NCBI GenBank assembly: GCA_000830315.1
Contig: CP010426.1
Span: forward strand, 345,934-409,933
Reading direction: 5' to 3'
Length of the DNA stretch: 64,000 nucleotides
Source of the DNA: an archaeon GW2011_AR20
GTDB lineage: Archaea; Nanobdellota; Nanobdellia; SCGC-AAA011-G17; GW2011-AR20
The notes beneath the pieces were generated by a model, which was not told where the DNA came from, did no database searches, and saw nothing but the letters and a program-made list of their open reading frames with translations. The translations under genes and the position numbers were made by a program. This document shows, one piece after another, positions 1-64,000 of the stretch (positions are counted from its first letter, which is position 1; each line of letters opens with the position of its first letter).

Positions 1-284
1 TTTAATAATCTAGAAATCTCGCTTAAGCTTAAATCCAAGTTTTCTTTAAGATATTTAACTAATGCCTCTAATGGAGAATTATTCTTGAAAATAGAAATTG
101 GTATTGGTATATATTCTTTTATTAATTTTATAAACTCCTCGTTGCTTAATTTATTCTCTTTTTTTATCCTTGATGCTTTTTCTAGTAATTTTTTGTTCTC
201 TTTATATAAAATAATTAAATTATCGTCATTATTTAAACTAGGTAAAACTACATCTCTTTTACTTAATTTGTCAGATTTTTTCAA
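1..284 (-). CDS. Partial HTH-type DNA-binding protein (N-terminal 94 codons)
   Basis: An open frame runs leftward off the window edge. It is lysine-rich and coiled-coil-like in the first 50 residues, followed by a segment reading 'IPISIF..NSPLEALVKYLKEN', then 'LSLSEISRLL', which looks like the first helices of a helix-turn-helix. I have seen this arrangement in small DPANN regulators but cannot name a family. No ATG is available; an in-frame TTG at 284 is the likeliest start, because an in-frame stop lies eight codons upstream. The gene lies directly downstream of the repeat/promoter array and is the natural candidate to be controlled by it or to bind it. The opposite-strand 83-aa frame over the same bases is low complexity and is taken as a shadow. 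Confidence 0.55.
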   Translation of the reverse strand, partial: MKKSDKLSKRDVVLPSLNNDDNLIILYKENKKLLEKASRIKKENKLSNEEFIKLIKEYIPIPISIFKNNSPLEALVKYLKENLDLSLSEISRLL

Positions 285-667
285 TATATTATCACTTATT
301 TTCTACTTAATATGTCAGACAATAAGATATCTCTGACTAACTGATTTATACCTATTTTGTAGGATTTATTATATATAAATCTTTCTAAAATATACTTAAT
401 ATGTAAGAATTAGTTTATTACTAAATTATTGTTGAATTTCATATTATGTAAGATAATTAATATATAAATATTTCTATTTCATACTTATTTTGTAAGACGA
501 TTCTTACATTTTTAATTTGATTTACCTATTATGTAGGATAATTAATATATAAATATTTCTATTTTATACATAATTTGTAAGATTTTATTTAAATTTTTAG
601 TAAAATTTACTTATTATGTAAGAATATATACCTTTATAAATGTTTTTAATTAACTTATTATGTAAGA
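261..667 (-). promoter_or_regulatory. Tandem array: ten 15-bp operator-like repeats and four leftward promoters
   Basis: Ten copies of a 15-bp repeat (best form ACTTATTATGTAAGA on the + strand; core CTTA-N5-TAAG is palindromic) start at 261, 305, 350, 394, 439, 483, 524, 568, 609 and 653, a spacing of 41-45 bp. Every second spacer holds an archaeal promoter-like BRE/TATA on the minus strand (GAAA then TTTATATA) near 370-380, 459-468 and 544-553, with a weaker one at 633-642, so promoters recur every 85-89 bp. Two promoter spacers are almost identical over 29 bp. Promoters point to the partial gene ending at 284. This could be a multi-operator control region or an iteron-like replication site. 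The first repeat lies inside the proposed start of that gene. Confidence 0.7.
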
Positions 668-668
668 A

Positions 669-2030
669 TTAAGCTTTCTTAATAATGTAACCAGAATCAG
701 AGTCCTCGATTAAATATCCTTTATCCCTAATTTCTTTTCTTATTTTATCTGATTCATTATAGTCTTTATTTTTTCTTGCTTTTTCCCTTTCATTTACTAG
801 TTTAATTATTTCTTTAGGAATCTTCAAGTTTTCTTTTTTAGACAAATCTAAACTAAAAACCTTATCCATCTCTTTTATTGTCCTAAGTTTACCGTATGCA
901 TTTCCGTCCCTTAACAAGCCCCATAAAATAGATATTGCCTTTGGCATATCTAAATTGTCATCAATTGCTTTTTCAAATTCTTGCAAATATTTCTTATTTA
1001 TTTTTTTATCATCTTTTAATTCAGAGATAATATTTTTAATTCTTTCATAAGAGTTCTGAGCGTTTTTTAGATTATCCAGAGTAAAATCCAATGGGCTTCT
1101 ATAATGTGCTCCCAAACAAAAGTATCTATAGGCTAATGGTTTAAACCCCAATCTTTCTAATTCTTCAATGGTGTAAAGTCCGCCTTTACTTTTGCTTACC
1201 TTTTCTCCCCTGAATGTTAAAAAAGCTCCGTGAATCCAATAATTTACAAATTTTTTTCCAGTAGTAGCTTCTGATTGGGCGATTTCATTTGTATGATGTA
1301 CTGAAATATGATCTTCCCCCCCCGTATGTATATCAAAATTTTCCCCCAAATACTTCATGCTCATTGCAGAACATTCGACATGCCAGCCAGGAAAACCAAG
1401 ACCCCACGGACTTTTCCATTCTTGTTGCCTTAACCCCGGTTTTTCAGAGAATTTCCATAAAGCAAAATCAGTCACATTTTTCTTTTCTTTCATCCCTATT
1501 CTTTTTCCGGCTTCTAATCCTTCTACCCTCAATTTTGCTAATTTACCATAATTTTTAAATTTAGAGGTATCATAGTAAATTCCATCATTTGTTTTATATG
1601 TAAAACCTTTTTTCTCTAATTTTTTTATTAATTCAATCTGCTCTTTAATATTATCTGTTGCTTTACACCAGATATCTGGCTCAGCTATTCGCAATTTTTT
1701 AAAATCTTCTCTAAAAATTTTCCAGTAAAAATTAGCAATATCCTCCGCTTTTTTACCTTCCTTTGCAGCAGCCATTTCTATTTTATCTTCCCCAGTATCG
1801 GCGTCGCTTGTTAAATGTCCGACATCTGTAACATTAATTACATGTTTAACTTTATAATTATGATATAAGAAAACTTTTTTTAAAATATCAGCTAAAATAT
1901 AAGATCTTAAATTTCCAATGTGTTGATACCAATAAACCGTTGGTCCGCAGGTGTATATCCCCACTTGTTTATCTTTAATTGGCTTGAATATTTCTTTTTT
2001 TCTCGTTAATGTGTTATATGGTTTTAGCAT
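669..2030 (-). CDS. cysS: Cysteinyl-tRNA synthetase
   Basis: This class I aminoacyl-tRNA synthetase of 453 aa charges tRNA-Cys in the cytoplasm. Visible signatures are the HIGH-type motif in 'GPTVYWYQHIGNLRSYI' near residue 30, the zinc/cysteine-binding pattern with 'WHVECSAMS' and 'GGEDHISVHHTNE', and the KMSKS-type loop 'GEKVSKSKGG'. The length is normal. The start ATG at 2030 begins 'MLKPYNTLTRKKEIF'. A second, degenerate copy of this 5' end lies 1.2 kb upstream at 3200-3246, with an MNT-HEPN module between them, so the present N-terminus may be a replacement copy brought in with the module. The 3' end abuts the repeat array. Confidence 0.97.
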   Translation of the reverse strand: MLKPYNTLTRKKEIFKPIKDKQVGIYTCGPTVYWYQHIGNLRSYILADILKKVFLYHNYKVKHVINVTDVGHLTSDADTGEDKIEMAAAKEGKKAEDIANFYWKIFREDFKKLRIAEPDIWCKATDNIKEQIELIKKLEKKGFTYKTNDGIYYDTSKFKNYGKLAKLRVEGLEAGKRIGMKEKKNVTDFALWKFSEKPGLRQQEWKSPWGLGFPGWHVECSAMSMKYLGENFDIHTGGEDHISVHHTNEIAQSEATTGKKFVNYWIHGAFLTFRGEKVSKSKGGLYTIEELERLGFKPLAYRYFCLGAHYRSPLDFTLDNLKNAQNSYERIKNIISELKDDKKINKKYLQEFEKAIDDNLDMPKAISILWGLLRDGNAYGKLRTIKEMDKVFSLDLSKKENLKIPKEIIKLVNEREKARKNKDYNESDKIRKEIRDKGYLIEDSDSGYIIKKA

Positions 2031-2033
2031 TTT
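1990..2033 (-). repeat. Gene-end repeat, copy 1: functional cysS 5' end
   Basis: This stretch holds the cysS start codon and about 14 codons. It matches 3200-3246 in the same orientation at roughly 40 of 46 aligned positions, including the start codon and the codons for 'LK.YNT...(K)KEIF'. Together the two copies bracket the MNT-HEPN pair. Confidence 0.75.
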
Positions 2034-2064
2034 ATGTTCCCATCTTTGTTAAATTAATATTTTA

Positions 2065-2604
2065 TTATTTTTCTAATAATATTTTCTCCATTTCAAAAAT
2101 AAATTTTTTGGCTCTTGTTAAAGAAGTTTCAGCTTTGGTTTTCTTTATCGGTTCAGCCATTTCATACTGGAATCTTGATCTCTTAACCCTCTCAAAATCA
2201 AAACTTTCAATTAGCTCATCTGCTTTAATGCCGGCTAGTTCTAATGCTTCTTCTTTAGCTGCTTCAAAATCTTCTAATAAACTTTCCTTTAATTTTTTTC
2301 TGACATAAACTATTAATGTATCGCTCGTAACTTTATGAGCTATTTTCTCACCAATTTTATAACTCATCTTATAAATAACAGCATTAGCAATATAAAACAT
2401 TGAATAATAAGAACAGACAACTGTCCAAAGCCAAGATAAACTATTTTTTGATAACAAATCAGCAACCTTTAAACTCTCCTCTGAATTTTTTTTAAATGTA
2501 TTAAATATATCATCATTATGCTCTTTAATCTTTTTTAATAAACCTTCTTCTAAATACCTCTTAACATTATTTTCTGCTTCCTTTATTCTTTTTTTATCTA
2601 GCAT
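2065..2604 (-). CDS. HEPN-domain protein (putative toxin of MNT-HEPN module)
   Basis: A 179-aa all-helical protein of the HEPN type, paired with a minimal nucleotidyltransferase. In known HepT/MntA systems the HEPN protein is an RNase toxin neutralised by AMPylation from the MNT partner. The usual R-X4-6-H signature is not evident; instead the C-terminal third has 'RSRFQYEM'. The HEPN protein near 41 kb has the closely similar 'RERYQYET', so both probably belong to one subfamily with a modified active site. The start overlaps the end of the upstream MNT gene by 11 nt, implying translational coupling. It could also be a non-catalytic HEPN accessory protein. Confidence 0.75.
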   Translation of the reverse strand: MLDKKRIKEAENNVKRYLEEGLLKKIKEHNDDIFNTFKKNSEESLKVADLLSKNSLSWLWTVVCSYYSMFYIANAVIYKMSYKIGEKIAHKVTSDTLIVYVRKKLKESLLEDFEAAKEEALELAGIKADELIESFDFERVKRSRFQYEMAEPIKKTKAETSLTRAKKFIFEMEKILLEK

Positions 2605-3160
2605 CTTCTAATAACCTGTAATAATCTTCTATTCCGATTAAGATTATATTCTTTTTGATTGCTTCTGAAACAACACTAAATTCTTTACTTTTTGCCATAT
2701 TTAAAAATTCTCTAGGTGAGATATTGGTTAAATGTATTTTTAAAGGCATTAAAGAGATTGTTTGTTCTATTTCCATCCCCCCTTCACCCAGAATCAATAA
2801 ATCAATATCCGAATGCCTATTGTATTTTTTAACACGAGACCCAAATAATAAAGCAATAAAAGGAAATTTGAGTTTGTTTAATTTTGAATACAAAATTTTA
2901 AAATCTTTATTTTTTAATAATTTTTCCCTTCTTTCATGTTCTACCTTAAAAACTAATGGATTAAATTTTTTATTAAATGAGCAGTTGATAGCATTACCAA
3001 ATTTTTCGGGTTTTATAATTCCTTCTTTTTCTAATTTTATTATTGCATTGTGAGCCGATTTATAATTTATCTTTCTTAGAATAGATAATTTTCTAATGCT
3101 AAACTTTTCTTCTTGATTTTCTATCAAAATTTTTAATATTTTTTCAATCTCATTAGCCAT
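2594..3160 (-). CDS. Winged-helix MNT nucleotidyltransferase (putative antitoxin)
   Basis: This 188-aa protein has an N-terminal winged-helix domain (about residues 5-60, 'FSIRKLS...NYKSAHNAIIKLEKEGII') followed by a minimal nucleotidyltransferase core. The core motif 'LLFGSRVKK' is followed by 'HSDIDLLIL' (GS-x-DxD). The family transfers nucleotides, and in MntA-HepT pairs it AMPylates the HEPN toxin. The N-terminal DNA-binding domain and the palindrome just upstream suggest autoregulation. The module lies between cysS and a second copy of the cysS 5' end. Confidence 0.82.
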   Translation of the reverse strand: MANEIEKILKILIENQEEKFSIRKLSILRKINYKSAHNAIIKLEKEGIIKPEKFGNAINCSFNKKFNPLVFKVEHERREKLLKNKDFKILYSKLNKLKFPFIALLFGSRVKKYNRHSDIDLLILGEGGMEIEQTISLMPLKIHLTNISPREFLNMAKSKEFSVVSEAIKKNIILIGIEDYYRLLEDAR

Positions 3161-3164
3161 TTTT

Positions 3165-3182
3165 AACCATAATACTATGGTT
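3165..3182 (-). promoter_or_regulatory. Palindromic operator upstream of the MNT gene
   Basis: Seven-base arms AACCATA/TATGGTT flank a 4-nt centre, 5-22 nt upstream of the MNT start codon. A TATA-like 'TTTATATATG' on the minus strand follows at about 3190-3200. The arrangement suits autorepression by the winged-helix MNT protein. Confidence 0.55.
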
Positions 3183-3199
3183 TATTGTCATATATAAAG

Positions 3200-3246
3200 A
3201 TTTCTTTTTTTTCTCTCGCGAATGTGTTATAGAGTTTTAGCATTTT
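3200..3246 (-). repeat. Gene-end repeat, copy 2: displaced cysS 5' end
   Basis: Read on the minus strand from 3242 this begins 'MLKLYNTFAREKKEIF', closely matching the true CysS N-terminus, then diverges and stops after six more codons. It also overlaps the 3' end of the MFS remnant ('QNAKTL' stop). The likely ancestral order was MFS gene overlapping the cysS start, later split by the MNT-HEPN cassette, which supplied a new 5' end to cysS. Confidence 0.7.
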
Positions 3247-4413
3247 GATTATTATTAAGTTTAATTAAGTAGTATATTACAATGATATATAATAATGTTG
3301 CTGATATTGCCATTACACTAAAAGATAGCTGCAAGGATTTGTCTGCAACTCTTCCTATAAGCGGGGGAATGATGAGGAATACCACATTTTTTAACTGGTT
3401 TTTTATTGATAAAACCGTTGATCTTTTATCCGAGGAAATATGCCTGTTAATGTAATCGCTGAATACAGGGCCTGAAAAACCAAGTGCAATATTTAATAGA
3501 TAAGCAAAGATGAATGCCCAGTAAAATGAATAAAATGACATTAAGCCGTATCCTAAAACAATTAACAATGCAATTAAAACTATAGATGTTTTAAATTTTA
3601 GTTTTCTTTCAATAACATAAGCATACCTTGAAGATAATGATTCAATTATTTTTGATCCTACAAGAACCAGTCCAATTAATGCGACGGGGATTCCAATAAA
3701 CTCATAATACTGCTGGATTAAGAAAAAACTAATTACAATAGCAGACACGGTTATGATGCTAAATAAAGAGAGCATTAGTAATTTTTTATTTTTACGAAAA
3801 ATCTTAAAACTTGCAAAGGTATGTTCAAGCAGGTTTTTATTTATCTTGGCTCTTTCTGGTTCTTTGAAAAATAAAACAATGAAAATGTTCAATGAAGTAA
3901 TTATTGCGGTTAATAAATAAGGGAGTTTGTTATTTATGGTAAATAAAAATCCACCAAGGGCCATACTCATGATTATTGCCAGGTTCCCGAAAAAAATAAT
4001 TTTACCTAAAATTTTCTTAAACCTATTTTTTTCCTTTAGGTTTAATAAAGTATCATATAGAAATGCCTCTCCTGTTCCGGAACTGAATGATGATGATATG
4101 CCCATAATTAGATAAGCTATGGCAAATTGCCAGTAATTGTCTCCAAAAGCGAATATAAAAAACATAACGATAGTAATGCAGAGGATATAAGCAAGGTTTT
4201 TTTCCTTCCAATTCAATCTGAAAAAATTCCTGTCGGTATCTCAAACAATATTGTAGAAACTGCATAAATTGATAAAAATGAAAGGATCTGTGCTTGGCTT
4301 AAAGAAAAACTCTGGAAAAATAAAGCAAAAACAGGGCCATAAAATTGCACGCCCCCAATAAAGCTAAAGATATAATATAAAGTAATGTTCAATTTTAAAT
4401 TCTTTGTAATCAT
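3227..4413 (-). pseudogene. MFS transporter, frameshifted
   Basis: Two adjoining frames together encode one major facilitator superfamily permease of about 395 aa. The first 66 residues (from 4413) end at motif A, '..FEIPTGIFSD', then meet TGA. The rest (from about 4216, 'NWKEKNLAYIL...') continues in another frame with about ten hydrophobic helices. Restoring one base near 4215 gives 'GIFSDxNWKEKNL', the correct spacing for motif A. It is therefore most simply a single-base deletion in a recently intact gene; the substrate is unknown. A sequencing error is possible. Its 3' end overlaps the displaced cysS 5' end. Confidence 0.75.
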
Positions 4414-4444
4414 AAAATTAAAGAATTAAAAGTTATTTAAAAAC

Positions 4445-4984
4445 TTAACTGACGATAACCGTGATATCTCTTCTTATTGAATATGTGCTTTGTTCTATTC
4501 CACCGCCATTTAAACTAAATTCGCATCCAAAAGCACCAATAGATTCTCTTCCTGTTTCAACTCTTAAATTAAATCTATCTTCTGCACCAGTGTTTAGGGG
4601 CGTTCTAACATTTTTTGTAGTCGTGTCATCATTAAAAACACACTTTACACCTTTATTTAAGGCCTCTTGCTGGGTTGTTACTTTGGCAACAATACCAGAA
4701 TAACTATTTTGTTCAACATTCCTTATTAAAATAGTAAATCCGGAATAATCTCCGGCCTTAACCCTAACTGTTTCTGGAGATATTGTAAGAAATTCATTTA
4801 TATTTCCTCCCAAGGCATCTAATTCTCTGTTAGCATTTTCAAAAGCTGTTTGACTTAAATCTGTTGTTTGTGTAAAAATATTTCTAACAAATAACAATCC
4901 AAGCGTTAACAAAGTAACCCCAATAACTATGATAATGATTGTATTCACAGAAAGCTCTAAAGCCCCTTTTTTACCGTTTCTCAT
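4445..4984 (-). CDS. Pilin-like membrane-anchored protein (class III signal)
   Basis: A 179-aa protein whose N-terminus 'MRNGKKGALELSVNT' followed by about 20 hydrophobic residues resembles an archaeal type IV pilin/archaellin class III signal, with cleavage expected after 'KKG'. The remainder is a beta-rich extracellular domain with two cysteines. It probably acts at the cell surface, as a pilin or a single-pass anchored protein. It is transcribed alone; a motif with the palindrome AAGTATACTT lies about 80 nt upstream. No homologue can be named from sequence alone. Confidence 0.65.
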   Translation of the reverse strand: MRNGKKGALELSVNTIIIIVIGVTLLTLGLLFVRNIFTQTTDLSQTAFENANRELDALGGNINEFLTISPETVRVKAGDYSGFTILIRNVEQNSYSGIVAKVTTQQEALNKGVKCVFNDDTTTKNVRTPLNTGAEDRFNLRVETGRESIGAFGCEFSLNGGGIEQSTYSIRRDITVIVS

Positions 4985-5052
4985 ATTATTATTATAAATT
5001 GCTTTTATTTAAAGTTAACGATTAGTGGCTCTGGTGCAATCCTATTTTTAAT

Positions 5053-5079
5053 AAGACGATAAAATTAAAGTATACTTAA
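5053..5079 (-). promoter_or_regulatory. Intergenic motif with AAGTATACTT palindrome
   Basis: This 27-bp stretch matches 32555-32581 (upstream of the S-layer gene) at 22 of 27 positions. Both contain the 10-bp palindrome AAGTATACTT preceded by a GACGA-type block. It lies about 70-95 nt upstream of the pilin-like gene and may be a promoter or operator for surface-protein genes. Confidence 0.4.
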
Positions 5080-5139
5080 ATCTTTTACGTCGGGAATTAA
5101 TGAGGAACGCACCAGAGCTCGATTACTTTGAAAATGATA

Positions 5140-5234
5140 TGGGCCCGGGGAGATTTGAACTCCCGATACTACGGTCTTCAGCCGTATGCTCTCTTACCCA
5201 AAGACCTTTCTTTTCCAGGCTGAGCTACGGACCC
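5140..5234 (-). tRNA. tRNA-Phe (GAA) with a 19-nt D-loop intron
   Basis: The minus strand folds as a cloverleaf. Acceptor GGGTCCG pairs with CGGGCCC (one G-U), the discriminator is A, the anticodon loop is CTGAAGA (anticodon GAA) and the T-loop is TTCAAAT. The D-loop is too long by 19 nt. The extra segment (5195-5213) sits in bulge-helix-bulge geometry: central helix CCTG/TGGG, 3-nt bulges GAA and TAA, and inner stem AAGA/TCTT with loop AAGG. Removing it leaves a normal 11-nt D-loop and a 76-nt tRNA. No CCA is encoded. Confidence 0.9.
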
Positions 5235-5280
5235 GTAAAGTTTGTTAAATAGACTTACTTTTTAAACTTTATTAAAAATA

Positions 5281-5288
5281 TTTATATA
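5281..5288 (+). promoter_or_regulatory. TATA box for the valS-prf1 operon
   Basis: TTTATATA lies about 22-29 nt before the valS start codon, the archaeal spacing for a leaderless or nearly leaderless transcript. Adenine- and thymine-rich sequence on the other strand may also serve tRNA-Phe. Confidence 0.5.
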
Positions 5289-5309
5289 CAGCAACAAAAA
5301 CTTAATTTT

Positions 5310-7688
5310 ATGCAATTACCGCAGGAATATAACATTAAAGAAAATGAATTAAAATGGCAGAAATACTGGGAAAAAGAAAAAATTTACAGGTTTGATGAAA
5401 ATTCTAATAAGGGAATTTTTTCAATAGATACCCCTCCGCCAACACTTTCTGGCAAGATGCATATCGGGCACGCTTTTAGTTATTCTCATACCGATTTTAT
5501 TGCTCGTTACAAGAGGATGAATAATTATAATGTTTTTTATCCTTTTGGAACCGACGATAATGGACTTCCGACAGAAAGGCTTGTAGAAAAAACAAAGGGT
5601 GTCAAGTCAAAGAACTTACCAAGGAATGTTTTTATTGATTTATGCATGGATTTTTTGAAAGAAGAACTTCCAAAATTTATACAAAATTGGAAAAATATTG
5701 GATTAAGCTCAGATTTTAATATATACTATTCTACGATAAATTCACACTCTAGGAAGATTAGTCAATGGAGTTTTATTGATTTATATAAGAAAGGAAGGGC
5801 ATATAGAAAAGATGCTCCGGCAATGTGGTGCCCCGAATGTAAAACAGGGGTCGCACAGGTTGAAGTGAAAGACAAAGAATTAGACAGTACTTTTAACTGG
5901 ATTGTTTTTAAAGTCGGAAAAGAGAATTTGGAAATTGCAACGACAAGACCAGAATTATTGCCAGCATGCGTTTCTTTATTTTATAACCCAAATGATCCCC
6001 GATTTAAAAAATACAAGGGAAAGAAAGCAAGAGTTCCGTTATTTGATTTTGAAGTTCCAATCATGGAAGATTCTAAGGTGGATCCTAAAAAAGGCTCAGG
6101 AATCCTTATGTGCTGCACATTTGGGGATCAGTCTGATATGGAATGGCAAAGGCAATATGACCTGCAAATAAAAGAAGCAATTTCTCCTGAAGGAGTTATG
6201 ACTAAGATTTCCGGCGAGTATAATGGAATGAATATTATTGCTGCAAGAAAAGCAATTTTAGAAGATTTAAGGAAAAATAACTTATTGGTAAAACAAGAAA
6301 AGATCACACATTTTGTCAATGTTCACGAACGTTGTAATACAGAAATAGAGTTTGTTAAAAGCAAACAATGGTTTATCAAGTATTTAGATCTAAAAAAAGA
6401 TTTTTTGAAGTGGGGGAACAACTTAAAATGGTATCCCGAATTCATGAAAGCGCGCTATGATAATTGGGTTAAAGGTTTGCGATGGGATTGGCTAATCTCG
6501 AATCAGAGATATTTCGGGGTTCCTATTCCGGTTTGGTATTGTAAAAAATGCAATGAAGAAATCCTCGCTGATGAAGAAGACTTGCCGGTAGATCCTTTAA
6601 AAGACAAACCAAATAAAAAATGCAAATGCGGTGGCAATGATTTTTATCCAGAAAAAGATGTTATTAATACATGGTTTACAAGTTCAATGACGCCGCAACT
6701 TGCTATAAAATTGATGCCAAAAGGAATCCAAAAAAATTTATTTCCAATGTCCTTAAGAGCCCAGGCAAGTGAAATTATTACCTTCTGGCTTTTTAATACT
6801 GTTTTTAAAAGCAACACACATTTTGGAAAGAATCCCTGGAAAGATGTGATGATTTCTGGATTTGTTACCCTAGAAGGCGAAAAAATGAGCAAGAGTAAAG
6901 GTAATATTATTGAACCACAGGACGTCTTGAATAGATATGGTGCAGATGCATTAAGATTTTGGTCGTCTAGTTCGAAACTTGGGGATGATACCAATTACCA
7001 AGAAAAAGATTTAATTACTGGGAAAAGAACGATTATAAAATTATTTAATGCAAGCAAATTAATCTTAATGAATTTAGAGGGTTATAAAAATGAAGTTCCG
7101 GAAAAATTAGATTTGGTTGATTCTTGGCTATTGTCAAAATTAAATAATGTCATAAAAATTTGTACAGAATCATTTGAAAAATATGAATACAGCAAGGCAA
7201 AAATGGAAGCCGATAACTTTTTCTGGAATATTTTTTGCGATTACTATCTGGAAATTGTTAAAGACAGATTATACAATTCCGATATCAGGGGAAAAAGTGC
7301 AAAAATTTCCGCACAATTCACTTTAAATTACTCATTATCAACCATGTTAAAATTATTTGCTCCTATAATGCCCCACATTACAGAAGAGATTTATCATTAT
7401 TATTACGCGAGAATAGAAAAATTAAGAAGCATTCATCTAAGCTCATGGCCAAAATACAAAAAAGAATTTCTTAATAAAAAAGCAGAAAAAATCGGGGATG
7501 AATTAATAAACTTTATAATGCAGGTTAGACAATTTAAATCGAAAAACAATAAGTCTTTAAAAGAACCTATTAACATTAAATTACCAAAATCCAAACATCA
7601 AGAATTAAAGCATGTTCTGGTTGATTTTAAAGCTGTTACAAATGCCAAAAATATTGGCTTCGGGGATAAATTTGAAATAACATTCTAA
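5310..7688 (+). CDS. valS: Valyl-tRNA synthetase
   Basis: A 792-aa class I synthetase that attaches valine to tRNA-Val and edits threonine. HIGH is at residues 51-54 within 'PPPTLSGKMHIGHAF' and KMSKS at 525-529 in 'EGEKMSKSKGN'. A CP1-type editing region with 'ATTRPELLPACVSLF' follows the 'CPECKTG' zinc knuckle, and a second Cys cluster ('CKKCNEE', 'CKCGG') precedes the KMSKS region. The C-terminal anticodon-binding helical domain is present but compact. It is 1 nt from prf1, so the two translation genes are co-transcribed. Confidence 0.96.
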   Translation: MQLPQEYNIKENELKWQKYWEKEKIYRFDENSNKGIFSIDTPPPTLSGKMHIGHAFSYSHTDFIARYKRMNNYNVFYPFGTDDNGLPTERLVEKTKGVKSKNLPRNVFIDLCMDFLKEELPKFIQNWKNIGLSSDFNIYYSTINSHSRKISQWSFIDLYKKGRAYRKDAPAMWCPECKTGVAQVEVKDKELDSTFNWIVFKVGKENLEIATTRPELLPACVSLFYNPNDPRFKKYKGKKARVPLFDFEVPIMEDSKVDPKKGSGILMCCTFGDQSDMEWQRQYDLQIKEAISPEGVMTKISGEYNGMNIIAARKAILEDLRKNNLLVKQEKITHFVNVHERCNTEIEFVKSKQWFIKYLDLKKDFLKWGNNLKWYPEFMKARYDNWVKGLRWDWLISNQRYFGVPIPVWYCKKCNEEILADEEDLPVDPLKDKPNKKCKCGGNDFYPEKDVINTWFTSSMTPQLAIKLMPKGIQKNLFPMSLRAQASEIITFWLFNTVFKSNTHFGKNPWKDVMISGFVTLEGEKMSKSKGNIIEPQDVLNRYGADALRFWSSSSKLGDDTNYQEKDLITGKRTIIKLFNASKLILMNLEGYKNEVPEKLDLVDSWLLSKLNNVIKICTESFEKYEYSKAKMEADNFFWNIFCDYYLEIVKDRLYNSDIRGKSAKISAQFTLNYSLSTMLKLFAPIMPHITEEIYHYYYARIEKLRSIHLSSWPKYKKEFLNKKAEKIGDELINFIMQVRQFKSKNNKSLKEPINIKLPKSKHQELKHVLVDFKAVTNAKNIGFGDKFEITF

Positions 7689-7689
7689 A

Positions 7690-10314
7690 ATGGAAACAAA
7701 AAAAAGACAAAAACTGAAACGTTTTATTAAAGAACTGGAACAGATAAGGGGAAGACACACCGAACTGGTTTCTGTTTACGTTCCCGCTGATTACGATATG
7801 ATAAAAATTATCCAGCATTTGCAGCAAGAGCAGGGAACAGCTGAAAACATCAAGGATAAAACAACAAGGTTGCATGTTATTGATAGTTTAGAGAAAGCAA
7901 TAAGGCATTTACGTCTTTATAAAAAAACCCCTGAAAATGGATTGGCCGTATTCGCAGGCAACATCGGGGCGCAGGAAGGTAAGACGGATTTAAAAGTCTG
8001 GAGCATAGAACCACCAGACCCCATAGCCACAAGATTGTACAGATGTGATCAGACATTTGTTATTGACATTTTAAAAGAACAGTTAGAAGTTAAGGATTAT
8101 TATGGATTAGTTGTCATGGATAATAGAGAAGCAACAATAGGAATATTAAAAGGAACTCTAATTCAGGAATTAAATAATATGACTTCGGGCGTCCCTGGAA
8201 AAATAAAAGCTGGCGGACAATGTGAATCCTTCGGAACTTTGGTTCAATTATCTTCTGGAGAAATAGTCAAAATTGAGAATATGCACAATCCCCATATTGT
8301 AAAAAGTGCAACTCTTAATTCACTATCTTTAGACGATTCCCCTGTAATAGACAAATGGTTCGTCGATAAGAAACAAATTTATAAGATAACCACCCGTCAT
8401 CCTAAATTAATAAATGAATGTTCTAAAGATCATATTTTTTATGTTTTTGAAAATCAGAAATTTAAAGAAAAATCAGCGGACGAATTAAAAGTCGGAGATT
8501 GCTTGATAATGCCAGAAAGGATCAACGTTAAAGGCAAGTTACAAAAATTCAATGTAGAAAAATATTATAACTCTTTCTTAATCAATAGAGAAGGAAGGAA
8601 TTTATTAATTAAAAAGAGGAAAAATCTAAAACTTTTGCAAAGAGAATTAGCTAAAAAATTAGGCTTGACACAAACCACAATTTCTTATTATGAAATAGCA
8701 AGGTTAAATCCAAGTAAAGAAGAAATGAGTAAAATTTGTAACTTTTTTAGTCTAGATCTCAATAAATACCTAAAAAATTACACAAAACCGTTTTTTTATA
8801 AGGGTGTTGCGGTAAAATTACCAAATAAATTAGATAAAGATTTAGCCCAGTTTTTAGGTTATTTTGCTGGGGACGGTAATTCTGAAGAAGATAGAATAAC
8901 CTTTTCTGAACAAAATAAACAAGTGGCTTTATACTATAAAAATAAATTTGGAAAATTTTTTAATTTAAATCCAAGGTATAGATTTAGGGAAAAAAAGAAT
9001 TATCATCAAATTCGATTTATAAGCAGACCTTTAGTTAGATTTATTAAAGAGGAATTTCCAGAGATTAAAGATAAAAATAATCCCGAAATACCCCAAAAAA
9101 TATTGATATCAAAAGATGATGTTGTTGCGGGATTTCTAAGAGGGATATTTGATGCTGAGGGTCATGCTTCCCTATCTAATGGCGAAATTGGTATTGGTTC
9201 AATTAATAAGACATTAATTGGGCAGATTCATCTTTTATTGATGAGGTTTTCTATAATCTCCTCATTTACAGAATGGGATAATCGACAGAATCCATATTCC
9301 AAAAAACCAATATTTAAACTGAAAATTTCAGAAAAAGAGTCAATCTCAAATTTTATTAAATTTATTGGTTTTTCTTCTGATAAAAAAGCTAAGAAATTAA
9401 AAAAATTATTAGAAAATAAGAAGGGCAGAAGTAATGTCAGACAAATTTTACCAGTAGGGCTAAAAATAAAAGAAGCCTTAAACAACTATAAAATTAGGTT
9501 AGATTCTTTAAGGACATCTAATTTCCTTAATAATCAAGGGATGATTAGCAAAGCTGTTTTCAAAAATAGAATCCTCAATAAGATTAGAGTTAGAGATAAA
9601 GAATTATATAATCAACTAAAGAAATTTTATGAGTCAAATTTATTACCCGTTAAAATAAGTAAAATAGAGATTATAAACAAACCATTAAAAATGGTTGATA
9701 TATCTATAAAAAACCAAAACTTTATTGCCAACGGCTTAATTGTACATAATTCACAACAACGTTTCGCCCGTTTAAGAGAAGGAGCAGCCCATGACTTTTA
9801 TCAAAGAATCGCAGAATATGTAAACAAGGAATTTTATAATAAACCTGAAATTAAAGGCATAATCCTCGGGGGGCCGGGACCAACAAAATACACCTTTCTT
9901 GACGGAGATTATTTAAATAATGAAGTTAAGAAGAAGGTTGTTGGGGTTAAGGATTTAAGTTATACCGGAGAATTTGGATTGCATGAATTAGTTGACAAAA
10001 GCCACGATTTGTTAGCTAAAGAAGCTGTAACAGAAGAAAAAAACTTGCTCAACAGATTTTTTGTTATGCTTGCCAAAGAACCTGAAAAAACAACATATGG
10101 AAAAGATAGAACAAAAAAAGCCTTGGAATATGGTGCAGTTGATTTACTCTTATTATCCGAGGATTTAGATGACGAAACAACAGATGAATTAACGAATATA
10201 GCGGAGAAATTCAATACAAAAGTTGAAATTATCTCTATTGACACGAACGAGGGAAAGCAATTGAAAGAACTTGGCAGAATTGCCTCTATTTTAAGATTCG
10301 CCCTAAATCAATAA
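7690..10314 (+). CDS. prf1: Peptide chain release factor aRF1 with an in-frame intein
   Basis: The 874-aa precursor contains aRF1 exteins of 177 and 187 aa around a 510-aa intein. Extein 1 has the stop-codon recognition loop, here N53-I-K-D56 instead of the usual NIKS, then YxCDxxF (Y117-F123), and ends exactly in the catalytic GGQ (175-177), which triggers peptidyl-tRNA hydrolysis. Extein 2 resumes at 'SQQRFARLREGAAHDF'. The mature protein would be 364 aa, about 50 aa shorter than typical aRF1. The zinc-ribbon-like mini-domain with CxxC in domain 3 is absent ('LLLLSEDLDDETTDELTNIA'). Function requires protein splicing. It follows valS by 1 nt. Confidence 0.95.
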   Translation: METKKRQKLKRFIKELEQIRGRHTELVSVYVPADYDMIKIIQHLQQEQGTAENIKDKTTRLHVIDSLEKAIRHLRLYKKTPENGLAVFAGNIGAQEGKTDLKVWSIEPPDPIATRLYRCDQTFVIDILKEQLEVKDYYGLVVMDNREATIGILKGTLIQELNNMTSGVPGKIKAGGQCESFGTLVQLSSGEIVKIENMHNPHIVKSATLNSLSLDDSPVIDKWFVDKKQIYKITTRHPKLINECSKDHIFYVFENQKFKEKSADELKVGDCLIMPERINVKGKLQKFNVEKYYNSFLINREGRNLLIKKRKNLKLLQRELAKKLGLTQTTISYYEIARLNPSKEEMSKICNFFSLDLNKYLKNYTKPFFYKGVAVKLPNKLDKDLAQFLGYFAGDGNSEEDRITFSEQNKQVALYYKNKFGKFFNLNPRYRFREKKNYHQIRFISRPLVRFIKEEFPEIKDKNNPEIPQKILISKDDVVAGFLRGIFDAEGHASLSNGEIGIGSINKTLIGQIHLLLMRFSIISSFTEWDNRQNPYSKKPIFKLKISEKESISNFIKFIGFSSDKKAKKLKKLLENKKGRSNVRQILPVGLKIKEALNNYKIRLDSLRTSNFLNNQGMISKAVFKNRILNKIRVRDKELYNQLKKFYESNLLPVKISKIEIINKPLKMVDISIKNQNFIANGLIVHNSQQRFARLREGAAHDFYQRIAEYVNKEFYNKPEIKGIILGGPGPTKYTFLDGDYLNNEVKKKVVGVKDLSYTGEFGLHELVDKSHDLLAKEAVTEEKNLLNRFFVMLAKEPEKTTYGKDRTKKALEYGAVDLLLLSEDLDDETTDELTNIAEKFNTKVEIISIDTNEGKQLKELGRIASILRFALNQ
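8221..9750 (+). mobile_element. Intein with HTH and LAGLIDADG homing endonuclease, inserted after GGQ of aRF1
   Basis: The intein starts at Cys178 and ends with 'VHN' (Asn687) before Ser688, the expected splicing residues. Block B 'TTRH' lies near the N-terminal end, and block F appears as 'VDISIKNQNFIANG'. Between them lie an Xre-like helix-turn-helix (about residues 305-365, 'LLQRELAKKLGLTQTTISYYE') and a two-motif DOD endonuclease, 'FLGYFAGDG' (about 388) and 'FLRGIFDAEG' (about 481), both with their acidic residues. It is therefore likely active as an endonuclease. The insertion site is the most conserved motif of the host protein, typical of inteins. Confidence 0.93.
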
Positions 10315-10345
10315 ACTTTAAAAATTCTCTTAACCGTTTTATATC

Positions 10346-10861
10346 ATGGAAGATATTAAGAATAAAGTAGAAGCAATATTATTCACAACAGGAAGATTCC
10401 TAAGTGTTGAGGACATCTCAAACCTGACTGGAATAGCCTCCCATGAGGATATAAAGAATATCTTGACTAATTTAATGCAGGAATACGGCTCAAGAAATTC
10501 TTCTCTGGAAATAATCCAGCAAGGCACGCAATATAAATTAACATTAAAGCAAGAGCATATGCATCTAACAACACAATTATTGCGTGATACTGAGCTAGAT
10601 AAACCGACGCAGGAAACTTTAGCATTGATTGCCTATAAACAACCTGTGCTGCAAAGTTTGATCGTTAAAATGAGGGGAAATACCGCTTATGAACACATAG
10701 CAAAATTGCACGGACTTGAGTTTATCGAAAGTGATAAGTCGGGCAGAACAAGATTGATTAAAACCACGTCAAAATTTTATGAATATTTTGATATCGTCGA
10801 TAATGAATTAAAAGATAAATTTTCACAGTTCAAGGAAAAAGAAAATGAAACTCAAGGCTAG
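10346..10861 (+). CDS. scpB: Segregation and condensation protein B
   Basis: A 171-aa protein with the tandem winged-helix architecture of ScpB, a partner of SMC/ScpA in chromosome condensation. Recognisable segments are 'KVEAILFTTGRFLSVEDISNL' at the N-terminus, the 'TQETLALIAYKQPV' block and 'SGRTRLIKTTSKFYEYF' near the end. It starts 29 nt after prf1 with a TATA-like sequence in the gap, and overlaps the next gene by 17 nt. No scpA lies next to it in this window. Confidence 0.9.
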   Translation: MEDIKNKVEAILFTTGRFLSVEDISNLTGIASHEDIKNILTNLMQEYGSRNSSLEIIQQGTQYKLTLKQEHMHLTTQLLRDTELDKPTQETLALIAYKQPVLQSLIVKMRGNTAYEHIAKLHGLEFIESDKSGRTRLIKTTSKFYEYFDIVDNELKDKFSQFKEKENETQG

Positions 10862-12305
10862 CACGATTTTAATAATAATTTTTTTATTGACGCTGATTTT
10901 TAGGCTGTACTTTGCTTTTTCCATAGAAAGTTTTTCGAGTGATGAATCATACTTCCATTATCGTTTGATCAATTATATTAAAGAAAATAAATTGCCCATG
11001 CTTTATGATCAGTTTAGTTACGGCGGGCAGGCAATTTACTATCCACAATTGTTTCATATCTTGATGGCAATTTTTTCATTTAGCCCAGTTTTTTTAAAAA
11101 TATTTCCAGCACTTATAGCCTCGGGCTTAGTAATAATTGTTTATCTGATTGCCAAGAAAATAACTAATGAAGATAACTCAAGCCTATTGACCGCATTTTT
11201 AGCAGCATTTATTCCAATCGAGATTCACAAATCAGTTAATCAAATTTCTATCTACCCAATTCTATTAATAATAATTTTATTATTATATTTATGCTTGATG
11301 AACCTTGAGAATAAAAAATACTTTAGCTTATTTCTCGTATTCGCGTTTTTAATCCCTTTAATACATCCTTCATCTTTGTTGTTTATATTTTCATTGTTAT
11401 TTTATTTAATATTATCAAATACGGAATCGTTGTTCATTTCAAGATACAAAAAAGAGGCGATTATATTCTCGTTTTTTTTGGTATTATTAATCAATTTCTT
11501 ATTATATAAAACCTTATTTTTACAGCATGGGCTAAATATTATATGGCAAAATATTCCCGACTCATTATTTGCAACATATTTCAAGAATCTTAATGTTTTG
11601 GAAGGAATTTATTTAATTGGAGCATTGCCAATTATTCTCGGAAGTTTAGGAATCTTTTTTGGATTATTTAAGGAAAAGAAGGATTCGATAATCTTGCTTA
11701 CAGCAGCAATATTAGCAACACTGTTTTTGGTGTCAATCAAGGTTTTAAGCATACAAATCGGCTTTTTATTCCTAAGCGTTTTTTTAGTAACGATCTCCTC
11801 ATTGACAATTTCAAAAATATATACTTATTTATCTTTAACAAAATTTTCCAGTTTCAAGAAGTATGTAACCTACTTAATTATCATATTAATTATTGGATTG
11901 GCGTTTATCCCCTCTTATTTTGTTGCAAAATCTCTGCCAAATTATGACCATCAAGTTGACTCGTTTAAATGGATCAAAGAAAACACGCCATTGACCGCTA
12001 CAATTGTCGTTCCGTTGGAACTTGGAAATGTACTTACAGCAATCTCAGATAGGAAAAATATCATAGATGATAATTTCCTTGTCTCTCGAAATGCAGAAGA
12101 AAGATTTAACGATGTGAACGAGATATATAATACGGCCCTAGAAATTAAGGCGCTGGAAGCTTTAAATAAATATGATGCCAATTATATTTATTTTGATGAT
12201 TATATAGCAGATAAATACAAAATTACAAGATTAAGATATGTTGAATCAGAGAAAGAAAAATGTTTTGAGGTAATAAAAAATGATGTTTACAAAGTCGTAT
12301 GCTAG
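10845..12305 (+). CDS. GT-C-type membrane glycosyltransferase
   Basis: A 486-aa polytopic protein with about 12 hydrophobic helices and an N-terminal extracytoplasmic loop containing 'SSDESYFHYRL', an acidic motif like the catalytic DE/DD of GT-C enzymes (PMT/STT3-related) that use lipid-linked sugars. A soluble C-terminal domain of about 110 aa follows. It overlaps scpB upstream and the next GT-C gene downstream (26 nt). The exact donor and acceptor are unknown; assembly of a glycan outside the membrane is inferred from the family and neighbours. Confidence 0.7.
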   Translation: MKLKASTILIIIFLLTLIFRLYFAFSIESFSSDESYFHYRLINYIKENKLPMLYDQFSYGGQAIYYPQLFHILMAIFSFSPVFLKIFPALIASGLVIIVYLIAKKITNEDNSSLLTAFLAAFIPIEIHKSVNQISIYPILLIIILLLYLCLMNLENKKYFSLFLVFAFLIPLIHPSSLLFIFSLLFYLILSNTESLFISRYKKEAIIFSFFLVLLINFLLYKTLFLQHGLNIIWQNIPDSLFATYFKNLNVLEGIYLIGALPIILGSLGIFFGLFKEKKDSIILLTAAILATLFLVSIKVLSIQIGFLFLSVFLVTISSLTISKIYTYLSLTKFSSFKKYVTYLIIILIIGLAFIPSYFVAKSLPNYDHQVDSFKWIKENTPLTATIVVPLELGNVLTAISDRKNIIDDNFLVSRNAEERFNDVNEIYNTALEIKALEALNKYDANYIYFDDYIADKYKITRLRYVESEKEKCFEVIKNDVYKVVC

Positions 12306-13707
12306 AACAGCCTTTTTGTTTTTACTATGCGTTTTGGTACTTGCATTACCGAACCTATTAAGAACATCAGATAATTACATGGGGGAAGATCCATATTTCT
12401 ATTCTAGATTATCTGGTATGATCAAAGATAACACCTTTTCGTATGACCCATTGAGTTACTCTGGCAGGGAATTTACTTATTCGCTTGGACAACCTTCTTT
12501 ATTTTTATTTTTCAGTAAGGTATTTACTGAAAAATTTACCACTAATATCATTCCAATTATCTTTGGACTAATTTCATCATTATTATTCTATTTTATCTTA
12601 AAAAAATTTTATGTAGAACCAAATGCCATTTATCTATCCCTAATAACGTTGATTATATCTCCCCCGTTCATATATATCTTCAGCACTTATAATGAGTTTA
12701 CATCCATTACACTAATCTTATTAACCGCATTTTATTTGTTTATTCAGGATAATAAAAATCTGAATTTTATATCTTATTTATTATTCTTTACAATTCCTTT
12801 TTTTGGATACCAATATTCTTTACTCGCTTTGACAATTTCTTTTATTTATTGCTCAAAGGCAAAAAAAATGAAAAATTTCTATACTATTCTGATAGTAAGC
12901 ATAATCTCTCTGGCTTATATATACACCCCGCTAACATTTAAATACGGGTTATCCGAAACAGCAGATTTCGACAAAAACGTAAGGTATAAGGGATTATTCT
13001 CTGACCTTGGCGGCAGTTTTGGAATAAGCATATTCATATTATTTTTAAGTATTTTTGGATTAAATTATTTATGGAAATCTAAATACAAATATTTATCCTT
13101 TTACTTAGTTTTAATTAGCTTACTTGTACTTATTTTATTCTACCCAACATTTATTGTTTATTTAAACTTTGCATTGGCTCTTTTATCTGGTTTGGGGATA
13201 ATTTATTTATTAAGATCAAGGTGGGAATCTGAAACAATAAGAAAGCTAACGATGTGGCTTTTAATAATCGGCTTGGTTTTTTCAACTATAACCTTTATCG
13301 GGGAAACTTCATCCAGGCAACCAAATCAGAATCTTTATGATGCGCTGATCTTCCTAAAAGAGAATAGCAAATTGGAAGAAGTAGTCCTTTCACATTATTC
13401 TTACGGCACTCTAATTAATTCAATCGCAAATAAGAAAAATGTTATGGATTCCAGATTTTTATATTCCCCGGATTTGAATGGGCGTTATAATGACCTAGAG
13501 AAATTATTTTATACTAGGGATTTTAATATAGCCTTTAATATTACTGATAAATATGATATTAAATACATCTTAATAACTAAGGAAATGAGACGAGGATTAG
13601 TTTGGAGTCAGGAAAACGAAGGACTATTGTTCTTATTAAATTCAGTAAATAATTATAGGGTAATATACGAAAATGAAGAAGTTGAAGTATGGAGATATAG
13701 AAAATGA
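12280..13707 (+). CDS. GT-C-type membrane glycosyltransferase
   Basis: A 475-aa polytopic paralogue-like neighbour of the previous gene. Its N-terminal loop carries 'GEDPYFYSRL', an acidic pair in the position of the GT-C catalytic motif, followed by multiple hydrophobic helices and a C-terminal soluble region with 'LKENSKLEEVVLSHYSYGT'. It overlaps the upstream gene and, by 4 nt, the GT2 gene downstream, so it is translated in a coupled operon. It is probably a lipid-linked-sugar transferase of the surface glycan pathway. Confidence 0.68.
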   Translation: MMFTKSYARTAFLFLLCVLVLALPNLLRTSDNYMGEDPYFYSRLSGMIKDNTFSYDPLSYSGREFTYSLGQPSLFLFFSKVFTEKFTTNIIPIIFGLISSLLFYFILKKFYVEPNAIYLSLITLIISPPFIYIFSTYNEFTSITLILLTAFYLFIQDNKNLNFISYLLFFTIPFFGYQYSLLALTISFIYCSKAKKMKNFYTILIVSIISLAYIYTPLTFKYGLSETADFDKNVRYKGLFSDLGGSFGISIFILFLSIFGLNYLWKSKYKYLSFYLVLISLLVLILFYPTFIVYLNFALALLSGLGIIYLLRSRWESETIRKLTMWLLIIGLVFSTITFIGETSSRQPNQNLYDALIFLKENSKLEEVVLSHYSYGTLINSIANKKNVMDSRFLYSPDLNGRYNDLEKLFYTRDFNIAFNITDKYDIKYILITKEMRRGLVWSQENEGLLFLLNSVNNYRVIYENEEVEVWRYRK

Positions 13708-14921
13708 ATGAAGTCTTTTTATGGATATCATCATTTTTTGCTCTAGTGATTTCTATATTTTGGCTGCAAGTTATGCTTCTCAATGAGGAAAAAACCAAGA
13801 TTACAACCAAATTTCCAAGCGTGAGTATTTTAATACCGGCTTATAATGAGGGAAAGACAATTACAAAAACAATTAAATCCGTTCTTAATTTAGACTACCC
13901 AAAAGACAAATTGGAAATTATTGTAATTAATGATAGTTCTACAGACAATACTGCTGATATGGTTAAAAAATTTAAGGAAGTTAAATTAATATATAATAAA
14001 CATCGTGGCGCAGGTAAGGCTTCTGCGCTGAATATGGGATTAAAATATGCAAAAGGAGAACTCTTTGCTGTTATAGACGCCGACTCTGAAATAGAAAAAA
14101 ATTCTCTAAAAAATTTAATTTCATATTTCGAAGATAATAAAACAGGGTCTGTAATAAGTTCTATAAAAATCAGAAATCCGAAAAATATTTATCATCATAT
14201 ACAAAGGTTAGAATATATATTAGCTACTTTTATCAGGAAACTAATGTCAAAGATTGATACTTTGCATATTACGCCAGGAGTTTTAAGTGTCTATAGAACT
14301 AAACTAATAAAAAAACTCGGGGGTTTTGATGAAAAAAACATTACTGAAGATTTGGAAATTGCATTAAGATTAAGGGCAAACAATTATTCTGTTAAAATGA
14401 GCCCAGATTCAATTACATACACAAGAATTCCATCGGATTTTAAGGAATTATGGCATCAAAGAATAAGATGGTTCCGGGGATTTATATATAACAATTTAAA
14501 ATACAAAAAAATGTTCATGAATAAAAAATATGGCGCGATGGGGAGGTTCCAGCTGCCATTAAATGTTTTAACATTCTTTACAATCGTAATCTTGTTCGTT
14601 TTCATAAGCTATGAGGTCTTTACCAACTTATATGAATCTATTTTTAATTTGTTTTTATTAAAGAATAATTACCTTTATTCAATTGAATTTCCATCATTAA
14701 AACAGCTATTGTTGAATATGAATGTGAAACTAATCTTTCCATTGACGATTTCATTTTTTTTATCCTTTTATTTATTAAAAAAAGCGCATAAATCTATGGG
14801 AGAAAAATTCATTTTTAATCCAGCCTTATTAATTTATTTTACAGCTTATCCTTTATTAAGAACATTGCATTGGATGGCAGCATTTTACAAGGAAATTATT
14901 AGAAGCAAAAGAAAATGGTGA
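13704..14921 (+). CDS. GT2 family membrane glycosyltransferase
   Basis: This 405-aa processive-type GT2 enzyme has an N-terminal helix, then a GT-A domain with 'VSILIPAYNEGKTI', 'INDSSTDNT', 'VIDADSEIE' (DxD), 'ITEDLEIALRLR' (ED) and 'WHQRIRWFRG' (QxxRW-like). C-terminal transmembrane helices follow. These motifs match cellulose-synthase/hyaluronan-synthase-like GT2 proteins that use nucleotide sugars on the cytoplasmic face. It overlaps both neighbours, placing it in the GT-C operon. Confidence 0.88.
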   Translation: MNEVFLWISSFFALVISIFWLQVMLLNEEKTKITTKFPSVSILIPAYNEGKTITKTIKSVLNLDYPKDKLEIIVINDSSTDNTADMVKKFKEVKLIYNKHRGAGKASALNMGLKYAKGELFAVIDADSEIEKNSLKNLISYFEDNKTGSVISSIKIRNPKNIYHHIQRLEYILATFIRKLMSKIDTLHITPGVLSVYRTKLIKKLGGFDEKNITEDLEIALRLRANNYSVKMSPDSITYTRIPSDFKELWHQRIRWFRGFIYNNLKYKKMFMNKKYGAMGRFQLPLNVLTFFTIVILFVFISYEVFTNLYESIFNLFLLKNNYLYSIEFPSLKQLLLNMNVKLIFPLTISFFLSFYLLKKAHKSMGEKFIFNPALLIYFTAYPLLRTLHWMAAFYKEIIRSKRKW

Positions 14922-15556
14922 ACTATAAGAAATTCTTGGCAATAAGTTTGGGGATTTCCATAATTGTTTTTACAGCAGGATTACTGCTTGGTATAAGTTT
15001 GGATGAAACAAAGGTTAATGATTTGTTGGTTAACATAAACCAAAATGAACTAAATACAGAAAGCTATCTTGTTGAAAAAGAATTCTTAACCACTTTCGGC
15101 GGCGATAAGTGCAGTTTATCAGGGCCCAGAGTAGACGCTCTTTCAGAGGAAATCGGCAGTATAGGAATATCATTAGCTTCTTATGAATCAACTAATGTGA
15201 TCAACACAAATGAATTTAATTATTTGAAAAAACGATACTCGTTGTTAGAGATTAAGGCATATAGTTTATTCACCTCTTTAAAAAGAGAATGCAATTATAA
15301 TTATACAACAATAATATTTTTTTACGATATTAATCAGGATGCCTCCCTTAGACAAGGAAAGGTATTGGATGCTTTAGTCAATCTTAATCAAAACGCGCAT
15401 ATCTTCTCATTTGACAGGCAATTTGAAGAACCTACTTTAGAAACTCTGAAGATACATTATAATGTCACAATCTCACCAACTTTAGTGATCAATAATAAAA
15501 TAAAAAATGAAGGCCTAATTAACCTGGAAGACTTAATGCAGTTAACAAATGAATAA
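14915..15556 (+). CDS. Membrane-anchored protein with a thioredoxin-like fold
   Basis: A 213-aa protein with one N-terminal transmembrane helix (residues 8-27). The C-terminal 90 residues ('TTIIFFYDIN...KVLDALVNLN...NVTISPTLVINN') follow a thioredoxin-like beta-alpha-beta pattern with the cis-Pro segment 'SPTLVIN'. The CxxC active site is missing, so it is probably not a redox enzyme. It may hold or position a partner of the GT-C operon outside the membrane. It overlaps both neighbours. Confidence 0.5.
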   Translation: MVNYKKFLAISLGISIIVFTAGLLLGISLDETKVNDLLVNINQNELNTESYLVEKEFLTTFGGDKCSLSGPRVDALSEEIGSIGISLASYESTNVINTNEFNYLKKRYSLLEIKAYSLFTSLKRECNYNYTTIIFFYDINQDASLRQGKVLDALVNLNQNAHIFSFDRQFEEPTLETLKIHYNVTISPTLVINNKIKNEGLINLEDLMQLTNE

Positions 15557-16925
15557 ATTTAAAAGTTTTTTAAAAGAAAACAAAATTCTAATAATATTTT
15601 ATATCCTGGTTACAATCTTTTTTATTTATCAGCATTATAAGATATTAAATTGGGACTTTACAACTTATATTTTAAATGCAAAATATTTGTTTTCAAATGG
15701 AAATTATTTTGAATGGATAAGAAATCCATTAACAGCCGCTTTAATCGGAATATTTAGTATATTTACATGGAAACTAGCGCCCTATTTTTATATCATTTTT
15801 GTTTCCTTTTTGCACTTCTATTCTTCATTAAAAATAGCGGAAAGATTTGATTTAAATAAAACCATTTATTATTTACTCTCTTTATCACCTTTTTTATTAT
15901 TGGAGGGATTAAAAAACAGTACAGAATTGTTAACCTTATCTTTGGTCCAGCTATTTTTGGCAAATTTCAATAATTTATATGCAGGAATATTTTTTGGACT
16001 GGCTTTTTTGTCCAGATATACTTCAATTGGTTTAATCCCGCTGATATTATTCTTAAAAAAACCTAAAAAAATTGTTATATTTGCATTAATATTTTTATTG
16101 ATTATTTCTCCCTGGCTAATATTTAACTACATTAAAACAGGAAATGCATTGACAAGCATAGCCGACTCATATGCGTTGAATGTTTTATTCCGAGATTATA
16201 TAAATGATAAATTTCCGGTAAGGGAATTTTTAATGAATTTTAGTTATTTATTAATACTTTCTTTTATCGGGCTGGCTAAAAAAATAAAAAATTTAAATAA
16301 GAATGATTTCTTGATGTTGCTTCTTCTGATATTAGTTTTAATTTCTTTTTATAAAACACCTGTGAAGAGTTATACATTAAGGTACGTCTTTCTTATTCTT
16401 ATTCCACTGACTTATTTTTCAACAATAGTCTTGCAAAAAATAAAAAAGAAATTAATCTATCTTATCTTTGCAATAAGTCTGATAACATCATTTTTTATTA
16501 CGGCATATTCTTATTCAGATAACCTGAAAAATTATGAACAAGCTTTGCCTTATTTAGAAAATTGCTCAACATATTCAAATAACTGGATTTATCTGGATTA
16601 TTTGGGAAAAAACACCAGGTCAGATTTGTATAAAGAGCAATTTAAATCAAAAATAGAAAAAGGAGATCGAATATTAATGTACTATAATGACCTAGAAAAT
16701 CCCTATATCAAAAATGAATCATTTATTAAAAATTTGCAGATTATAACAAGGAACGACAAATTCATCTTATTTGGAAATGAAAGCAAATGTAATGCGGATG
16801 AAGAAAAAATTGATAGGCCTTATCTAATTAATAGGAGAAACACCCTCTTGGAGGTTTATAATTATACAGAGGACATATCAAATTGCAGCATCTTTTTTAA
16901 AAGAAAACTGCCTTTGATATGCTAA
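15549..16925 (+). CDS. GT-C-type membrane glycosyltransferase
   Basis: A 458-aa polytopic protein. Its first loop has 'NWDFTTYILNAKYL', similar to the acidic substrate-binding loop of ArnT/PMT-like GT-C enzymes. About ten helices are followed by a C-terminal soluble domain with 'ILMYYNDLENPYIKN' and several cysteines. It is the last gene of the operon that begins at scpB and overlaps the thioredoxin-like gene by 8 nt. The substrate cannot be determined from sequence. Confidence 0.65.
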   Translation: MNKFKSFLKENKILIIFYILVTIFFIYQHYKILNWDFTTYILNAKYLFSNGNYFEWIRNPLTAALIGIFSIFTWKLAPYFYIIFVSFLHFYSSLKIAERFDLNKTIYYLLSLSPFLLLEGLKNSTELLTLSLVQLFLANFNNLYAGIFFGLAFLSRYTSIGLIPLILFLKKPKKIVIFALIFLLIISPWLIFNYIKTGNALTSIADSYALNVLFRDYINDKFPVREFLMNFSYLLILSFIGLAKKIKNLNKNDFLMLLLLILVLISFYKTPVKSYTLRYVFLILIPLTYFSTIVLQKIKKKLIYLIFAISLITSFFITAYSYSDNLKNYEQALPYLENCSTYSNNWIYLDYLGKNTRSDLYKEQFKSKIEKGDRILMYYNDLENPYIKNESFIKNLQIITRNDKFILFGNESKCNADEEKIDRPYLINRRNTLLEVYNYTEDISNCSIFFKRKLPLIC

Positions 16926-16962
16926 TCAAAAGGTATTTAAAAATTAATGAATTAATGATATA

Positions 16963-17400
16963 ATGCCAAATTGTGAATTATGCGGAAGATCTGAAATTTT
17001 GACTAAAGCTATTATTGAAAGTAGTTTGTTAAATGTCTGTGAGAATTGCGCTAAATTCGGGAAAGCCATACTTGTAAAACAGCATGCAGCAGCGAAGCCA
17101 TTAAAACAAAAAACAACTGAGATAATTAACATTATTAATCCGGATTATCCCGGCATAATCAAGAATGCACGCGAAAAACTTGGAATGAAACAGGAAGACC
17201 TGGCTAAAAAAATAGATGAAAAACTTTCTGTAATGCATAAACTTGAAACAGGGAATTTACAGCCAACACTTTTGCTGGCAAAAAAACTTGAGAAAATCCT
17301 TAACATAAAGTTGATAGAGGTTTATCAGGAAACCAATGAAAAATTAAATCTTAAAGACTCAACATTAACCATCGGCGATTTAGTTAATCTAAAGAATTAG
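16963..17400 (+). CDS. Archaeal multiprotein bridging factor aMBF1
   Basis: A 145-aa protein with an N-terminal zinc ribbon ('CELCGR', 'CENC') and a C-terminal Xre-type HTH ('ARKKLG'-like 'REKLGMKQEDLAKKIDEKLSVMHKLETGNLQPT'). These match archaeal MBF1, which binds the ribosome/TBP and modulates transcription or translation. The final codons and TAG stop form the 8-bp target duplication of the IS element that starts at the next base, so the stop codon itself marks the insertion and was regenerated intact. Confidence 0.88.
   Translation: MPNCELCGRSEILTKAIIESSLLNVCENCAKFGKAILVKQHAAAKPLKQKTTEIINIINPDYPGIIKNAREKLGMKQEDLAKKIDEKLSVMHKLETGNLQPTLLLAKKLEKILNIKLIEVYQETNEKLNLKDSTLTIGDLVNLKN
17393..17400. 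repeat. Left target-site duplication of the IS element
   Basis: AGAATTAG here is repeated at 19772-19779 on the other side of the element. Eight-base duplications are typical of IS6-family transposition. Confidence 0.88.
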
Positions 17401-17423
17401 GGTTCTGTAACATTTAAGGTTGG
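17401..17423 (+). repeat. Left terminal inverted repeat
   Basis: GGTTCTGTAACA, five bases, then GGTTGG; it pairs with the right end at 20 of 23 positions. Confidence 0.88.
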
Positions 17424-17488
17424 TAGAAAGTTTTAAATAGATAATCTGATTTTAACGTTTATTGAGAAAATTATAGGAGAATAAAAAA

Positions 17489-17716
17489 ATGGGAAAATTT
17501 GAAGACAGCTATGATAAAAAAAGGGTTATGAAACAAATAACAAATTTTAATAAAGATTTGATTAGTTTAATCATAAAATATAATCAAATTCCATTTAATT
17601 TGTTTGCAAATGACCTTAAAAATCCGATATGGGGTTTAAGAGATGGCATTGATGGAGACCTCAAGGCGTTAAGAACTAAAGTAGTAGAACTAATAAGAAA
17701 ATTCGAAAATATTTAA
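17489..17716 (+). CDS. Small helical protein of the IS element
   Basis: A 75-aa protein, mostly charged amphipathic helix ('KKRVMKQITNFNKDLISLIIKYNQ', '..DLKALRTKVVELIRKF'). It has a Shine-Dalgarno-like GGAG nine bases before ATG and a TATA-like 'TTTAAATA' upstream. It is the only rightward gene inside the element. I do not recognise the family; it could be a passenger or regulator. Confidence 0.5.
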   Translation: MGKFEDSYDKKRVMKQITNFNKDLISLIIKYNQIPFNLFANDLKNPIWGLRDGIDGDLKALRTKVVELIRKFENI

Positions 17717-17769
17717 GAAAGTGAATTGTGGTAGTAAGAATAGACTCCATGTAAACGATGTTCTAAACT

Positions 17770-18687
17770 TCAATTCTTTTTACTTGAATAAATCAAATCA
17801 AGCCATTTGTTCTGATTAAGATTTAGGTTAATTCCTGCTTTCTGTGCTGGCGTCATATTAATGCCTTGATGAACTCTAATAAAATTATACCAAATTAAAA
17901 ATAAATTTAATATATGTTCGGCACTTTCTTTATTCTTAAATCCACGAATTACTTTAATCCTTTCTCTAATTGTTCCTTGAATTCTTTCAACAATATTATT
18001 TCTTTTATCTTTATCAGCTTTTAATCTAATGTAAGTTTCTTTATCTTCTCTGTTAGTTCTTGCACCCCAAACTTTACGATAAGCTTTTCTGTAAGCTTGC
18101 AAGCTGTCTGTAAATAATGTAAGAGGTTTATGTTTTGCCTTAATAAATAATATTTTAGCACTTTTACTATCTCGTTTAGTAGAATAATAACTACTTATTA
18201 AAAATCTCGTTCCCTTATCAATCATATCAAATAAATAATGTTGTTGTTTATTACATTTGATAAATATCTCATCTGCGTGATAAACTCCACTTAATTGTGG
18301 TTCAAAATTTCTTGTATAATTAGTTAATATTTGAGAATATTTTATTATCCATCTTAATATCTGCATATGACTAATGCCTTGCTCTGTAAACTGTTTTATA
18401 TGGTTTCTAATTTTTCTCAAACTTAAACCATTCATATACAAATCAAGACAAGTCGTTAATAACTCTCTTTTCTTATGCAAATGAAAGAAACCATCATCAA
18501 CTGTAAATAATTTATTACAAAAATTACATTTCCACCTTTGTTTCTTAGTTGTATGATTAAATCTAAAACTCCATTTAATAATCTCTTTTGATTTACAAAA
18601 AATACATTCTTTCGGCTTTAAAACCGATATGTTTTTATAATTCCTTAACTTGTAATCCTTTTGAGGATTAACTTGTCCGCACGACAT
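17770..18687 (-). CDS. IS6-like DDE transposase with N-terminal zinc finger
   Basis: A 305-aa transposase. The N-terminus has two CxxC pairs ('CIFCKS', 'CNFCNK') of a zinc-beta-ribbon, then an HTH ('GLSLRKIRNHIKQ'). The catalytic DDE core is visible: 'YHADEIFIK' (first D), 'LFTDSL' (second D) and 'NNIVERIQGTIRERIK' (E). The downstream 'WYNFIRVHQG.NMTPA' is typical of this superfamily. A perfect AGGAGG Shine-Dalgarno lies 7 nt before ATG. It appears intact. It shares the operon with the RHH gene, separated by a small hairpin. Confidence 0.9.
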   Translation of the reverse strand: MSCGQVNPQKDYKLRNYKNISVLKPKECIFCKSKEIIKWSFRFNHTTKKQRWKCNFCNKLFTVDDGFFHLHKKRELLTTCLDLYMNGLSLRKIRNHIKQFTEQGISHMQILRWIIKYSQILTNYTRNFEPQLSGVYHADEIFIKCNKQQHYLFDMIDKGTRFLISSYYSTKRDSKSAKILFIKAKHKPLTLFTDSLQAYRKAYRKVWGARTNREDKETYIRLKADKDKRNNIVERIQGTIRERIKVIRGFKNKESAEHILNLFLIWYNFIRVHQGINMTPAQKAGINLNLNQNKWLDLIYSSKKN

Positions 18688-18700
18688 TTTATTTCCTCCT

Positions 18701-18718
18701 GAAACCCTTCGGGGTTTC
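18701..18718 (-). terminator. Stable TTCG hairpin between RHH and transposase genes
   Basis: GAAACCC-TTCG-GGGTTTC forms a 7-bp stem with a TTCG tetraloop. It ends at the base of the transposase Shine-Dalgarno, so it may act as an attenuator or translational control element rather than a simple terminator. Confidence 0.55.
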
Positions 18719-18721
18719 TGT

Positions 18722-18862
18722 TTATTTTTCTAAATCTTTTTTAAGTAAAATTGCTATTCTTGAACTTAAATTCATTCCTTCCGCTTCACAATATTTCTGA
18801 TATTTCTTAAATAAATCTTCTGGTAAAGTTATTGTTACCTTCTTAAATGTCGATTTATCCAT
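18722..18862 (-). CDS. Ribbon-helix-helix (CopG-like) protein
   Basis: A 46-aa protein beginning 'MDKSTFKKVTITLPEDLFKKY' with the beta-strand-helix-helix pattern of CopG/Arc repressors. A near-perfect palindrome covers its start codon and a TATA-like element (TTTATATA on the minus strand) lies about 25 nt upstream, so it probably represses its own operon, which includes the transposase. It could serve as antitoxin to the PIN protein, although that gene is upstream and not overlapping. Confidence 0.75.
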   Translation of the reverse strand: MDKSTFKKVTITLPEDLFKKYQKYCEAEGMNLSSRIAILLKKDLEK

Positions 18863-18878
18863 ACATACTGGTATGTAT
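18861..18878 (-). promoter_or_regulatory. Operator palindrome at the RHH start
   Basis: ATACATAC-TG-GTATGTAT has perfect 8-bp arms and overlaps the RHH start codon. This is the expected position for autorepression by a ribbon-helix-helix dimer pair. Confidence 0.65.
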
Positions 18879-18916
18879 CACTACTATATAAAGCTTTCTA
18901 TACTTGAAACTCTAAA

Positions 18917-19516
18917 TTATTTTTTAAAGAATTTTCTTAATGCCTCTTCTGGACTGATTATTTCTATTTTCTTAAAATCTTCTCTTAATCTTGGGTTTTT
19001 TATAAAATCTTCATCCCTACTAATAAAAAATTTACAATATTTATTTGCCGTAGAAAACAGAATAGCATCTTGTGTCATTAAATTATATTTTAAAATTAAC
19101 TTTGGTATCAATTTTAAATCATAGAACTCATTAACTATTTTTAAATTATTTTTACTATATAATTTGAAAGCATCTTTTTCTAACTCTTTAATTTCAAAAT
19201 CTTCAAGAAATTTAAAACTCTTCTTCTTTCTTATCCAAGAACTTAAAGGAACTCCATCGTCCCACATTTTCTTACATATTGCTTCTTCATATAAAACATT
19301 AAATATTTCAGAAAATGTTAATGGAGAAATGATAAATTTAAAATTTCTATCCTTCGATTTCAGGATTTCTGAGATTAATTTAAAAGAAGAAACCAATCCT
19401 TGATATTGTTTCCATAATTTTTGTTTGTCTTCTTTATTCCTTGTGATTCTATCTTTACCATGAATTAAAAGATAACCTGTAAGAACATTAGTATCTACAA
19501 AGACATTCTTTACCAT
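18917..19516 (-). CDS. PIN-domain protein (putative RNase)
   Basis: A 199-aa protein with the PIN acidic set: 'FVDTNVLTGYLL' (D8), 'TFSEIFNVLYEEA' (E), 'TQDAILFSTANKY' (D) and 'FFISRDEDF' (D). PIN domains are Mg-dependent RNases, commonly VapC toxins. At 199 aa it is longer than a typical VapC (about 130). It is a passenger within the IS boundaries, preceded on the same strand by a small cysteine-containing gene (gap 5 nt) and followed by the RHH gene. Toxin role is inferred. Confidence 0.8.
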   Translation of the reverse strand: MVKNVFVDTNVLTGYLLIHGKDRITRNKEDKQKLWKQYQGLVSSFKLISEILKSKDRNFKFIISPLTFSEIFNVLYEEAICKKMWDDGVPLSSWIRKKKSFKFLEDFEIKELEKDAFKLYSKNNLKIVNEFYDLKLIPKLILKYNLMTQDAILFSTANKYCKFFISRDEDFIKNPRLREDFKKIEIISPEEALRKFFKK

Positions 19517-19521
19517 CTTTA

Positions 19522-19728
19522 TTAGAATCTATCCCAAAAACTTCTTTTTCTCCTTGGAACTATAGTTTTAGGGATATACCTCTGTGAGGCATATCTCTTA
19601 TGCTTATAATAAATTCCACTGCCTGGATAATGCCATAATTGACAAAATTTGCAATAATAAGCCATTTTTATTCTAATTCTTTTAAGTTTCTTTTCTTTAA
19701 AATTCTTTTGATTTTTTAGATTTTTCAT
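19522..19728 (-). CDS. Small basic zinc-finger-like protein of the IS element
   Basis: A 68-aa lysine/arginine-rich protein with 'YYCKFCQLWHYPGSGIYYKHKRY', a possible CxxC...H...H zinc finger. I chose the ATG at 19728 because GAGGT lies about 9 nt upstream; an upstream TTG at 19752 falls inside the terminal repeat and is unlikely. It ends 5 nt before the PIN gene and may be its partner (antitoxin or DNA-binding regulator). No family recognised. Confidence 0.55.
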   Translation of the reverse strand: MKNLKNQKNFKEKKLKRIRIKMAYYCKFCQLWHYPGSGIYYKHKRYASQRYIPKTIVPRRKRSFWDRF

Positions 19729-19748
19729 TATTTTAACCTCTAAGAATG

Positions 19749-19771
19749 CCAACCGTATTTGTTACAGAACC
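19749..19771 (-). repeat. Right terminal inverted repeat
   Basis: Reverse complement starts GGTTCTGTAACA and contains GGTTGG after five bases, matching the left end; the duplicated target AGAATTAG follows at 19772-19779. Confidence 0.88.
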
Positions 19772-19813
19772 AGAATTAGAAAGCTTTAAAAATTGACTTT
19801 ATAAGCAAATATA

Positions 19814-20074
19814 ATGGAAATTAAGATATTAAAAGAAGATAAAAACAGGGTGGAATTTGAGGTTATTGGGGAAGACCATACTTTATGCAATGTAATTAGA
19901 GACGAGCTCTGGAATCAGGATGACATAGAGATATCCGCTTACAACATAAAACACCCTTTAATAAGCAACCCTGTAATGCTTGTTGAAACCAGCAAAGGAG
20001 ACCCGAAAAAAGCCTTGCAAAATGCTGTTTCTGATTTAAAGAAAAAAGTCAAGGAATTAAAGGATAGTTTTTAA
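19814..20074 (+). CDS. rpoL: DNA-directed RNA polymerase subunit L
   Basis: An 86-aa archaeal RNA polymerase subunit (Rpb11 counterpart) that pairs with subunit D. The characteristic segment 'EDHTLCNVIRDELW' and the 'AYNIKHPLISNPVM' strand are both present; the length is normal. It is the first intact core gene after the IS element. A TATA-like 'CTTTATAAGC' within 25 nt of the start suggests the promoter survived the insertion. Confidence 0.95.
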   Translation: MEIKILKEDKNRVEFEVIGEDHTLCNVIRDELWNQDDIEISAYNIKHPLISNPVMLVETSKGDPKKALQNAVSDLKKKVKELKDSF

Positions 20075-20112
20075 AACAAAACTTATTTAAATAATCAATC
20101 TTAATTAACATT

Positions 20113-20835
20113 ATGGAAGATAATAACGCCTCTGTTATAATTACCTACTCGTTTGTTTTTCTTTTTATAGTTTACATATTCTTGCAACAGGGTGATATTA
20201 TCCCGCAAACAACAGGTTATGCATTTTTTGATGCAGATGTTTTATCTGGTTTATCCTTAACCACATTAATAATCCTCCTAGCAGCTTTGGTAATATTGAT
20301 TGTAGGCGGTTTTTTCCTCTATAAGAAATTAAAGAAGAAAAAAGAACAATCCGAATCAAATTTAGAGATTCCAAAACCAGATATTTATGAGAAATCCATC
20401 TCTGATTTAAGCAAGGAGTTTAATATTCCCGCAAACGAAGAGAAAGCAGAGAAATCAGACGCGGCAGATACCGATATTAACAAATTATTCGTGGAAGAAA
20501 AACCGGACGTTAAAGAAGCTCCAGAAGCAACCCCCGCAGAACAGGCAGATAAAATTGGAAAGGTTAAGGAAAAAGAATTTAATTTAGATGAATTAAAACA
20601 AATTCTTAAAGTTTTGATGAAGAAGAGCTATACAAAAGAGAGCATTGTAAAGTATTTGAACAGCAAAGGCCATAATTTAATGCAGATTAAACAAGCGATT
20701 AACTCAATCAACAACGAGAATTTAAGAAATTATGTTAAAAACGCACTTTCACAGGGGTTTAGCAAGCAAGATGTAATGCAAGCCTTGTTGAAGTCTGGTT
20801 GGAATAAAGAAGATATTATAAGGAATATGCAATAG
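20113..20835 (+). CDS. Two-helix membrane protein with acidic linker and C-terminal helical domain
   Basis: A 240-aa protein. Hydrophobic segments at about residues 8-22 and 43-66 frame a short loop, followed by a lysine-rich stop-transfer, an acidic low-complexity linker (about 80-150) and a C-terminal domain of repeated helices ('LKKSGWNKEDIIRNM' style units: 'KSYTKESIVKYLNSKGH', 'GFSKQDVMQALLKSGW'). The repeated 'xGxx.xxI/V...L...G' units resemble small helical domains seen in many DPANN membrane proteins. Function unknown. Confidence 0.55.
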   Translation: MEDNNASVIITYSFVFLFIVYIFLQQGDIIPQTTGYAFFDADVLSGLSLTTLIILLAALVILIVGGFFLYKKLKKKKEQSESNLEIPKPDIYEKSISDLSKEFNIPANEEKAEKSDAADTDINKLFVEEKPDVKEAPEATPAEQADKIGKVKEKEFNLDELKQILKVLMKKSYTKESIVKYLNSKGHNLMQIKQAINSINNENLRNYVKNALSQGFSKQDVMQALLKSGWNKEDIIRNMQ

Positions 20836-20870
20836 AAACCTTTTTATTTGCTTATTTTTTAAGAAGGGAG

Positions 20871-21440
20871 ATGAATTTTAAGAAAATATGGAGATTTATA
20901 TGGCATGATGACTCAATCTTGTCATGGATAATTAATGTTATTTTAGCATTTGTTTTGGTCAAATTTATTCTTTATCCGGGATTGGGCTTGATATTACAGA
21001 CAACACATCCTGTTGTTGCTGTTGTTTCATCTAGCATGGCGCATGATGAAAGATTTGATAAGTGGTGGGAAAATGCTGAATTATGTTATGCAGAATTTAA
21101 TATCAATAAAAATGACTTTGAGAATTACATTATGAAAAATGGATTTAATAAAGGGGACATAATGTTTTTAAAAAGCGCTAAAAACATAGAAGAAGGAGAA
21201 ATCATCGTTTTTAATGGTAATTCGAATAATCCTATCATACACCGCGTAGTTAATATTAACGACGGTTATTACCAGACGAAGGGGGATAATTACAGAACAA
21301 ATTGTGACTCGTATGTTCAATTAGGAGAAACTAAAATAGAAAAGAAAGATATAATAGGGAAAGCATTTTTAAAATTACCTTATCTTGGGTGGGTTAAAAT
21401 AGGGTTTATGGAATTGATTAATGCTTTCAGAGTGAATTAA
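20871..21440 (+). CDS. Archaeal signal peptidase I (S26B type)
   Basis: A 189-aa membrane peptidase that removes secretory signal peptides. One N-terminal helix (about residues 20-40) precedes the catalytic Ser in 'VVSSSMAHD' (Ser55-Met56). 'PIIHRVVNI' holds the catalytic His of the archaeal/ER (Ser-His) type, and 'YYQTKGDN' is the conserved C-terminal box. An insertion of about 40 aa lies between the Ser and His boxes. It should process the S-layer and other secreted proteins of this window. Confidence 0.87.
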   Translation: MNFKKIWRFIWHDDSILSWIINVILAFVLVKFILYPGLGLILQTTHPVVAVVSSSMAHDERFDKWWENAELCYAEFNINKNDFENYIMKNGFNKGDIMFLKSAKNIEEGEIIVFNGNSNNPIIHRVVNINDGYYQTKGDNYRTNCDSYVQLGETKIEKKDIIGKAFLKLPYLGWVKIGFMELINAFRVN

Positions 21441-21482
21441 AACATAAAGTTATATACTTAAAAGTATTATTACGACGATAAA

Positions 21483-22409
21483 ATGATGGAATATTTTGAT
21501 TTAAGACAAGAAGCATACAACAAAACGATTGAATTAAATAAATCTGGTTTAAGTTGGTATAAAATATCAAACCACTTTGATGAATTAGGTTATAAAATTC
21601 CACATTCCACCATTAGAAGCTGGACGCGGGGTAGTAAGGCTAGAAATAAGGAACCATTAATAAATTTTAGTTCTAGTTTAAGCAAAGAAGAATCATACGC
21701 ACTTGGCGTTATCGGCCCCGGAGATGGTTATATCGCAGATGCCAATTATGAAATAGGGTTAGCTGTTATTGATAAAGATTTTGCAGATTATTTTCAATTT
21801 TGTTTAGAGAAAGTTTTTAGATTGAGAACTAGTAATAAATTGGAGGGTCCAAGTGGTCTTGGTAAAAATCCTCGTTATAGGGTTAAGCTGTACTCGAAGA
21901 AAATTTGTGAATATTTAACAAAGAGATACAAAGTTAATTTTAAAGAGGAATCATGGCGAATTCCGGAGATTATTAAAGAATCTAACGAAGAAATAAAAGG
22001 AGCTTATCTTAGTGGATTTAGCGACTCTCAAGGTCATGTAAGTAAAAGAGAAATTATTTTGGCATCAAAGAACGTTGATGGCTTAAAAGAAATTAAATGT
22101 TTGTTAGATAGTTTAGATATACTTTTTACTCTATCGGAAAATAAAGGAATTATTTCTATTTATGGAAAAAATTCTTTCGAGATCTTCAATAATAAAATTG
22201 GATTTGCAACAAAGAGAAAAGCTGATAAATTGATATGCATAATAAATTCTTACAAACGTAATATGACTCCTAAAAAAATAATTAATAACAAAATGATAGA
22301 AATCATAAAATATTTAAAAGAAGGGAATACTAAATTACAAGCTTCAAAGATTTTCGGAGTTCATAGATTAACAATATCAAAAAAATTAAAAGAAATGGGG
22401 GTTGATTAA
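21483..22409 (+). CDS. Free-standing LAGLIDADG homing endonuclease-like protein
   Basis: A 308-aa protein with an N-terminal HTH-like region (residues 5-50), two LAGLIDADG motifs, 'ALGVIGPGDG' (73-82) and 'LSGFSDSQG' (176-184), and a C-terminal HTH ('LQASKIFGVHRLTISKKLKEMG'). The catalytic acid is present in motif 1 (D81) but replaced by Gln183 in motif 2, so cleavage may be lost or reduced to nicking. It overlaps the TFS start by 8 nt. No splicing residues flank it, so it is not an intein. It probably inserted between the TFS promoter and coding sequence. Confidence 0.82.
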   Translation: MMEYFDLRQEAYNKTIELNKSGLSWYKISNHFDELGYKIPHSTIRSWTRGSKARNKEPLINFSSSLSKEESYALGVIGPGDGYIADANYEIGLAVIDKDFADYFQFCLEKVFRLRTSNKLEGPSGLGKNPRYRVKLYSKKICEYLTKRYKVNFKEESWRIPEIIKESNEEIKGAYLSGFSDSQGHVSKREIILASKNVDGLKEIKCLLDSLDILFTLSENKGIISIYGKNSFEIFNNKIGFATKRKADKLICIINSYKRNMTPKKIINNKMIEIIKYLKEGNTKLQASKIFGVHRLTISKKLKEMGVD

Positions 22410-22722
22410 GATTTTATTCTGTGCTAAGTGTGGTAGCATTCTTGCACCAAAGAAAGATGATCCGAAAAAGATAGTTTGCACTGGATGCGGTTATTCTCCA
22501 AGGCAACAAAAGACTTTGAGGATTGGAGAGAAAATAGATGCCGGCAAAAAATTGGAAATTATAGACAAAACAATGGAAACTTTACCAAAGACAGAAGCAC
22601 AATGTCCTAAATGCGGGCATAATAAAGCATACTATTGGCTAGCACAGACAAGGGCAGCAGATGAAGCAGAAACAATGTTTTTCAGATGCGTTAAATGCAA
22701 CAACCAATGGAGAAGTTACTAG
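22402..22722 (+). CDS. Transcription factor S (TFIIS/RPC11-like)
   Basis: A 106-aa archaeal transcript-cleavage factor that rescues backtracked RNA polymerase. The N-terminal zinc ribbon is 'CAKCGS...CTGCGY'; the C-terminal one is 'CPKCGH...CVKCNNQW' and carries the catalytic acidic pair in 'RAADEAET'. The only upstream start before the first Cys is TTG at 22402, which overlaps the endonuclease stop. The usual start 'MKFCP' type is changed to 'MIKILFC', consistent with disturbance of the original start by the endonuclease. Confidence 0.93.
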   Translation: MIKILFCAKCGSILAPKKDDPKKIVCTGCGYSPRQQKTLRIGEKIDAGKKLEIIDKTMETLPKTEAQCPKCGHNKAYYWLAQTRAADEAETMFFRCVKCNNQWRSY

Positions 22723-22756
22723 AAAGCTTTATTTATTTTTCTTCTAATTTAGTTTT

Positions 22757-23038
22757 ATGCAGCAGGCCTATAAAGAAACATTCATAAATAAACTGGAGAA
22801 TAATTCCAAGGTTTCTATCTCGGGATTTATCATAGAAAAGAATGAAAACTCCATAATTGTTGATGATAATACCGGAACATTACCTATTATAATACAAACC
22901 ACACTTTCTCTGAATACTTTCGTAAGGGTGTTTGGATATTATAATAACGGACAATTGCAGGGGAATTTAATACAAGATTTAACCCAAATTAATAAGCAGT
23001 TATACAATAAAGTTAAATTAATTTTAAATCGCAAGTAA
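22757..23038 (+). CDS. Small OB-fold protein
   Basis: A 93-aa protein with the five-strand pattern of an OB fold ('SKVSISGFIIEKNENSIIVDDNTGTLPIIIQ...FVRVFGYYNNGQLQGNLI'), like nucleic-acid-binding RPA/tRNA-anticodon-type domains. It sits between TFS and PCNA, 28 nt from pcn, so a role in replication or repair (RPA-like single-strand binding) is plausible but not shown. Its short length resembles single-OB RPA-associated proteins of archaea. Confidence 0.6.
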   Translation: MQQAYKETFINKLENNSKVSISGFIIEKNENSIIVDDNTGTLPIIIQTTLSLNTFVRVFGYYNNGQLQGNLIQDLTQINKQLYNKVKLILNRK

Positions 23039-23066
23039 TAAATACCTTTTTAATCTAACAAGGAAA

Positions 23067-23804
23067 ATGAAACTAACATTAAGCGACGCAAAATACCTTA
23101 AAGAACCAATAATGATAATTTCTGAGTTGGTGAATGAGGCTACTTTCAGAATTGATAAGGATAAGATTGAATTAATAGCAATGGACCCTGCGAATGTTTC
23201 CATGGTTATCTTTAAATTATTAAGCTCGGCATTTGTTGAGTATGATGTTAAGGAGCCGCTGGAGATATCATTGAATTTGGATAATTTAAAACAGGTTTTG
23301 AAAAGGGCTAATGCAAACGACATCATTACCTTTGAATTATTAGAAAATAAACTTAAAATTGAACTTAAGTCAGATACAAAAAGAACATTTAGTTTATCCT
23401 TATTGAATTTAGATGAGAAGCAGCAAAAAGTTCCTGATTTGAAATTCCCATTGAAGATTGAAACAAGCGCAGTTTTATTTGATCAAGCTATTGAGGATAT
23501 CGGCATAGTAAGCGATTCAGTTAGCTTATATTCTGATCAGGATAAATTTTCATTAGAAGCTCTTGGAAACCTGACTACTGCAAAAATTGAATTGATTAAA
23601 GATGACCAAACTTTAATTGAATCGAAAGATAAGGTTAAATCAAAGTATTCTGTGGAGTATTTAAAAAAAATAGTTAAGGGAAGCAAGTTAGCAGATAGGG
23701 TTGTATTGCAATTTAGCAAAGACTACCCGTTAAAGGCAAGCTATAAAGTTACTGATAAAATGCTGCTTGAATTTATTCTTGCTCCTAGGGTTGCTAACGA
23801 TTAA
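23067..23804 (+). CDS. pcn: DNA polymerase sliding clamp (PCNA)
   Basis: A 245-aa sliding clamp that encircles DNA as a trimer and tethers replicative polymerase, FEN1 and ligase. The beginning 'MKLTLSDAKYLKEPIMIISELVNEATFRID' and 'IELIAMDPANVSMVIF' match the archaeal/eukaryal PCNA N-terminal domain. The C-terminal 'YPLKASYKVTDKMLLEFILAPRVAND' includes the conserved region near the PIP pocket. Length is normal. The stop overlaps, tail to tail, the 3' end of the zinc-finger/AbrB gene. Confidence 0.95.
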   Translation: MKLTLSDAKYLKEPIMIISELVNEATFRIDKDKIELIAMDPANVSMVIFKLLSSAFVEYDVKEPLEISLNLDNLKQVLKRANANDIITFELLENKLKIELKSDTKRTFSLSLLNLDEKQQKVPDLKFPLKIETSAVLFDQAIEDIGIVSDSVSLYSDQDKFSLEALGNLTTAKIELIKDDQTLIESKDKVKSKYSVEYLKKIVKGSKLADRVVLQFSKDYPLKASYKVTDKMLLEFILAPRVAND

Positions 23805-24133
23805 AATTCAATAGCCAATTTTCTTTTGCCTTCTTTATATAAATGCCCCATCTTAACTTTTTGTAAATCTTTGCTCATTTCACTAGGAATTCTAATTACA
23901 ACAGCATTTCCCGATTTCCAAAATTTGATTTCCTTTCTTTGCATACCCCACAAATTATTTTCTTTAAGTTTATTCTCAACAATTTCTAAACTTTTATCAG
24001 GTAAATAAACTTCACCACATTTTTCACAGTACTCAATGTCTAATACACCGCAATCTATTTCATCTTCAATTATTCTTTCTTTTTTCCACTTTAATGTCCC
24101 GCCACAAGGACAAGAGTAATTTATTTTCTCCAT
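23801..24133 (-). CDS. YgiT/MqsA-type zinc finger with AbrB-like domain (putative antitoxin)
   Basis: A 110-aa protein with an N-terminal four-cysteine zinc finger ('CPCGG...CEKCGE') of the YgiT type and a C-terminal segment 'FWKSGNAVVIRIPSEMSKDL' that reads as an AbrB/SpoVT-like swapped hairpin. Both are common in antitoxins. It ends 4 nt inside the PCNA stop region and starts 1 nt after the DUF4258-like gene, so the two form one operon. Confidence 0.7.
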   Translation of the reverse strand: MEKINYSCPCGGTLKWKKERIIEDEIDCGVLDIEYCEKCGEVYLPDKSLEIVENKLKENNLWGMQRKEIKFWKSGNAVVIRIPSEMSKDLQKVKMGHLYKEGKRKLAIEF

Positions 24134-24134
24134 T

Positions 24135-24395
24135 TTAGACCTCCATGACAGTTATTGGATAAATCTTCCTAACATCTTTAATTCTAAACTCTCTATAAGC
24201 AACCGCATACCATCTATAAGTTGCCAATATGGATTTATCTGCTCTTATTGTTTTAGCTCCTTTTAATACAGCTTCCTTAATTTGTTCTTTTCCTATGGCT
24301 CTTTCTTTCATTCTATCAAAAACATGCTCGGATCTTTTTTCCGAATCTTGCCAGTGTTTTAAGTTTCTGAAAGCCACATTTATCTTAATATCCAT
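24135..24395 (-). CDS. DUF4258-like small protein (putative toxin)
   Basis: An 86-aa protein with 'HVFDRMKERAIGKEQIKEAVLKGAK', the H-x-x-R-M-x-x-R-x-I pattern seen in DUF4258 proteins, which are linked to RelE/BrnT-like toxins. It precedes the zinc-finger/AbrB gene by 1 nt, as toxin-first modules (MqsRA, HigBA-like) do. RNase activity is an inference. A TATA-like 'TTTATATA' on the minus strand lies about 25 nt upstream. Confidence 0.6.
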   Translation of the reverse strand: MDIKINVAFRNLKHWQDSEKRSEHVFDRMKERAIGKEQIKEAVLKGAKTIRADKSILATYRWYAVAYREFRIKDVRKIYPITVMEV

Positions 24396-24475
24396 TATTG
24401 TATAATTATATATAAAAGTATATAAATCTATCTATTTTAGAAAAATTTATATTTTGTAAATTTTTAATTGATTTT

Positions 24476-24628
24476 ATGAAGAATAAAACTGTTGGTAGTC
24501 TAATGAAGGCCATTGAAAAAATGAGAATAAGCGAAGAAGACAAAAGAATAGAAGAAGAAATAAAAGAAGGTTGGATTAGATGGAGAAAGAGACTTACCAA
24601 AGAAATAAATAATGAACGGCTAAACTAA
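24476..24628 (+). CDS. Short hypothetical protein (50 aa)
   Basis: ATG at 24476 opens a 50-aa charged helical protein, 'MKNKTVGSLMKAIEKMRISE...', ending 'NNERLN'. A TATA-like 'AAATTTATATTTTG' lies about 25 nt upstream, as for other genes here. It lies between a TA-like pair and a pilin-like gene and could be an orphan antitoxin or regulator; no family recognised. Confidence 0.4.
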   Translation: MKNKTVGSLMKAIEKMRISEEDKRIEEEIKEGWIRWRKRLTKEINNERLN

Positions 24629-24672
24629 AGTTAAAAGCAAAATTTTATATATTAACTTGTTATAAAGTTGTT

Positions 24673-25461
24673 ATGCGTAAAAGAGGGCAAGTTACAGTAT
24701 TTGTGATATTAGGCATACTAATTGTTGTAATTCTTGCATTCGTGTTTTATTTATATGGTGAAAGATTGAGCATACAAACCAAGGAAGATGTTAAATTTGA
24801 CACTTCTACAATTGAGCCATTAAAAGATTATGTCCAGGATTGTATTGATTCAAATGGTTTAGAAGCCATAGAATTAATTGGCAATCAGGGTGGCGAAATT
24901 AATCCGGGTTTTTATCAAAATTGGAACTGTGTTTCTCCTGGAAATTGTGACAAAGTAAGCTATGCGTGCTTTACAACAGAGTATTCACAATGTTATAATA
25001 AAAAACCGTTCATGAAAGAATTTGTTGAGAATGAACTTGAGACATATTTAAGAAACAGGGTTAATTTATGCATTAATTTAGATGAAATAAGAAGTTCTGG
25101 GTATAATGTTGAGGCAGGTGAATTTAAACTCGATGTTTCTATCCAGGATTATAGCACAGTTATAAATGTGAACTACCCGCTTACAATTACTAAAGGGGAT
25201 AGTATATTAAAACAGGATAAATTTTCCAAGCAATTTGATGTTCCATTAGGAAGATTAATTACAGTTGCTCAAGATGTTGTTAATCTGGAAATTAATTCAC
25301 CGCAAGGATATGTGGATACGACAACCTATATTTTGGCGCAAAATGGCGAGGTGCAATTAGAAAAACAAACCTATGATGATTCAGAAATATACATTGCGAA
25401 TGTTAGGAATGATCTTTACAAACTCCAATTCGCTGTTCAAAATTATGTTAGGCTGATCTAA
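24673..25461 (+). CDS. Pilin-like membrane-anchored protein
   Basis: A 262-aa protein starting 'MRKRGQVTVFVILGILIVVILAF', the KRGQ-type class III signal and hydrophobic helix often seen in DPANN surface proteins. Six cysteines fall in the first half of the extracellular domain, followed by beta-rich sequence. It directly precedes (0 nt gap) the giant Cys-rich protein and shares its cell-surface role. Probably a minor pilin or anchor protein rather than a soluble enzyme. Confidence 0.62.
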   Translation: MRKRGQVTVFVILGILIVVILAFVFYLYGERLSIQTKEDVKFDTSTIEPLKDYVQDCIDSNGLEAIELIGNQGGEINPGFYQNWNCVSPGNCDKVSYACFTTEYSQCYNKKPFMKEFVENELETYLRNRVNLCINLDEIRSSGYNVEAGEFKLDVSIQDYSTVINVNYPLTITKGDSILKQDKFSKQFDVPLGRLITVAQDVVNLEINSPQGYVDTTTYILAQNGEVQLEKQTYDDSEIYIANVRNDLYKLQFAVQNYVRLI

Positions 25462-28400
25462 ATGAAAAACCGATTAATAAAACAAAAAGCATTATTTGAA
25501 ATATTCCTGGTAATCAGCCTGACGTTTTATACTTCGTTGTCTTTTGCTGCTTTAAATCAGCCATCTTCTAATTTGGAAAAAGAAAATAAGATTAACTATC
25601 TTGATTTAATTAAGCAGGATTTATTTCCAAATGTAGATGCCCAGAATAAAGTATGCTGTAAGACAACCAAACAAGACTCTGTTTATAAAGGAGAATCATG
25701 TGTTTATACTGAAGAAACAAATTGCGCTTCAAATTTACAGCCAGGAGAGAAATTAGCTATTTCCTGCCCCCAAACCGATTATTGTGCTCCCGGAGTATGC
25801 AAATTAGCCGGCGCTTGTTCAGATAATGTTGAAAAAGGAATTTGTTTGCAAAATGGTGGTATATGGAATACTGGAACAAGTGAAAGTGATCCGCAATGTA
25901 AAATTGGATGTTGTGATTTGCCGAGCGGTGCTTCAATAACAACACAGGCGCAATGTTTGGATAAAATAAAGCCTTTCCCAAATATTCAAGATGTAAATGA
26001 AGTCTTTAAATCAGAGATTACAGACCAGACCCAATGTTTGCAGCAAAGCAGAAGCAATGAAGAAGGTTGTTGTGTTATTTCAGATCAAAATTCATGTGAA
26101 TTTACAACAGCACAGCAATGCCGAGATTCTGAAGGGGAATTTCGGGGCAAGGGAGTATTGTGTAGCACCCCTGGATTAAACTGTCAGGTTACTCCAAAGC
26201 AAGGCACAGCATGCTATCAAAATAATAAAGTTTATTGGGTTGATTCTGCTGGCAACCGGGAGAATGTTTATGACGGCAATTTTAATCCCACTTGGGAATA
26301 TACGAATTGGCTGCAAGTTACTGATATAACACAAATTGATACGCTTGCCAAAAGAAATCCAAAAGCTTTAGCAGATGTTGCAGTAAGCGGCAACTGCCAA
26401 TTTAGTCTAGGAACAACTTGTGGCGAAGTCGAAGATAATGTTAAAAATTATTTAAAGAATAACAAGGGACTGCAATCAAACGATTTGAATAAACTAGAAA
26501 ATCAGTGTATTAATTTGGATTGTAAACTAGAAAATGGAAATATATTAAGAAATGGCGAATCATTTTGTTTGTATGATAGTCAGTCAGGACAAGGAAGGGA
26601 TTTGGTCGGGTCAGGACATTCTCTTCAAAGATGTGATAATGGCGTTTTGAAACCAGAATTTTGTGATGATAGAAGAAAAACAATTTGTGTTCAGAATGAA
26701 GTTCCAAGAAATTTAATTGACCCAAATGATAAGAATAAACAACCATCAACATTTGCTAGTTGCATTCCAAATGACTGGCAATTATGTTTAGCGGCTAATT
26801 CAGACAATGAAAATTGTGGTGTTGAAGATCCTAAAGGAGTTTATAATTCATTATATGGTGAAGGTGGCCCGTGTAAAGATTTGAAAAAGGATAATGATCA
26901 ATATAATTCTTGTGTTAATAAATTAGTTTGTAGGAAAGAAGCATGTGAAAATCAAGCTGTAGGATATTGTTACTTTAATGCAAATGTTGGTTTATGTGCA
27001 CCATCTGTTCCTCCAGGTACTTTAGGAATAGAAGAAAAATATGAAGAATTATCCGATGGAAATAAGATTGGATTTTCATTTGATCCAATAATGTTCTTTG
27101 CTGAAAAAAGTAGTCTTGGAGGAAATCCTGAATGGGGCGAAGATTGTGTAGCAGGTTGTGATGTTAATACAAGAGAATTTGCAGACAGATGGAATAGTTA
27201 TTGTAAAGGTTTGGGTGATTTGGGTGCTAATTATAATGTTGTTGGTTATTACAATAAATTGGGATTATTCCATAATGGACCAATTAATAATGACAATGTA
27301 GATGATGTTGGTGATTCAGCAAAGGCTCAAGGTGCGAGTGATAAAGATGCTAATTATTATAATTCTTTAATTAGGAATAAAAATATTCCTTTAAGAGGCG
27401 AAAATAATTTCTTTTCATTAATTTCAACAATTGATATATTAAAAACAATTTATTTCGAGAATGTAAATAATAGAGCATTTTTGCCAGGATTTTTTGAACA
27501 AGGTTGGACTTGGGTTTATTCTGCAGTAGGGCTTGGAGCAGTTGCACTTGGCTCTTTTTTAGCATTTGGTATTACTTTTGCGGGAGCGGGCGCATTACCA
27601 TTCGCTATAGCTAAATATTTAGGAATAAGCTTTTTAGGGCCTGCAGCAGCACCAGTTCTTGTAGTAGTAGCAATTGTAGTTGTGGTTTATACTTTATTAA
27701 ATTGGTTGTTTGGTCCAGAGGCAGGAAGTTTAACTTATGAATTAACATGCAGATCATGGGTGCCTGAAGATAAAGGAAATAATTGCGATTTATGCAATGA
27801 TGAATCAAAATTCCAAGAGTGTAATGAGTATATATGCAATAGCTTGGGAAAAGCATGTAGTTTATTAAACAAAGGTAACCCGGGACTTGAAACATGCGTT
27901 TGGGATAGAAAGGGTGAAACAACACCACCATTTATTGCTCCTTCAGATATAATTAATCAAAATGATATTGAAAAAGTTCCAGAATCTACTGGAATCTCAG
28001 GTGGTTATAAATTTAAAAAAAGCTTTACTGCTTATACTGATGTTGAAATTGGAATAAAAATTGTTAGAAGAGATAATCCGAATGAAAAAGATTATGCAGA
28101 ATGTAAAATTTCTAGATTTAATGATTTTGATTATGAACAAAGTCAAAATTTCTTTGAAGATAATTTGGTTAGACATGAGCATACCCGAGAAATAGGATTT
28201 ATAGCCTCGCCTATTTTGCCTGAAGAAGACAGAATAGAATTAGAGCCTGGAAAAACAAATACATTTTATATAAAATGTAAAAATGTTAACGGACGTGAGA
28301 ATACCAAGCCTTACTTCATTGAGATTCCTGTGAACGCTGGACCAGACACGGCTCCCCCTGAAGTAAAATCATTTAGCATAAAAAACAACGCATTCATGCC

Positions 28401-29574
28401 TTATAATCTAGACAAGACTCCATTTACTATGTATGTAGAAGATAAATCTGGATTAAGGGGATGTAAATATTCGACAATAAAAGGCCAAAATTATGAAATA
28501 ATGTCTTATAATATGAGTTGTGTTAGAGATTCTAGACTAGGGATAGATCAGTATGCATGCTATACTGTATTAAATTTAAGACCAAATCAAGAGAATACAT
28601 TTTACTTTAAATGCAGGGATAGGGCAAATAACACAAACCCGATTGATTTCCCTCCGATTGAAGGAGATACAACAGATGGTTATCATTTATTTAGTTCACA
28701 GCCTTTAGATGTTTCGCAGGCAGGACCATCAGGAGATATATTAACAACAGACGTTAAATTAACAATGATAACAGCGGAAGGGGCAGAAGATGGCAAAGCG
28801 ACTTGTTATTACGCTGGTGGTGAAAAGTCTTCTATAGCAGGGTTTGGGGATTTAACATTTAGTCCAAGCGGAATTAAATTTACCACAACAGATGCAAGTA
28901 GTCATGAAACAGAATTATCATTGCTAAACGAAAAAGACTATGTCTTCTATTTATGGTGCAGAGACATTGCAGGAAATGAAGACAATACAAAAGTCGAGTT
29001 CCATACAACAACCCCTGACTTAAATATAACAAATGTTGCTCCAACAAGTGCAAAGATTTATTCTGGCAAAGTTCAATTCCAGGTAACAACTGTTGGAGGA
29101 ACCCGCAGCAACGGAGATTCAGACTGTACCTATAGGAGTACTGGAACATTATACGGCGGAAGCGGGAACATAAATGATTTCAAAATAAAAACAACATTAG
29201 AAACAACACACCACAAGAATGTTACATTATCGGATGGAAGCTATGAGTTTGAGGTAGAATGCGTGGATAATGTAATTTATAAGAGGGATAAAAAGAAAGT
29301 TAATTTTGAAGTTGATACAACAGGAACACCTAAATTAATTAGAGTGTACAAAGATGCAGGATTATTAAATATCTTAACAGACAGGCAATCTGAATGCAGA
29401 TATTCTTTAGACAACAGGGGCTTTGATTACAACACAGCCAGTTTAGTAATGGTTTCTAGCAATAATAATTTGCAGCATAGCCTGCAAATAGCTAATTCAA
29501 AGGCATTCTACATTAAATGCCAAGATCTGAATACAAAGCAGATCAATGCCCAGAGTTATACTATTTATCCTTAA
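25462..29574 (+). CDS. Giant cysteine-rich surface protein
   Basis: A 1370-aa protein with an N-terminal signal/helix (about residues 10-30). A cysteine-rich region follows with repeated 'GCC' and 'CC' knots (for example 'KVCCKT', 'IGCCDLP', 'EGCCVIS'). In the middle is a hydrophobic stretch (about 680-760) likely to span the membrane twice or more. The C-terminal half has Ig-like/fibronectin-like repeats ('FYIKCKNVNG', 'FYFKCRDRAN', 'FYLWCRDIAG', 'FYIKCQDLN' each with one Cys), four or more repeats. The repeat pattern suggests an adhesion or envelope protein. It is large relative to typical archaeal genes here and sits with pilin-like genes. Confidence 0.65.
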   Translation: MKNRLIKQKALFEIFLVISLTFYTSLSFAALNQPSSNLEKENKINYLDLIKQDLFPNVDAQNKVCCKTTKQDSVYKGESCVYTEETNCASNLQPGEKLAISCPQTDYCAPGVCKLAGACSDNVEKGICLQNGGIWNTGTSESDPQCKIGCCDLPSGASITTQAQCLDKIKPFPNIQDVNEVFKSEITDQTQCLQQSRSNEEGCCVISDQNSCEFTTAQQCRDSEGEFRGKGVLCSTPGLNCQVTPKQGTACYQNNKVYWVDSAGNRENVYDGNFNPTWEYTNWLQVTDITQIDTLAKRNPKALADVAVSGNCQFSLGTTCGEVEDNVKNYLKNNKGLQSNDLNKLENQCINLDCKLENGNILRNGESFCLYDSQSGQGRDLVGSGHSLQRCDNGVLKPEFCDDRRKTICVQNEVPRNLIDPNDKNKQPSTFASCIPNDWQLCLAANSDNENCGVEDPKGVYNSLYGEGGPCKDLKKDNDQYNSCVNKLVCRKEACENQAVGYCYFNANVGLCAPSVPPGTLGIEEKYEELSDGNKIGFSFDPIMFFAEKSSLGGNPEWGEDCVAGCDVNTREFADRWNSYCKGLGDLGANYNVVGYYNKLGLFHNGPINNDNVDDVGDSAKAQGASDKDANYYNSLIRNKNIPLRGENNFFSLISTIDILKTIYFENVNNRAFLPGFFEQGWTWVYSAVGLGAVALGSFLAFGITFAGAGALPFAIAKYLGISFLGPAAAPVLVVVAIVVVVYTLLNWLFGPEAGSLTYELTCRSWVPEDKGNNCDLCNDESKFQECNEYICNSLGKACSLLNKGNPGLETCVWDRKGETTPPFIAPSDIINQNDIEKVPESTGISGGYKFKKSFTAYTDVEIGIKIVRRDNPNEKDYAECKISRFNDFDYEQSQNFFEDNLVRHEHTREIGFIASPILPEEDRIELEPGKTNTFYIKCKNVNGRENTKPYFIEIPVNAGPDTAPPEVKSFSIKNNAFMPYNLDKTPFTMYVEDKSGLRGCKYSTIKGQNYEIMSYNMSCVRDSRLGIDQYACYTVLNLRPNQENTFYFKCRDRANNTNPIDFPPIEGDTTDGYHLFSSQPLDVSQAGPSGDILTTDVKLTMITAEGAEDGKATCYYAGGEKSSIAGFGDLTFSPSGIKFTTTDASSHETELSLLNEKDYVFYLWCRDIAGNEDNTKVEFHTTTPDLNITNVAPTSAKIYSGKVQFQVTTVGGTRSNGDSDCTYRSTGTLYGGSGNINDFKIKTTLETTHHKNVTLSDGSYEFEVECVDNVIYKRDKKKVNFEVDTTGTPKLIRVYKDAGLLNILTDRQSECRYSLDNRGFDYNTASLVMVSSNNNLQHSLQIANSKAFYIKCQDLNTKQINAQSYTIYP

Positions 29575-29622
29575 TCTAATTTTAGTAAATTATAAAACAA
29601 AATATTTATATATTAGTTATAC

Positions 29623-29856
29623 ATGTATCATTATATGGTAGAAGTTGAAGGCCAGTTAAAGAAATGGGGAAATTCTTTTGCCATAAGGATTTCTAAAAAC
29701 AAGGTAAGAGAGAATAAAATGAAAGTTAATGAAAAATTCAAATTAATTTTAATACCTGAGAAGAATGTATTGAAGGAAACCTTTGGTACTGGAAAATTCA
29801 GGGGATCAACAGAGAAATTATTAAAACAGGTTGATAAGGAGCTGTATAATGACTGA
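29623..29856 (+). CDS. AbrB-type antitoxin (VapB-like)
   Basis: A 77-aa protein with 'VEVEGQLKKWGNSFAIRISKNKV', a clear AbrB/SpoVT swapped-hairpin fold, followed by a C-terminal tail ('FRGSTEKLLKQVDKEL') that would wrap the toxin. ATG at 29623 or 29635 could be the start; a 10-bp palindrome ATACATGTAT overlaps the first one and may be the operator. The stop overlaps the PIN gene's start by 8 nt. Confidence 0.8.
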   Translation: MYHYMVEVEGQLKKWGNSFAIRISKNKVRENKMKVNEKFKLILIPEKNVLKETFGTGKFRGSTEKLLKQVDKELYND

Positions 29857-30217
29857 TTATTATGTTTTTGATACCTATGCTCTAATTGAGATAATAAAGG
29901 GTAATGAGAATTATCTTCCTTATACAAACTCAAGAATTGTTATAACCTCATTTATCTTAGCTGAATTATGTTATTTATCAATCAGGCTTTATGGAAATAA
30001 AAAAGCTTATGAATATGTTGATAAGTATTCCGGGTTTGTAAAAGGCATTAATAAAGAGATTATTAAAGATGCAATGAATTTTAGATACACAAATATTAAA
30101 AAGAAAATGTCTATAGCAGATTGCATCGGTTATATACTAGCTAAGAAATTAAGCATAAAATTTCTAACAGGAGATAAAGAATTCAAAAATTTGCCAAATG
30201 TTGAATTTGTTAAGTAA
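29849..30217 (+). CDS. PIN-domain toxin (VapC-like)
   Basis: I start this gene at the ATG at 29849 ('MTDYYVFDTYALIEII'), inside the antitoxin's last codons, giving 122 aa. PIN acidic residues appear as 'FDTYAL', 'ILAELCYL', 'IADCIGYILA' and 'FLTGDKEF'. The family cleaves tRNA or rRNA. With the AbrB gene it is a complete VapBC-type module placed within a run of pilin-like genes. No duplicated gene end flanks it. Confidence 0.85.
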   Translation: MTDYYVFDTYALIEIIKGNENYLPYTNSRIVITSFILAELCYLSIRLYGNKKAYEYVDKYSGFVKGINKEIIKDAMNFRYTNIKKKMSIADCIGYILAKKLSIKFLTGDKEFKNLPNVEFVK

Positions 30218-30255
30218 AAGCAAAAAATTATAAATTCCTTAAATAAATTAATTTT

Positions 30256-30699
30256 ATGAAAAAAAGAGGGGAGCTACAACAGCAGGTGTTTTACTACATC
30301 CTTGTGGCGGTTTTGATCGCGCTAATCTTATTTTTTGGTTATCAGCAGATTACCAGATTAACTAATTTGAATGAGCAGGCCAAGTTTGTAACATTTAAAA
30401 ATGATTTCCAGAATGCTGTAAATAACCTGTATTATAAAAATCCCGGTTCTGTAATAACTTACTCCTTAACCTCGCAGAATAAACCTTTAATCCTTCCTAG
30501 AGGAGTTAAAGAAGTCTGTTTTGAAAAATTGAACAATGAAGTTAAAGTTAAGTCAGATTCAGAATATTTTATAGAATTTAACGTCGAAAATTTAATCCCT
30601 AAAGAGGATAATTACTGCATTAAGGCAATAAATTCTCAACTTTCTTTTACCTTGGAAAATAAACTTGTTGATGGAAAAACAGTTATTGAAATAAGATGA
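30256..30699 (+). CDS. Pilin-like protein
   Basis: A 147-aa protein with 'MKKRGELQQQVFYYILVAVLIALILFFGYQQ', a class III-type signal and helix, and a small extracellular domain. It overlaps the next gene by 4 nt. Part of the run of single-helix anchored proteins at 30.3-32.5 kb; probably minor pilin or related surface component. Confidence 0.6.
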   Translation: MKKRGELQQQVFYYILVAVLIALILFFGYQQITRLTNLNEQAKFVTFKNDFQNAVNNLYYKNPGSVITYSLTSQNKPLILPRGVKEVCFEKLNNEVKVKSDSEYFIEFNVENLIPKEDNYCIKAINSQLSFTLENKLVDGKTVIEIR

Positions 30700-31541
30700 A
30701 ATCTCAGGCGCAGTTTAACTGGATCTTTGTCATAATAGCCGGCGCAATAATCCTGACGTTTTTTGTAAGTTTTGCATTAAAATACAAATCTTTGCAGGAC
30801 GAGAAGTTATCCGTGGAATTATTGATTAATTTTGACAATGCATTAACGAATTTACAGTCTACAACCTTTACTGTATTCGATACAATAGAAGCCCCGAAGG
30901 AGATTGAAATAACATGCAGTAAATTTAGAATTGAAAACAGGGAATATGACAACGATAAATTAATTTTTTCTCCCAAAAATTTAAAAGACAAAATTTACAT
31001 TTATTACAGACAATTTAACTTCCCATTCAAGATCGGTAATTTTTATTACATAATTTCCCCTGGAAATAAATTCTTTTTAGTTCATAATGATCAGAAATCG
31101 AGGGAATATGCGCAGGCTTTAATTGACGATCTCCCCGACAAATTTAAACAAAATGTTTTGTCGGTATCAAGCAGGCAGCCGAATGGGAAAAACGTTTTTA
31201 TTAATTCAAATGCCAATGCAAATGATGTTAATATAATTCTTCAGGACAAGATATCAATATATTATAACAATAAATTATATAATGATGTTAATCATGAATT
31301 GGTTTACGGCGCAATATTTTCCGACGATTTTGACTGTGTATACAATAAATTAAAGCAGAATATCGACGATGTAATCTTAAGTTACCAAAATAAACTGATT
31401 TTATTACAAGGTTCAAACTGCAATTATGCTTCCTCTATTCAATATTTGCAGAATTTAAAAAACTTAAGATACCAGGACACTAAAGCAGTTGAAGAGTTGA
31501 ATAAAGAAATGTCCTCTAGGAATTGTCCTTTAATATATTAA
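30696..31541 (+). CDS. Pilin-like or membrane-anchored surface protein
   Basis: A 281-aa protein with an N-terminal hydrophobic helix after 'MKSQAQFNWIFV' and an extracellular domain with few cysteines and repeated beta segments. It is coupled to the upstream pilin-like gene (overlap of 4 nt). The prepilin-type basic-Gly signal is weak here, so it could be a simple single-pass anchor. No family recognised. Confidence 0.55.
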   Translation: MKSQAQFNWIFVIIAGAIILTFFVSFALKYKSLQDEKLSVELLINFDNALTNLQSTTFTVFDTIEAPKEIEITCSKFRIENREYDNDKLIFSPKNLKDKIYIYYRQFNFPFKIGNFYYIISPGNKFFLVHNDQKSREYAQALIDDLPDKFKQNVLSVSSRQPNGKNVFINSNANANDVNIILQDKISIYYNNKLYNDVNHELVYGAIFSDDFDCVYNKLKQNIDDVILSYQNKLILLQGSNCNYASSIQYLQNLKNLRYQDTKAVEELNKEMSSRNCPLIY

Positions 31542-31581
31542 GGGTTGTAAAAAGACAACGCGCGTTGCAAAATTACAACCC
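31542..31581. promoter_or_regulatory. Nested inverted repeat
   Basis: GGGTTGTAA at 31542-31550 pairs with TTACAACCC at 31573-31581, and a perfect 12-bp palindrome CAACGCGCGTTG (31556-31567) lies between. GC content is high for this genome. It starts right at the stop of the upstream gene, so it may be a terminator/processing structure for that gene or an operator for the next. Confidence 0.5.
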
Positions 31582-31607
31582 ACAATAAGTAGAAAGGTTT
31601 TATAATA

Positions 31608-31627
31608 GTGTAAACTTATCTTTACAC
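31608..31627. promoter_or_regulatory. Small inverted repeat before the pilin-like gene
   Basis: GTGTAAA-CTTATC-TTTACAC has 7-bp arms; it lies just downstream of a TATA-like TTTTATAAT, about 25 nt before the ATG at 31653, the position of an operator at the transcription start. Confidence 0.45.
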
Positions 31628-31652
31628 GCGTAAGTAATAGTTTATATGTAAA

Positions 31653-32126
31653 ATGAAAAAAGCCGAAATACAGATGCAGGAAACAATTCTGGTAATCTTT
31701 ATAGTTACAGTTATAATTGCTCTAGGATTATTTGTATTTTTTAAATACAATCAAAATGTATTGGAGCAGACCAAATTAGAATATGAGCAGATTAAAGTTT
31801 ATTCTTTACTGGCAACATTGCCGAATCACCCCATCTTACAATATTCTTCATTCGGAAATTCTGAAAATGCCTTGGACACCTCCAAATTATTAAATGTTAA
31901 ACTAAATGATCTTGGGGAGAAAGAGATTATAGTCAAGCAAATTTATCCTTTGACGCAGGATGCGCAATGCACGCCTTCAAATTACCCAGCCTGTAATTCT
32001 TATTTAATATATTCAAAAAGAATTTCAAATAAAAATGTTAATATTATTTCAACGCCCGTATCATTATATTTTCCTTTAACTAAAGAGTTTAAACCGGGGT
32101 TACTTGAGATAAAATGGTATTACTAA
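31653..32126 (+). CDS. Pilin-like protein
   Basis: A 157-aa protein with 'MKKAEIQMQETILVIFIVTVIIALGLFVFF' as N-terminal signal and helix, followed by a small extracellular domain with two cysteines ('CTPSNYPACNS'). It overlaps the next pilin-like gene by 13 nt. Likely a minor pilin or anchored surface protein of the same cluster. Confidence 0.58.
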   Translation: MKKAEIQMQETILVIFIVTVIIALGLFVFFKYNQNVLEQTKLEYEQIKVYSLLATLPNHPILQYSSFGNSENALDTSKLLNVKLNDLGEKEIIVKQIYPLTQDAQCTPSNYPACNSYLIYSKRISNKNVNIISTPVSLYFPLTKEFKPGLLEIKWYY

Positions 32127-32545
32127 AAAAAGCACAAGTAGAAACCGTTGGCTTGGTGATAATAGTCATAATAATAACATTTGCCTTGATTTTTGGCCTG
32201 CAATTTATGACAAGGGATAAGGGCAATGAATTAAATGAAAGGTACTTACAGTTAAACGCAGATAATATGCGTAGTGTAATTATGAAAACAACAATAAATA
32301 ACTGCAATATTAAAGATGAGATTATCAATTACGAAACTTTTGATGATGTAGCCTGCTTTGACAATGAAGAAGAATTAAAACTAACCATAAGACAAATAAT
32401 CGAATCTAGCCTGAAAAATGATTATGGGTTTAGTGCAGGAAAGATTGATTTAAAAAAAGGAAGTTGTGAAAATAAGGATACTATTACAAGCAGCATACAG
32501 CCCCTTGCATTAACAAATATTAAGGTTAGCCTAAGACTTTGCTAA
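32114..32545 (+). CDS. Pilin-like protein
   Basis: A 143-aa protein with 'MVLLKKAQVETVGLVIIVIIITFALIFGLQF' (basic residues then long hydrophobic helix) and a short extracellular domain with four cysteines. It overlaps the upstream gene by 13 nt and ends the pilin-like cluster before the S-layer promoter. Confidence 0.58.
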   Translation: MVLLKKAQVETVGLVIIVIIITFALIFGLQFMTRDKGNELNERYLQLNADNMRSVIMKTTINNCNIKDEIINYETFDDVACFDNEEELKLTIRQIIESSLKNDYGFSAGKIDLKKGSCENKDTITSSIQPLALTNIKVSLRLC

Positions 32546-32554
32546 CTGAATTTT

Positions 32555-32581
32555 ACGACGAAAGATTAAAAGTATACTTAA
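32555..32581 (+). promoter_or_regulatory. Intergenic motif, copy 2 of the AAGTATACTT element
   Basis: Matches 5053-5079 at 22 of 27 positions. It is upstream of the S-layer gene but about 190 bp from its start, so it may be a regulatory site rather than the core promoter. Confidence 0.38.
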
Positions 32582-32672
32582 TTTTAATTTATTCTAAAAT
32601 CTTAATTTATAAGACTCAAAACCTCAGAATTTCTAAGAAATAACATTTTGATATACAATGTAATAGGGAAAA

Positions 32673-32682
32673 CTTTATAAAT
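32673..32682 (+). promoter_or_regulatory. S-layer gene promoter and strong Shine-Dalgarno
   Basis: CTTTATAAAT with upstream 'GGGAAAA' looks like a TATA/BRE box. Transcription starting about 25 nt later would give a leader of about 65 nt containing GGAGGTG (32755-32761), 9 nt before the chosen ATG. A leadered, SD-bearing mRNA fits a highly expressed protein. Confidence 0.6.
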
Positions 32683-32770
32683 GGCTTTGTTATAATATTT
32701 TTAATGATATTCATAAGTAGAATATCTATATTCAAAAAAATTGAAACACAAAATGGAGGTGTTTTTTAGA

Positions 32771-35017
32771 ATGCAAAAAATAAAGAGTATGATTAAAAAA
32801 GTTGGTGCTATTTCTGCAGGTGCAGCTTTTCTTGGTGCTACTTTAACAGGAGCATTAGCTGCTGATTTAAACGACTATCCTACACCATTTGTTGACTTAA
32901 CAGCAAAGAAATTTGATTATCTTGGTGTTGTTGGAGTAGATTCTGCTGCAGTTGATAATCTAGGATTATCAGACATTACAGCAGGTTTAAGTGCTGTTAA
33001 AGTTCCAGGTACTAGTTCAGATGGAACTGTAACTGTGGTGGGTGGAGATTCAGAAGATGTTCCAATCGGATCTAATATTGCCGCAGCTAATCAACTAGAT
33101 AAAGATGTAGATGATTCAGATGTAAGCAACCTATTAGATGGGACAATTAGTTTCCAAGGAACAGATTATGATGTAAGTGAAGTTGTTGAACTTGGAGTTG
33201 GAACAGCTAATGCAACAATTCAAACAAGTATTGTTGGTCCATACACAGATGATGACTATGAAGATAGGGTTGTAATGGTCGCAGCTTCAGATGCTATAAA
33301 ATATTATTATGCATTTGATGAAACAATACAAATTAATAAGACAAAATCAAGCGATGCTTTAAGTGTCAAGTTTTTAGGTAAAACATTAAAGATAACTTCT
33401 ATAGATTCAGATTCAAAGTTCACAGCTAATGTTGGAACAGAGAATTATGTAAAGAATGGAGAGACAGTAACCTCAGGTGGAAAAGAAGTTAAATTAATTG
33501 ATGTTGGAAGTGGCGGAAATGTTATCGTTAGCGTAGATGGTGTACAAGATGTTATTGATGCATCAACTACAAAAACAATCAATGGATTAGAAATTAAGAA
33601 TGACGCTACGTTCTATACAGACACTAAAGCAGAAAGATCTGCCTGGCTTATATTAGGGACAGATGCAACTGAAAGTTACACAGATGGAGACCCATATGTG
33701 GGAGAAGATAAAGACGATCCAAAATGGGTTTGGGATATTGGTAACTTAAACACAAAAGGAACAACAATCATCTCAAATAATGCAACAAATTCTGCAATGA
33801 TTGCAACAGGTTCCGGCTCATTTATCGGAGTTGAAAATGACTGGAATTATAGGGATGGTTCTGACGCAGATGCCGTAGAAGTTGGAGAATGCATTGACTT
33901 ACCAAATAGTTATGTAAGCGTTTGCTTAGATAGTCTAACAGTAGCAGACGATAATTATATGAAAATGGTATTTGAATTAGCAGAAAGCATTGATTTAACA
34001 TCTGATGCAAGGGTTCCTGGTTTAGCGACAGCAAATACTTTGCATGTAACTGTAGCTAAAGATGACGGGCTTAAATTACTTCAATCTCAATTGAGTAATT
34101 TAACAAAGGATACATTTACCAGCGAGTTATGGCTTGCAAACCAATCTGTATTCTATAAGAATAAAGATAACAATAATAAGAAGACATTTGCAGGTAATGT
34201 AACACCAGCAAATTTCCAAACTGGAGCAGGTCAATTTGCACAAGTAGTGTTCGATGATACAAAGGATACAAATGTGCGATTAAATCTTAGCGGTAACAAT
34301 ATGAGTGGTTCAGCTATAGCCTACGCACTTGGAATAGACACTGTGGGAGATTCTACAACTGATTTAGAAGCAAATGTAGATAGTGTTGCGACTTTTTGGA
34401 CTGCAACAGTAACTACAGTAACTCAGCTTGGTGCAACAAAATCAAGTGAAGAAGCCGGAGAAGTTAGATGGCAAACCACAAATCTAGGAACAAAGGATGA
34501 AGACCATAGAACAAAATATGGTATTGTCATCAAAGACCCTAAGAGTTCTGGTGCAAGCGATAAAGTTGAATTTATGATACCTGGAGACCAAGTACAGGCT
34601 AATGTAGTTGTTAAAGGATTAAGTGCAGTTGGCAGTACAACAAGCACAAGCACAGGAAACGCATTAGCAACTTATGATTTGGCCCCTAGTGGAATGTTGG
34701 ATACGCAAGTAACCACACCAGAAAGCTATAACTTGATTTTAGTTGGTGGTCCAGCTGTTAATAGATTAAGTGCCCAATTCCTTGGAGTGACTTATCCAGC
34801 TTATGGAGAAGCATCTGGTTTAAGTGCCGGAGAAGCTGTCTTGAGCTTAAAGGATAATGGCGAAAAGGTAGCATTAATCGTAGCAGGTTGGGAAGGAACA
34901 GATACACAAAGAGCAGCAGTTGTATTAAAGAACTACGAAGCATATAGTGGTAAATTAACAGGTGCTGAAGTTAAAGTATCTGGTACAACAGCAAGTCCAA
35001 CAATAGTTAGCGCATAA
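32771..35017 (+). CDS. S-layer protein
   Basis: A 748-aa secreted protein. I chose ATG 32771 because a perfect GGAGGTG lies 9 nt upstream; earlier in-frame starts would lie before it. The signal peptide 'KKVGAISAGAAFLGATLTGALA' is followed by 'ADLNDYPTPFV' typical of archaeal S-layer N-termini. Acidic Ser/Thr-rich repeats follow. The C-terminal domain with 'NLILVGGPAVNRLSAQFLG' and 'VALIVAGWEGTDTQRAAVVL' resembles the S-layer domain of methanogen-type S-layer proteins. It should form the cell envelope lattice and is one of the most strongly expressed genes here. Confidence 0.85.
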   Translation: MQKIKSMIKKVGAISAGAAFLGATLTGALAADLNDYPTPFVDLTAKKFDYLGVVGVDSAAVDNLGLSDITAGLSAVKVPGTSSDGTVTVVGGDSEDVPIGSNIAAANQLDKDVDDSDVSNLLDGTISFQGTDYDVSEVVELGVGTANATIQTSIVGPYTDDDYEDRVVMVAASDAIKYYYAFDETIQINKTKSSDALSVKFLGKTLKITSIDSDSKFTANVGTENYVKNGETVTSGGKEVKLIDVGSGGNVIVSVDGVQDVIDASTTKTINGLEIKNDATFYTDTKAERSAWLILGTDATESYTDGDPYVGEDKDDPKWVWDIGNLNTKGTTIISNNATNSAMIATGSGSFIGVENDWNYRDGSDADAVEVGECIDLPNSYVSVCLDSLTVADDNYMKMVFELAESIDLTSDARVPGLATANTLHVTVAKDDGLKLLQSQLSNLTKDTFTSELWLANQSVFYKNKDNNNKKTFAGNVTPANFQTGAGQFAQVVFDDTKDTNVRLNLSGNNMSGSAIAYALGIDTVGDSTTDLEANVDSVATFWTATVTTVTQLGATKSSEEAGEVRWQTTNLGTKDEDHRTKYGIVIKDPKSSGASDKVEFMIPGDQVQANVVVKGLSAVGSTTSTSTGNALATYDLAPSGMLDTQVTTPESYNLILVGGPAVNRLSAQFLGVTYPAYGEASGLSAGEAVLSLKDNGEKVALIVAGWEGTDTQRAAVVLKNYEAYSGKLTGAEVKVSGTTASPTIVSA

Positions 35018-35025
35018 AGCCTAAC

Positions 35026-35050
35026 TTCTTTTTTTCTTTTATTTTTATTT
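35026..35050 (+). terminator. T-rich terminator after the S-layer gene
   Basis: A run of 25 bases containing 21 T, no strong hairpin, starting 9 nt after the stop: the usual archaeal intrinsic terminator form. Confidence 0.55.
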
Positions 35051-35055
35051 CTAAC

Positions 35056-35152
35056 GACTTTGCACATAAAGTAAACAAAAAGTAAGGGTTGCATAATAAG
35101 TCAGAAAACTGCACAATAAGTGTTACTTTTTATAGACTATTTGTGCAAAGTC
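35056..35152. mobile_element. MITE-like element
   Basis: A 97-bp segment bounded by perfect 11-bp inverted repeats (GACTTTGCACA / TGTGCAAAGTC) and flanked by a 9-bp direct repeat ATTTCTAAC (35047-35055 and 35153-35161) that looks like a target duplication. It has no coding capacity. An inner inverted pair (AAAAAGTAA/TTACTTTTT) makes a long nested hairpin. Its transposase is not in the window; the ends differ from the IS6-like element. Confidence 0.72.
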
Positions 35153-35196
35153 ATTTCTAACAAAAGCTTTTTAAGATGTTAAATTTCTAGAATTAT

Positions 35197-35742
35197 ATGA
35201 AAAAATCTAATTTAATCTTGGTTATTTTCATCATTTTTATCATGGTTTCGAGTGTAATAGGGTTTATTTATGCTCCGAATGATAATGGTGATTTAAATCA
35301 AAATTTAATAACCTATAATGGGCTTGATTTTCAGTTAACAACAGATAATAGGTATGTTGTAGATCTTAATGGAAATCAAATATTGTTTGATAATGATCCA
35401 AATAGCTTAGAAGAGATTATTCTGCCCAATTTCCAGATAACCCAGGACAAGGTTTATTTAATATTTAATCCTGAAGAAAGGGATAATAACTTAGATTACA
35501 GCATGGCAAAACTTTACTCTACCTTACAGGTTAAAGGAGTTCGACCGGTGTTAGCATGCTCAAAAGAAGAAAACTGCAGCAGCGATTTGCCGGTAAAAGG
35601 ATGCGATTCAGAATCATTTTATTTTAAAAAATCAAACATTACAAATATTTATAAGGACAATAAATGCATTGTTTTACAAGGGGATGACTTAATAATTAAT
35701 AAATACGTCGATAAAATTGACATGTCTTTAATAGGTGCATAA
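35197..35742 (+). CDS. Membrane-anchored protein, function unknown
   Basis: A 181-aa protein with an N-terminal helix (residues 5-25) and an extracytoplasmic domain with four cysteines ('ACSKEENCSSDLPVKGCD'). It overlaps the next, similarly built gene by 1 nt and the two resemble each other in overall layout, including the shared C-terminal pattern '..VVEGKDYDDLIKAADKLTLHLLG' / '..VLQGDDLIINKYVDKIDMSLIG'. They are probably a pair of surface-anchored partners derived by duplication. Confidence 0.5.
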   Translation: MKKSNLILVIFIIFIMVSSVIGFIYAPNDNGDLNQNLITYNGLDFQLTTDNRYVVDLNGNQILFDNDPNSLEEIILPNFQITQDKVYLIFNPEERDNNLDYSMAKLYSTLQVKGVRPVLACSKEENCSSDLPVKGCDSESFYFKKSNITNIYKDNKCIVLQGDDLIINKYVDKIDMSLIGA

Positions 35743-36377
35743 TGGAGCAGGAAAAAAAACTAAATATATTGATTTACGTGCTGATTGCAGTTACGATTGC
35801 ACTTATTATATTTGCAGTTATAAATTTTAAAAAACCGATTTTAAGCAATAAATATGTTTATACGAGCCCCTCTGGAGAGCAATTCCAATTTTTTAAGTCC
35901 GAGATTGGGAACATTACGCAGCATATTGTAACTATTTATGCAATTGATAAACAAAATAATAAGCATCAGGTTGATATTCCTATCATAAGTGACCCTTATT
36001 CAATAGAGGATATTCCTATTTTGAATGAGGTTAAAACCAAGATATTGGATAAAGACGGGGTTTACATTACCTTAGATCCTTACGGGAGCAGCAAAAGCGT
36101 ATTAGCCGCTATTGAAATCAACAGGGTGCTTGGGACAAATGATTACGGTGTTTTTAAAATCCCGACGCAATCTGCCACATACAAGCCAACAAACACAACC
36201 TTCCCTTATATAACATGTACAGATGCAACAAAACAAATTGGGGTAATTTACCTACTTGTTGAAAATAAGACAAGAATAGCTTCATTGGGAGAATGCGTTG
36301 TTGTTGAGGGCAAAGATTATGACGATTTGATAAAAGCAGCAGATAAATTGACATTGCATCTTCTTGGTGTTATGTAA
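35742..36377 (+). CDS. Membrane-anchored protein, function unknown
   Basis: A 211-aa protein with one N-terminal transmembrane helix (residues 10-30) and an extracytoplasmic domain with two cysteines. Its end 'IKAADKLTLHLLGVM' parallels the end of the preceding gene ('VDKIDMSLIGA'), suggesting a common domain. It directly precedes tRNA-Ser. Confidence 0.5.
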   Translation: MEQEKKLNILIYVLIAVTIALIIFAVINFKKPILSNKYVYTSPSGEQFQFFKSEIGNITQHIVTIYAIDKQNNKHQVDIPIISDPYSIEDIPILNEVKTKILDKDGVYITLDPYGSSKSVLAAIEINRVLGTNDYGVFKIPTQSATYKPTNTTFPYITCTDATKQIGVIYLLVENKTRIASLGECVVVEGKDYDDLIKAADKLTLHLLGVM

Positions 36378-36411
36378 AGTTTTATAAATAAAATTTAATT
36401 CTTTATTTTAT

Positions 36412-36506
36412 GCCACGGTCGCATAACCTGGTAGTGCACTGGTCTTGAGCTTTTTAAGAAAACCAGCGTCCGAAAGGACTTCTCGGTTCAAATCCGAGCC
36501 GTGGCG
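36412..36506 (+). tRNA. tRNA-Ser (TGA) with an 11-nt intron
   Basis: Acceptor GCCACGG pairs with CCGTGGC and the discriminator is G, as in archaeal Ser tRNAs. A long variable arm (GTCC-GAAA-GGAC) marks class II. The anticodon stem is CTGGT/ACCAG. Removing bases 36450-36460 leaves the loop CTTGAGA (anticodon TGA), the canonical 37/38 intron position. The splice region shows helix CTTG/TAAG with 3-nt bulges AGC and AAA (relaxed BHB). No CCA is encoded. Its last about 30 nt are echoed in degenerate form at 36941-36973. Confidence 0.9.
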
Positions 36507-36540
36507 TTAGTTTTATAAACTTATGAATTATTTAATAACT

Positions 36541-36738
36541 ATGACAAACGAAATTAAACAAGTAATGGAAAAATTAGATACTATTAAATCAGAATTAAGT
36601 GACATAAAGAAACACATGGTCGATATAGATAGCATAATGACTGAAGAAGATTACTTGGCTCTAATTGATTACAGAAAAGAAAAATCTGCAAATAAAATTA
36701 TTTCTCATGAACAACTTAAAAAACAGTTGGGATTATAA
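36541..36738 (+). CDS. Small antitoxin-like protein
   Basis: A 65-aa helical protein ('MTNEIKQVMEKLDTIKSELSDIKKHMVDIDSIMTEEDYLALIDYRKEK') with a coiled-coil N-terminus like antitoxins that precede RelE/ParE-type toxins in archaea. An upstream ATG at 36523 is possible, but the chosen start at 36541 lies after it. It overlaps the ATG of the truncated RelE-like gene, completing a TA module now partly dead. Confidence 0.65.
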   Translation: MTNEIKQVMEKLDTIKSELSDIKKHMVDIDSIMTEEDYLALIDYRKEKSANKIISHEQLKKQLGL

Positions 36739-36925
36739 TGTTTGATATAGGTTATTCTAATCAAGCAGAGAAATTCTTAAAGAAAGCCGATAAAATATTA
36801 GCTAAAAGATTAATTAATAAGGTAGATGAGTTAAAGAACACACCAATAATTCATGACACCAAGATTATAAATTAAATAAAATTGGGATAGTTAAAATAGA
36901 TAAAAGGTCTAAAATATATGATTAA
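36738..36925 (+). pseudogene. RelE-like toxin, internally deleted
   Basis: The first 45 codons ('MFDIGYSNQAEKFLKKADKILAKRLINKVDELKNTP') match the N-terminus of a RelE/ParE-type mRNA-cleaving toxin, ending at a stop. A second frame resumes with 'YKLNKIGIVKIDKRSKIYD', a typical RelE C-terminal strand. The central block (normally about 20 residues including the catalytic Arg region) is missing and the frame is shifted, so the toxin is inactive. Confidence 0.78.
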
Positions 36926-36940
36926 TTTATTCATGGCGTT

Positions 36941-36973
36941 GGACTGTTTTTCTCTATCCGAGTCGGGCGTTAA
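36941..36973 (+). repeat. Degenerate copy of the tRNA-Ser 3' end
   Basis: GGACT, ten bases, then ATCCGAG-TCG-GGCGTTA aligns with the tRNA-Ser tail GGACTTCTC..ATCCGAGCCGTGGCGTTA. With the real tRNA it brackets the antitoxin/RelE remnant, as att sites do for elements inserted into tRNA 3' ends. Confidence 0.55.
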
Positions 36974-37003
36974 TATTATAAATTCCTCTTAATCCCCTTA
37001 TTT

Positions 37004-37705
37004 ATGCAAAATCCAAGAGTTTTAGTTGGTTGCCCGACATCATTCCACAAGGAATATGCGTTAAAAGAGTATGCAAATGCTGTTAAGTCCATAGAATATG
37101 ATAATTATGACGTATTATTGGTGGATAATTCAAAGGATGATAATTATTTCAATAAGATAAAGGAGCATGGTTTAAATGTCATTAAAGGGCCTTATTTTGA
37201 AAGTGCTATTAAAAGGATTATTGAAAGCAGGAATCTATTGAGGAAATATGCTTTAGATAATGATTATGATTATTTCTTTAGTTTAGAGCAGGATGTTATT
37301 CCTGGAAAAGATGTTTTAAAGAAATTAATAAGTCATAATAAAGAGGTTGTTTCAGGAATTTACCTTGTTCATAATATCATTAACAATAAAAGGGTATTAA
37401 TACCCCAAGCATTCATTGAATTACCAAATAAAATAGATAATTTGCCGAATATGCGCTGGTTGACAAGGGAAGAGTTTTACAGCAATAAACTAATGAAAAT
37501 TGTTTCATGCGGCATGGGTTGTGTTTTAATTCATAAGAATGTTTTAGGACAAATAGAATTTAGAAGTGAGAATGATGTTTTTGATGACCGTTTTTTTGGA
37601 ATCGATTTATACAAAAAAGATATTCCAATATATTGTGATGCGGGTGTGAAATGCAAACATCTAATTTTAAATAGACCTTATTCTTGGAAAGATATTAAAA
37701 AATGA
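37004..37705 (+). CDS. GT-A-fold glycosyltransferase-like protein
   Basis: A 233-aa protein with 'RVLVGCPTSFHKEYALKEYANAVKSIEYDNYDVLLVDNSKDD', a GT2-like N-terminal nucleotide-sugar binding core, then 'DYDYFFSLEQDV' (acidic triad in place of DxD) and a late 'FDDRFFGIDLYKK'. It resembles Anp1/GT62-like or small GT2 enzymes acting on surface glycans; exact family uncertain. It is alone on the + strand, convergent with the gene at 37706. Confidence 0.65.
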   Translation: MQNPRVLVGCPTSFHKEYALKEYANAVKSIEYDNYDVLLVDNSKDDNYFNKIKEHGLNVIKGPYFESAIKRIIESRNLLRKYALDNDYDYFFSLEQDVIPGKDVLKKLISHNKEVVSGIYLVHNIINNKRVLIPQAFIELPNKIDNLPNMRWLTREEFYSNKLMKIVSCGMGCVLIHKNVLGQIEFRSENDVFDDRFFGIDLYKKDIPIYCDAGVKCKHLILNRPYSWKDIKK

Positions 37706-38209
37706 TTATTTTTTTCTCAAGATAAGATAAATTAATAGTCCTAGAATGACTATGGATATGCTTATTATTAGGCCTGTTTTTAACTTTGAGTTAGCATTAG
37801 TTTCATTATTTGGTTGGGGTTTGGCTTCGTTTAAAGCTTCAAATAATAAATCTACTTTGGTTCTGTTATCTTCAATCTCTAATAAATCAACCCTCATGTC
37901 ATATATATTATCTCTTTCAAAATCTATCTTGTTGCTTTGCAACTCATTTACAAATGAATAGAATGTTTCCTTTTCGCCATTTTCTTTGTAACCAAATGAT
38001 TTTAGCCTTACAGAGCTTTTTCCGATTTCATCTACGCTTATTACATATTCTTTATTGTCTTTCAAAAAAGAGATTCCATCCCCCTGCTCTAACCTATAAG
38101 CTTGTCTTGATTCAATATAAAAATCAGCTTTAGTTATGTTTACGAGTTTGCCTTCTATTATTGGTGATAATAAAGCTAAAATTAATATAATTATCAATAA
38201 CTTTTTCAT
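37706..38209 (-). CDS. Secreted single-pass membrane protein, function unknown
   Basis: A 167-aa protein with an N-terminal signal peptide ('KKLLIIILILALLSPIIEG') and a C-terminal transmembrane helix ('LKTGLIISISIVILGLLIYLIL') ending in basic residues. The extracytoplasmic middle is about 115 residues, lysine- and glutamate-rich. It is convergent with and 1 nt from the GT-like gene. Confidence 0.5.
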   Translation of the reverse strand: MKKLLIIILILALLSPIIEGKLVNITKADFYIESRQAYRLEQGDGISFLKDNKEYVISVDEIGKSSVRLKSFGYKENGEKETFYSFVNELQSNKIDFERDNIYDMRVDLLEIEDNRTKVDLLFEALNEAKPQPNNETNANSKLKTGLIISISIVILGLLIYLILRKK

Positions 38210-38240
38210 AAAATAAAAAAGAGAAAAAAGGTTTAAAAGC

Positions 38241-40208
38241 TTATCTTTTCTTTCTGCCTAGCCATAATAAGACCAGTACTACCACTACAACCAAGGCAAC
38301 CCATAGCCATGTGTAACTTGGTCCAGCTTCTTCTCCTGTTACCACACCTGGCGCTTCTCCCTCTGCTGGAGGGGCAGCCACTTCTAATGATTTAAATACC
38401 AAGTCAGCTTTCCCATCTGTTATAGCCCTTAATGTTATGGCTAAGTCATTTGTTCCATCAGCAGTTAAATCAACTTCTTTTGTTTCTCCAGTAGTTAATG
38501 TTAATGTTTGTGGATCCGAACTTACTTCAATTGTTACACTATCTTCTGTTACATCCAATACCTTTGCACTATGTGAACCGCCAGCTACTGTGAATGTGAC
38601 TGTTCCTTCCTTGACTAAACTTGTGTAAGTCTCAGTTGTGCTTAATGTTCCAGCATCAACGCTTGTTCCTGCTTCAGTTACGGTTATTGGGTTATCTGCA
38701 GAGCTTCCAGCAGAACCTCCTCCACCGCCTCCTCCGCCACCAGCACCACCAGTGCCCGTTGCAGAAGATATTGTGAATGTTTTTGAAGTTGAAGCTGTTC
38801 TTCCAACATTATCTTTTACTTCACATTTTACAGTGTTTGTTCCTGCTCCATTTGTATCCGTTGTAATAAATGTATGTTCTGTACCACATCCTGTTTTTAC
38901 AATTGTGTCTCCAGATGGCTTCGTTAATGTAGTTGTACATGAAGCAAGTGAGCTTGTATCACTTCCATCACAAGTATACTTTATTGAACCATAAACATCT
39001 ATTGTCGTATCTGTTGGCGCAGTCAATGTTACAGTTGGATTATTAACATCCCTTACTATTGTAAATTCTGCGTTTGAGTTATTTATTATCTCTGAATTAT
39101 TGAACAAGTCATGTACAACAAACACATACTTGAATTGCTGACCATCACTTGTAGCATTATTACTCCATGTACCATTAGAGATGTTAAAGCTAAATATATA
39201 TGCTGGGGGAAAGTCAGAATCAAGTGCACCTCTTGTATCCAAGCTAGTTAAATTAGCCTTAGCGCATCTAACACCACCACAGTTCGTGGCTTCTTCTACA
39301 TTAAATGTAACATTTTCGTCACTTAAATTAAATGCCTGTCCTCTTGTAAAATTAACTTGGTGTAAAGAATTTCTTATAAGTGTAAAGTTTAAAGTTCCAC
39401 CAGTACTATTGTAGACTAATAGTACTCTATCTATATTATAATCATTGAATGCTACTGTAATATTAACTCCTTGACCATCACTTGTTGGATTAGATTGAAG
39501 ATATTGGGTTGAACTTAATGTAGTTTTAGTATTTATACCATCACTTACATTATGCCCTAAAGTACTATTAAGTCTTGGGGCTAAACCATCTATTCCTGTT
39601 AATATTCCAAATCCAGAATCTGTATTCCCTGCTCCAGAACCAACTAGGGTTGTATTATCTCTTATTGTAATTGTCCAATTAACTACGCCTTCTGTATTAT
39701 TATTAGCAACAACAGAAAAATTAAATGCGAATTTTGCACCAACCGATAGATTACCAACACTCGGCTTAAATGAAATAACAGATGCTGTTGCATTAGATGT
39801 CCAATTCGCAGCTTGATCAGCTATGGGAGCAGTTGAATTTGAACATACATTTCCTACACATATATTTAAATTTAAGCTTGAGAAGTTTAATGTATATCCA
39901 CTCGGTACACTAACATTAATTTCAGCTGTAGAATTCCTACCTACAGCTCCTGTAAAGTTTAAAGTAAATTGAATTGTTTCAGCAACACCACCCTTTGTCC
40001 AGTTTATTAATTCTGTATAATTAATTCCATTTCCACCACCAGCCCGTACACTAGAAACGATTGTATTCGTGCTTGTTGTGACATTAGTATTTAATTGACT
40101 ACGAGTTACAAAACCCAAACTATCCACTATTGTTGCAAAATAAACACCAATTAAAATTAGTAATAAAATTGAACTGTATAAAAAAACCCTCTTTTTATTA
40201 AATATCAT
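38241..40208 (-). CDS. Large cell-surface protein with Ig-like repeats and C-terminal anchor
   Basis: A 655-aa protein with an N-terminal hydrophobic segment (residues 8-28), a beta-rich extracellular region dense in N-x-S/T glycosylation sequons, an Ig-like domain ('VTLTAPTDTTIDVYGSIKYTC'), a poly-Gly linker, and a C-terminal helix 'YTWLWVALVVVVVLVLLWLGRKKR'. It is likely an abundant glycosylated envelope or adhesion protein. The reverse-strand proline-rich frames over it are shadows. Confidence 0.7.
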   Translation of the reverse strand: MIFNKKRVFLYSSILLLILIGVYFATIVDSLGFVTRSQLNTNVTTSTNTIVSSVRAGGGNGINYTELINWTKGGVAETIQFTLNFTGAVGRNSTAEINVSVPSGYTLNFSSLNLNICVGNVCSNSTAPIADQAANWTSNATASVISFKPSVGNLSVGAKFAFNFSVVANNNTEGVVNWTITIRDNTTLVGSGAGNTDSGFGILTGIDGLAPRLNSTLGHNVSDGINTKTTLSSTQYLQSNPTSDGQGVNITVAFNDYNIDRVLLVYNSTGGTLNFTLIRNSLHQVNFTRGQAFNLSDENVTFNVEEATNCGGVRCAKANLTSLDTRGALDSDFPPAYIFSFNISNGTWSNNATSDGQQFKYVFVVHDLFNNSEIINNSNAEFTIVRDVNNPTVTLTAPTDTTIDVYGSIKYTCDGSDTSSLASCTTTLTKPSGDTIVKTGCGTEHTFITTDTNGAGTNTVKCEVKDNVGRTASTSKTFTISSATGTGGAGGGGGGGGGSAGSSADNPITVTEAGTSVDAGTLSTTETYTSLVKEGTVTFTVAGGSHSAKVLDVTEDSVTIEVSSDPQTLTLTTGETKEVDLTADGTNDLAITLRAITDGKADLVFKSLEVAAPPAEGEAPGVVTGEEAGPSYTWLWVALVVVVVLVLLWLGRKKR

Positions 40209-40308
40209 TATAAATTCCCCTCCTTTTTACATTTATGAGTAATCATAATACGTAAAAATTATAAAAATTAATAGGTATATAAATCTTTCGTCTCTTGTTA
40301 AGTATACA

Positions 40309-40701
40309 ATGAGGATTAGCTATTATACTAGATACTGGCTGCCTGTAATGATTTATATGGGCTTTATTTTTTATTTATCCTCTTTGCCAAATCCGGTTGA
40401 GCAGATTGTTCCAGAAAAAGCACTGGTTTATTTTAATTTTAGGCATTTTATTTACCACATCATTGAGTATGGAATTTTAAGTTTTTTGCTTTACAGGGCA
40501 TTAAAAACTACTTCAAAAATGCCACAAACTCTAGCAATTTTAATTGCAATTATGTACGCAATAACAGATGAAATACACCAATTTTATATTCCTGGAAGAA
40601 TTTCGAGCACATTCGATATTGCAATTGACTCTTTTGGAGCAATAGTAATGCAATGTATTATTAATGTTTATGAATGGTTTAAAGAAAATAATAAAATTTA
40701 G
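40309..40701 (+). CDS. VanZ-like membrane protein (target of cassette insertions)
   Basis: A 130-aa protein with four hydrophobic helices and the VanZ-type signature 'TDEIHQFYIPGRISSTFDIAIDSFGA' (residues 86-111). The family is found in bacteria and archaea and is linked to envelope stress or glycopeptide resistance; its reaction is unknown. The last 46 codons exist in two further copies (41892-42002 and 43078-43217). The A copy differs from the others only by transitions, most synonymous, so this 3' end was exchanged from another strain. Confidence 0.85.
   Translation: MRISYYTRYWLPVMIYMGFIFYLSSLPNPVEQIVPEKALVYFNFRHFIYHIIEYGILSFLLYRALKTTSKMPQTLAILIAIMYAITDEIHQFYIPGRISSTFDIAIDSFGAIVMQCIINVYEWFKENNKI
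40559..40701 (+). repeat. vanZ gene-end repeat, copy A (functional)
   Basis: Copy A is the 3' end of the intact VanZ-like gene. It differs from copy C at about nine of 126 aligned positions, all transitions. The module between A and B contains the MNT-HEPN pair. Confidence 0.85.
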
Positions 40702-40737
40702 AATGAGACCGAAAGCCTTGCAAAAATCTTTCGAATA

Positions 40738-41247
40738 TTACCCTTCAATTATCTCTTTTGTTTTTGCTATAACTTCTTGAGCTAATTCAAACAACTCTTT
40801 GTATAAGTTATCTTTTAATGACAAAAATGTTTCATATTGATATCTCTCCCTTATTTCAACAGTTTTTTCTTTTCCTTCTTCTTTTGGTTCTACAGAAGCA
40901 ATTCTGTTAAGCAATTCCTTGTCAAAATCTATTTCTCCATGCTCAATTAAATTCAAGATTAGAGCAAAAGTACATTCTTGATTTTTGGATTCATAACCAA
41001 ATTTTGTTATTATGGCAAGCAAACAGGAATACATTGAATAAAAAACAGTACTTGCACTTATGTCTGAAAAATTTCCTTTTTTTAAATAATCAGTAGCTTT
41101 AAGATAATGCTCTGCTTTTTTAATATAATCATAAGCTCTATTTAAATCTGGTTTTATTTTAATTAAACCACGATGTTTTCCTGTCTCCTTTAATTCTTTT
41201 TCAGCTTTCTTTAAGCACCAATCTATTTTATTTTCAGCGTGGCTCAT
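40738..41247 (-). CDS. HEPN-domain protein (putative toxin)
   Basis: A 169-aa helical protein with the C-terminal motif 'IRERYQYETFLSLKDNLY'. It is the partner of the MNT gene just upstream (4-nt ATGA overlap). The motif R-x-R-Y-Q-Y-E mirrors that of the HEPN at 2.1-2.6 kb, supporting the same family. In known MntA-HepT pairs the HEPN is an RNase controlled by AMPylation at a Tyr near R-X4-6-H; here that Tyr is present but the His is not clear. It ends 37 nt from vanZ copy A and points toward it. Confidence 0.75.
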   Translation of the reverse strand: MSHAENKIDWCLKKAEKELKETGKHRGLIKIKPDLNRAYDYIKKAEHYLKATDYLKKGNFSDISASTVFYSMYSCLLAIITKFGYESKNQECTFALILNLIEHGEIDFDKELLNRIASVEPKEEGKEKTVEIRERYQYETFLSLKDNLYKELFELAQEVIAKTKEIIEG

Positions 41248-41825
41248 TTTGATAATAACTTAATAATTAGATCTTCACCAAATGCAACAATGCCCTTAAT
41301 AGCGTTAAATATTACTTTATCCCCGTCCTTTATGTTTCCTTTTATGTCATCTTTAGTTTGGTATATCGGGTGGTATTTTTTAGGATTTATAAGATTTAAT
41401 GATTCAATTTCTTTTTTTACTTTTGGAAACCTTTTTTGATCTGTAATTAATAAAATATCTATATCATTAGCTTCTTTATTTTTAGTTAATGCAGAACCAA
41501 ATAAAATAGCAGCATCAGCATTTTTTATTGTTATAATGTCATTTATTTTTGCTCTTAAGAAAGGTGTTCCTTCTTTAGATTCTTTCTGCAATAAAAATTT
41601 AATATATTGTTTTACATATTCATTTTCTAAATTAAGTTTAAAGAATTTAGCTTTTCCTAATTCCTTGTAACTTATAATTTCTTGTTTCTCGAGATTTTTA
41701 GCTATTTTTAAAGCGCCCATTGGAGTTATATTAAGAATTTTAGATATACTATTTGCGTTATACTCTATTTCTATAGACTTAAATATGGTCAATACAAATT
41801 TCATTTCATTTCTTGTTATATTCAT
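41244..41825 (-). CDS. Winged-helix MNT nucleotidyltransferase (putative antitoxin)
   Basis: A 193-aa protein: N-terminal winged helix ('MNITRNEMKFVLTIFKSIEIEYNANSISKILNITPMGALKIAKNLEKQEIISYKELG' gives a wHTH pattern) and a nucleotidyltransferase core with 'ILFGSALTKN' and 'DIDILLIT' (GS...DxD). It would AMPylate or otherwise neutralise the HEPN partner. It reads toward vanZ copy A; the 18-bp palindrome just upstream covers its promoter. Confidence 0.82.
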   Translation of the reverse strand: MNITRNEMKFVLTIFKSIEIEYNANSISKILNITPMGALKIAKNLEKQEIISYKELGKAKFFKLNLENEYVKQYIKFLLQKESKEGTPFLRAKINDIITIKNADAAILFGSALTKNKEANDIDILLITDQKRFPKVKKEIESLNLINPKKYHPIYQTKDDIKGNIKDGDKVIFNAIKGIVAFGEDLIIKLLSK

Positions 41826-41835
41826 ATAAACTCCT

Positions 41836-41853
41836 AGTTTATATATATAAACT
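41836..41853 (-). promoter_or_regulatory. Palindromic operator over the MNT promoter
   Basis: AGTTTATATATATAAACT is a perfect 18-bp palindrome that includes the TATA box, 11-28 nt upstream of the MNT start. Occupation by the winged-helix MNT protein would block TBP. Confidence 0.6.
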
Positions 41854-41891
41854 TTTAGTTTAAATAGTTTTCGGTTTATCTTTAATTCAGT

Positions 41892-42002
41892 CTAGGAAGA
41901 ATTTCGAGCACATTCGATATTGCAATTGACTCTTTTGGAGCGATAGCAATGCAGTGCGTTATTAATATTTATGAATGGCTTAAAGAAAACTTCAAAAATT
42001 AA
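41892..42002 (+). repeat. vanZ gene-end repeat, copy B
   Basis: Ninety-five bases match copy C with one difference, then the ends diverge; the reading frame of the VanZ C-terminus is still open to a TAA. No start codon or upstream part is present. It forms the boundary between the MNT-HEPN cassette and the caspase-like cassette. Confidence 0.85.
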
Positions 42003-42048
42003 TTTTATAAAAGTAAAGTTTATAAGCCTGTAATTTATTATTAATAAT

Positions 42049-42228
42049 ATGAACAAGGAAAAATTTCTTAAGGTTTATTCTAATCTTCCTTTAAATTTAA
42101 GAAAAGAGATTGTATTAATTTTGGATAAAGAACCAATAACTTGGGATGTCGCATATTTAGAAGTTAGGGGGAACACAAAAAAAGGAGAGAAAATTTTAAA
42201 TAAGCTAAGCGAATTAAAAATAATATGA
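42049..42228 (+). CDS. Small conserved-looking protein of caspase-like cassette
   Basis: A 59-aa protein ('MNKEKFLKVYSNLPLNLRKEIVLILDKEPITWDVAYLEV...') of mixed alpha/beta prediction, with ATGA overlap to the next gene. Its sequence is not low complexity. I believe similar small proteins occur next to CHAT/caspase-like proteases in bacteria and archaea but cannot name a family. A TATA-like element (TTTATAAG) lies about 25 nt upstream, so this is the first gene of a three-gene operon. Confidence 0.7.
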   Translation: MNKEKFLKVYSNLPLNLRKEIVLILDKEPITWDVAYLEVRGNTKKGEKILNKLSELKII

Positions 42229-42428
42229 AAAATGGTAATGAGGTTAAACAAATTGTAATAGCTAGATTAGAAGTTTTACCTAAGGATAAGAAGATTTCTA
42301 TCGGCGGTGAAGGAAGTTTTAGCAGGGATGAGTTAATAGAGCATGTAAATAAAGAAGATAAGATAGGCAAAAAAATAATAGAAGTTGAAATGGACTTCTT
42401 GCGTTCATTAAAAGAAGGAATCATATAA
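42225..42428 (+). CDS. Small protein of caspase-like cassette
   Basis: A 67-aa protein ('MKNGNEVKQIVIARLEVLPKDKKISIGGEGSFSRDELIEHVNKEDKIGKKIIEVEMDFLRSLKEG') with a helix-turn pattern around 'FSRDELIEHV'. It overlaps the preceding gene by 4 nt and ends 3 nt before the protease-like gene. Its fixed order with the other two genes suggests a regulator or adaptor of the protease. No family named. Confidence 0.7.
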   Translation: MKNGNEVKQIVIARLEVLPKDKKISIGGEGSFSRDELIEHVNKEDKIGKKIIEVEMDFLRSLKEGII

Positions 42429-42431
42429 AAG

Positions 42432-43073
42432 ATGACCGAAATTCTTGTAACTAGACCGGAGCATGATGATACAACTTATTACTTGTCAAATTGGATTAAA
42501 AATTCGATAGATATGGCCAAATCAAAAAATATTAAAGTATTTGATTTACAAAAAGAAAGGGCGAATTTAAAAGAAGTTGAAAGTATCATAAATAAACAAA
42601 ATGTTTCTTTTCTAGTCTTTAATGGTCATGGAAACGAAGATTTAATTACCGGTGATAAAAATAAAACTTTAATAGATTTAAATAATGCAAAATTATTAAA
42701 AAATAGAATAACTTATGCTATCTCCTGCAGTTCTGCTAAATTACTTGGATTAAAGAGTATTGAGAATGGTGCTACTTCTTATATTGGTTATGATGACGAT
42801 TTTATATTTTTTTATAATCCAAATATGGTTACACACCCATTAAGCGATAAAACAGCCGAGTTGTTCTTAAAACCCTCTATTGAATTAGTGAATTCATTAA
42901 TAAAAAATAATTCTGTTGAAGAATCTTTTAATAGATCAAATAATATGTTTAAAGATAATATTAAGAAATTATTAACTAGCGAAACTTCTGAAGAAAATAC
43001 AACCATGGTTAGATATTTATGGTGGGATATGAAGCATCAAGTAGCTTTAGGTAACAAAAATGCAACAATTTAA
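42432..43073 (+). CDS. Caspase/CHAT-like cysteine protease
   Basis: A 213-aa protein with the His-Cys dyad layout of clan CD proteases: 'FLVFNGHGNED' (His66-Gly67) and 'ITYAISCSSAKLLG' (Cys99), followed by 'GATSYIGYDDDF'. These match caspase-like/CHAT folds, where the H-G and C blocks are about 33 residues apart. No other domain is present. Together with the two small upstream genes it forms a compact three-gene cassette between copies B and C of the vanZ end. Related proteases drive abortive defence in bacteria; that role is inferred here. Confidence 0.75.
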   Translation: MTEILVTRPEHDDTTYYLSNWIKNSIDMAKSKNIKVFDLQKERANLKEVESIINKQNVSFLVFNGHGNEDLITGDKNKTLIDLNNAKLLKNRITYAISCSSAKLLGLKSIENGATSYIGYDDDFIFFYNPNMVTHPLSDKTAELFLKPSIELVNSLIKNNSVEESFNRSNNMFKDNIKKLLTSETSEENTTMVRYLWWDMKHQVALGNKNATI

Positions 43074-43077
43074 TCAC

Positions 43078-43217
43078 GAATAACAGATGAAATACACCAA
43101 TTTTATGTTCTTGGAAGAATTTCGAGCACATTCGATATTGCAATTGACTCTTTTGGAGCGATAGCAATGCAGTGCGTTATTAATATTTATGAATGGCTTA
43201 AAGAACAAAACCATTAG
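43078..43217 (+). repeat. vanZ gene-end repeat, copy C (probable original 3' end)
   Basis: The longest of the displaced copies, starting at the conserved 'ITDEIHQFY' motif and ending with the same frame at TAG. It differs from copy B by one base over 95 bp. As the outermost copy, it is probably the original end of the gene, separated when two cassettes were added one after another. Confidence 0.8.
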
Positions 43218-43252
43218 ATAAATTTATAATTATTATTATTTATTTTTATAGA

Positions 43253-44959
43253 ATGATAATCCTCGGAATAAATGATTCACATGATTCTGGCGCAGCAATA
43301 ATAAAAGATGGTAAAATAGTTGCTGCTATAAATGAAGAAAGACTTAATAGAATAAAGCTTCCATGGGGATTTCCAACCTTATCAATAAAAGAAGTTTTTA
43401 AAGTTTCTAAGATTAATCCAAATGATGTTGATGCAATAGCTGTAGCAGCAAAATATTCAAAATTTATGCCAAGATCTTATCCCACAGATGAAGCAACGCT
43501 TCTTATGGGCTCGGAAAGAAAATTAGTTTCTAAAGTCAGCCCTTATTTGGGATTTATTCTCAAAACAGGTTTATGGACAAAGATTCAAAGATTTATCTTA
43601 GCATCACAAACAAAAGAAAGAAGGGAAAAATTAAGAGAACTTTTAAAAAAAGAATATGGATTTAAATGCCCAATTTATTTTGTTGATCATCATCTTAGCC
43701 ATGCAGCTTCAGCTTATTATACGTGTGGAAAAGATAATTCTTTGATAATAACACTAGATGCGCAAGGTGATGGTTTATCCGGAACCGTGAGCATGGGAAG
43801 AAATGGAAAAATAGAAATTTTGCATGAGATCGGATCCTATAATTCAATAGCCAAGTATTATGCTTATGTTACTAAAATATGTGGATTTAAACCAGGCAGG
43901 CATGAAGGTAAAATTACAGGATTAGCAGCTTACGGCAAGCCAATTTATCTGGACGTTTTTAACAGATTTATACATTACCATAATGGCACAATTATTAATT
44001 ATTCCGGATCAAAACACGAGTCCGCAGTTAAAAAAATATTAAATGCAATAGGGGGATTTAAGAGAGAAGACTTGGCTGCAAGCATTCAGGAACATGTGGA
44101 AATGAATGTTGTAAAATTTATAAAATACTGGATGAGAAAAACAAATTTAAGAAATGTAATTTTAGCCGGGGGTTTATTTTCAAACGTAAAAATAAATCAA
44201 AAAATTCATGAAATCAAACATCTTGATTACATATTTATACATCCAAATATGGGTGATGGTGGCCTTGGTACGGGAGCTGCGTTGCAATTATATGCAGAAA
44301 AAGTCGGATATGAAAAGATTCCCAGCATAAACAATGTTTATTTTGGTCCTTCTTATAATGATAAAGAAATAGAAGAAGAGTTAAAAAAGCATAAATTGAA
44401 ATATAAAAAATCAAAAAGCATTGAAAAAGAAATTGCCAGATTAATTGCCAAATCTAAGATTGTCGCGAGATTTAATGGAAAGATGGAATATGGACCAAGG
44501 GCTTTAGGCAATAGATCAATATTATATCAGGCAACTGATAAAAGTGTGAATGACTGGTTAAATAAACAGTTAAAGAGAACAGAGTTTATGCCCTTTGCCC
44601 CAGTAACTTTAGCAGAAGATGCAGACGAATGCTACGAGAATATTGAAAAAGCTGAAGTAGCGGCGTTATTTATGGTGATCACCTTTAATTGCAAGGAATT
44701 AATGCAGGAAAGATGCCCGGCAATAGTTCATTTGGATAACACTGCCCGCCCGCAATTGATAACCAGGAAAATTAATGAAAGTTATTATAAAATTTTAAAA
44801 GAATATAAAAAATTAACAGGTTTGCCGACAATTGTTAATACCAGTTTTAATATGCATGAAGAGCCGATTGTATGCACACCAGAAGATGCGATAAGATCAT
44901 TTAAGCAGGGACATTTGGATTATTTGGCTATCGGCAATTATTTAGTAAAAAGCGAATAA
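43253..44959 (+). CDS. NodU/CmcH-type carbamoyltransferase
   Basis: A 568-aa enzyme that transfers carbamoyl groups, typically to sugars or antibiotics. Visible features are the ASKHA-type N-terminal 'MIILGINDSHDSGAAIIKDG', the metal-binding 'VDHHLSHAASAYY', the 'GGLFSNVKINQKI' loop, 'MGDGGLGTGAALQLY', and the C-terminal YrdC-like half with 'PRALGNRSIL' and 'LPTIVNTSFNMHEEPIV'. The length matches the family. In this glycan region it probably carbamoylates a surface sugar. Confidence 0.9.
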   Translation: MIILGINDSHDSGAAIIKDGKIVAAINEERLNRIKLPWGFPTLSIKEVFKVSKINPNDVDAIAVAAKYSKFMPRSYPTDEATLLMGSERKLVSKVSPYLGFILKTGLWTKIQRFILASQTKERREKLRELLKKEYGFKCPIYFVDHHLSHAASAYYTCGKDNSLIITLDAQGDGLSGTVSMGRNGKIEILHEIGSYNSIAKYYAYVTKICGFKPGRHEGKITGLAAYGKPIYLDVFNRFIHYHNGTIINYSGSKHESAVKKILNAIGGFKREDLAASIQEHVEMNVVKFIKYWMRKTNLRNVILAGGLFSNVKINQKIHEIKHLDYIFIHPNMGDGGLGTGAALQLYAEKVGYEKIPSINNVYFGPSYNDKEIEEELKKHKLKYKKSKSIEKEIARLIAKSKIVARFNGKMEYGPRALGNRSILYQATDKSVNDWLNKQLKRTEFMPFAPVTLAEDADECYENIEKAEVAALFMVITFNCKELMQERCPAIVHLDNTARPQLITRKINESYYKILKEYKKLTGLPTIVNTSFNMHEEPIVCTPEDAIRSFKQGHLDYLAIGNYLVKSE

Positions 44960-44962
44960 AAT

Positions 44963-45517
44963 TTATCGTAATTCAATTAAATCATTATTTTTTAACTTAA
45001 ATAATTTCGCTTCTTCTTTGTCAATATGAAAATCTGACTTGTGCATATCCCCCGATCTAACTACAACATCCCTAACAATTAATTTATTATTATGATAGAC
45101 ATCAACCTTGTCGCCATTTTCTAATCCAAATTCTCTTGCTTCATCTGTGCTTAAGTGAACATGAATCTTTGCAATTATAACCCCCGTATCAATCTTAACT
45201 GAACCGTTTGGACCTTGGATTATAATTCCTGGCGAGCTTTCTAGATTACCAGAAACTAAAATCGGCGCTTTAACCCCAAGAATTTTTTGATCCCCTCTCA
45301 TTATTTCGACCTGAGTCTCTTTTCTTAGTGGTCCGACAACACGAACATTCCAAATTATTCCCTGGCCAACTAGATTTACAGTTTCTTTGGCCGCGAATTG
45401 CCCTGGCTGTCTTATTTCTTTAAAAACTTCTAAATTCTCTTTCCCAAACAATCTAACCATATCCATTTTACTTAAATGTATATGATGATTTGATACCCCC
45501 ACAGGAACTGATTTCAT
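44963..45517 (-). CDS. pduL: PduL-type phosphotransacylase
   Basis: A 184-aa zinc enzyme interconverting acyl-CoA and acyl phosphate, usually acetyl/propanoyl-CoA. The metal-binding histidines are in 'SNHHIHLSKMD' near the N-terminus and 'AKIHVHLSTDEA' near residue 128; a third, 'GDMHKSDFHID', is near the C-terminus. Two PTAC-like domains are present. The neighbours are not metabolic, and no acetate kinase is seen in the window. It is convergent with and 3 nt from the carbamoyltransferase. Confidence 0.92.
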   Translation of the reverse strand: MKSVPVGVSNHHIHLSKMDMVRLFGKENLEVFKEIRQPGQFAAKETVNLVGQGIIWNVRVVGPLRKETQVEIMRGDQKILGVKAPILVSGNLESSPGIIIQGPNGSVKIDTGVIIAKIHVHLSTDEAREFGLENGDKVDVYHNNKLIVRDVVVRSGDMHKSDFHIDKEEAKLFKLKNNDLIELR

Positions 45518-45580
45518 TTTAAAATTATCCTAAAAACTAATTTTATAAATTTATCTTTTTATTAGGATTAGGGGTTAAAA

Positions 45581-46510
45581 ATGAAAGTGTTTGTAATGAT
45601 TCCAGCATATAATGAAGAATTTACAATAGCCCGGGTTATCAAGGAAATTAAGCAAGCTTCAAGAGATTATAGAATTTTGGTGGTAGATGATGGTAGCAAG
45701 GACAATACATTCGAAGTAGCAAAAAAAGCAGGCGCTCATTATGTAATCAAAAATAAGAAAAATTTAGGATTGGCCCAAGCTTTTAAGCGTGGATTAGAAG
45801 AGTGCTTAAAATTAAAAGCAGATATTATTGTGAACATAGATGCCGATTTTCAGTACAATGCCTTAGAGATACCAAGACTAATTCAACCAATTTTAGATGA
45901 GAAAGCAGATATAGTATTAACAGATAGAAAAGTTTTAAATTTAAGTCATATGCCTTTTGGAAAGAAATACGGTAATTTAATCTCTACTTTAGTCACAAGG
46001 TTTGTTTCAGGATTTCCAGTAAGGGATGCTCAAAGCGGTTTTAGGGCATTTTCACGAGACGCTGCTCTAAAGTTAAACATATTCTCTGATTATACTTATG
46101 TTCAAGAAACAATAATTCAAGCCGTAGATAAAAAATTAAAGATATTGCAGATGCCGTGTGAATTTAGGGCAAGGCATGGTAAGAGTAGATTAATAAGCAA
46201 TTTGTTTAGTTACGCTAAAAAAGCCGGTTTAACCATAATAAGAAGCTTTGTTCGTTATAAGCCATTAAAAGCCCTATTAACAATATCTTTTTTGCCATTG
46301 ATATTAGGAATCTTATTAGGATTAAGATTTTTATACTTTTTTTTGATGGGTGATAAAGGCCATGTACAATCTTTAATATTAGCAGCCATCTTATTGATTA
46401 TAGGGTTTCAAATTATTGTTTTGGCGTTTATTGCAGATACAATAGGAGCAAATAGAAAAGTAAATGAAGAATTACTTTATTTGCAAAAGAAAAAAGAGTT
46501 TTCTAAATAA
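45581..46510 (+). CDS. GT2 family glycosyltransferase with C-terminal transmembrane pair
   Basis: A 309-aa enzyme like dolichol-phosphate mannosyltransferase/bactoprenol glucosyltransferases. Motifs are 'MIPAYNEEFTIARVI', 'VDDGSKDNT', 'NIDADFQYN' (DxD) and 'RDAQSGFRAF'. Two C-terminal hydrophobic segments anchor it. It probably transfers a sugar from a nucleotide donor to a lipid carrier. Preceded by a TATA-like element; no operon partner on this strand. Confidence 0.88.
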   Translation: MKVFVMIPAYNEEFTIARVIKEIKQASRDYRILVVDDGSKDNTFEVAKKAGAHYVIKNKKNLGLAQAFKRGLEECLKLKADIIVNIDADFQYNALEIPRLIQPILDEKADIVLTDRKVLNLSHMPFGKKYGNLISTLVTRFVSGFPVRDAQSGFRAFSRDAALKLNIFSDYTYVQETIIQAVDKKLKILQMPCEFRARHGKSRLISNLFSYAKKAGLTIIRSFVRYKPLKALLTISFLPLILGILLGLRFLYFFLMGDKGHVQSLILAAILLIIGFQIIVLAFIADTIGANRKVNEELLYLQKKKEFSK

Positions 46511-46515
46511 AATCT

Positions 46516-48252
46516 TTATTTGATTTTATATATATAAATCCCATTCTCGCTTTTTTTTATTATATCAAAACCTAAATTTTTATCTCTTGATATAATATAA
46601 TTTATATCCTTTAGATTATTAACATCATCAATAAAAATATTATCATTTAGCCAATATCCGATAATGGTATACCTGCTTCTTTCAGCATTAACATAAAGCA
46701 TTGTTTGATTATCTTTTTTTAAATCCCCAAAATCTCTTTTATCTATTAATATGTTGGAAATTTTATCCCCATCATAATTATTTAACCACAGGGACAATTG
46801 AACTTGTGGTGTTTCATGCCATGTTTTAGCATTATAGTTGCTTACACCAACATTAATTAAATTTATAGATAGCAGGAACAAAGTAATCAAAATTAGAATT
46901 TTACTTAACCTTAAATTACTTAGAAATTTTGTAACAAGAAATACAATTAATATTAATAACAATGGGATCATTATCAAAGAGGCTGTGCTTACAATTGGTG
47001 TAGCCGAATTACCCACATAAAACAAGTTTTTTGAATAAAAAATGTAATCTATAATTTGTTTTACTATCCCAATCCAAGTTAAAGAGGGGTTATTTGGCAA
47101 AAATAATGATCTTGAGATGAAATGTATCGAAGATATTACAATAGCAGGTAAAACAAGTATGTTAATCAATTTTTTATTCAAATTATTCCTATATTTAATG
47201 ATTCCGGCAAATCCGATAATTATAATTAAAGGGATGACAAAATCAATATACCTTCCTATTAGTTTACCAGAAAAAAATATCCAATCATTCAACTTATAAA
47301 AATATTTTTCTCCTCTTAAATGATGATTAACAGCAATTAATATGGTTATAATAATGCTAGTAAAACTTAATAATTTTAATTTATTTAATTTATTGTCTTT
47401 GGATTTATAAAATAAAAATAAGGGAAAGATAACTAATGAGGATAAGAATAATGCACCGGAGTATGTTATTAACCAGGTTATGAAGGGATAGATAGAATAA
47501 AATATTGAACCTCTTGAGAAAATATTGCCCGCTTCTAATATATGAAGATTTTCAGAATAAGCGTTTGATAAAGAACTAAAAACAATTAAATTTCTGATTA
47601 ACCATGGAGAATATGAAATTGCTGCAATTAAGCCTATTAATACTAATTTATAATTGATCTTCTTCTTAAATAAATCTAAAATAAATAAAATCCCCAAGGT
47701 TGCGAATATAACTAAGCCATTTATCCTCGTTAATAAAGCTAAACCGGTAAATAAACCAGCCAAGATAATGTCAATTTTTTTATCATAAACTAAACACCGG
47801 TAAATAAAATAAATCGAAAATAAAAATAATGGATAAAATAAATTTTCTGCTAAAATATAAGGGTTATAACTAAAACTCAGAGGCAATAGAGCCACAATAA
47901 AACTTAATATCCTTGAATTTTTTTCAGATAAAAATTCTCTGGCTAATAAATAAGCCGGGATTATTATTAATGATGATAGTAATGCATTAATTATTTTTAT
48001 TGCAAAATAGACATCAATCGAATCCTTAAATATGTGCGAAATTGATATTAATATTGGATATAGTGGTGGAAATTGTATGCTGTCTATGCCATGAACATTA
48101 AATTTATGGTCAAAAAAAAAGCTTCTACCCATTTTTAAATACTGATAATCATCAGAAAATGCAGTTGACATTGGTATTAATGCAACTAATAAAATCTTGG
48201 CTAAAACCAGAATTACATAAAACACCAATAAAAACTTTAAACTTTTTTTCAT
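46516..48252 (-). CDS. GT-C-type membrane glycosyltransferase
   Basis: A 578-aa polytopic protein with about twelve helices. The first extracytoplasmic loop has 'STAFSDDYQYLKMGRSFFFDH', carrying the double Asp of PMT/ArnT-like GT-C transferases. A soluble C-terminal domain follows (about residues 470-578). It probably transfers a lipid-linked sugar at the outer face. It is the most downstream gene of a leftward cluster with the two GT4 genes. Confidence 0.75.
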   Translation of the reverse strand: MKKSLKFLLVFYVILVLAKILLVALIPMSTAFSDDYQYLKMGRSFFFDHKFNVHGIDSIQFPPLYPILISISHIFKDSIDVYFAIKIINALLSSLIIIPAYLLAREFLSEKNSRILSFIVALLPLSFSYNPYILAENLFYPLFLFSIYFIYRCLVYDKKIDIILAGLFTGLALLTRINGLVIFATLGILFILDLFKKKINYKLVLIGLIAAISYSPWLIRNLIVFSSLSNAYSENLHILEAGNIFSRGSIFYSIYPFITWLITYSGALFLSSLVIFPLFLFYKSKDNKLNKLKLLSFTSIIITILIAVNHHLRGEKYFYKLNDWIFFSGKLIGRYIDFVIPLIIIIGFAGIIKYRNNLNKKLINILVLPAIVISSIHFISRSLFLPNNPSLTWIGIVKQIIDYIFYSKNLFYVGNSATPIVSTASLIMIPLLLILIVFLVTKFLSNLRLSKILILITLFLLSINLINVGVSNYNAKTWHETPQVQLSLWLNNYDGDKISNILIDKRDFGDLKKDNQTMLYVNAERSRYTIIGYWLNDNIFIDDVNNLKDINYIISRDKNLGFDIIKKSENGIYIYKIK

Positions 48253-48286
48253 AATTTAATAATTTTAAATAAATTTAAAAGGGTTT

Positions 48287-49384
48287 TTATATGCTAGAAT
48301 ACAACTTTTCATATTCTCTTGCTATTTTAATAATATTGAAATATTTCACAACCATTTTCCTGCCATTTTTCCCTATTTTTAACCTTCGTTTTTTATTATT
48401 TTTAAGGTTTAATATTTCTTGGGAGAGTTTATAAAAATCACCCTTCCCTATTTTTATGCCGCAATTAGATTTTAAAATTTCATTTAAAGGAGGTATATCT
48501 GTTATTATTATTGGTTTTTCCATTGCCAAAGATTCTAATAATATCATTGGAATCTCTTGTTTCTCATTCATATCTAACGTCGGATATACAATAATATCAG
48601 AAATATTAATTAATTCTTTAATATTATGAAAGTCCTCCAAAAAAATGAAATTATTTCTTTTATGTTTGCTTAGAGCAGATTTAATAAATTTTTTTTCTTT
48701 TAAATGTTTTTTATTATTATCTTTTCTATATGAGAAGATAAAAATTATATCTTCTAAATTATGCAGATTTATTAATGTTTTTAGTATAACTCTAGATCCT
48801 CTCTTTGGTTCTAATTCTCCGGGAATTAGAACCACAAATTTATCTTTTAGATTCAATTTATTTATTAACTTTAAATCTCTTTTTCCCGGCTTAAAAAAAT
48901 TAGTATCTATTCCAGGATTTATCTTTATAATATTATTAAAACCTTTATTGATTAGAAAGTTCTTTGTATAATCTGATAAGACAACGGTTCTATCAGCAAA
49001 AATTAAGGGTCTAATAAATTTTTTATCTTTTATTGGTGTGGGAATGGTTTGGATACTTTTTTTATTCTTTAGTTTCAAAATTACACTTGAAAACAACGAA
49101 GAATATAATTCTGGCGTAAAAATAAAATGATAGCAATCTAAATTGTCTTTTGAAATTAATCTAACAAATAATCTTAGTTTATCCGAAAAATTTGTTCTTC
49201 TTTTCTTTGAGGAAGAATAAATCCTTTCTAAATGAAATTTTTTTGATAATTTATTAGAAAAATTATGTTTAACTAATAAGTTTATTTTATGATTTTTTAT
49301 ATTTCTAGCTATATTATAAGCTAAATTTTTCCCACCTTCATTCCAAGGCTCACCAATTGGCCTTGTAATCATCAATATTCTCAT
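48287..49384 (-). CDS. GT4 family glycosyltransferase
   Basis: A 365-aa GT-B enzyme. The N-terminal acceptor domain begins 'MRILMITRPIGEPWNEGGKNLAY'. The C-terminal donor domain has 'VVLIPGELEPKRGSRVILK' and the GT4 signature 'VYPTLDMNEKQEIPMILLESLAMEKPIIITD' (E-x7-E pattern). It overlaps the upstream TIM-barrel gene by 4 nt and is probably coupled to it. Confidence 0.88.
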   Translation of the reverse strand: MRILMITRPIGEPWNEGGKNLAYNIARNIKNHKINLLVKHNFSNKLSKKFHLERIYSSSKKRRTNFSDKLRLFVRLISKDNLDCYHFIFTPELYSSLFSSVILKLKNKKSIQTIPTPIKDKKFIRPLIFADRTVVLSDYTKNFLINKGFNNIIKINPGIDTNFFKPGKRDLKLINKLNLKDKFVVLIPGELEPKRGSRVILKTLINLHNLEDIIFIFSYRKDNNKKHLKEKKFIKSALSKHKRNNFIFLEDFHNIKELINISDIIVYPTLDMNEKQEIPMILLESLAMEKPIIITDIPPLNEILKSNCGIKIGKGDFYKLSQEILNLKNNKKRRLKIGKNGRKMVVKYFNIIKIAREYEKLYSSI

Positions 49385-50313
49385 TTTAATAAAGATTTTA
49401 GATATGCAATTATTTTCCTTTGATTATCAATTTTTATATAATCATCATCTATTACTTCAGGCACAATATAATCGGCTTTTGACCTTTTTATTATTTTGGA
49501 TAAATCTAAAATACCTGATAAGAATCCATCCTCATAAACATCCCTAATTCTTTTAACATTACTACAATGAATAACCTTTACTCTATTATCTAATCTCTGA
49601 ATCCTCTCTTCGAGTAAAACAGATAAATGTCTTTTACCGGCTTCTTTTCCCACCTCTATTTCTTTTCCTCCAATGAAACTTAAAAAATTTATTTCTCTAG
49701 TTAATGGAACAAAATTATTTTTTATTTCTTTTTTTACTCCGTCCGCATACATTGCTAGGGTTATGGCATAATGACTAATATCAAAAGTAATTCCTAAATT
49801 TTCCGGAAAATCATCAAATAATTTACCAAAATCCCCATAATCATAAGGACATTTGTTTACAGTATTTGGATAAACATTTTCTAAAGAAATAACCCCATTG
49901 CCTCCGTCTAATGATCTTATATAATTGTGAAATAAATTTTTTCTTTCTTCTATCTCTGAGATGCTCGGAAGTTGATATTGCTTAATTTTTTGCCTACAAG
50001 AAGCAATATTATGAATTGTAAAATATCCTTTATTTTGTAATGACAAGAACATGTTAAAGGATTCTTCAATCAACCTTCTACTGTCTTGACTAAGAATTTC
50101 GTCATCAGAGAAAGGGTCTATTAGTCTATAAACGGGTTTTCTTTCAAACGCATCCGATGTTTCAAAATTAACAATATCAAAATTATCTCTTAATAAAGAT
50201 ATCATCTCTTTATTTGGAACTTTACCGAAAAGAGCGATTTCTATTCCATCTGCTAACCCGATTCTAGATTTAATTTGTTCCAGATTTGTTATAGATTTTA
50301 CAAGAATCTCCAT
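49381..50313 (-). CDS. TIM-barrel sugar isomerase/epimerase-like protein
   Basis: A 310-aa protein with the xylose-isomerase-like TIM-barrel layout (AP endonuclease 2/sugar phosphate isomerase superfamily): 'ADGIEIALFG', 'FTIHNIASC', 'VISLENVYPN', 'LGITFDISHYAITLAMYADG', 'IHCSNVKRI' and a late 'YIVPEVID'. The acidic and His residues of the metal site (E, D-x-S-H, H, E) are recognisable. Its substrate is unknown; the GT neighbours suggest sugar metabolism. Confidence 0.65.
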   Translation of the reverse strand: MEILVKSITNLEQIKSRIGLADGIEIALFGKVPNKEMISLLRDNFDIVNFETSDAFERKPVYRLIDPFSDDEILSQDSRRLIEESFNMFLSLQNKGYFTIHNIASCRQKIKQYQLPSISEIEERKNLFHNYIRSLDGGNGVISLENVYPNTVNKCPYDYGDFGKLFDDFPENLGITFDISHYAITLAMYADGVKKEIKNNFVPLTREINFLSFIGGKEIEVGKEAGKRHLSVLLEERIQRLDNRVKVIHCSNVKRIRDVYEDGFLSGILDLSKIIKRSKADYIVPEVIDDDYIKIDNQRKIIAYLKSLLK

Positions 50314-50381
50314 TTTAATTCATTTTATTAATAAATTTATAAAGCTTTCGCTTGTTACCATTAAAAAGTTATTAAATTATG

Positions 50382-51560
50382 TTAATTTTTAATTACATTT
50401 TTGTATAAAGAATTAAGGTTATTCATTATTCTTTCACGAGTATAACCTTCTTTTTCTAATAATTTTATTCCGTTTTCTCCAATTTTTTCTCTTAACCTTT
50501 CATCTTTTAATACCTCAATGATGCCTTCTGCTGTAGCCTTTGGATTTTTAACAGGAACCAGATAAGTATCGAGTTTGTGCGTAAAGGTTTTTTCTGTATC
50601 CCCAGCATTTGTTAATAAGCATGGTGTCTTCTTTGCCATTGATTCTTGTATCGCTACGCTAAAATAATTTTCATCAGGGGATAGATTAACAAAAATATCT
50701 GAAGCTTCTAATATTATATTGGCATCTTTTCTCGGTCCCGTAATTATAACATGCTTTTCTAATTTTAATTCTTTAACTAATTTCTTAACATCATCTAATA
50801 AAAACCCGTAGCCAACAATAAAAAATTTTACATTTTTTATTTTGTTTAAAACATAAGGAATAGACTTAACAAATGTGATCGGATCCTTAAATGGGTCCAT
50901 TCTTCCGAGGAATGTAACAATTTTCTCATTTCTTAAATTGAATTCTTTCTTAAAACCAGAAATATCGTCTTTTTTATTGAATTTATCATAATCATAACAA
51001 TGTTTTATAGCGTGAATTCTATCCTTTTTCACCCCCAATTCATTTAAATAAACCCAAAAGATTGGCACTGAAGCAATAATAGCACTACAATATTTAAAGA
51101 TAAATTTATTTAGCCATTTTGGCAATAGCCTTACATCCGCCCCCAATAAAGAAACAATTATTGGTTTTTTATAAAGAATTTTTAACGGAATAGCAGCAAA
51201 AGCAGAAGGTGTCCAGTGTGCATGCACAACATCACATTCTCTCCCATATTTTAGAGTATTAAATACGAACGAGATCATAAATGGAATGGCTTTTATCTTT
51301 GAAAAAATTCCTGATGCAAAACTAGTTGATAAACCCCCCGTATAAGTTAACGTCTGCTGTTTTTTAAAGAAATAATTAAAACGATAGATTTTAACTTTTT
51401 CTCTTAATTCAAATCTTTTTGTATCTTGTCCTGAAGAAGAAACTACGATTACTTCATTTTCAGGGCACCTTGATAATTCGCGGGCTTCCACATCTAAACT
51501 AGGCAAAACCCAATCATCCTTAAATCTAGGAAACGATGTTGATAAAAACAATATTTTCAT
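50382..51560 (-). CDS. GT4 family glycosyltransferase
   Basis: A 392-aa GT-B enzyme. The start at 51560 ('MKILFLSTSFPRFKDDWVLPSLDVEA') is chosen because the upstream extension is not conserved-looking and the motif is typical of a GT4 N-terminus. Donor-domain motifs 'VTFLGRMDPFKDPITFVKSI', 'VIITGPRKDANIILEASDIFVNLSPDENYFSVAIQESMAKKTP' (E-x7-E) follow. It is divergent from the acetyltransferase gene with 51 nt between starts. Confidence 0.87.
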   Translation of the reverse strand: MKILFLSTSFPRFKDDWVLPSLDVEARELSRCPENEVIVVSSSGQDTKRFELREKVKIYRFNYFFKKQQTLTYTGGLSTSFASGIFSKIKAIPFMISFVFNTLKYGRECDVVHAHWTPSAFAAIPLKILYKKPIIVSLLGADVRLLPKWLNKFIFKYCSAIIASVPIFWVYLNELGVKKDRIHAIKHCYDYDKFNKKDDISGFKKEFNLRNEKIVTFLGRMDPFKDPITFVKSIPYVLNKIKNVKFFIVGYGFLLDDVKKLVKELKLEKHVIITGPRKDANIILEASDIFVNLSPDENYFSVAIQESMAKKTPCLLTNAGDTEKTFTHKLDTYLVPVKNPKATAEGIIEVLKDERLREKIGENGIKLLEKEGYTRERIMNNLNSLYKNVIKN

Positions 51561-51611
51561 GCTTATCTGTTCTAAGAAAAGGCTTATAAAATTTATTATT
51601 GTCTTACAGTT

Positions 51612-52424
51612 ATGATAAATAAAAATGGGTCTGAAAAAGAGGACTTTAGAGTAATTAAAGATGGGGATTCTTATACGATTAGTCATAATAATGACATATT
51701 TAATATCAAAAAAGATGAATGGGATTCCCAGATATTGGGGATAAATTTATACAAAATAAATAAAATTGAATTAAACTCATTTGATGCTAATTTAATTAAA
51801 AAATTTTTAGATTTTATAAAATTAAAGTTTAATGATATTGATTGCATGACATATAAGATAGAATCTACTAATCTTGAGTTAATCAATGTTTTACAAAAAA
51901 ATGGATTTACTTTGGTTGGCGTGCCAATAAAATTATCTGTAGATTTAAGCGGAACCCAGGGAGATAATCTGGAGCCAAGTGTAAGACTTTCTAAAAATGA
52001 TGACATAAGTATTTTAGCTTTAATTGCTAGAGATTCTTTTTTACATGCTTATAGATATAATGATAAAAACTTAGATAAAAACAAGGTTGATGATTTATAT
52101 AGCGAATGGATAAAGAATTGTTGTAATGGAAGGGCAAATGCTGTTTTAGTGCATGAAACTGAAAATATTCCTACGGGGTTCATAGCCTGCAAGATTAATG
52201 GACGTGTGGGATTAATCGATTTAATTGCTGTAGATAAAAAAATGCGTGGCAAAGGCATTGGACAAAAATTAGTTTTAAATAGTTTATCATGGTTTAAAGA
52301 TAAGGTTAACAGAGTTGAGGTTTTTACAGAGGCAATGAACTACCCATCAATAAAAATGTATCAAAGCAATGGATTTAAGATAGATTGGGTTGGTGCTAAT
52401 CTAAATTATTGGTTTAAAAAATGA
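51612..52424 (+). CDS. GNAT acetyltransferase (WecD/FdtC-like)
   Basis: A 270-aa protein with a C-terminal GNAT domain: motif A 'IDLIAVDKKMRGKGIGQKLVLNSLSW' gives the acetyl-CoA pyrophosphate loop, followed by 'VEVFTEAMNYPSIKMYQSNGFK'. The N-terminal third resembles the acceptor half of WecD/FdtC, which acetylate amino-sugars such as dTDP-Fuc4N. It overlaps the SDR-aminotransferase fusion by 4 nt, so the operon would make, aminate and N-acetylate a sugar nucleotide. Confidence 0.82.
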   Translation: MINKNGSEKEDFRVIKDGDSYTISHNNDIFNIKKDEWDSQILGINLYKINKIELNSFDANLIKKFLDFIKLKFNDIDCMTYKIESTNLELINVLQKNGFTLVGVPIKLSVDLSGTQGDNLEPSVRLSKNDDISILALIARDSFLHAYRYNDKNLDKNKVDDLYSEWIKNCCNGRANAVLVHETENIPTGFIACKINGRVGLIDLIAVDKKMRGKGIGQKLVLNSLSWFKDKVNRVEVFTEAMNYPSIKMYQSNGFKIDWVGANLNYWFKK

Positions 52425-54595
52425 AAAAAATACTTGTAACTGGCGGGGCAGGATATATTGGAAGCGTATTAGTCAGAGATTTATTAAATAAAGGGTATTA
52501 TGTAAGGGTTTTTGATTCATTATATTTTGGGGACGAGGCATTAAATGAAGTAAGAAACAATCCAAATTTTGAATTTATTCACGGAGATATGCAAAATATT
52601 GAAAATTATCCAAGTTTATTAGATAGCATCGATGCAGTAATACATTTAGCCGGACTTTCTAATGATCCTTCTTGCGATTTAGATCCTTATTATACTAAAA
52701 CAGTTAATGTTGAAGGAACAAGAAAATTGGCAAAAATGTGCAAGGAGAAAGGTGTAAAGAGATTTATATTTTCATCTTCATGCAGTGTTTATGGAACTGG
52801 TTTAACAACACAATTAGATGAAAATTCTCCAAAAGCTCCAATTTCTCTTTATGCAAAAACAAAATTAGAATCCGAAAATATTTTATTAAGTTTAATGGGA
52901 GAAAACTTTTATCCAACAATATTAAGAAATGGAACCGTGTTCGGTTATTCTCCAAAAATGAGATTTGATTTGGTTGTTAATTTAATGACCAAAAATGCAA
53001 TGAAAGATAAAAAAATATTTATTCTAAGTGGAGGAACACAATGGAGACCAAATGTCCATATTAAGGATGTTGTAAGAGCGTTCATAAAAGTTTTAGAAGC
53101 ACCAATTGAAAAAGTAAAAGGAGAAATATTTAATGTCGGAAGCAATGAACTAAATTTTCAAGTTAAAGATATAGCGGAAAAAGTTAAATCAGTAATCTCG
53201 GAAACTGAAATTGAGTTGGTTCCGTCTGACCCCGATAATCGTGATTATAATGTAAGCTTTGATAAGATAAAAAATGTTCTTGGATATAATGCTGAATTTA
53301 CTGTAGAAGATGCTGTAAAGGAAATTCGGGAGAATATATTAAATAATAATATAAAAGATTTAGAGGATATTAGATATTACAGCATAAAAACAATTAAAGA
53401 ATTTTTAAGTAAGCCTGCTATGATCACAGGAAAGCCATTAAGACCGAGTTTCTTACCTTTTGCCTTGCCATTAGTTGGGGAGGATGAAGAAAAAGAAGTT
53501 CTTGATACTTTACGTTCTGGCTGGTTAACTACAGGCCCGAAAGTAAAGTTATTTGAGGAAAAATTGAAAGAATATACTGGGGCTAAACATGCAATTGCCT
53601 TACATTCCTGCACCGGTGCATTGCATTTATCATTATTGGCTATGGGCATAAAACCAGGAGATGAAGTAATTACAACACCATTAACATTTGCCGCAACTTT
53701 AAATGTTATAGTTCACTGTGGGGCTAAACCAATACTTGTTGATATTGACGGAGATACTTTAAACATCGACACAAATAAAATAGAAGAAAAAATTACAAAT
53801 AAAACAAAAGCCATTATTCCGGTTCATATGACTGGGCAACCTGTTGAATTAGATAAAATTCATGAACTAGCTAATAAATACGGTTTAAAGGTTATTGAGG
53901 ATGCTGCCCATGCAATTGGTGCAGAATATAAAGGAAAGAAAATCGGTAATATATCAGATGCTACTTGCTTCAGTTTTTATCCAATTAAAAATATAACGAC
54001 GGGAGAAGGTGGGGCTGTATTAACAAATGACGACCATGTAGCAGAGAAAGTTAGAATATTAAGTCTGCATGGTATTTCAAGTGATGCATGGAAAAGATAT
54101 GCAAAAGATGGCCCAAATACATGGCAATTAGTTGAGCCAGGATTTAAGTATAATATGATGGATTTACAGGCGGCTATCGGGATACCCCAAATTCAAAAAT
54201 TAGAGCATTTTAGAGACATTAGAGAAAGTTATGCTAAAATTTATGAAAAAGAATTTAGCAATTTAGATGGCGTAATTTTTCCTAAAAGAATTCCGAATAT
54301 TAAACATGCTTGGCACCTATTTACTTTAATACTCAATCCTAAAAAATTAAGCATTACAAGAGATGAATTTATGGATGCTATGAAAAAAGAAAATATTGGA
54401 ACCGGTGTGCATTTTCCTTCATTAATCCCGGGTTATTATAACAAGACATATGGTTATAAAAAAGAGGATTTTCCAAATGCAAGCTTTGTTAGCGATAATA
54501 TTGTTTCTATACCTTTGTATCCTAAAATGTCTGTGGAAGATTTAAGGAATGTTGTTGATGCGGTTAAGAAAATAATTAATTATTACCGAAAATAA
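52421..54595 (+). CDS. SDR epimerase/dehydratase fused to DegT/DnrJ aminotransferase
   Basis: A 724-aa fusion. Residues 1-330 form an NAD-dependent extended SDR ('VTGGAGYIGSVLVRDLL', and catalytic 'SLYAKTKLESENILL' YxxxK). Residues about 340-724 form a PLP sugar aminotransferase of the DegT/DnrJ/EryC1/StrS family ('GWLTTGPKVKLFEEKLKEYTGAKHAIALHSCTGALHL', PLP-Lys in 'SFYPIKNITTGEGG'). Single-polypeptide joining of the dehydratase/epimerase and aminotransferase steps is unusual; they are normally separate genes. It likely makes an amino-deoxy sugar nucleotide, then acetylated by the overlapping GNAT gene. Confidence 0.9.
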   Translation: MKKILVTGGAGYIGSVLVRDLLNKGYYVRVFDSLYFGDEALNEVRNNPNFEFIHGDMQNIENYPSLLDSIDAVIHLAGLSNDPSCDLDPYYTKTVNVEGTRKLAKMCKEKGVKRFIFSSSCSVYGTGLTTQLDENSPKAPISLYAKTKLESENILLSLMGENFYPTILRNGTVFGYSPKMRFDLVVNLMTKNAMKDKKIFILSGGTQWRPNVHIKDVVRAFIKVLEAPIEKVKGEIFNVGSNELNFQVKDIAEKVKSVISETEIELVPSDPDNRDYNVSFDKIKNVLGYNAEFTVEDAVKEIRENILNNNIKDLEDIRYYSIKTIKEFLSKPAMITGKPLRPSFLPFALPLVGEDEEKEVLDTLRSGWLTTGPKVKLFEEKLKEYTGAKHAIALHSCTGALHLSLLAMGIKPGDEVITTPLTFAATLNVIVHCGAKPILVDIDGDTLNIDTNKIEEKITNKTKAIIPVHMTGQPVELDKIHELANKYGLKVIEDAAHAIGAEYKGKKIGNISDATCFSFYPIKNITTGEGGAVLTNDDHVAEKVRILSLHGISSDAWKRYAKDGPNTWQLVEPGFKYNMMDLQAAIGIPQIQKLEHFRDIRESYAKIYEKEFSNLDGVIFPKRIPNIKHAWHLFTLILNPKKLSITRDEFMDAMKKENIGTGVHFPSLIPGYYNKTYGYKKEDFPNASFVSDNIVSIPLYPKMSVEDLRNVVDAVKKIINYYRK

Positions 54596-54602
54596 GGTAT
54601 AA

Positions 54603-55559
54603 CTAAAGCTTAAATTTTTTAAAAATCTTAGCTCCCTTTAATAAATTTAATTCTTCTTTATAGATGGTTATTGTAATAAAATTTATTAAGTAAATGAGAA
54701 TCAATCTTACCATAAATGAATTAAAGACTACGGCAGAATTTACACCAACTAAACCAAAAACAATGATGCTAATTCCTTCTCTAACGCCGATTCCGGATAT
54801 TCCTATCGGGGATGTTAAGAGCATTATTATTGATAATAGGGAGAACATAAAAAATATTATAATTATGTTTGTTTCTTGCCCAAATGATAAAAACAGAAAA
54901 AAGAATAATAATGCCTCTAAAAATGTTTTAAATATTGTGACCAAGGAATTATAGATTATATATTTTTTGCTACCTTTAATGGAATTCTTTAGATCCTTAT
55001 TAAAACCTTTGAATAAAAAGGCATATTTTCTTAACAGCTTATTTTTTACGAAGCTTAAGAATTTTTTAGATTTTAAGAGCATTATTGTTAATATGATTAT
55101 GAATAAAGCTATTAATGGTATCCCAAGAAAAAGAAAATCAAATTTTTTTAATATGAATATAGCCCCAATCAATCCAAAAAATACCCTTATTAACAAACTT
55201 ATTATTTTATCTAAGCCAACCGTTATAGTTGATTGACTCAAGGTTAATTTTTCTTTTTTTAATAAGGGAATCATTAATAAATCTGCAATCTTTCCCGGCG
55301 TGATTGCGGCGTATACTAGTATAATGTAAGTTGCTTTTATAATCTTTTTTAAAGATGTTTTTCTAAAAGAACTAGCAATTAACCATGTGTTTAAACCGGC
55401 TAAGAAATAATCCAATAATAAAATTAATATGATTATTGGCAGATAAATTATTTTAAATTCTTTTGCAATCTCTATTAAGTTTTCTGTTCCTATGGTTTTA
55501 ATTATTAATAAGAGTATTATTATTCCAATAACAAAGGCGATTATTCTAGATAATTTCAT
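54603..55559 (-). CDS. UPF0104/LPG-synthase-like transmembrane protein
   Basis: A 318-aa polytopic protein with the layout of the lysylphosphatidylglycerol synthase transmembrane (flippase-like) family: N-terminal 'IIAFVIGIIILLLIIKTIG', central 'YAAITPGKIADLLMIPLLKKEKLTLSQSTITVGLDKIISLL' and a C-terminal 'SPIGISGIGVREGISIIVFG' typical of UPF0104. The family is often found with glycan or lipid-glycan genes and may flip lipid-linked precursors. It is convergent with the SDR-aminotransferase gene. Confidence 0.82.
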   Translation of the reverse strand: MKLSRIIAFVIGIIILLLIIKTIGTENLIEIAKEFKIIYLPIIILILLLDYFLAGLNTWLIASSFRKTSLKKIIKATYIILVYAAITPGKIADLLMIPLLKKEKLTLSQSTITVGLDKIISLLIRVFFGLIGAIFILKKFDFLFLGIPLIALFIIILTIMLLKSKKFLSFVKNKLLRKYAFLFKGFNKDLKNSIKGSKKYIIYNSLVTIFKTFLEALLFFFLFLSFGQETNIIIIFFMFSLLSIIMLLTSPIGISGIGVREGISIIVFGLVGVNSAVVFNSFMVRLILIYLINFITITIYKEELNLLKGAKIFKKFKL

Positions 55560-55667
55560 GAAATTTATTTATTAACTATCTTTATAAAATTAATCAAATC
55601 ATTTTATATCGCTAAAACCTTCCATAAAAACAAAATCTATATAAAGCGTTATTTAATCGGACACATT

Positions 55668-56315
55668 ATGAAAAAAGATTATGAGCGAATGAGAAGTGGC
55701 AGGGAAAGTTTAGTTACTATAATTTATAGACCTTTAGCAGAATCAATAGTCAAGGTTCTTGTTAAAACCAGAGTAACCCCAAATCAAATAACGACATTGG
55801 GCATATTTATATCAATAATCGCCGGATTTTTATTTGCATTAGGAGAATGGAAGTATCTCATTGCAGGAGCAGTGTTAACGCAAGTTGTCTTGATATCTGA
55901 TATGGTGGATGGAAAAGTAGCAAGATATAAAAAATTGGGAACCGCATTTGGAGAATGGTATGACGGCATTGCCAATAAGATCTTTAAATATATCCTATTT
56001 TTGGGAGCGACCATAGGTGCTTATCGGGTTTCCGGAGAGCCACTAATGTTGATTGTTGGGGCAGTTGCTACTTTTAATATGACAATGATCGCCTTTATAA
56101 TATCTATGAAGCCTTTTTTTAATTTTTCGAAAGGTCATACGGATTTGCCTAGAATAAAAGGGCTTGAGATACCTTATGGACTCCTTACTTTGGTGGGTTT
56201 ATCTGTTTTTGCTCTGTTTAATATTATGAGCTTATATTTGTGGTTCTTTGCTATATTTGGAACTTTTGGTTGGATAAAGCAAATCCATAACAACTACAAA
56301 TTGGGGAAAAAATAG
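55668..56315 (+). CDS. CDP-alcohol phosphotransferase (variant active site)
   Basis: A 215-aa membrane enzyme of the CDP-alcohol phosphatidyltransferase family, with six hydrophobic segments. The signature is 'SDMVDGKVARYKKLGTAFGEWYDGIAN': Asp78-x2-Asp81-Gly-x2-Ala-Arg-x8-Gly95-x3-Asp99-x3, and the usual fourth Asp is Asn103. That residue normally acts as the catalytic base. It is divergent from the PEP mutase/cytidylyltransferase gene that could supply CMP-phosphonate, so this enzyme may transfer hydroxyethylphosphonate to a lipid rather than act in normal phospholipid synthesis. Confidence 0.85.
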   Translation: MKKDYERMRSGRESLVTIIYRPLAESIVKVLVKTRVTPNQITTLGIFISIIAGFLFALGEWKYLIAGAVLTQVVLISDMVDGKVARYKKLGTAFGEWYDGIANKIFKYILFLGATIGAYRVSGEPLMLIVGAVATFNMTMIAFIISMKPFFNFSKGHTDLPRIKGLEIPYGLLTLVGLSVFALFNIMSLYLWFFAIFGTFGWIKQIHNNYKLGKK

Positions 56316-56352
56316 AATAAACTTAAAACCTGAAATGGATCGTGAAGTATTA

Positions 56353-57645
56353 TTATTTTGGAATTAAATTTATTATGTCGTTTATGCTGGTTAAAGAATC
56401 TTCAATTTCATAGGCTCTCTCATTCAAAAGTATTGATTCCGCTGTTTTTTTCATTGCAGGATAAGCAGCCCTTATTAAATGATTAGCATAAATTACCATA
56501 TTAATTCCATTATCTATAAGCTCTTTTTCTGTTACATGAGAATATGTTGACGGAACAACAACCAATGGAACTTTATTTTCAAATTTAGAGTATTGTTTGC
56601 AGAAATCTTTTATTTCATCAAAGCTTTTTTCTTTACTATGAATCATTATAGCGTCAGCACCAGCTTCGATATATGCCTTTGCTCTAATGAGAGCTTCCCA
56701 CACCCCTTTTTTCAAAATTAGACTTTCTATTCTTGCTATTATCATAAAATCATTTGTTATCTGGCTCTTTTTTCCTGTTTTAATCTTGGCAGAAAAATTT
56801 TCTATTGTATCCTGTATCTGCTCAACATCTGTTCCAAGCAGAGAATTTCTCTTTAATCCAGTTTTATCTTCTATGATAACAGCAGAAACTCCCAATCTTT
56901 CTAAAGTCTTAACCATTGAAGCAAAATGCTCTACATTTCCACCAGTATCTCCATCAACAACCATGGGTTTTGTTGTTGATTCTAAGATGTTGTTTATTGT
57001 AGATAATCTAGAAGTAAAATCTATAACCTCGTTATCTGGCTTGCCTTTTGCCAATGAATCGGTTAAGCTGCTTATCCAGATTCCATCAAATTCTTTAATC
57101 ACGCCATTTTTTTCAACTTTAGCATTTTCAACAATATAACCTGTAAGACCGTTATGCGCCTCAAGAATCCTTACTAATTCTTTTGAATTTAAAAGTCTTC
57201 TTAAATTTTTCATTCTTATCTCGGGGGTATATCCTATTTCGCGTAAAGCTTTATTTAGCTGACCTGAAGAGATATTTTTGGTATAAGGCACCTCTACTAA
57301 CTGGCCACCCCATTCTTTTAGAACTTCAATTACCTTTTCTCTAGTCTTTTTCTGCACCCCCTCTTGCCAGTCATCACCATGAACAACATAATCTGGTTTA
57401 ATTTTTCTTAAATTTTCAGCATAATCTAATGTTTCTTGTGGAATAACATCTTTAACGCCTTTTATATTCGCGATGATAATTTTTCTTTGATCATAAGGTA
57501 AAAAAGGCAGTCTTTTATAACTAGCTATAGCTTTATCTGTCAACAAGCCTATAGTAACTTCTCCTAATTTACTTGCTTCATTGATTACGTTAATATGACC
57601 ATGATGCAATAAATCTGCACTTATACCAACATAGACTCTTTTCAT
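56353..57645 (-). CDS. Cytidylyltransferase fused to phosphoenolpyruvate mutase (Fom1-like)
   Basis: A 430-aa bifunctional protein. Residues 1-135 form a nucleotidyltransferase with 'ADLLHHGH' (HxGH at 14-17) and 'NISSGQL'. Residues 145-430 form a PEP mutase with 'VVDGDTGG' (231-236) and the specific '[10 protein letters not shown]' (259-268) that distinguishes mutase from lyases. PEP mutase makes phosphonopyruvate, the first C-P bond-forming step. The N-terminal domain resembles that of Fom1, which cytidylylates hydroxyethylphosphonate. With the two upstream genes it should make CMP-hydroxyethylphosphonate. Confidence 0.92.
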
Positions 57646-57689
57646 CTTAATTACCTTTAGTAAATAAAAAAGTTTTATATAAGTTTTGT

Positions 57690-58847
57690 TTAGTTTATTT
57701 TTTCTAATATTTCTTTTAAAGCTTCCCTAGTAACTTTTCTTGGATTGTTTTCCATTCTTTCTGGGCTAAACCCTTCATTTAAAATTACTTCTATGTTGTC
57801 AATCCCAGCTTCTGTTAATGTTAAAGGCGCATTAATTTTTCGCATTAATTTCCTTATTCCTTCATAAAAGTGATTTATGCTGGTGAAACCCAAATCAGAA
57901 TAAACTAATCCCTCGACACGTTTCTTTACAAACTTATCTCCTCTTTTATCTGAACAATCTTGCTCTTTTATATCATAATTATATAATAAAAATTCAGGCA
58001 GGGTTAACGCACAGGCAAAACCATGGCTTAAGTTAAAATGCGCTGTCATTGGATAAGATACTGAATGGGGTGCTGTGGTTGCCGTGTGGCTAAAAGCTAA
58101 TCCAGCTTCTAGGCTTGCTATCGACATGTTAAACCTTGCTTCCTCATCATCTGGTCTTTCATAAGCATAATCCAGATTTTCCAGAACTAGTTTCATTGCG
58201 CGTATTGCGTGTGTATCTGAAAGGGAGTTTGAGTTAATGCTCCAGTAAGATTCAAGTGCTTGCGATAGCGCATCTAAACCAGTAGAAGCTGTTAATTCTT
58301 TCGGCATTGTAAATGTTAATTCTGGATCGACTATTGCATGATTAGGATAAACCAAATAATCTCCTAATTTTCCGAAAGATTTTTTTCTGTTATTATAATA
58401 AAAAGCAGCAAAAGGGGTAACTTCCGAACCTGTTCCGGCTGTTGTCGGAATAGCTATTAAATTAACACCTTTATTTTTTATTTCTTTATTGCTATGGTAA
58501 TCTAGTATTTTACCGGGATTTTTTAGCATAATTGAAACTATTTTTGAGGTATCCAAAACACTTCCGCCGCCAAACCCAATTATTAAATCAGGTTGATATC
58601 CCTTGGCTTCATTTACTGCATTATTCACGGCTTCTAGCCTTGGTATTGGGCTCACTTGATCATAAATAAAAACTTTTGGACCGCCCGCCAATAAATTCAA
58701 TACCCTATCTTGTAAACCGCTCTCTTTAACAAAGTTTTTTCCGGTTATTAAGAATATTTTTTTAGTGTCATATCCATTCACAATACTTCTTAAATCATTT
58801 AGGCTATTATGGCCAAAATGTATTTGTGTTGGAATATAATATGTCAT
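57690..58847 (-). CDS. Iron-containing alcohol dehydrogenase (phosphonoacetaldehyde reductase)
   Basis: A 385-aa group III iron-dependent alcohol dehydrogenase: '[12 protein letters not shown]' binds NAD(P), and the iron ligands lie in 'DALSQALES' (His absent, Gln) and '[28 protein letters not shown]' with several His. In this operon, between phosphonopyruvate decarboxylase and PEP mutase, it most likely reduces phosphonoacetaldehyde to 2-hydroxyethylphosphonate, as in FomC/PhpC. Its start overlaps the decarboxylase stop by 4 nt. Confidence 0.88.
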
Positions 58848-59908
58848 TTTATTGCTCTCATAAATCTTTTAGTTATTTCTTCTGGGCTTAATTCAATTCT
58901 TTTTGTCCCTTCTTTATTACCCGGATTAATTTTAACTAGTAAAAAGTTTGGACCATTAGTTTTTAATAGTTCTTCTAAATTTTCCTTTAATTCTTCTTCA
59001 TTAGTAGCTTTTTTTACATTCGCATAACCGCATTCTAAAGCAATTTTATGGAAATTAGTATTTCTTGATGTGGTGGATTGCAAACCAGTGGAAGAATAAG
59101 ATTCATTATCTAAACAAACATGCAAAAAGTTTTTGGGTTTTAAGCTTCCAATGGTCGACAGTATGCCCAGGTGCATTAATAATGCGCCGTCTCCATCTAA
59201 GACAACTATATTTTCATTCTCTTTTTGTAAGGCGGTGCCCAAAGCAATCGCGCCGATATGTCCCATTGAACCAATAATATAAAAATTTTTATCCGAATCA
59301 TCAATTTCATACAATTCACGGGATACCATCGCCGTTGTTGAAAATCTTATCATGCCTCTTGTATAATTAACAATTATATTTATTGCATCATATCTCGACA
59401 TATCATAATTCAAATTAACTTCTTTCTTGTAATCTTCTATAAACCCAGGATTAATTAATAATGCTACGGTGTTATTATCTTTTAATTTGTCGTTTGCCCA
59501 TTTAATATCATCTGAAGATTCTAACACTTTAGTTTCAATATTGGCTAATTTTAAGAAATCAATTGTTCTTTTTCCCATTAGCCAATGTTCTGGGGCATCT
59601 TTCTGCATACTTGGATTACCCCTCCAACCAATCAACAATAACGATTTTATTTTGTATAAATCATTTAAGGAAGTTTGGGGGTTAATCAAGTTACCGACAC
59701 CAGCATTTTGCAATAAAACAACGGGTTTTTTCCCGGCTAAATACGCACCAGATGCAATTGATAACGCTAATCCCTCATTTGCAGAAGGAATATACTCATT
59801 TAATGATTCAAGATAATTAAAAAAGCCGCCAAACAAAGAATCAGCTACTCCGACAAAGGGTCCGAATTCATTCTCTTTCAATTTTTTATATAATTCTTCT
59901 GGCTTCAT
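58844..59908 (-). CDS. Phosphonopyruvate decarboxylase (ThDP-dependent)
   Basis: A 354-aa ThDP enzyme that converts phosphonopyruvate to phosphonoacetaldehyde, pulling the unfavourable PEP mutase step. The ThDP motif 'DGDGALLMHLG' with 'LDNESYSSTGLQ' (GDG...N) is in the C-terminal half; the N-terminal pyrimidine domain has 'NEGLALSIASGAYLAG' with the catalytic Glu. The single-chain short length is typical of the phosphonate-specific decarboxylase. It is first in the leftward phosphonate operon. Confidence 0.9.
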   Translation of the reverse strand: MKPEELYKKLKENEFGPFVGVADSLFGGFFNYLESLNEYIPSANEGLALSIASGAYLAGKKPVVLLQNAGVGNLINPQTSLNDLYKIKSLLLIGWRGNPSMQKDAPEHWLMGKRTIDFLKLANIETKVLESSDDIKWANDKLKDNNTVALLINPGFIEDYKKEVNLNYDMSRYDAINIIVNYTRGMIRFSTTAMVSRELYEIDDSDKNFYIIGSMGHIGAIALGTALQKENENIVVLDGDGALLMHLGILSTIGSLKPKNFLHVCLDNESYSSTGLQSTTSRNTNFHKIALECGYANVKKATNEEELKENLEELLKTNGPNFLLVKINPGNKEGTKRIELSPEEITKRFMRAIK

Positions 59909-59999
59909 GTTTACTATTTATACAGAAATGCTTAAAAATTAATCTATCTGAATTCTGTTTATAAGTAATCTTTAAATATACTTCTAATAAGAAATTTTT

Positions 60000-61502
60000 A
60001 TGAAAAATACTAAACTTTCTCATCAAATAGCAGTTGGAGCAATAATAACCTTTCTTGGAATGGTTTTGGGAAAAGGTTTGACTTATTTATATGTGGCCTT
60101 AATTGCAAGATTAGGAAGTTCTGAGTATGGGTTATTAAGCTTGGGCTTTACCATAACCTCATTTTTAGTAGGCATATCAATGCTCGGCTTAAATACAGGG
60201 TTAACAAGATATATCCCTTTTTTTATAGGTAAAAATAATAATAAAAAAATTAAAGGCACAATTTTATCCTCCATTAAAATTTCATTTCCCATAAGCTTAT
60301 TTTTTATGACGGCACTTATCTTGTTTGCCGATAAGATATCAATAAACTTTTTTCACAATCCCAATTTAATACCAATATTAAAACTATTCTCTTTTACAAT
60401 CCCGTTAATTGTATTAAGTAATATTTTTGCTAGTGTAATGCTGGGTTTCAAAAAAGTTGCTTATCAGGTTGTGATCAATGAGGTAATAGAAAATATAGTA
60501 AAACTTTTTTTAACTTTCATTTTGATATATTTTAGTTACAATCTTTTTGGGGCAGCAATTGCATATTTAATTTCTATTATAACAACCTTTATTTTATCTT
60601 TATACTTTGTCCAAAATAAAACATTTAAAATATTTAATAGTGGAATAAAAACAGAGTTTATTACAAAAGAATTACTAAAGTTTTCATTGCCATTATTTTT
60701 TGCAGGTTTATTTACTTTAATAATAAAATGGGGTGATATTTTACTTATAGGTTATTTTAAAACAGCATCTGACGTCGGAATTTATAATGCAACTTTAGCA
60801 ACTGCAAATTTATTAACCTTGGTTCCAGCCGCATTAATAATCCTCTTTTTACCAATTATAACAAACCTTTATAGTAAAAAAAATAAAAAAGAAATAAATA
60901 AAGTCTCTGTAAGAACTTCTAAATGGATATTCTTTTGTAATTTACCTATCTTTATTGTATTGCTCATATTCTCAAAGGATATATTAAGAATAATGTTTGG
61001 AAATGAATATGTTATAGGTACAGCTTCTTTTATAATCCTCCTTTTGGGTTATATAATACATTCGCTTAGCCATATAAATTCAAGTATACTTATAATGCTG
61101 AAAAAAACGAAAATCGTATTTTATATTGGGTTTGTAACCTCTTTGTTCAGCATAATCATTAATTTGTTATTAATACCAAGATATGGGATTATTGGGGGGG
61201 CAATAGGAACCTCATTTGCATTAATTTTAGATTATTTAATATACGCCTTTTTAGCTTACAGGTTTACCGGGATTTTTATTATAAGACCATTTTATTTTAA
61301 GTTCATTATCTCTGCATTATTGTCCGCATTGGTAATCTATCTGTTAAAAGATGCTGTAACACTCTCTATTATTGGCATAATTATTCTCTCTATCATATTC
61401 TCTTTTATTTACTTAATTTTAAACATTTTATTGAAATCCTTCGATAAAGAAGATAAATATATTTTATCATCTTTTTATGATAAATTTCTAAGAAAAGGAT
61501 AA
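60000..61502 (+). CDS. Polysaccharide flippase (Wzx/RfbX-like)
   Basis: A 500-aa MOP-superfamily transporter with about 14 helices, beginning 'IAVGAIITFLGMVLGKGLTYLYVALIARLGSSEYGLLSL', the Wzx/RfbX signature, and ending in a basic 'RFTGIF' / 'YDKFLRKG' region. It flips lipid-linked repeat units across the membrane. A TATA-like 'TTTAAATATA' is about 25 nt upstream; the upstream decarboxylase is on the other strand, sharing the divergent promoter region. Confidence 0.9.
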   Translation: MKNTKLSHQIAVGAIITFLGMVLGKGLTYLYVALIARLGSSEYGLLSLGFTITSFLVGISMLGLNTGLTRYIPFFIGKNNNKKIKGTILSSIKISFPISLFFMTALILFADKISINFFHNPNLIPILKLFSFTIPLIVLSNIFASVMLGFKKVAYQVVINEVIENIVKLFLTFILIYFSYNLFGAAIAYLISIITTFILSLYFVQNKTFKIFNSGIKTEFITKELLKFSLPLFFAGLFTLIIKWGDILLIGYFKTASDVGIYNATLATANLLTLVPAALIILFLPIITNLYSKKNKKEINKVSVRTSKWIFFCNLPIFIVLLIFSKDILRIMFGNEYVIGTASFIILLLGYIIHSLSHINSSILIMLKKTKIVFYIGFVTSLFSIIINLLLIPRYGIIGGAIGTSFALILDYLIYAFLAYRFTGIFIIRPFYFKFIISALLSALVIYLLKDAVTLSIIGIIILSIIFSFIYLILNILLKSFDKEDKYILSSFYDKFLRKG

Positions 61503-61510
61503 GTAATTTA

Positions 61511-61706
61511 AATTGATATTAATCCTGTTTTTATATGGGGTTTATTAATACCAAAAATAAGAATTATAGGTATTATTGGAGTAATAATCTTAGTAATGGG
61601 CTACACACTAAATGTATTAAAATATGAAAAAAATTTAAGAGTAATATTATTGCCTTTTTTTAAAATAATAAAACATATTTTGGTTTTTGGAAAGGATATA
61701 TTATAA
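61511..61706 (+). pseudogene. C-terminal remnant of a membrane (glycosyltransferase-like) protein
   Basis: An open frame without a start codon between the flippase and the methyltransferase reads 'NPVFIWGLLIPKIRIIGIIGVIILVMGYTLNVLKYEKNLRVILLPFFKIIKHILVFGKDIL', typical of a C-terminal membrane helix and tail of GT2-type enzymes. The upstream part is missing and an in-frame stop precedes it, so it is a leftover of a deleted gene. Confidence 0.5.
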
Positions 61707-61735
61707 GGAAACAAAAATTTTAATATTATCATCAA

Positions 61736-62425
61736 CTAAATTTTTACCCAATAAGCCACATCATACTCCTCTTTTACCTCTTTGCTATTTAAATATTCAT
61801 ACACTGCTTTTTTTACTCCAACAAAACTTTTACTAGAAATATCATCTATAAAAATAATTCCATTTTTATTCATTCTTGGTATTAAATATTCTAAAGCTTG
61901 TTTTGTTCCTTCATACATATCACAATCAACATAGGCATAACAAAAATTTAATTCTTTCGGTAATTTTGGAATCGTATCTTTAAATAAACCTTTAATTAAA
62001 ACTATTTTATTACCAACATTATTTTTTACTAAAACCTTTTTTAGTTTATTTATATTATTATAATCCATAGATCCTTTATAAAAAAAAGGAACATCATCTT
62101 TACCTTTTGTTTCAGGAGGTAAACCTTCAAAAGTATCTAATCCATAAATTAGTTTGTTGCTATTAAGCTCTTTCAATACTTTGGCAAACTGGATTATAGA
62201 TCCGCCTTTATATACACCAAACTCAATTAAATCTCCTTTAATATTATTTTTTAAAACTTCATATAATTTATCTAACATCAAATTTAAACTTTCTTTAGAC
62301 ATGGAAATCTCTCCATAATCCATTTTAGAAATTCCCGGGATTACCGGATTATAAAATCTCTTAATTAAAGAACGAATTTGTTTGGGTAGAATTTTTGCCA
62401 ATATATATATATATCTTTTATTCAT
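61736..62425 (-). CDS. TylF/macrocin-type methyltransferase
   Basis: A 229-aa class I SAM-dependent methyltransferase with 'GDLIEFGVYKGGSI' (SAM loop), 'YGLDTFEGLP', 'AYVDCDMYEGTKQALEYLIPRM' and 'GIIFIDDI', matching the TylF/macrocin O-methyltransferase family. It probably methylates a sugar of the surface glycan. Transcribed leftward between the flippase and the polymerase-like gene. Confidence 0.87.
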   Translation of the reverse strand: MNKRYIYILAKILPKQIRSLIKRFYNPVIPGISKMDYGEISMSKESLNLMLDKLYEVLKNNIKGDLIEFGVYKGGSIIQFAKVLKELNSNKLIYGLDTFEGLPPETKGKDDVPFFYKGSMDYNNINKLKKVLVKNNVGNKIVLIKGLFKDTIPKLPKELNFCYAYVDCDMYEGTKQALEYLIPRMNKNGIIFIDDISSKSFVGVKKAVYEYLNSKEVKEEYDVAYWVKI

Positions 62426-62528
62426 TATTATAATAAATTTATTAAATGTATATTTAAATATTCCGATATTTTTTAACCATTAATAATTAATCTTATAAAT
62501 GGGGGGTAATTTAAAACAAATGCTTTTA

Positions 62529-62540
62529 AAAGTATACTTA
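62529..62540 (+). promoter_or_regulatory. AAGTATACTT palindrome before the polymerase-like gene
   Basis: AAAGTATACTTA, third intergenic copy of the same core found upstream of the pilin-like and S-layer genes, about 25-36 nt before ATG 62565. A position overlapping TATA is possible. Confidence 0.38.
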
Positions 62541-62564
62541 TTTTAATAAAAGGGATTAGTAAAT

Positions 62565-64000
62565 ATGGAAGAATTAATTTTTTTAGATTTTGAAGAATTC
62601 AGAAAATTAAAGAATTATGATGGGAATAACATTATTTTACTAGATTACCCGCCAAAAGATTTTTTAGAATTTCCTTTAGAATTAATAGAGAAACATAATA
62701 TAGAAGAATTTTATCCAAATAATTTACTAAAAAATGTAGAAAAAAGGTCAGAAGCACTACTAGAAAGATTCTATTATTATTTCGAAAATAAGTTTTTTTA
62801 TAAGAATATAGATCTTTCTTCACTCATCAAAAATTACCTGTCCTTCTATTTTGTAACATTTGTCAAATATGTGGATATTTTGAATTATATTATAAAAAAT
62901 AATCGTCCAAGAAGAGTATTTATAACTTATCATAAAAACGAAAAAAACCATATTTTTATGGATAATTCAGAGTTATTTTTATCTGTAATTAAGGAGATAT
63001 GCTCTGTTAATAAAATTTCAATAAAAGTCAAAGTAATAAAAAAGAAGAAAAATTTATTAAATATTGGTTTTAAAGACATTTTTATAACTATTTTAGGCAT
63101 ATTACAAAATATTTATGCCAAATTAACATTATCAAAGAATAATCAAAAAAAGAATATCTTGTTTGTTGGGGGCAAGAATGCTTACCTATCTATTTTAAAA
63201 CACCTTAAAGGCAAGGCTAAAATTTTAAGATGCGGAATAAATCCTGGATTGTCTTTCTTAAATGCTTACCAAGATCATTACCTAACCTTTTGGAATAAGC
63301 CAAAATATGAATCAATTAATTTTCCTAGAGATAACTTCGACGACAATATTAAAAATATAAAGTATAAAGGATACTCTTTTTATAAGATATTTCTTGGGAG
63401 TTTGAATTATTTATTTAATGTTTATTTTAAAATAATTATAAGGTGGATTGATACCTCTTATGATGTAGAACCACACATAGATGCTGTTGTAGCGACAAAC
63501 GATATACTCCCGTTAGAGCAAATAATTATTAAAGTATTAAAGCAGAACAAAAAAAAGTCTTATCTTATAGAACATGGTTATACAACCCTTAGCGATAATC
63601 TCTTTTTGGTAGAAGATAAAAAGTTTAAAATGTTGGCCGATAAAATGTTTGTATGGGGGAAAGAATCTAAGGAGTGGATGATCAAACAAGGGTTAAAAAA
63701 AGAAGATCTTATTATAACAGGCTCCCCAAAGTTTGATAGTTATTATAGTAAAGAAAACATTAATCTAAGAAAAGAATTTAATATTCCTGCCGATAAAAAA
63801 ATTATTCTTTTCATTGCGCCAACAAACAAGGAAGGAGACCGGGATTACCCCAAATATTTTCTCTCTAACAGAGAACATACAGAACTTTACAGAACCATTT
63901 TTCATACAATTAAAAAAATGAAAGAATTTATTTTAATTATAAAACCACACCCATCCGACTCTCATGTTAATTTACCGAAAAAGATTTTAGAAACTGAGAA
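62565..64000 (+). CDS. Capsule/teichoic-acid-type polymerase, partial (N-terminal 478 codons)
   Basis: An open frame of 478 codons runs off the right edge. The second half has 'KKSYLIEHGYTTLS', 'MFVWGKESKEWMIKQGL', 'LIITGSPKFDSYY', 'IILFIAPTN' and 'LIIKPHPSDSHVN', the C-terminal GT-B pattern of CDP-glycerol glycerophosphotransferases, sialyl/Kdo capsule transferases and related surface-carbohydrate enzymes. The first 200 residues match no pattern I know. With the CMP-phosphonate and CDP-alcohol genes nearby, polymerisation of a phosphoryl- or phosphonyl-bearing glycan is plausible. The 3' part is outside the window. Confidence 0.75.
   Translation, partial: MEELIFLDFEEFRKLKNYDGNNIILLDYPPKDFLEFPLELIEKHNIEEFYPNNLLKNVEKRSEALLERFYYYFENKFFYKNIDLSSLIKNYLSFYFVTFVKYVDILNYIIKNNRPRRVFITYHKNEKNHIFMDNSELFLSVIKEICSVNKISIKVKVIKKKKNLLNIGFKDIFITILGILQNIYAKLTLSKNNQKKNILFVGGKNAYLSILKHLKGKAKILRCGINPGLSFLNAYQDHYLTFWNKPKYESINFPRDNFDDNIKNIKYKGYSFYKIFLGSLNYLFNVYFKIIIRWIDTSYDVEPHIDAVVATNDILPLEQIIIKVLKQNKKKSYLIEHGYTTLSDNLFLVEDKKFKMLADKMFVWGKESKEWMIKQGLKKEDLIITGSPKFDSYYSKENINLRKEFNIPADKKIILFIAPTNKEGDRDYPKYFLSNREHTELYRTIFHTIKKMKEFILIIKPHPSDSHVNLPKKILETE

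Follow-up and report, generated by a model that had tools for sequence, protein, structure and literature searches.

Three adjoining genes in the genome of the archaeon GW2011_AR20 form a compact operon that recurs as a unit in DPANN archaea and has been transferred between lineages as a cassette of about 1.2 kb. They occupy positions 42049 to 43073 of the window, the term used here for the whole 64,000-nucleotide stretch of contig CP010426.1 that was analyzed, and encode two small proteins, s1 and s2, followed by a larger protein, E, whose modeled structure resembles those of CHAT and caspase-type cysteine proteases. The trio looks like an undescribed mobile toxin or defense module of very small archaea, nameless in protein-family databases. 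The more specific proposal, that it is a self-contained, horizontally moving toxin-antitoxin (TA) or abortive-defense-type module in which s1 and s2 restrain E as a protease effector, we regard as evenly poised between right and wrong.

Gene organization and promoter

All three genes lie on the forward strand, with s1 at 42049 to 42228 (59 amino acids), s2 at 42225 to 42428 (67 amino acids), and E at 42432 to 43073 (213 amino acids), exactly the coordinates and sizes given by the original prediction, which had been made from the DNA letters and their open reading frames. The start of s2 overlaps s1 by 4 bp and E follows s2 after a gap of 3 bp, so that the genes form one tight operon, as had been proposed. 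A candidate archaeal TATA box (TTTATAA, 42019 to 42025, forward strand) about 24 to 30 nt upstream of the s1 start suggests that the trio has its own, near-leaderless promoter, and A/T boxes resembling TATA are found upstream of many other trio loci too.

Conservation and distribution

The order s1-s2-E was kept in 48 of 49 loci, comprising the window and 48 others (L042 to L089); s2 was immediately upstream of E in all 49 and s1 was upstream of s2 in 48, and the usual gene junctions were 4-bp overlaps. The exception, L055, has a truncated s1 that is recognizable for its first 14 residues only. A separate scan, covering one genome for each GTDB species, yielded 17 matches, several of them on contigs identical to loci already in the collected set, and the complete trio was present in 17 of 17. 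The conservation of gene order on which the original prediction had been staked was thus found in both collections, and mis-assembly as the cause of the trio was ruled out because dozens of independently built assemblies contain it. The lineages named in the contig titles (Woesearchaeota, Pacearchaeota, Nanoarchaeota/Nanoarchaeia, Aenigmatarchaeota, and Ca. Iainarchaeum) all belong to DPANN; a restriction of the trio to this group is provisional because the scan of GTDB species used one short motif.

The presence of the trio is patchy across the phylum. A search for E among 61 relatives led to nine genomes that carry it, and profile searches recovered E in 44 of 371 genomes of the phylum, or about 12% (29 of 243 when high-quality genomes are considered), and, for the order, in 17 of 103. 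Genomes with more than one copy have up to three, and these are dissimilar, with 26 to 34% identity in E. Searches with the s1 and s2 profiles, run independently, recovered essentially the same sites as E, and among about 50 s2 matches, s1 and s2 were almost never found without E or E remnants.

Purifying selection acts strongly on all three genes. The dN/dS ratio was between 0.03 and 0.12 for s1, s2, and E in every pair of related loci where it was estimable; in one s1 pair the synonymous changes were saturated and gave no ratio. Taken with the conserved gene order, these ratios put the trio far outside what chance would produce. Distances between the s1, s2, and E sequences were correlated (Mantel r of 0.67, 0.76, and 0.85, with 0 of 999 permutations as high), so the three genes travel and diverge as one.

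Predicted fold and catalytic residues of E

The original prediction had assigned His66 and Cys99 of E to caspase/CHAT-like blocks, which read NGHG and SCSSA, and both residues proved to be invariant in 40 of 40 intact homologs. The remaining invariant columns in this set are D12, G67, G119, and D139, and D12 and D139 are candidates for the residues that set cleavage specificity. An AlphaFold (AF2) model of the E protein of the window, made with 17 relatives as input, had a pLDDT of 97.5 and a pTM of 0.92 and adopts a caspase-hemoglobinase fold, in agreement with the fold that had been anticipated. In the model, H66 follows the strand at residues 58 to 64 and C99 the strand at residues 93 to 97, as a His-Cys dyad placed after strands 3 and 4. 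Foldseek comparison of the model with the PDB returned SAVED-CHAT (expect value, 1.7e-6), CED-3 (5e-5), TPR-CHAT (5e-4), and separase (6e-4), with probabilities of about 1.0. By its modeled structure, E belongs with the CHAT and clan CD proteases, and its peptidase activity is putative. The length of E is about 205 to 226 amino acids across loci, without an extra domain.

The remote-homology searches that had been proposed gave no named family for any of the three proteins, and the fold of E was reached without one. When each protein was searched alone and as sets of 40 to 46 members, no family in Pfam, NCBIfam, PHROGs, or PADLOC fit s1, s2, or E, and E matched none of the CHAT, C14, C11, C25, or C50 family models in these collections. 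Profile searches of PDB sequences with the trio proteins likewise found no relative. Matches of trio proteins to Lactonase, DUF7675, DUF7713, and YqgF were dismissed as subthreshold noise.

The small proteins s1 and s2

From their sequences, s1 looks like a distant paralog of s2. The s2 profile matches the s1 protein of one locus, L106, with an expect value of 1.4e-4, and direct comparison of the s1 and s2 profiles gave a value of 8e-4 but a low probability. Residues W32 and E38 are invariant in an alignment of 45 s1 sequences and G48 in an alignment of 46 s2 sequences, and each protein has a conserved Gly-Lys-Lys stretch. Across loci the partner proteins are 57 to 86 amino acids long, and no membrane segment, enzyme, known pore fold, or recognizable ligand-binding domain was found in s1 or s2. 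An AF2 model of s2 (pLDDT, 90.1) consists of a helix, a beta hairpin, and two further helices; a structure search with it gave no solved-structure match, so the role of s2 is not readable from its structure.

Several weak similarities of s2 were set aside. A resemblance to an OmpR-type winged helix (expect value, 0.5) found no support in the structure search, and a weak profile match to an epimerase (L114) was judged to be chance. Profile matches to the C-terminal part of an apparent exosome subunit Rrp41 (L113:3275-3979, 6e-5; L115:1071-1829, 8e-4) are probably chance as well.

A two-gene relative in an archaeal virus

Caudoviricetes sp. vir519 (BK063666.1), whose assigned host is a methanogen (Methanofastidiosa), carries a gene pair (00053/00054; L140:4223-5166) made up of a small gene and a distant homolog of E. 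The homolog was detected by tblastn (5e-6) and, in a scan of six viral proteins, by profile (2e-17); it is 21% identical, keeps the GHG motif and the catalytic Cys, and carries an added C-terminal hydrophobic segment that is probably transmembrane. The small gene, for a 66-amino-acid protein, overlaps it by 4 bp, and nothing else in the 38.8-kb record matches the s2 profile as this protein does (6e-4). Judged by these similarities, a two-gene form of the module is present outside DPANN. The virus has one small gene where the trio has two, which fits an origin of s1 and s2 by duplication, with a small protein and the protease as the core pair. Searches of virus contigs and plasmids turned up no copy of the actual trio. 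The vir519 genome also encodes a queuine tRNA-ribosyltransferase.

Insertion site in GW2011_AR20

The surroundings of the operon had been described as an insertion hotspot next to a TA module, and both parts of that description stand, the second in substance. The site is marked by a vanZ-like gene whose 3' end is present three times, each time on the forward strand: copy 1 (40560 to 40691) lies within the intact vanZ gene (40309 to 40701), copy 2 (41861 to 41992) forms both the right border of a neighboring insert and the left border of the trio insert, and copy 3 (43079 to 43210) forms the right border of the trio insert. The repeat occurs at only these three sites in the whole 829-kb genome. 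The neighboring insert, between copies 1 and 2, holds genes on the reverse strand for a HEPN-like toxin (40738 to 41247) and an MNT-type nucleotidyltransferase antitoxin (41244 to 41825), whose Pfam matches (HEPN, 8e-4; Polbeta, 1.5e-5) fall just under the gathering cutoffs; the site therefore holds two TA-like inserts, one behind the other. Across a 97-bp core, copies 2 and 3 share 99% identity. Within this region (40560 to 43210), copy 1 is about 7% divergent from the near-identical copies 2 and 3, an order of divergence that is not explained by simple target duplication. Clear relatives of vanZ were found in only two other genomes, on contigs other than that of the carbamoyltransferase.

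Mobility and genomic company

Loci from several families and two orders (L046, L048, L050, L052, L069, and L088) share 80 to 92% DNA identity. The similarity spans from about -145 to about +1070 relative to the trio, or to about +1230 in some pairs, a length of about 1.1 to 1.4 kb, over which identity between archaeal families is 83 to 92%. Since the similarity ends just outside the trio, what moves is the trio together with its promoter, about 1.2 kb in all. In 7 of 50 loci, direct repeats lie on either side of the trio within 2.5 kb, compared with 16 of 700 control placements in the same genomes, placements that overlap and represent about eight distinct repeat pairs.

Several borders copy the 3' end of the gene that precedes the unit. 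In the window this gene is vanZ; in L045 and L050 it was named by eye as PD-(D/E)XK-like and AlbA-type, respectively; in L104 the border is the end of a tRNA-Asp gene together with downstream sequence. Circles integrating by recombination at gene ends would produce such borders. The L104 trio (L104:4351-5927) lies behind tRNA-Asp(gtc), and its flanking 145-bp direct repeat, 96% identical, begins in the tRNA 3' end. In a different genome, too, the trio is found just behind tRNA-Asp(gtc) (L088:4458-5916).

Repeat-bounded cassettes with the trio adjoin MNT-HEPN, PIN, and other TA-like genes. The enrichment of defense and TA genes near trios is modest: PIN was counted 3 times against 2 in the controls, and Polbeta and HEPN ranked with the leading families near trios only. 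Three DPANN loci (L075:1-6500, L078:1-5683, and L080:1-7100) contain arrays of short TA-like units, their genes named by eye, between direct repeats of about 50 to 290 nt, and the L078 repeat resembles the C-terminal end of a surface-protein gene.

Comparison with known systems

The best structural match to E, SAVED-CHAT (PDB 8tl0; TM score, about 0.57), is an effector of CBASS and type III systems that shares the CHAT fold and the His/Cys dyad. It has in addition a SAVED domain and a CD-NTase/cyclase or a CRISPR signal generator, whereas the trio is without all of these: it stands alone, similarity between loci stops just outside it, and E has no extra domain. The Craspase of type III-E systems resembles the trio in combining a CHAT protease, TPR-CHAT (Csx29), with a small partner, Csx30, and its structures were among the matches (7y84, 8d9g, and 7y8t). 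However, Craspase has TPR repeats, gRAMP/Cas7-11, crRNA, and a sigma factor, which the trio lacks: the E model leaves no room for TPR repeats, no gRAMP/Cas7-11 gene is conserved with the trio, and s1 and s2 match no named family. The caspases and separases of clan CD have the caspase-hemoglobinase fold, but E is a minimal single domain without a prodomain. In the bacterial gasdermin-protease pair the neighbor is a pore-forming gasdermin, a match that the small partners in the trio do not show.

Type II TA systems such as VapBC and MNT-HEPN are like the trio in being small, overlapping, mobile, patchy, and located beside other TA cassettes, and the trio has their tight operon of small, co-inherited genes. 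It differs from them in having a third gene and in the protease fold of its effector, which would be out of the ordinary for a TA system; toxicity and its neutralization are putative in the trio. Archaeal integron and CALIN cassettes, TA-rich arrays of short gene units between direct repeats (PMC9668308), resemble the trio loci in this layout. An integron gene cassette is defined by attC sites and the integrase IntI. Direct repeats are present at trio loci, and the borders of the trio copy host-gene 3' ends or the end of tRNA-Asp. A limited keyword check of works on archaeal defense, dark matter, and integrons (PMC12988326, PMC6393860, and PMC9668308) met no mention of caspase systems. One of these works reports that DPANN archaea have few CRISPR-Cas and restriction systems (PMC12988326). 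An undescribed mobile module in about one-eighth of the phylum's genomes therefore fills a gap in knowledge of their conflicts.

Proposed function and alternatives

If s1 and s2 restrain a protease effector, E would be a compact CHAT-like cysteine protease with His66 and Cys99 as its catalytic residues, and s1 and s2, encoded ahead of it in one operon, would bind it and keep it inactive. A trigger, perhaps takeover by a virus or an imbalance following loss of the module, would release or activate E, and the freed protease would cut cell proteins until growth stops. The obligatory association of the genes, their mobility and patchiness, the TA company that they keep, and the His/Cys dyad under selection argue for this interpretation. 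In many TA operons, small genes precede and overlap the effector, as they do in the trio. The suggestion of a defense or addiction system in the original prediction accordingly gains support from mobility and from the TA- and defense-type company, while a toxic or defensive role of the protease remains putative. One can go further and propose the first caspase-fold protease TA system, a DPANN "addiction caspase" in which a CHAT protease is restrained by two small paralogs and carried in cassettes of about 1.2 kb; an archaeal virus would then carry a membrane-anchored form with two genes. We put this forward tentatively, as more doubtful than probable.

The same genes could be arranged differently, with a signal-activated E cutting s1, s2, or both, and the cut forms then acting. 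Known systems include CHAT or caspase-like proteases whose substrates are small proteins encoded next to them, precedents being Csx30, cut in Craspase, and gasdermin, cut by its protease. The close divergence of s1 and s2 with E is consistent with such a role, and their Gly-Lys-Lys stretch could suit a protease that prefers basic residues. However, neither a membrane segment nor an enzyme or known pore fold is seen in s1 and s2, it would be odd for two substrates to be retained at all loci, and the trio comes with no sensor gene; we consider this arrangement unlikely. The last point also bears on the idea that s1 and s2 are themselves sensors, which rather than inhibiting E would recognize a viral product or a nucleic acid and then assemble or activate the protease. 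SAVED-CHAT, whose activated filament is the nearest solved fold to E, is activated by filament formation, and small helical adaptors often link sensor and effector in defense systems, a bridging role that s1 and s2 might share. Yet neither has a recognizable ligand-binding domain and no third conserved gene could serve as the sensor, and this account strikes us as slightly less likely still. Strong purifying selection would also be expected of a protease with an everyday regulatory or housekeeping function, helped by two chaperone-like proteins and carried along with other cassettes by chance; the patchy occurrence (17 of 103 in the order), dissimilar multiple copies, pseudogenes, and cassette-type transfer make this very improbable.

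A bare caspase-fold protease with only two tiny partners would offer one of the simplest ways to study how such a protease is held back and set off, which bears on how caspase-type cell death originated. Were the addiction-caspase proposal true, the smallest archaea would possess in the trio a minimal unit of programmed death. At just 1 kb, the trio makes the prediction cheap to test.

Decayed loci

In six decayed loci (in G002, G072, G218, G248, G295, and G367) E has been lost while s1, s2, or both remain open, and L055 is the single case of the opposite kind; this 6:1 bias of decay toward E falls short of significance when the lengths of the genes are taken into account (about 0.19 in a simple hand-worked binomial). 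Among the remnants, s2 stands beside an E fragment in G367 and G295:C29, s1 is alone in G323:C49, and s1 contains a stop in G002:C97. One locus carries a second, decayed copy of the trio (L050:2877-3230), in which a deletion fuses the s1 frame to the last third of E. In another (L118:4599-5108), s2 is fused in-frame behind a possible PIN-type toxin fragment, with a decayed E downstream. A remnant trio consisting of s2 and a 58-amino-acid E fragment (L110:2050-2839) directly adjoins an apparent piece of cas1.
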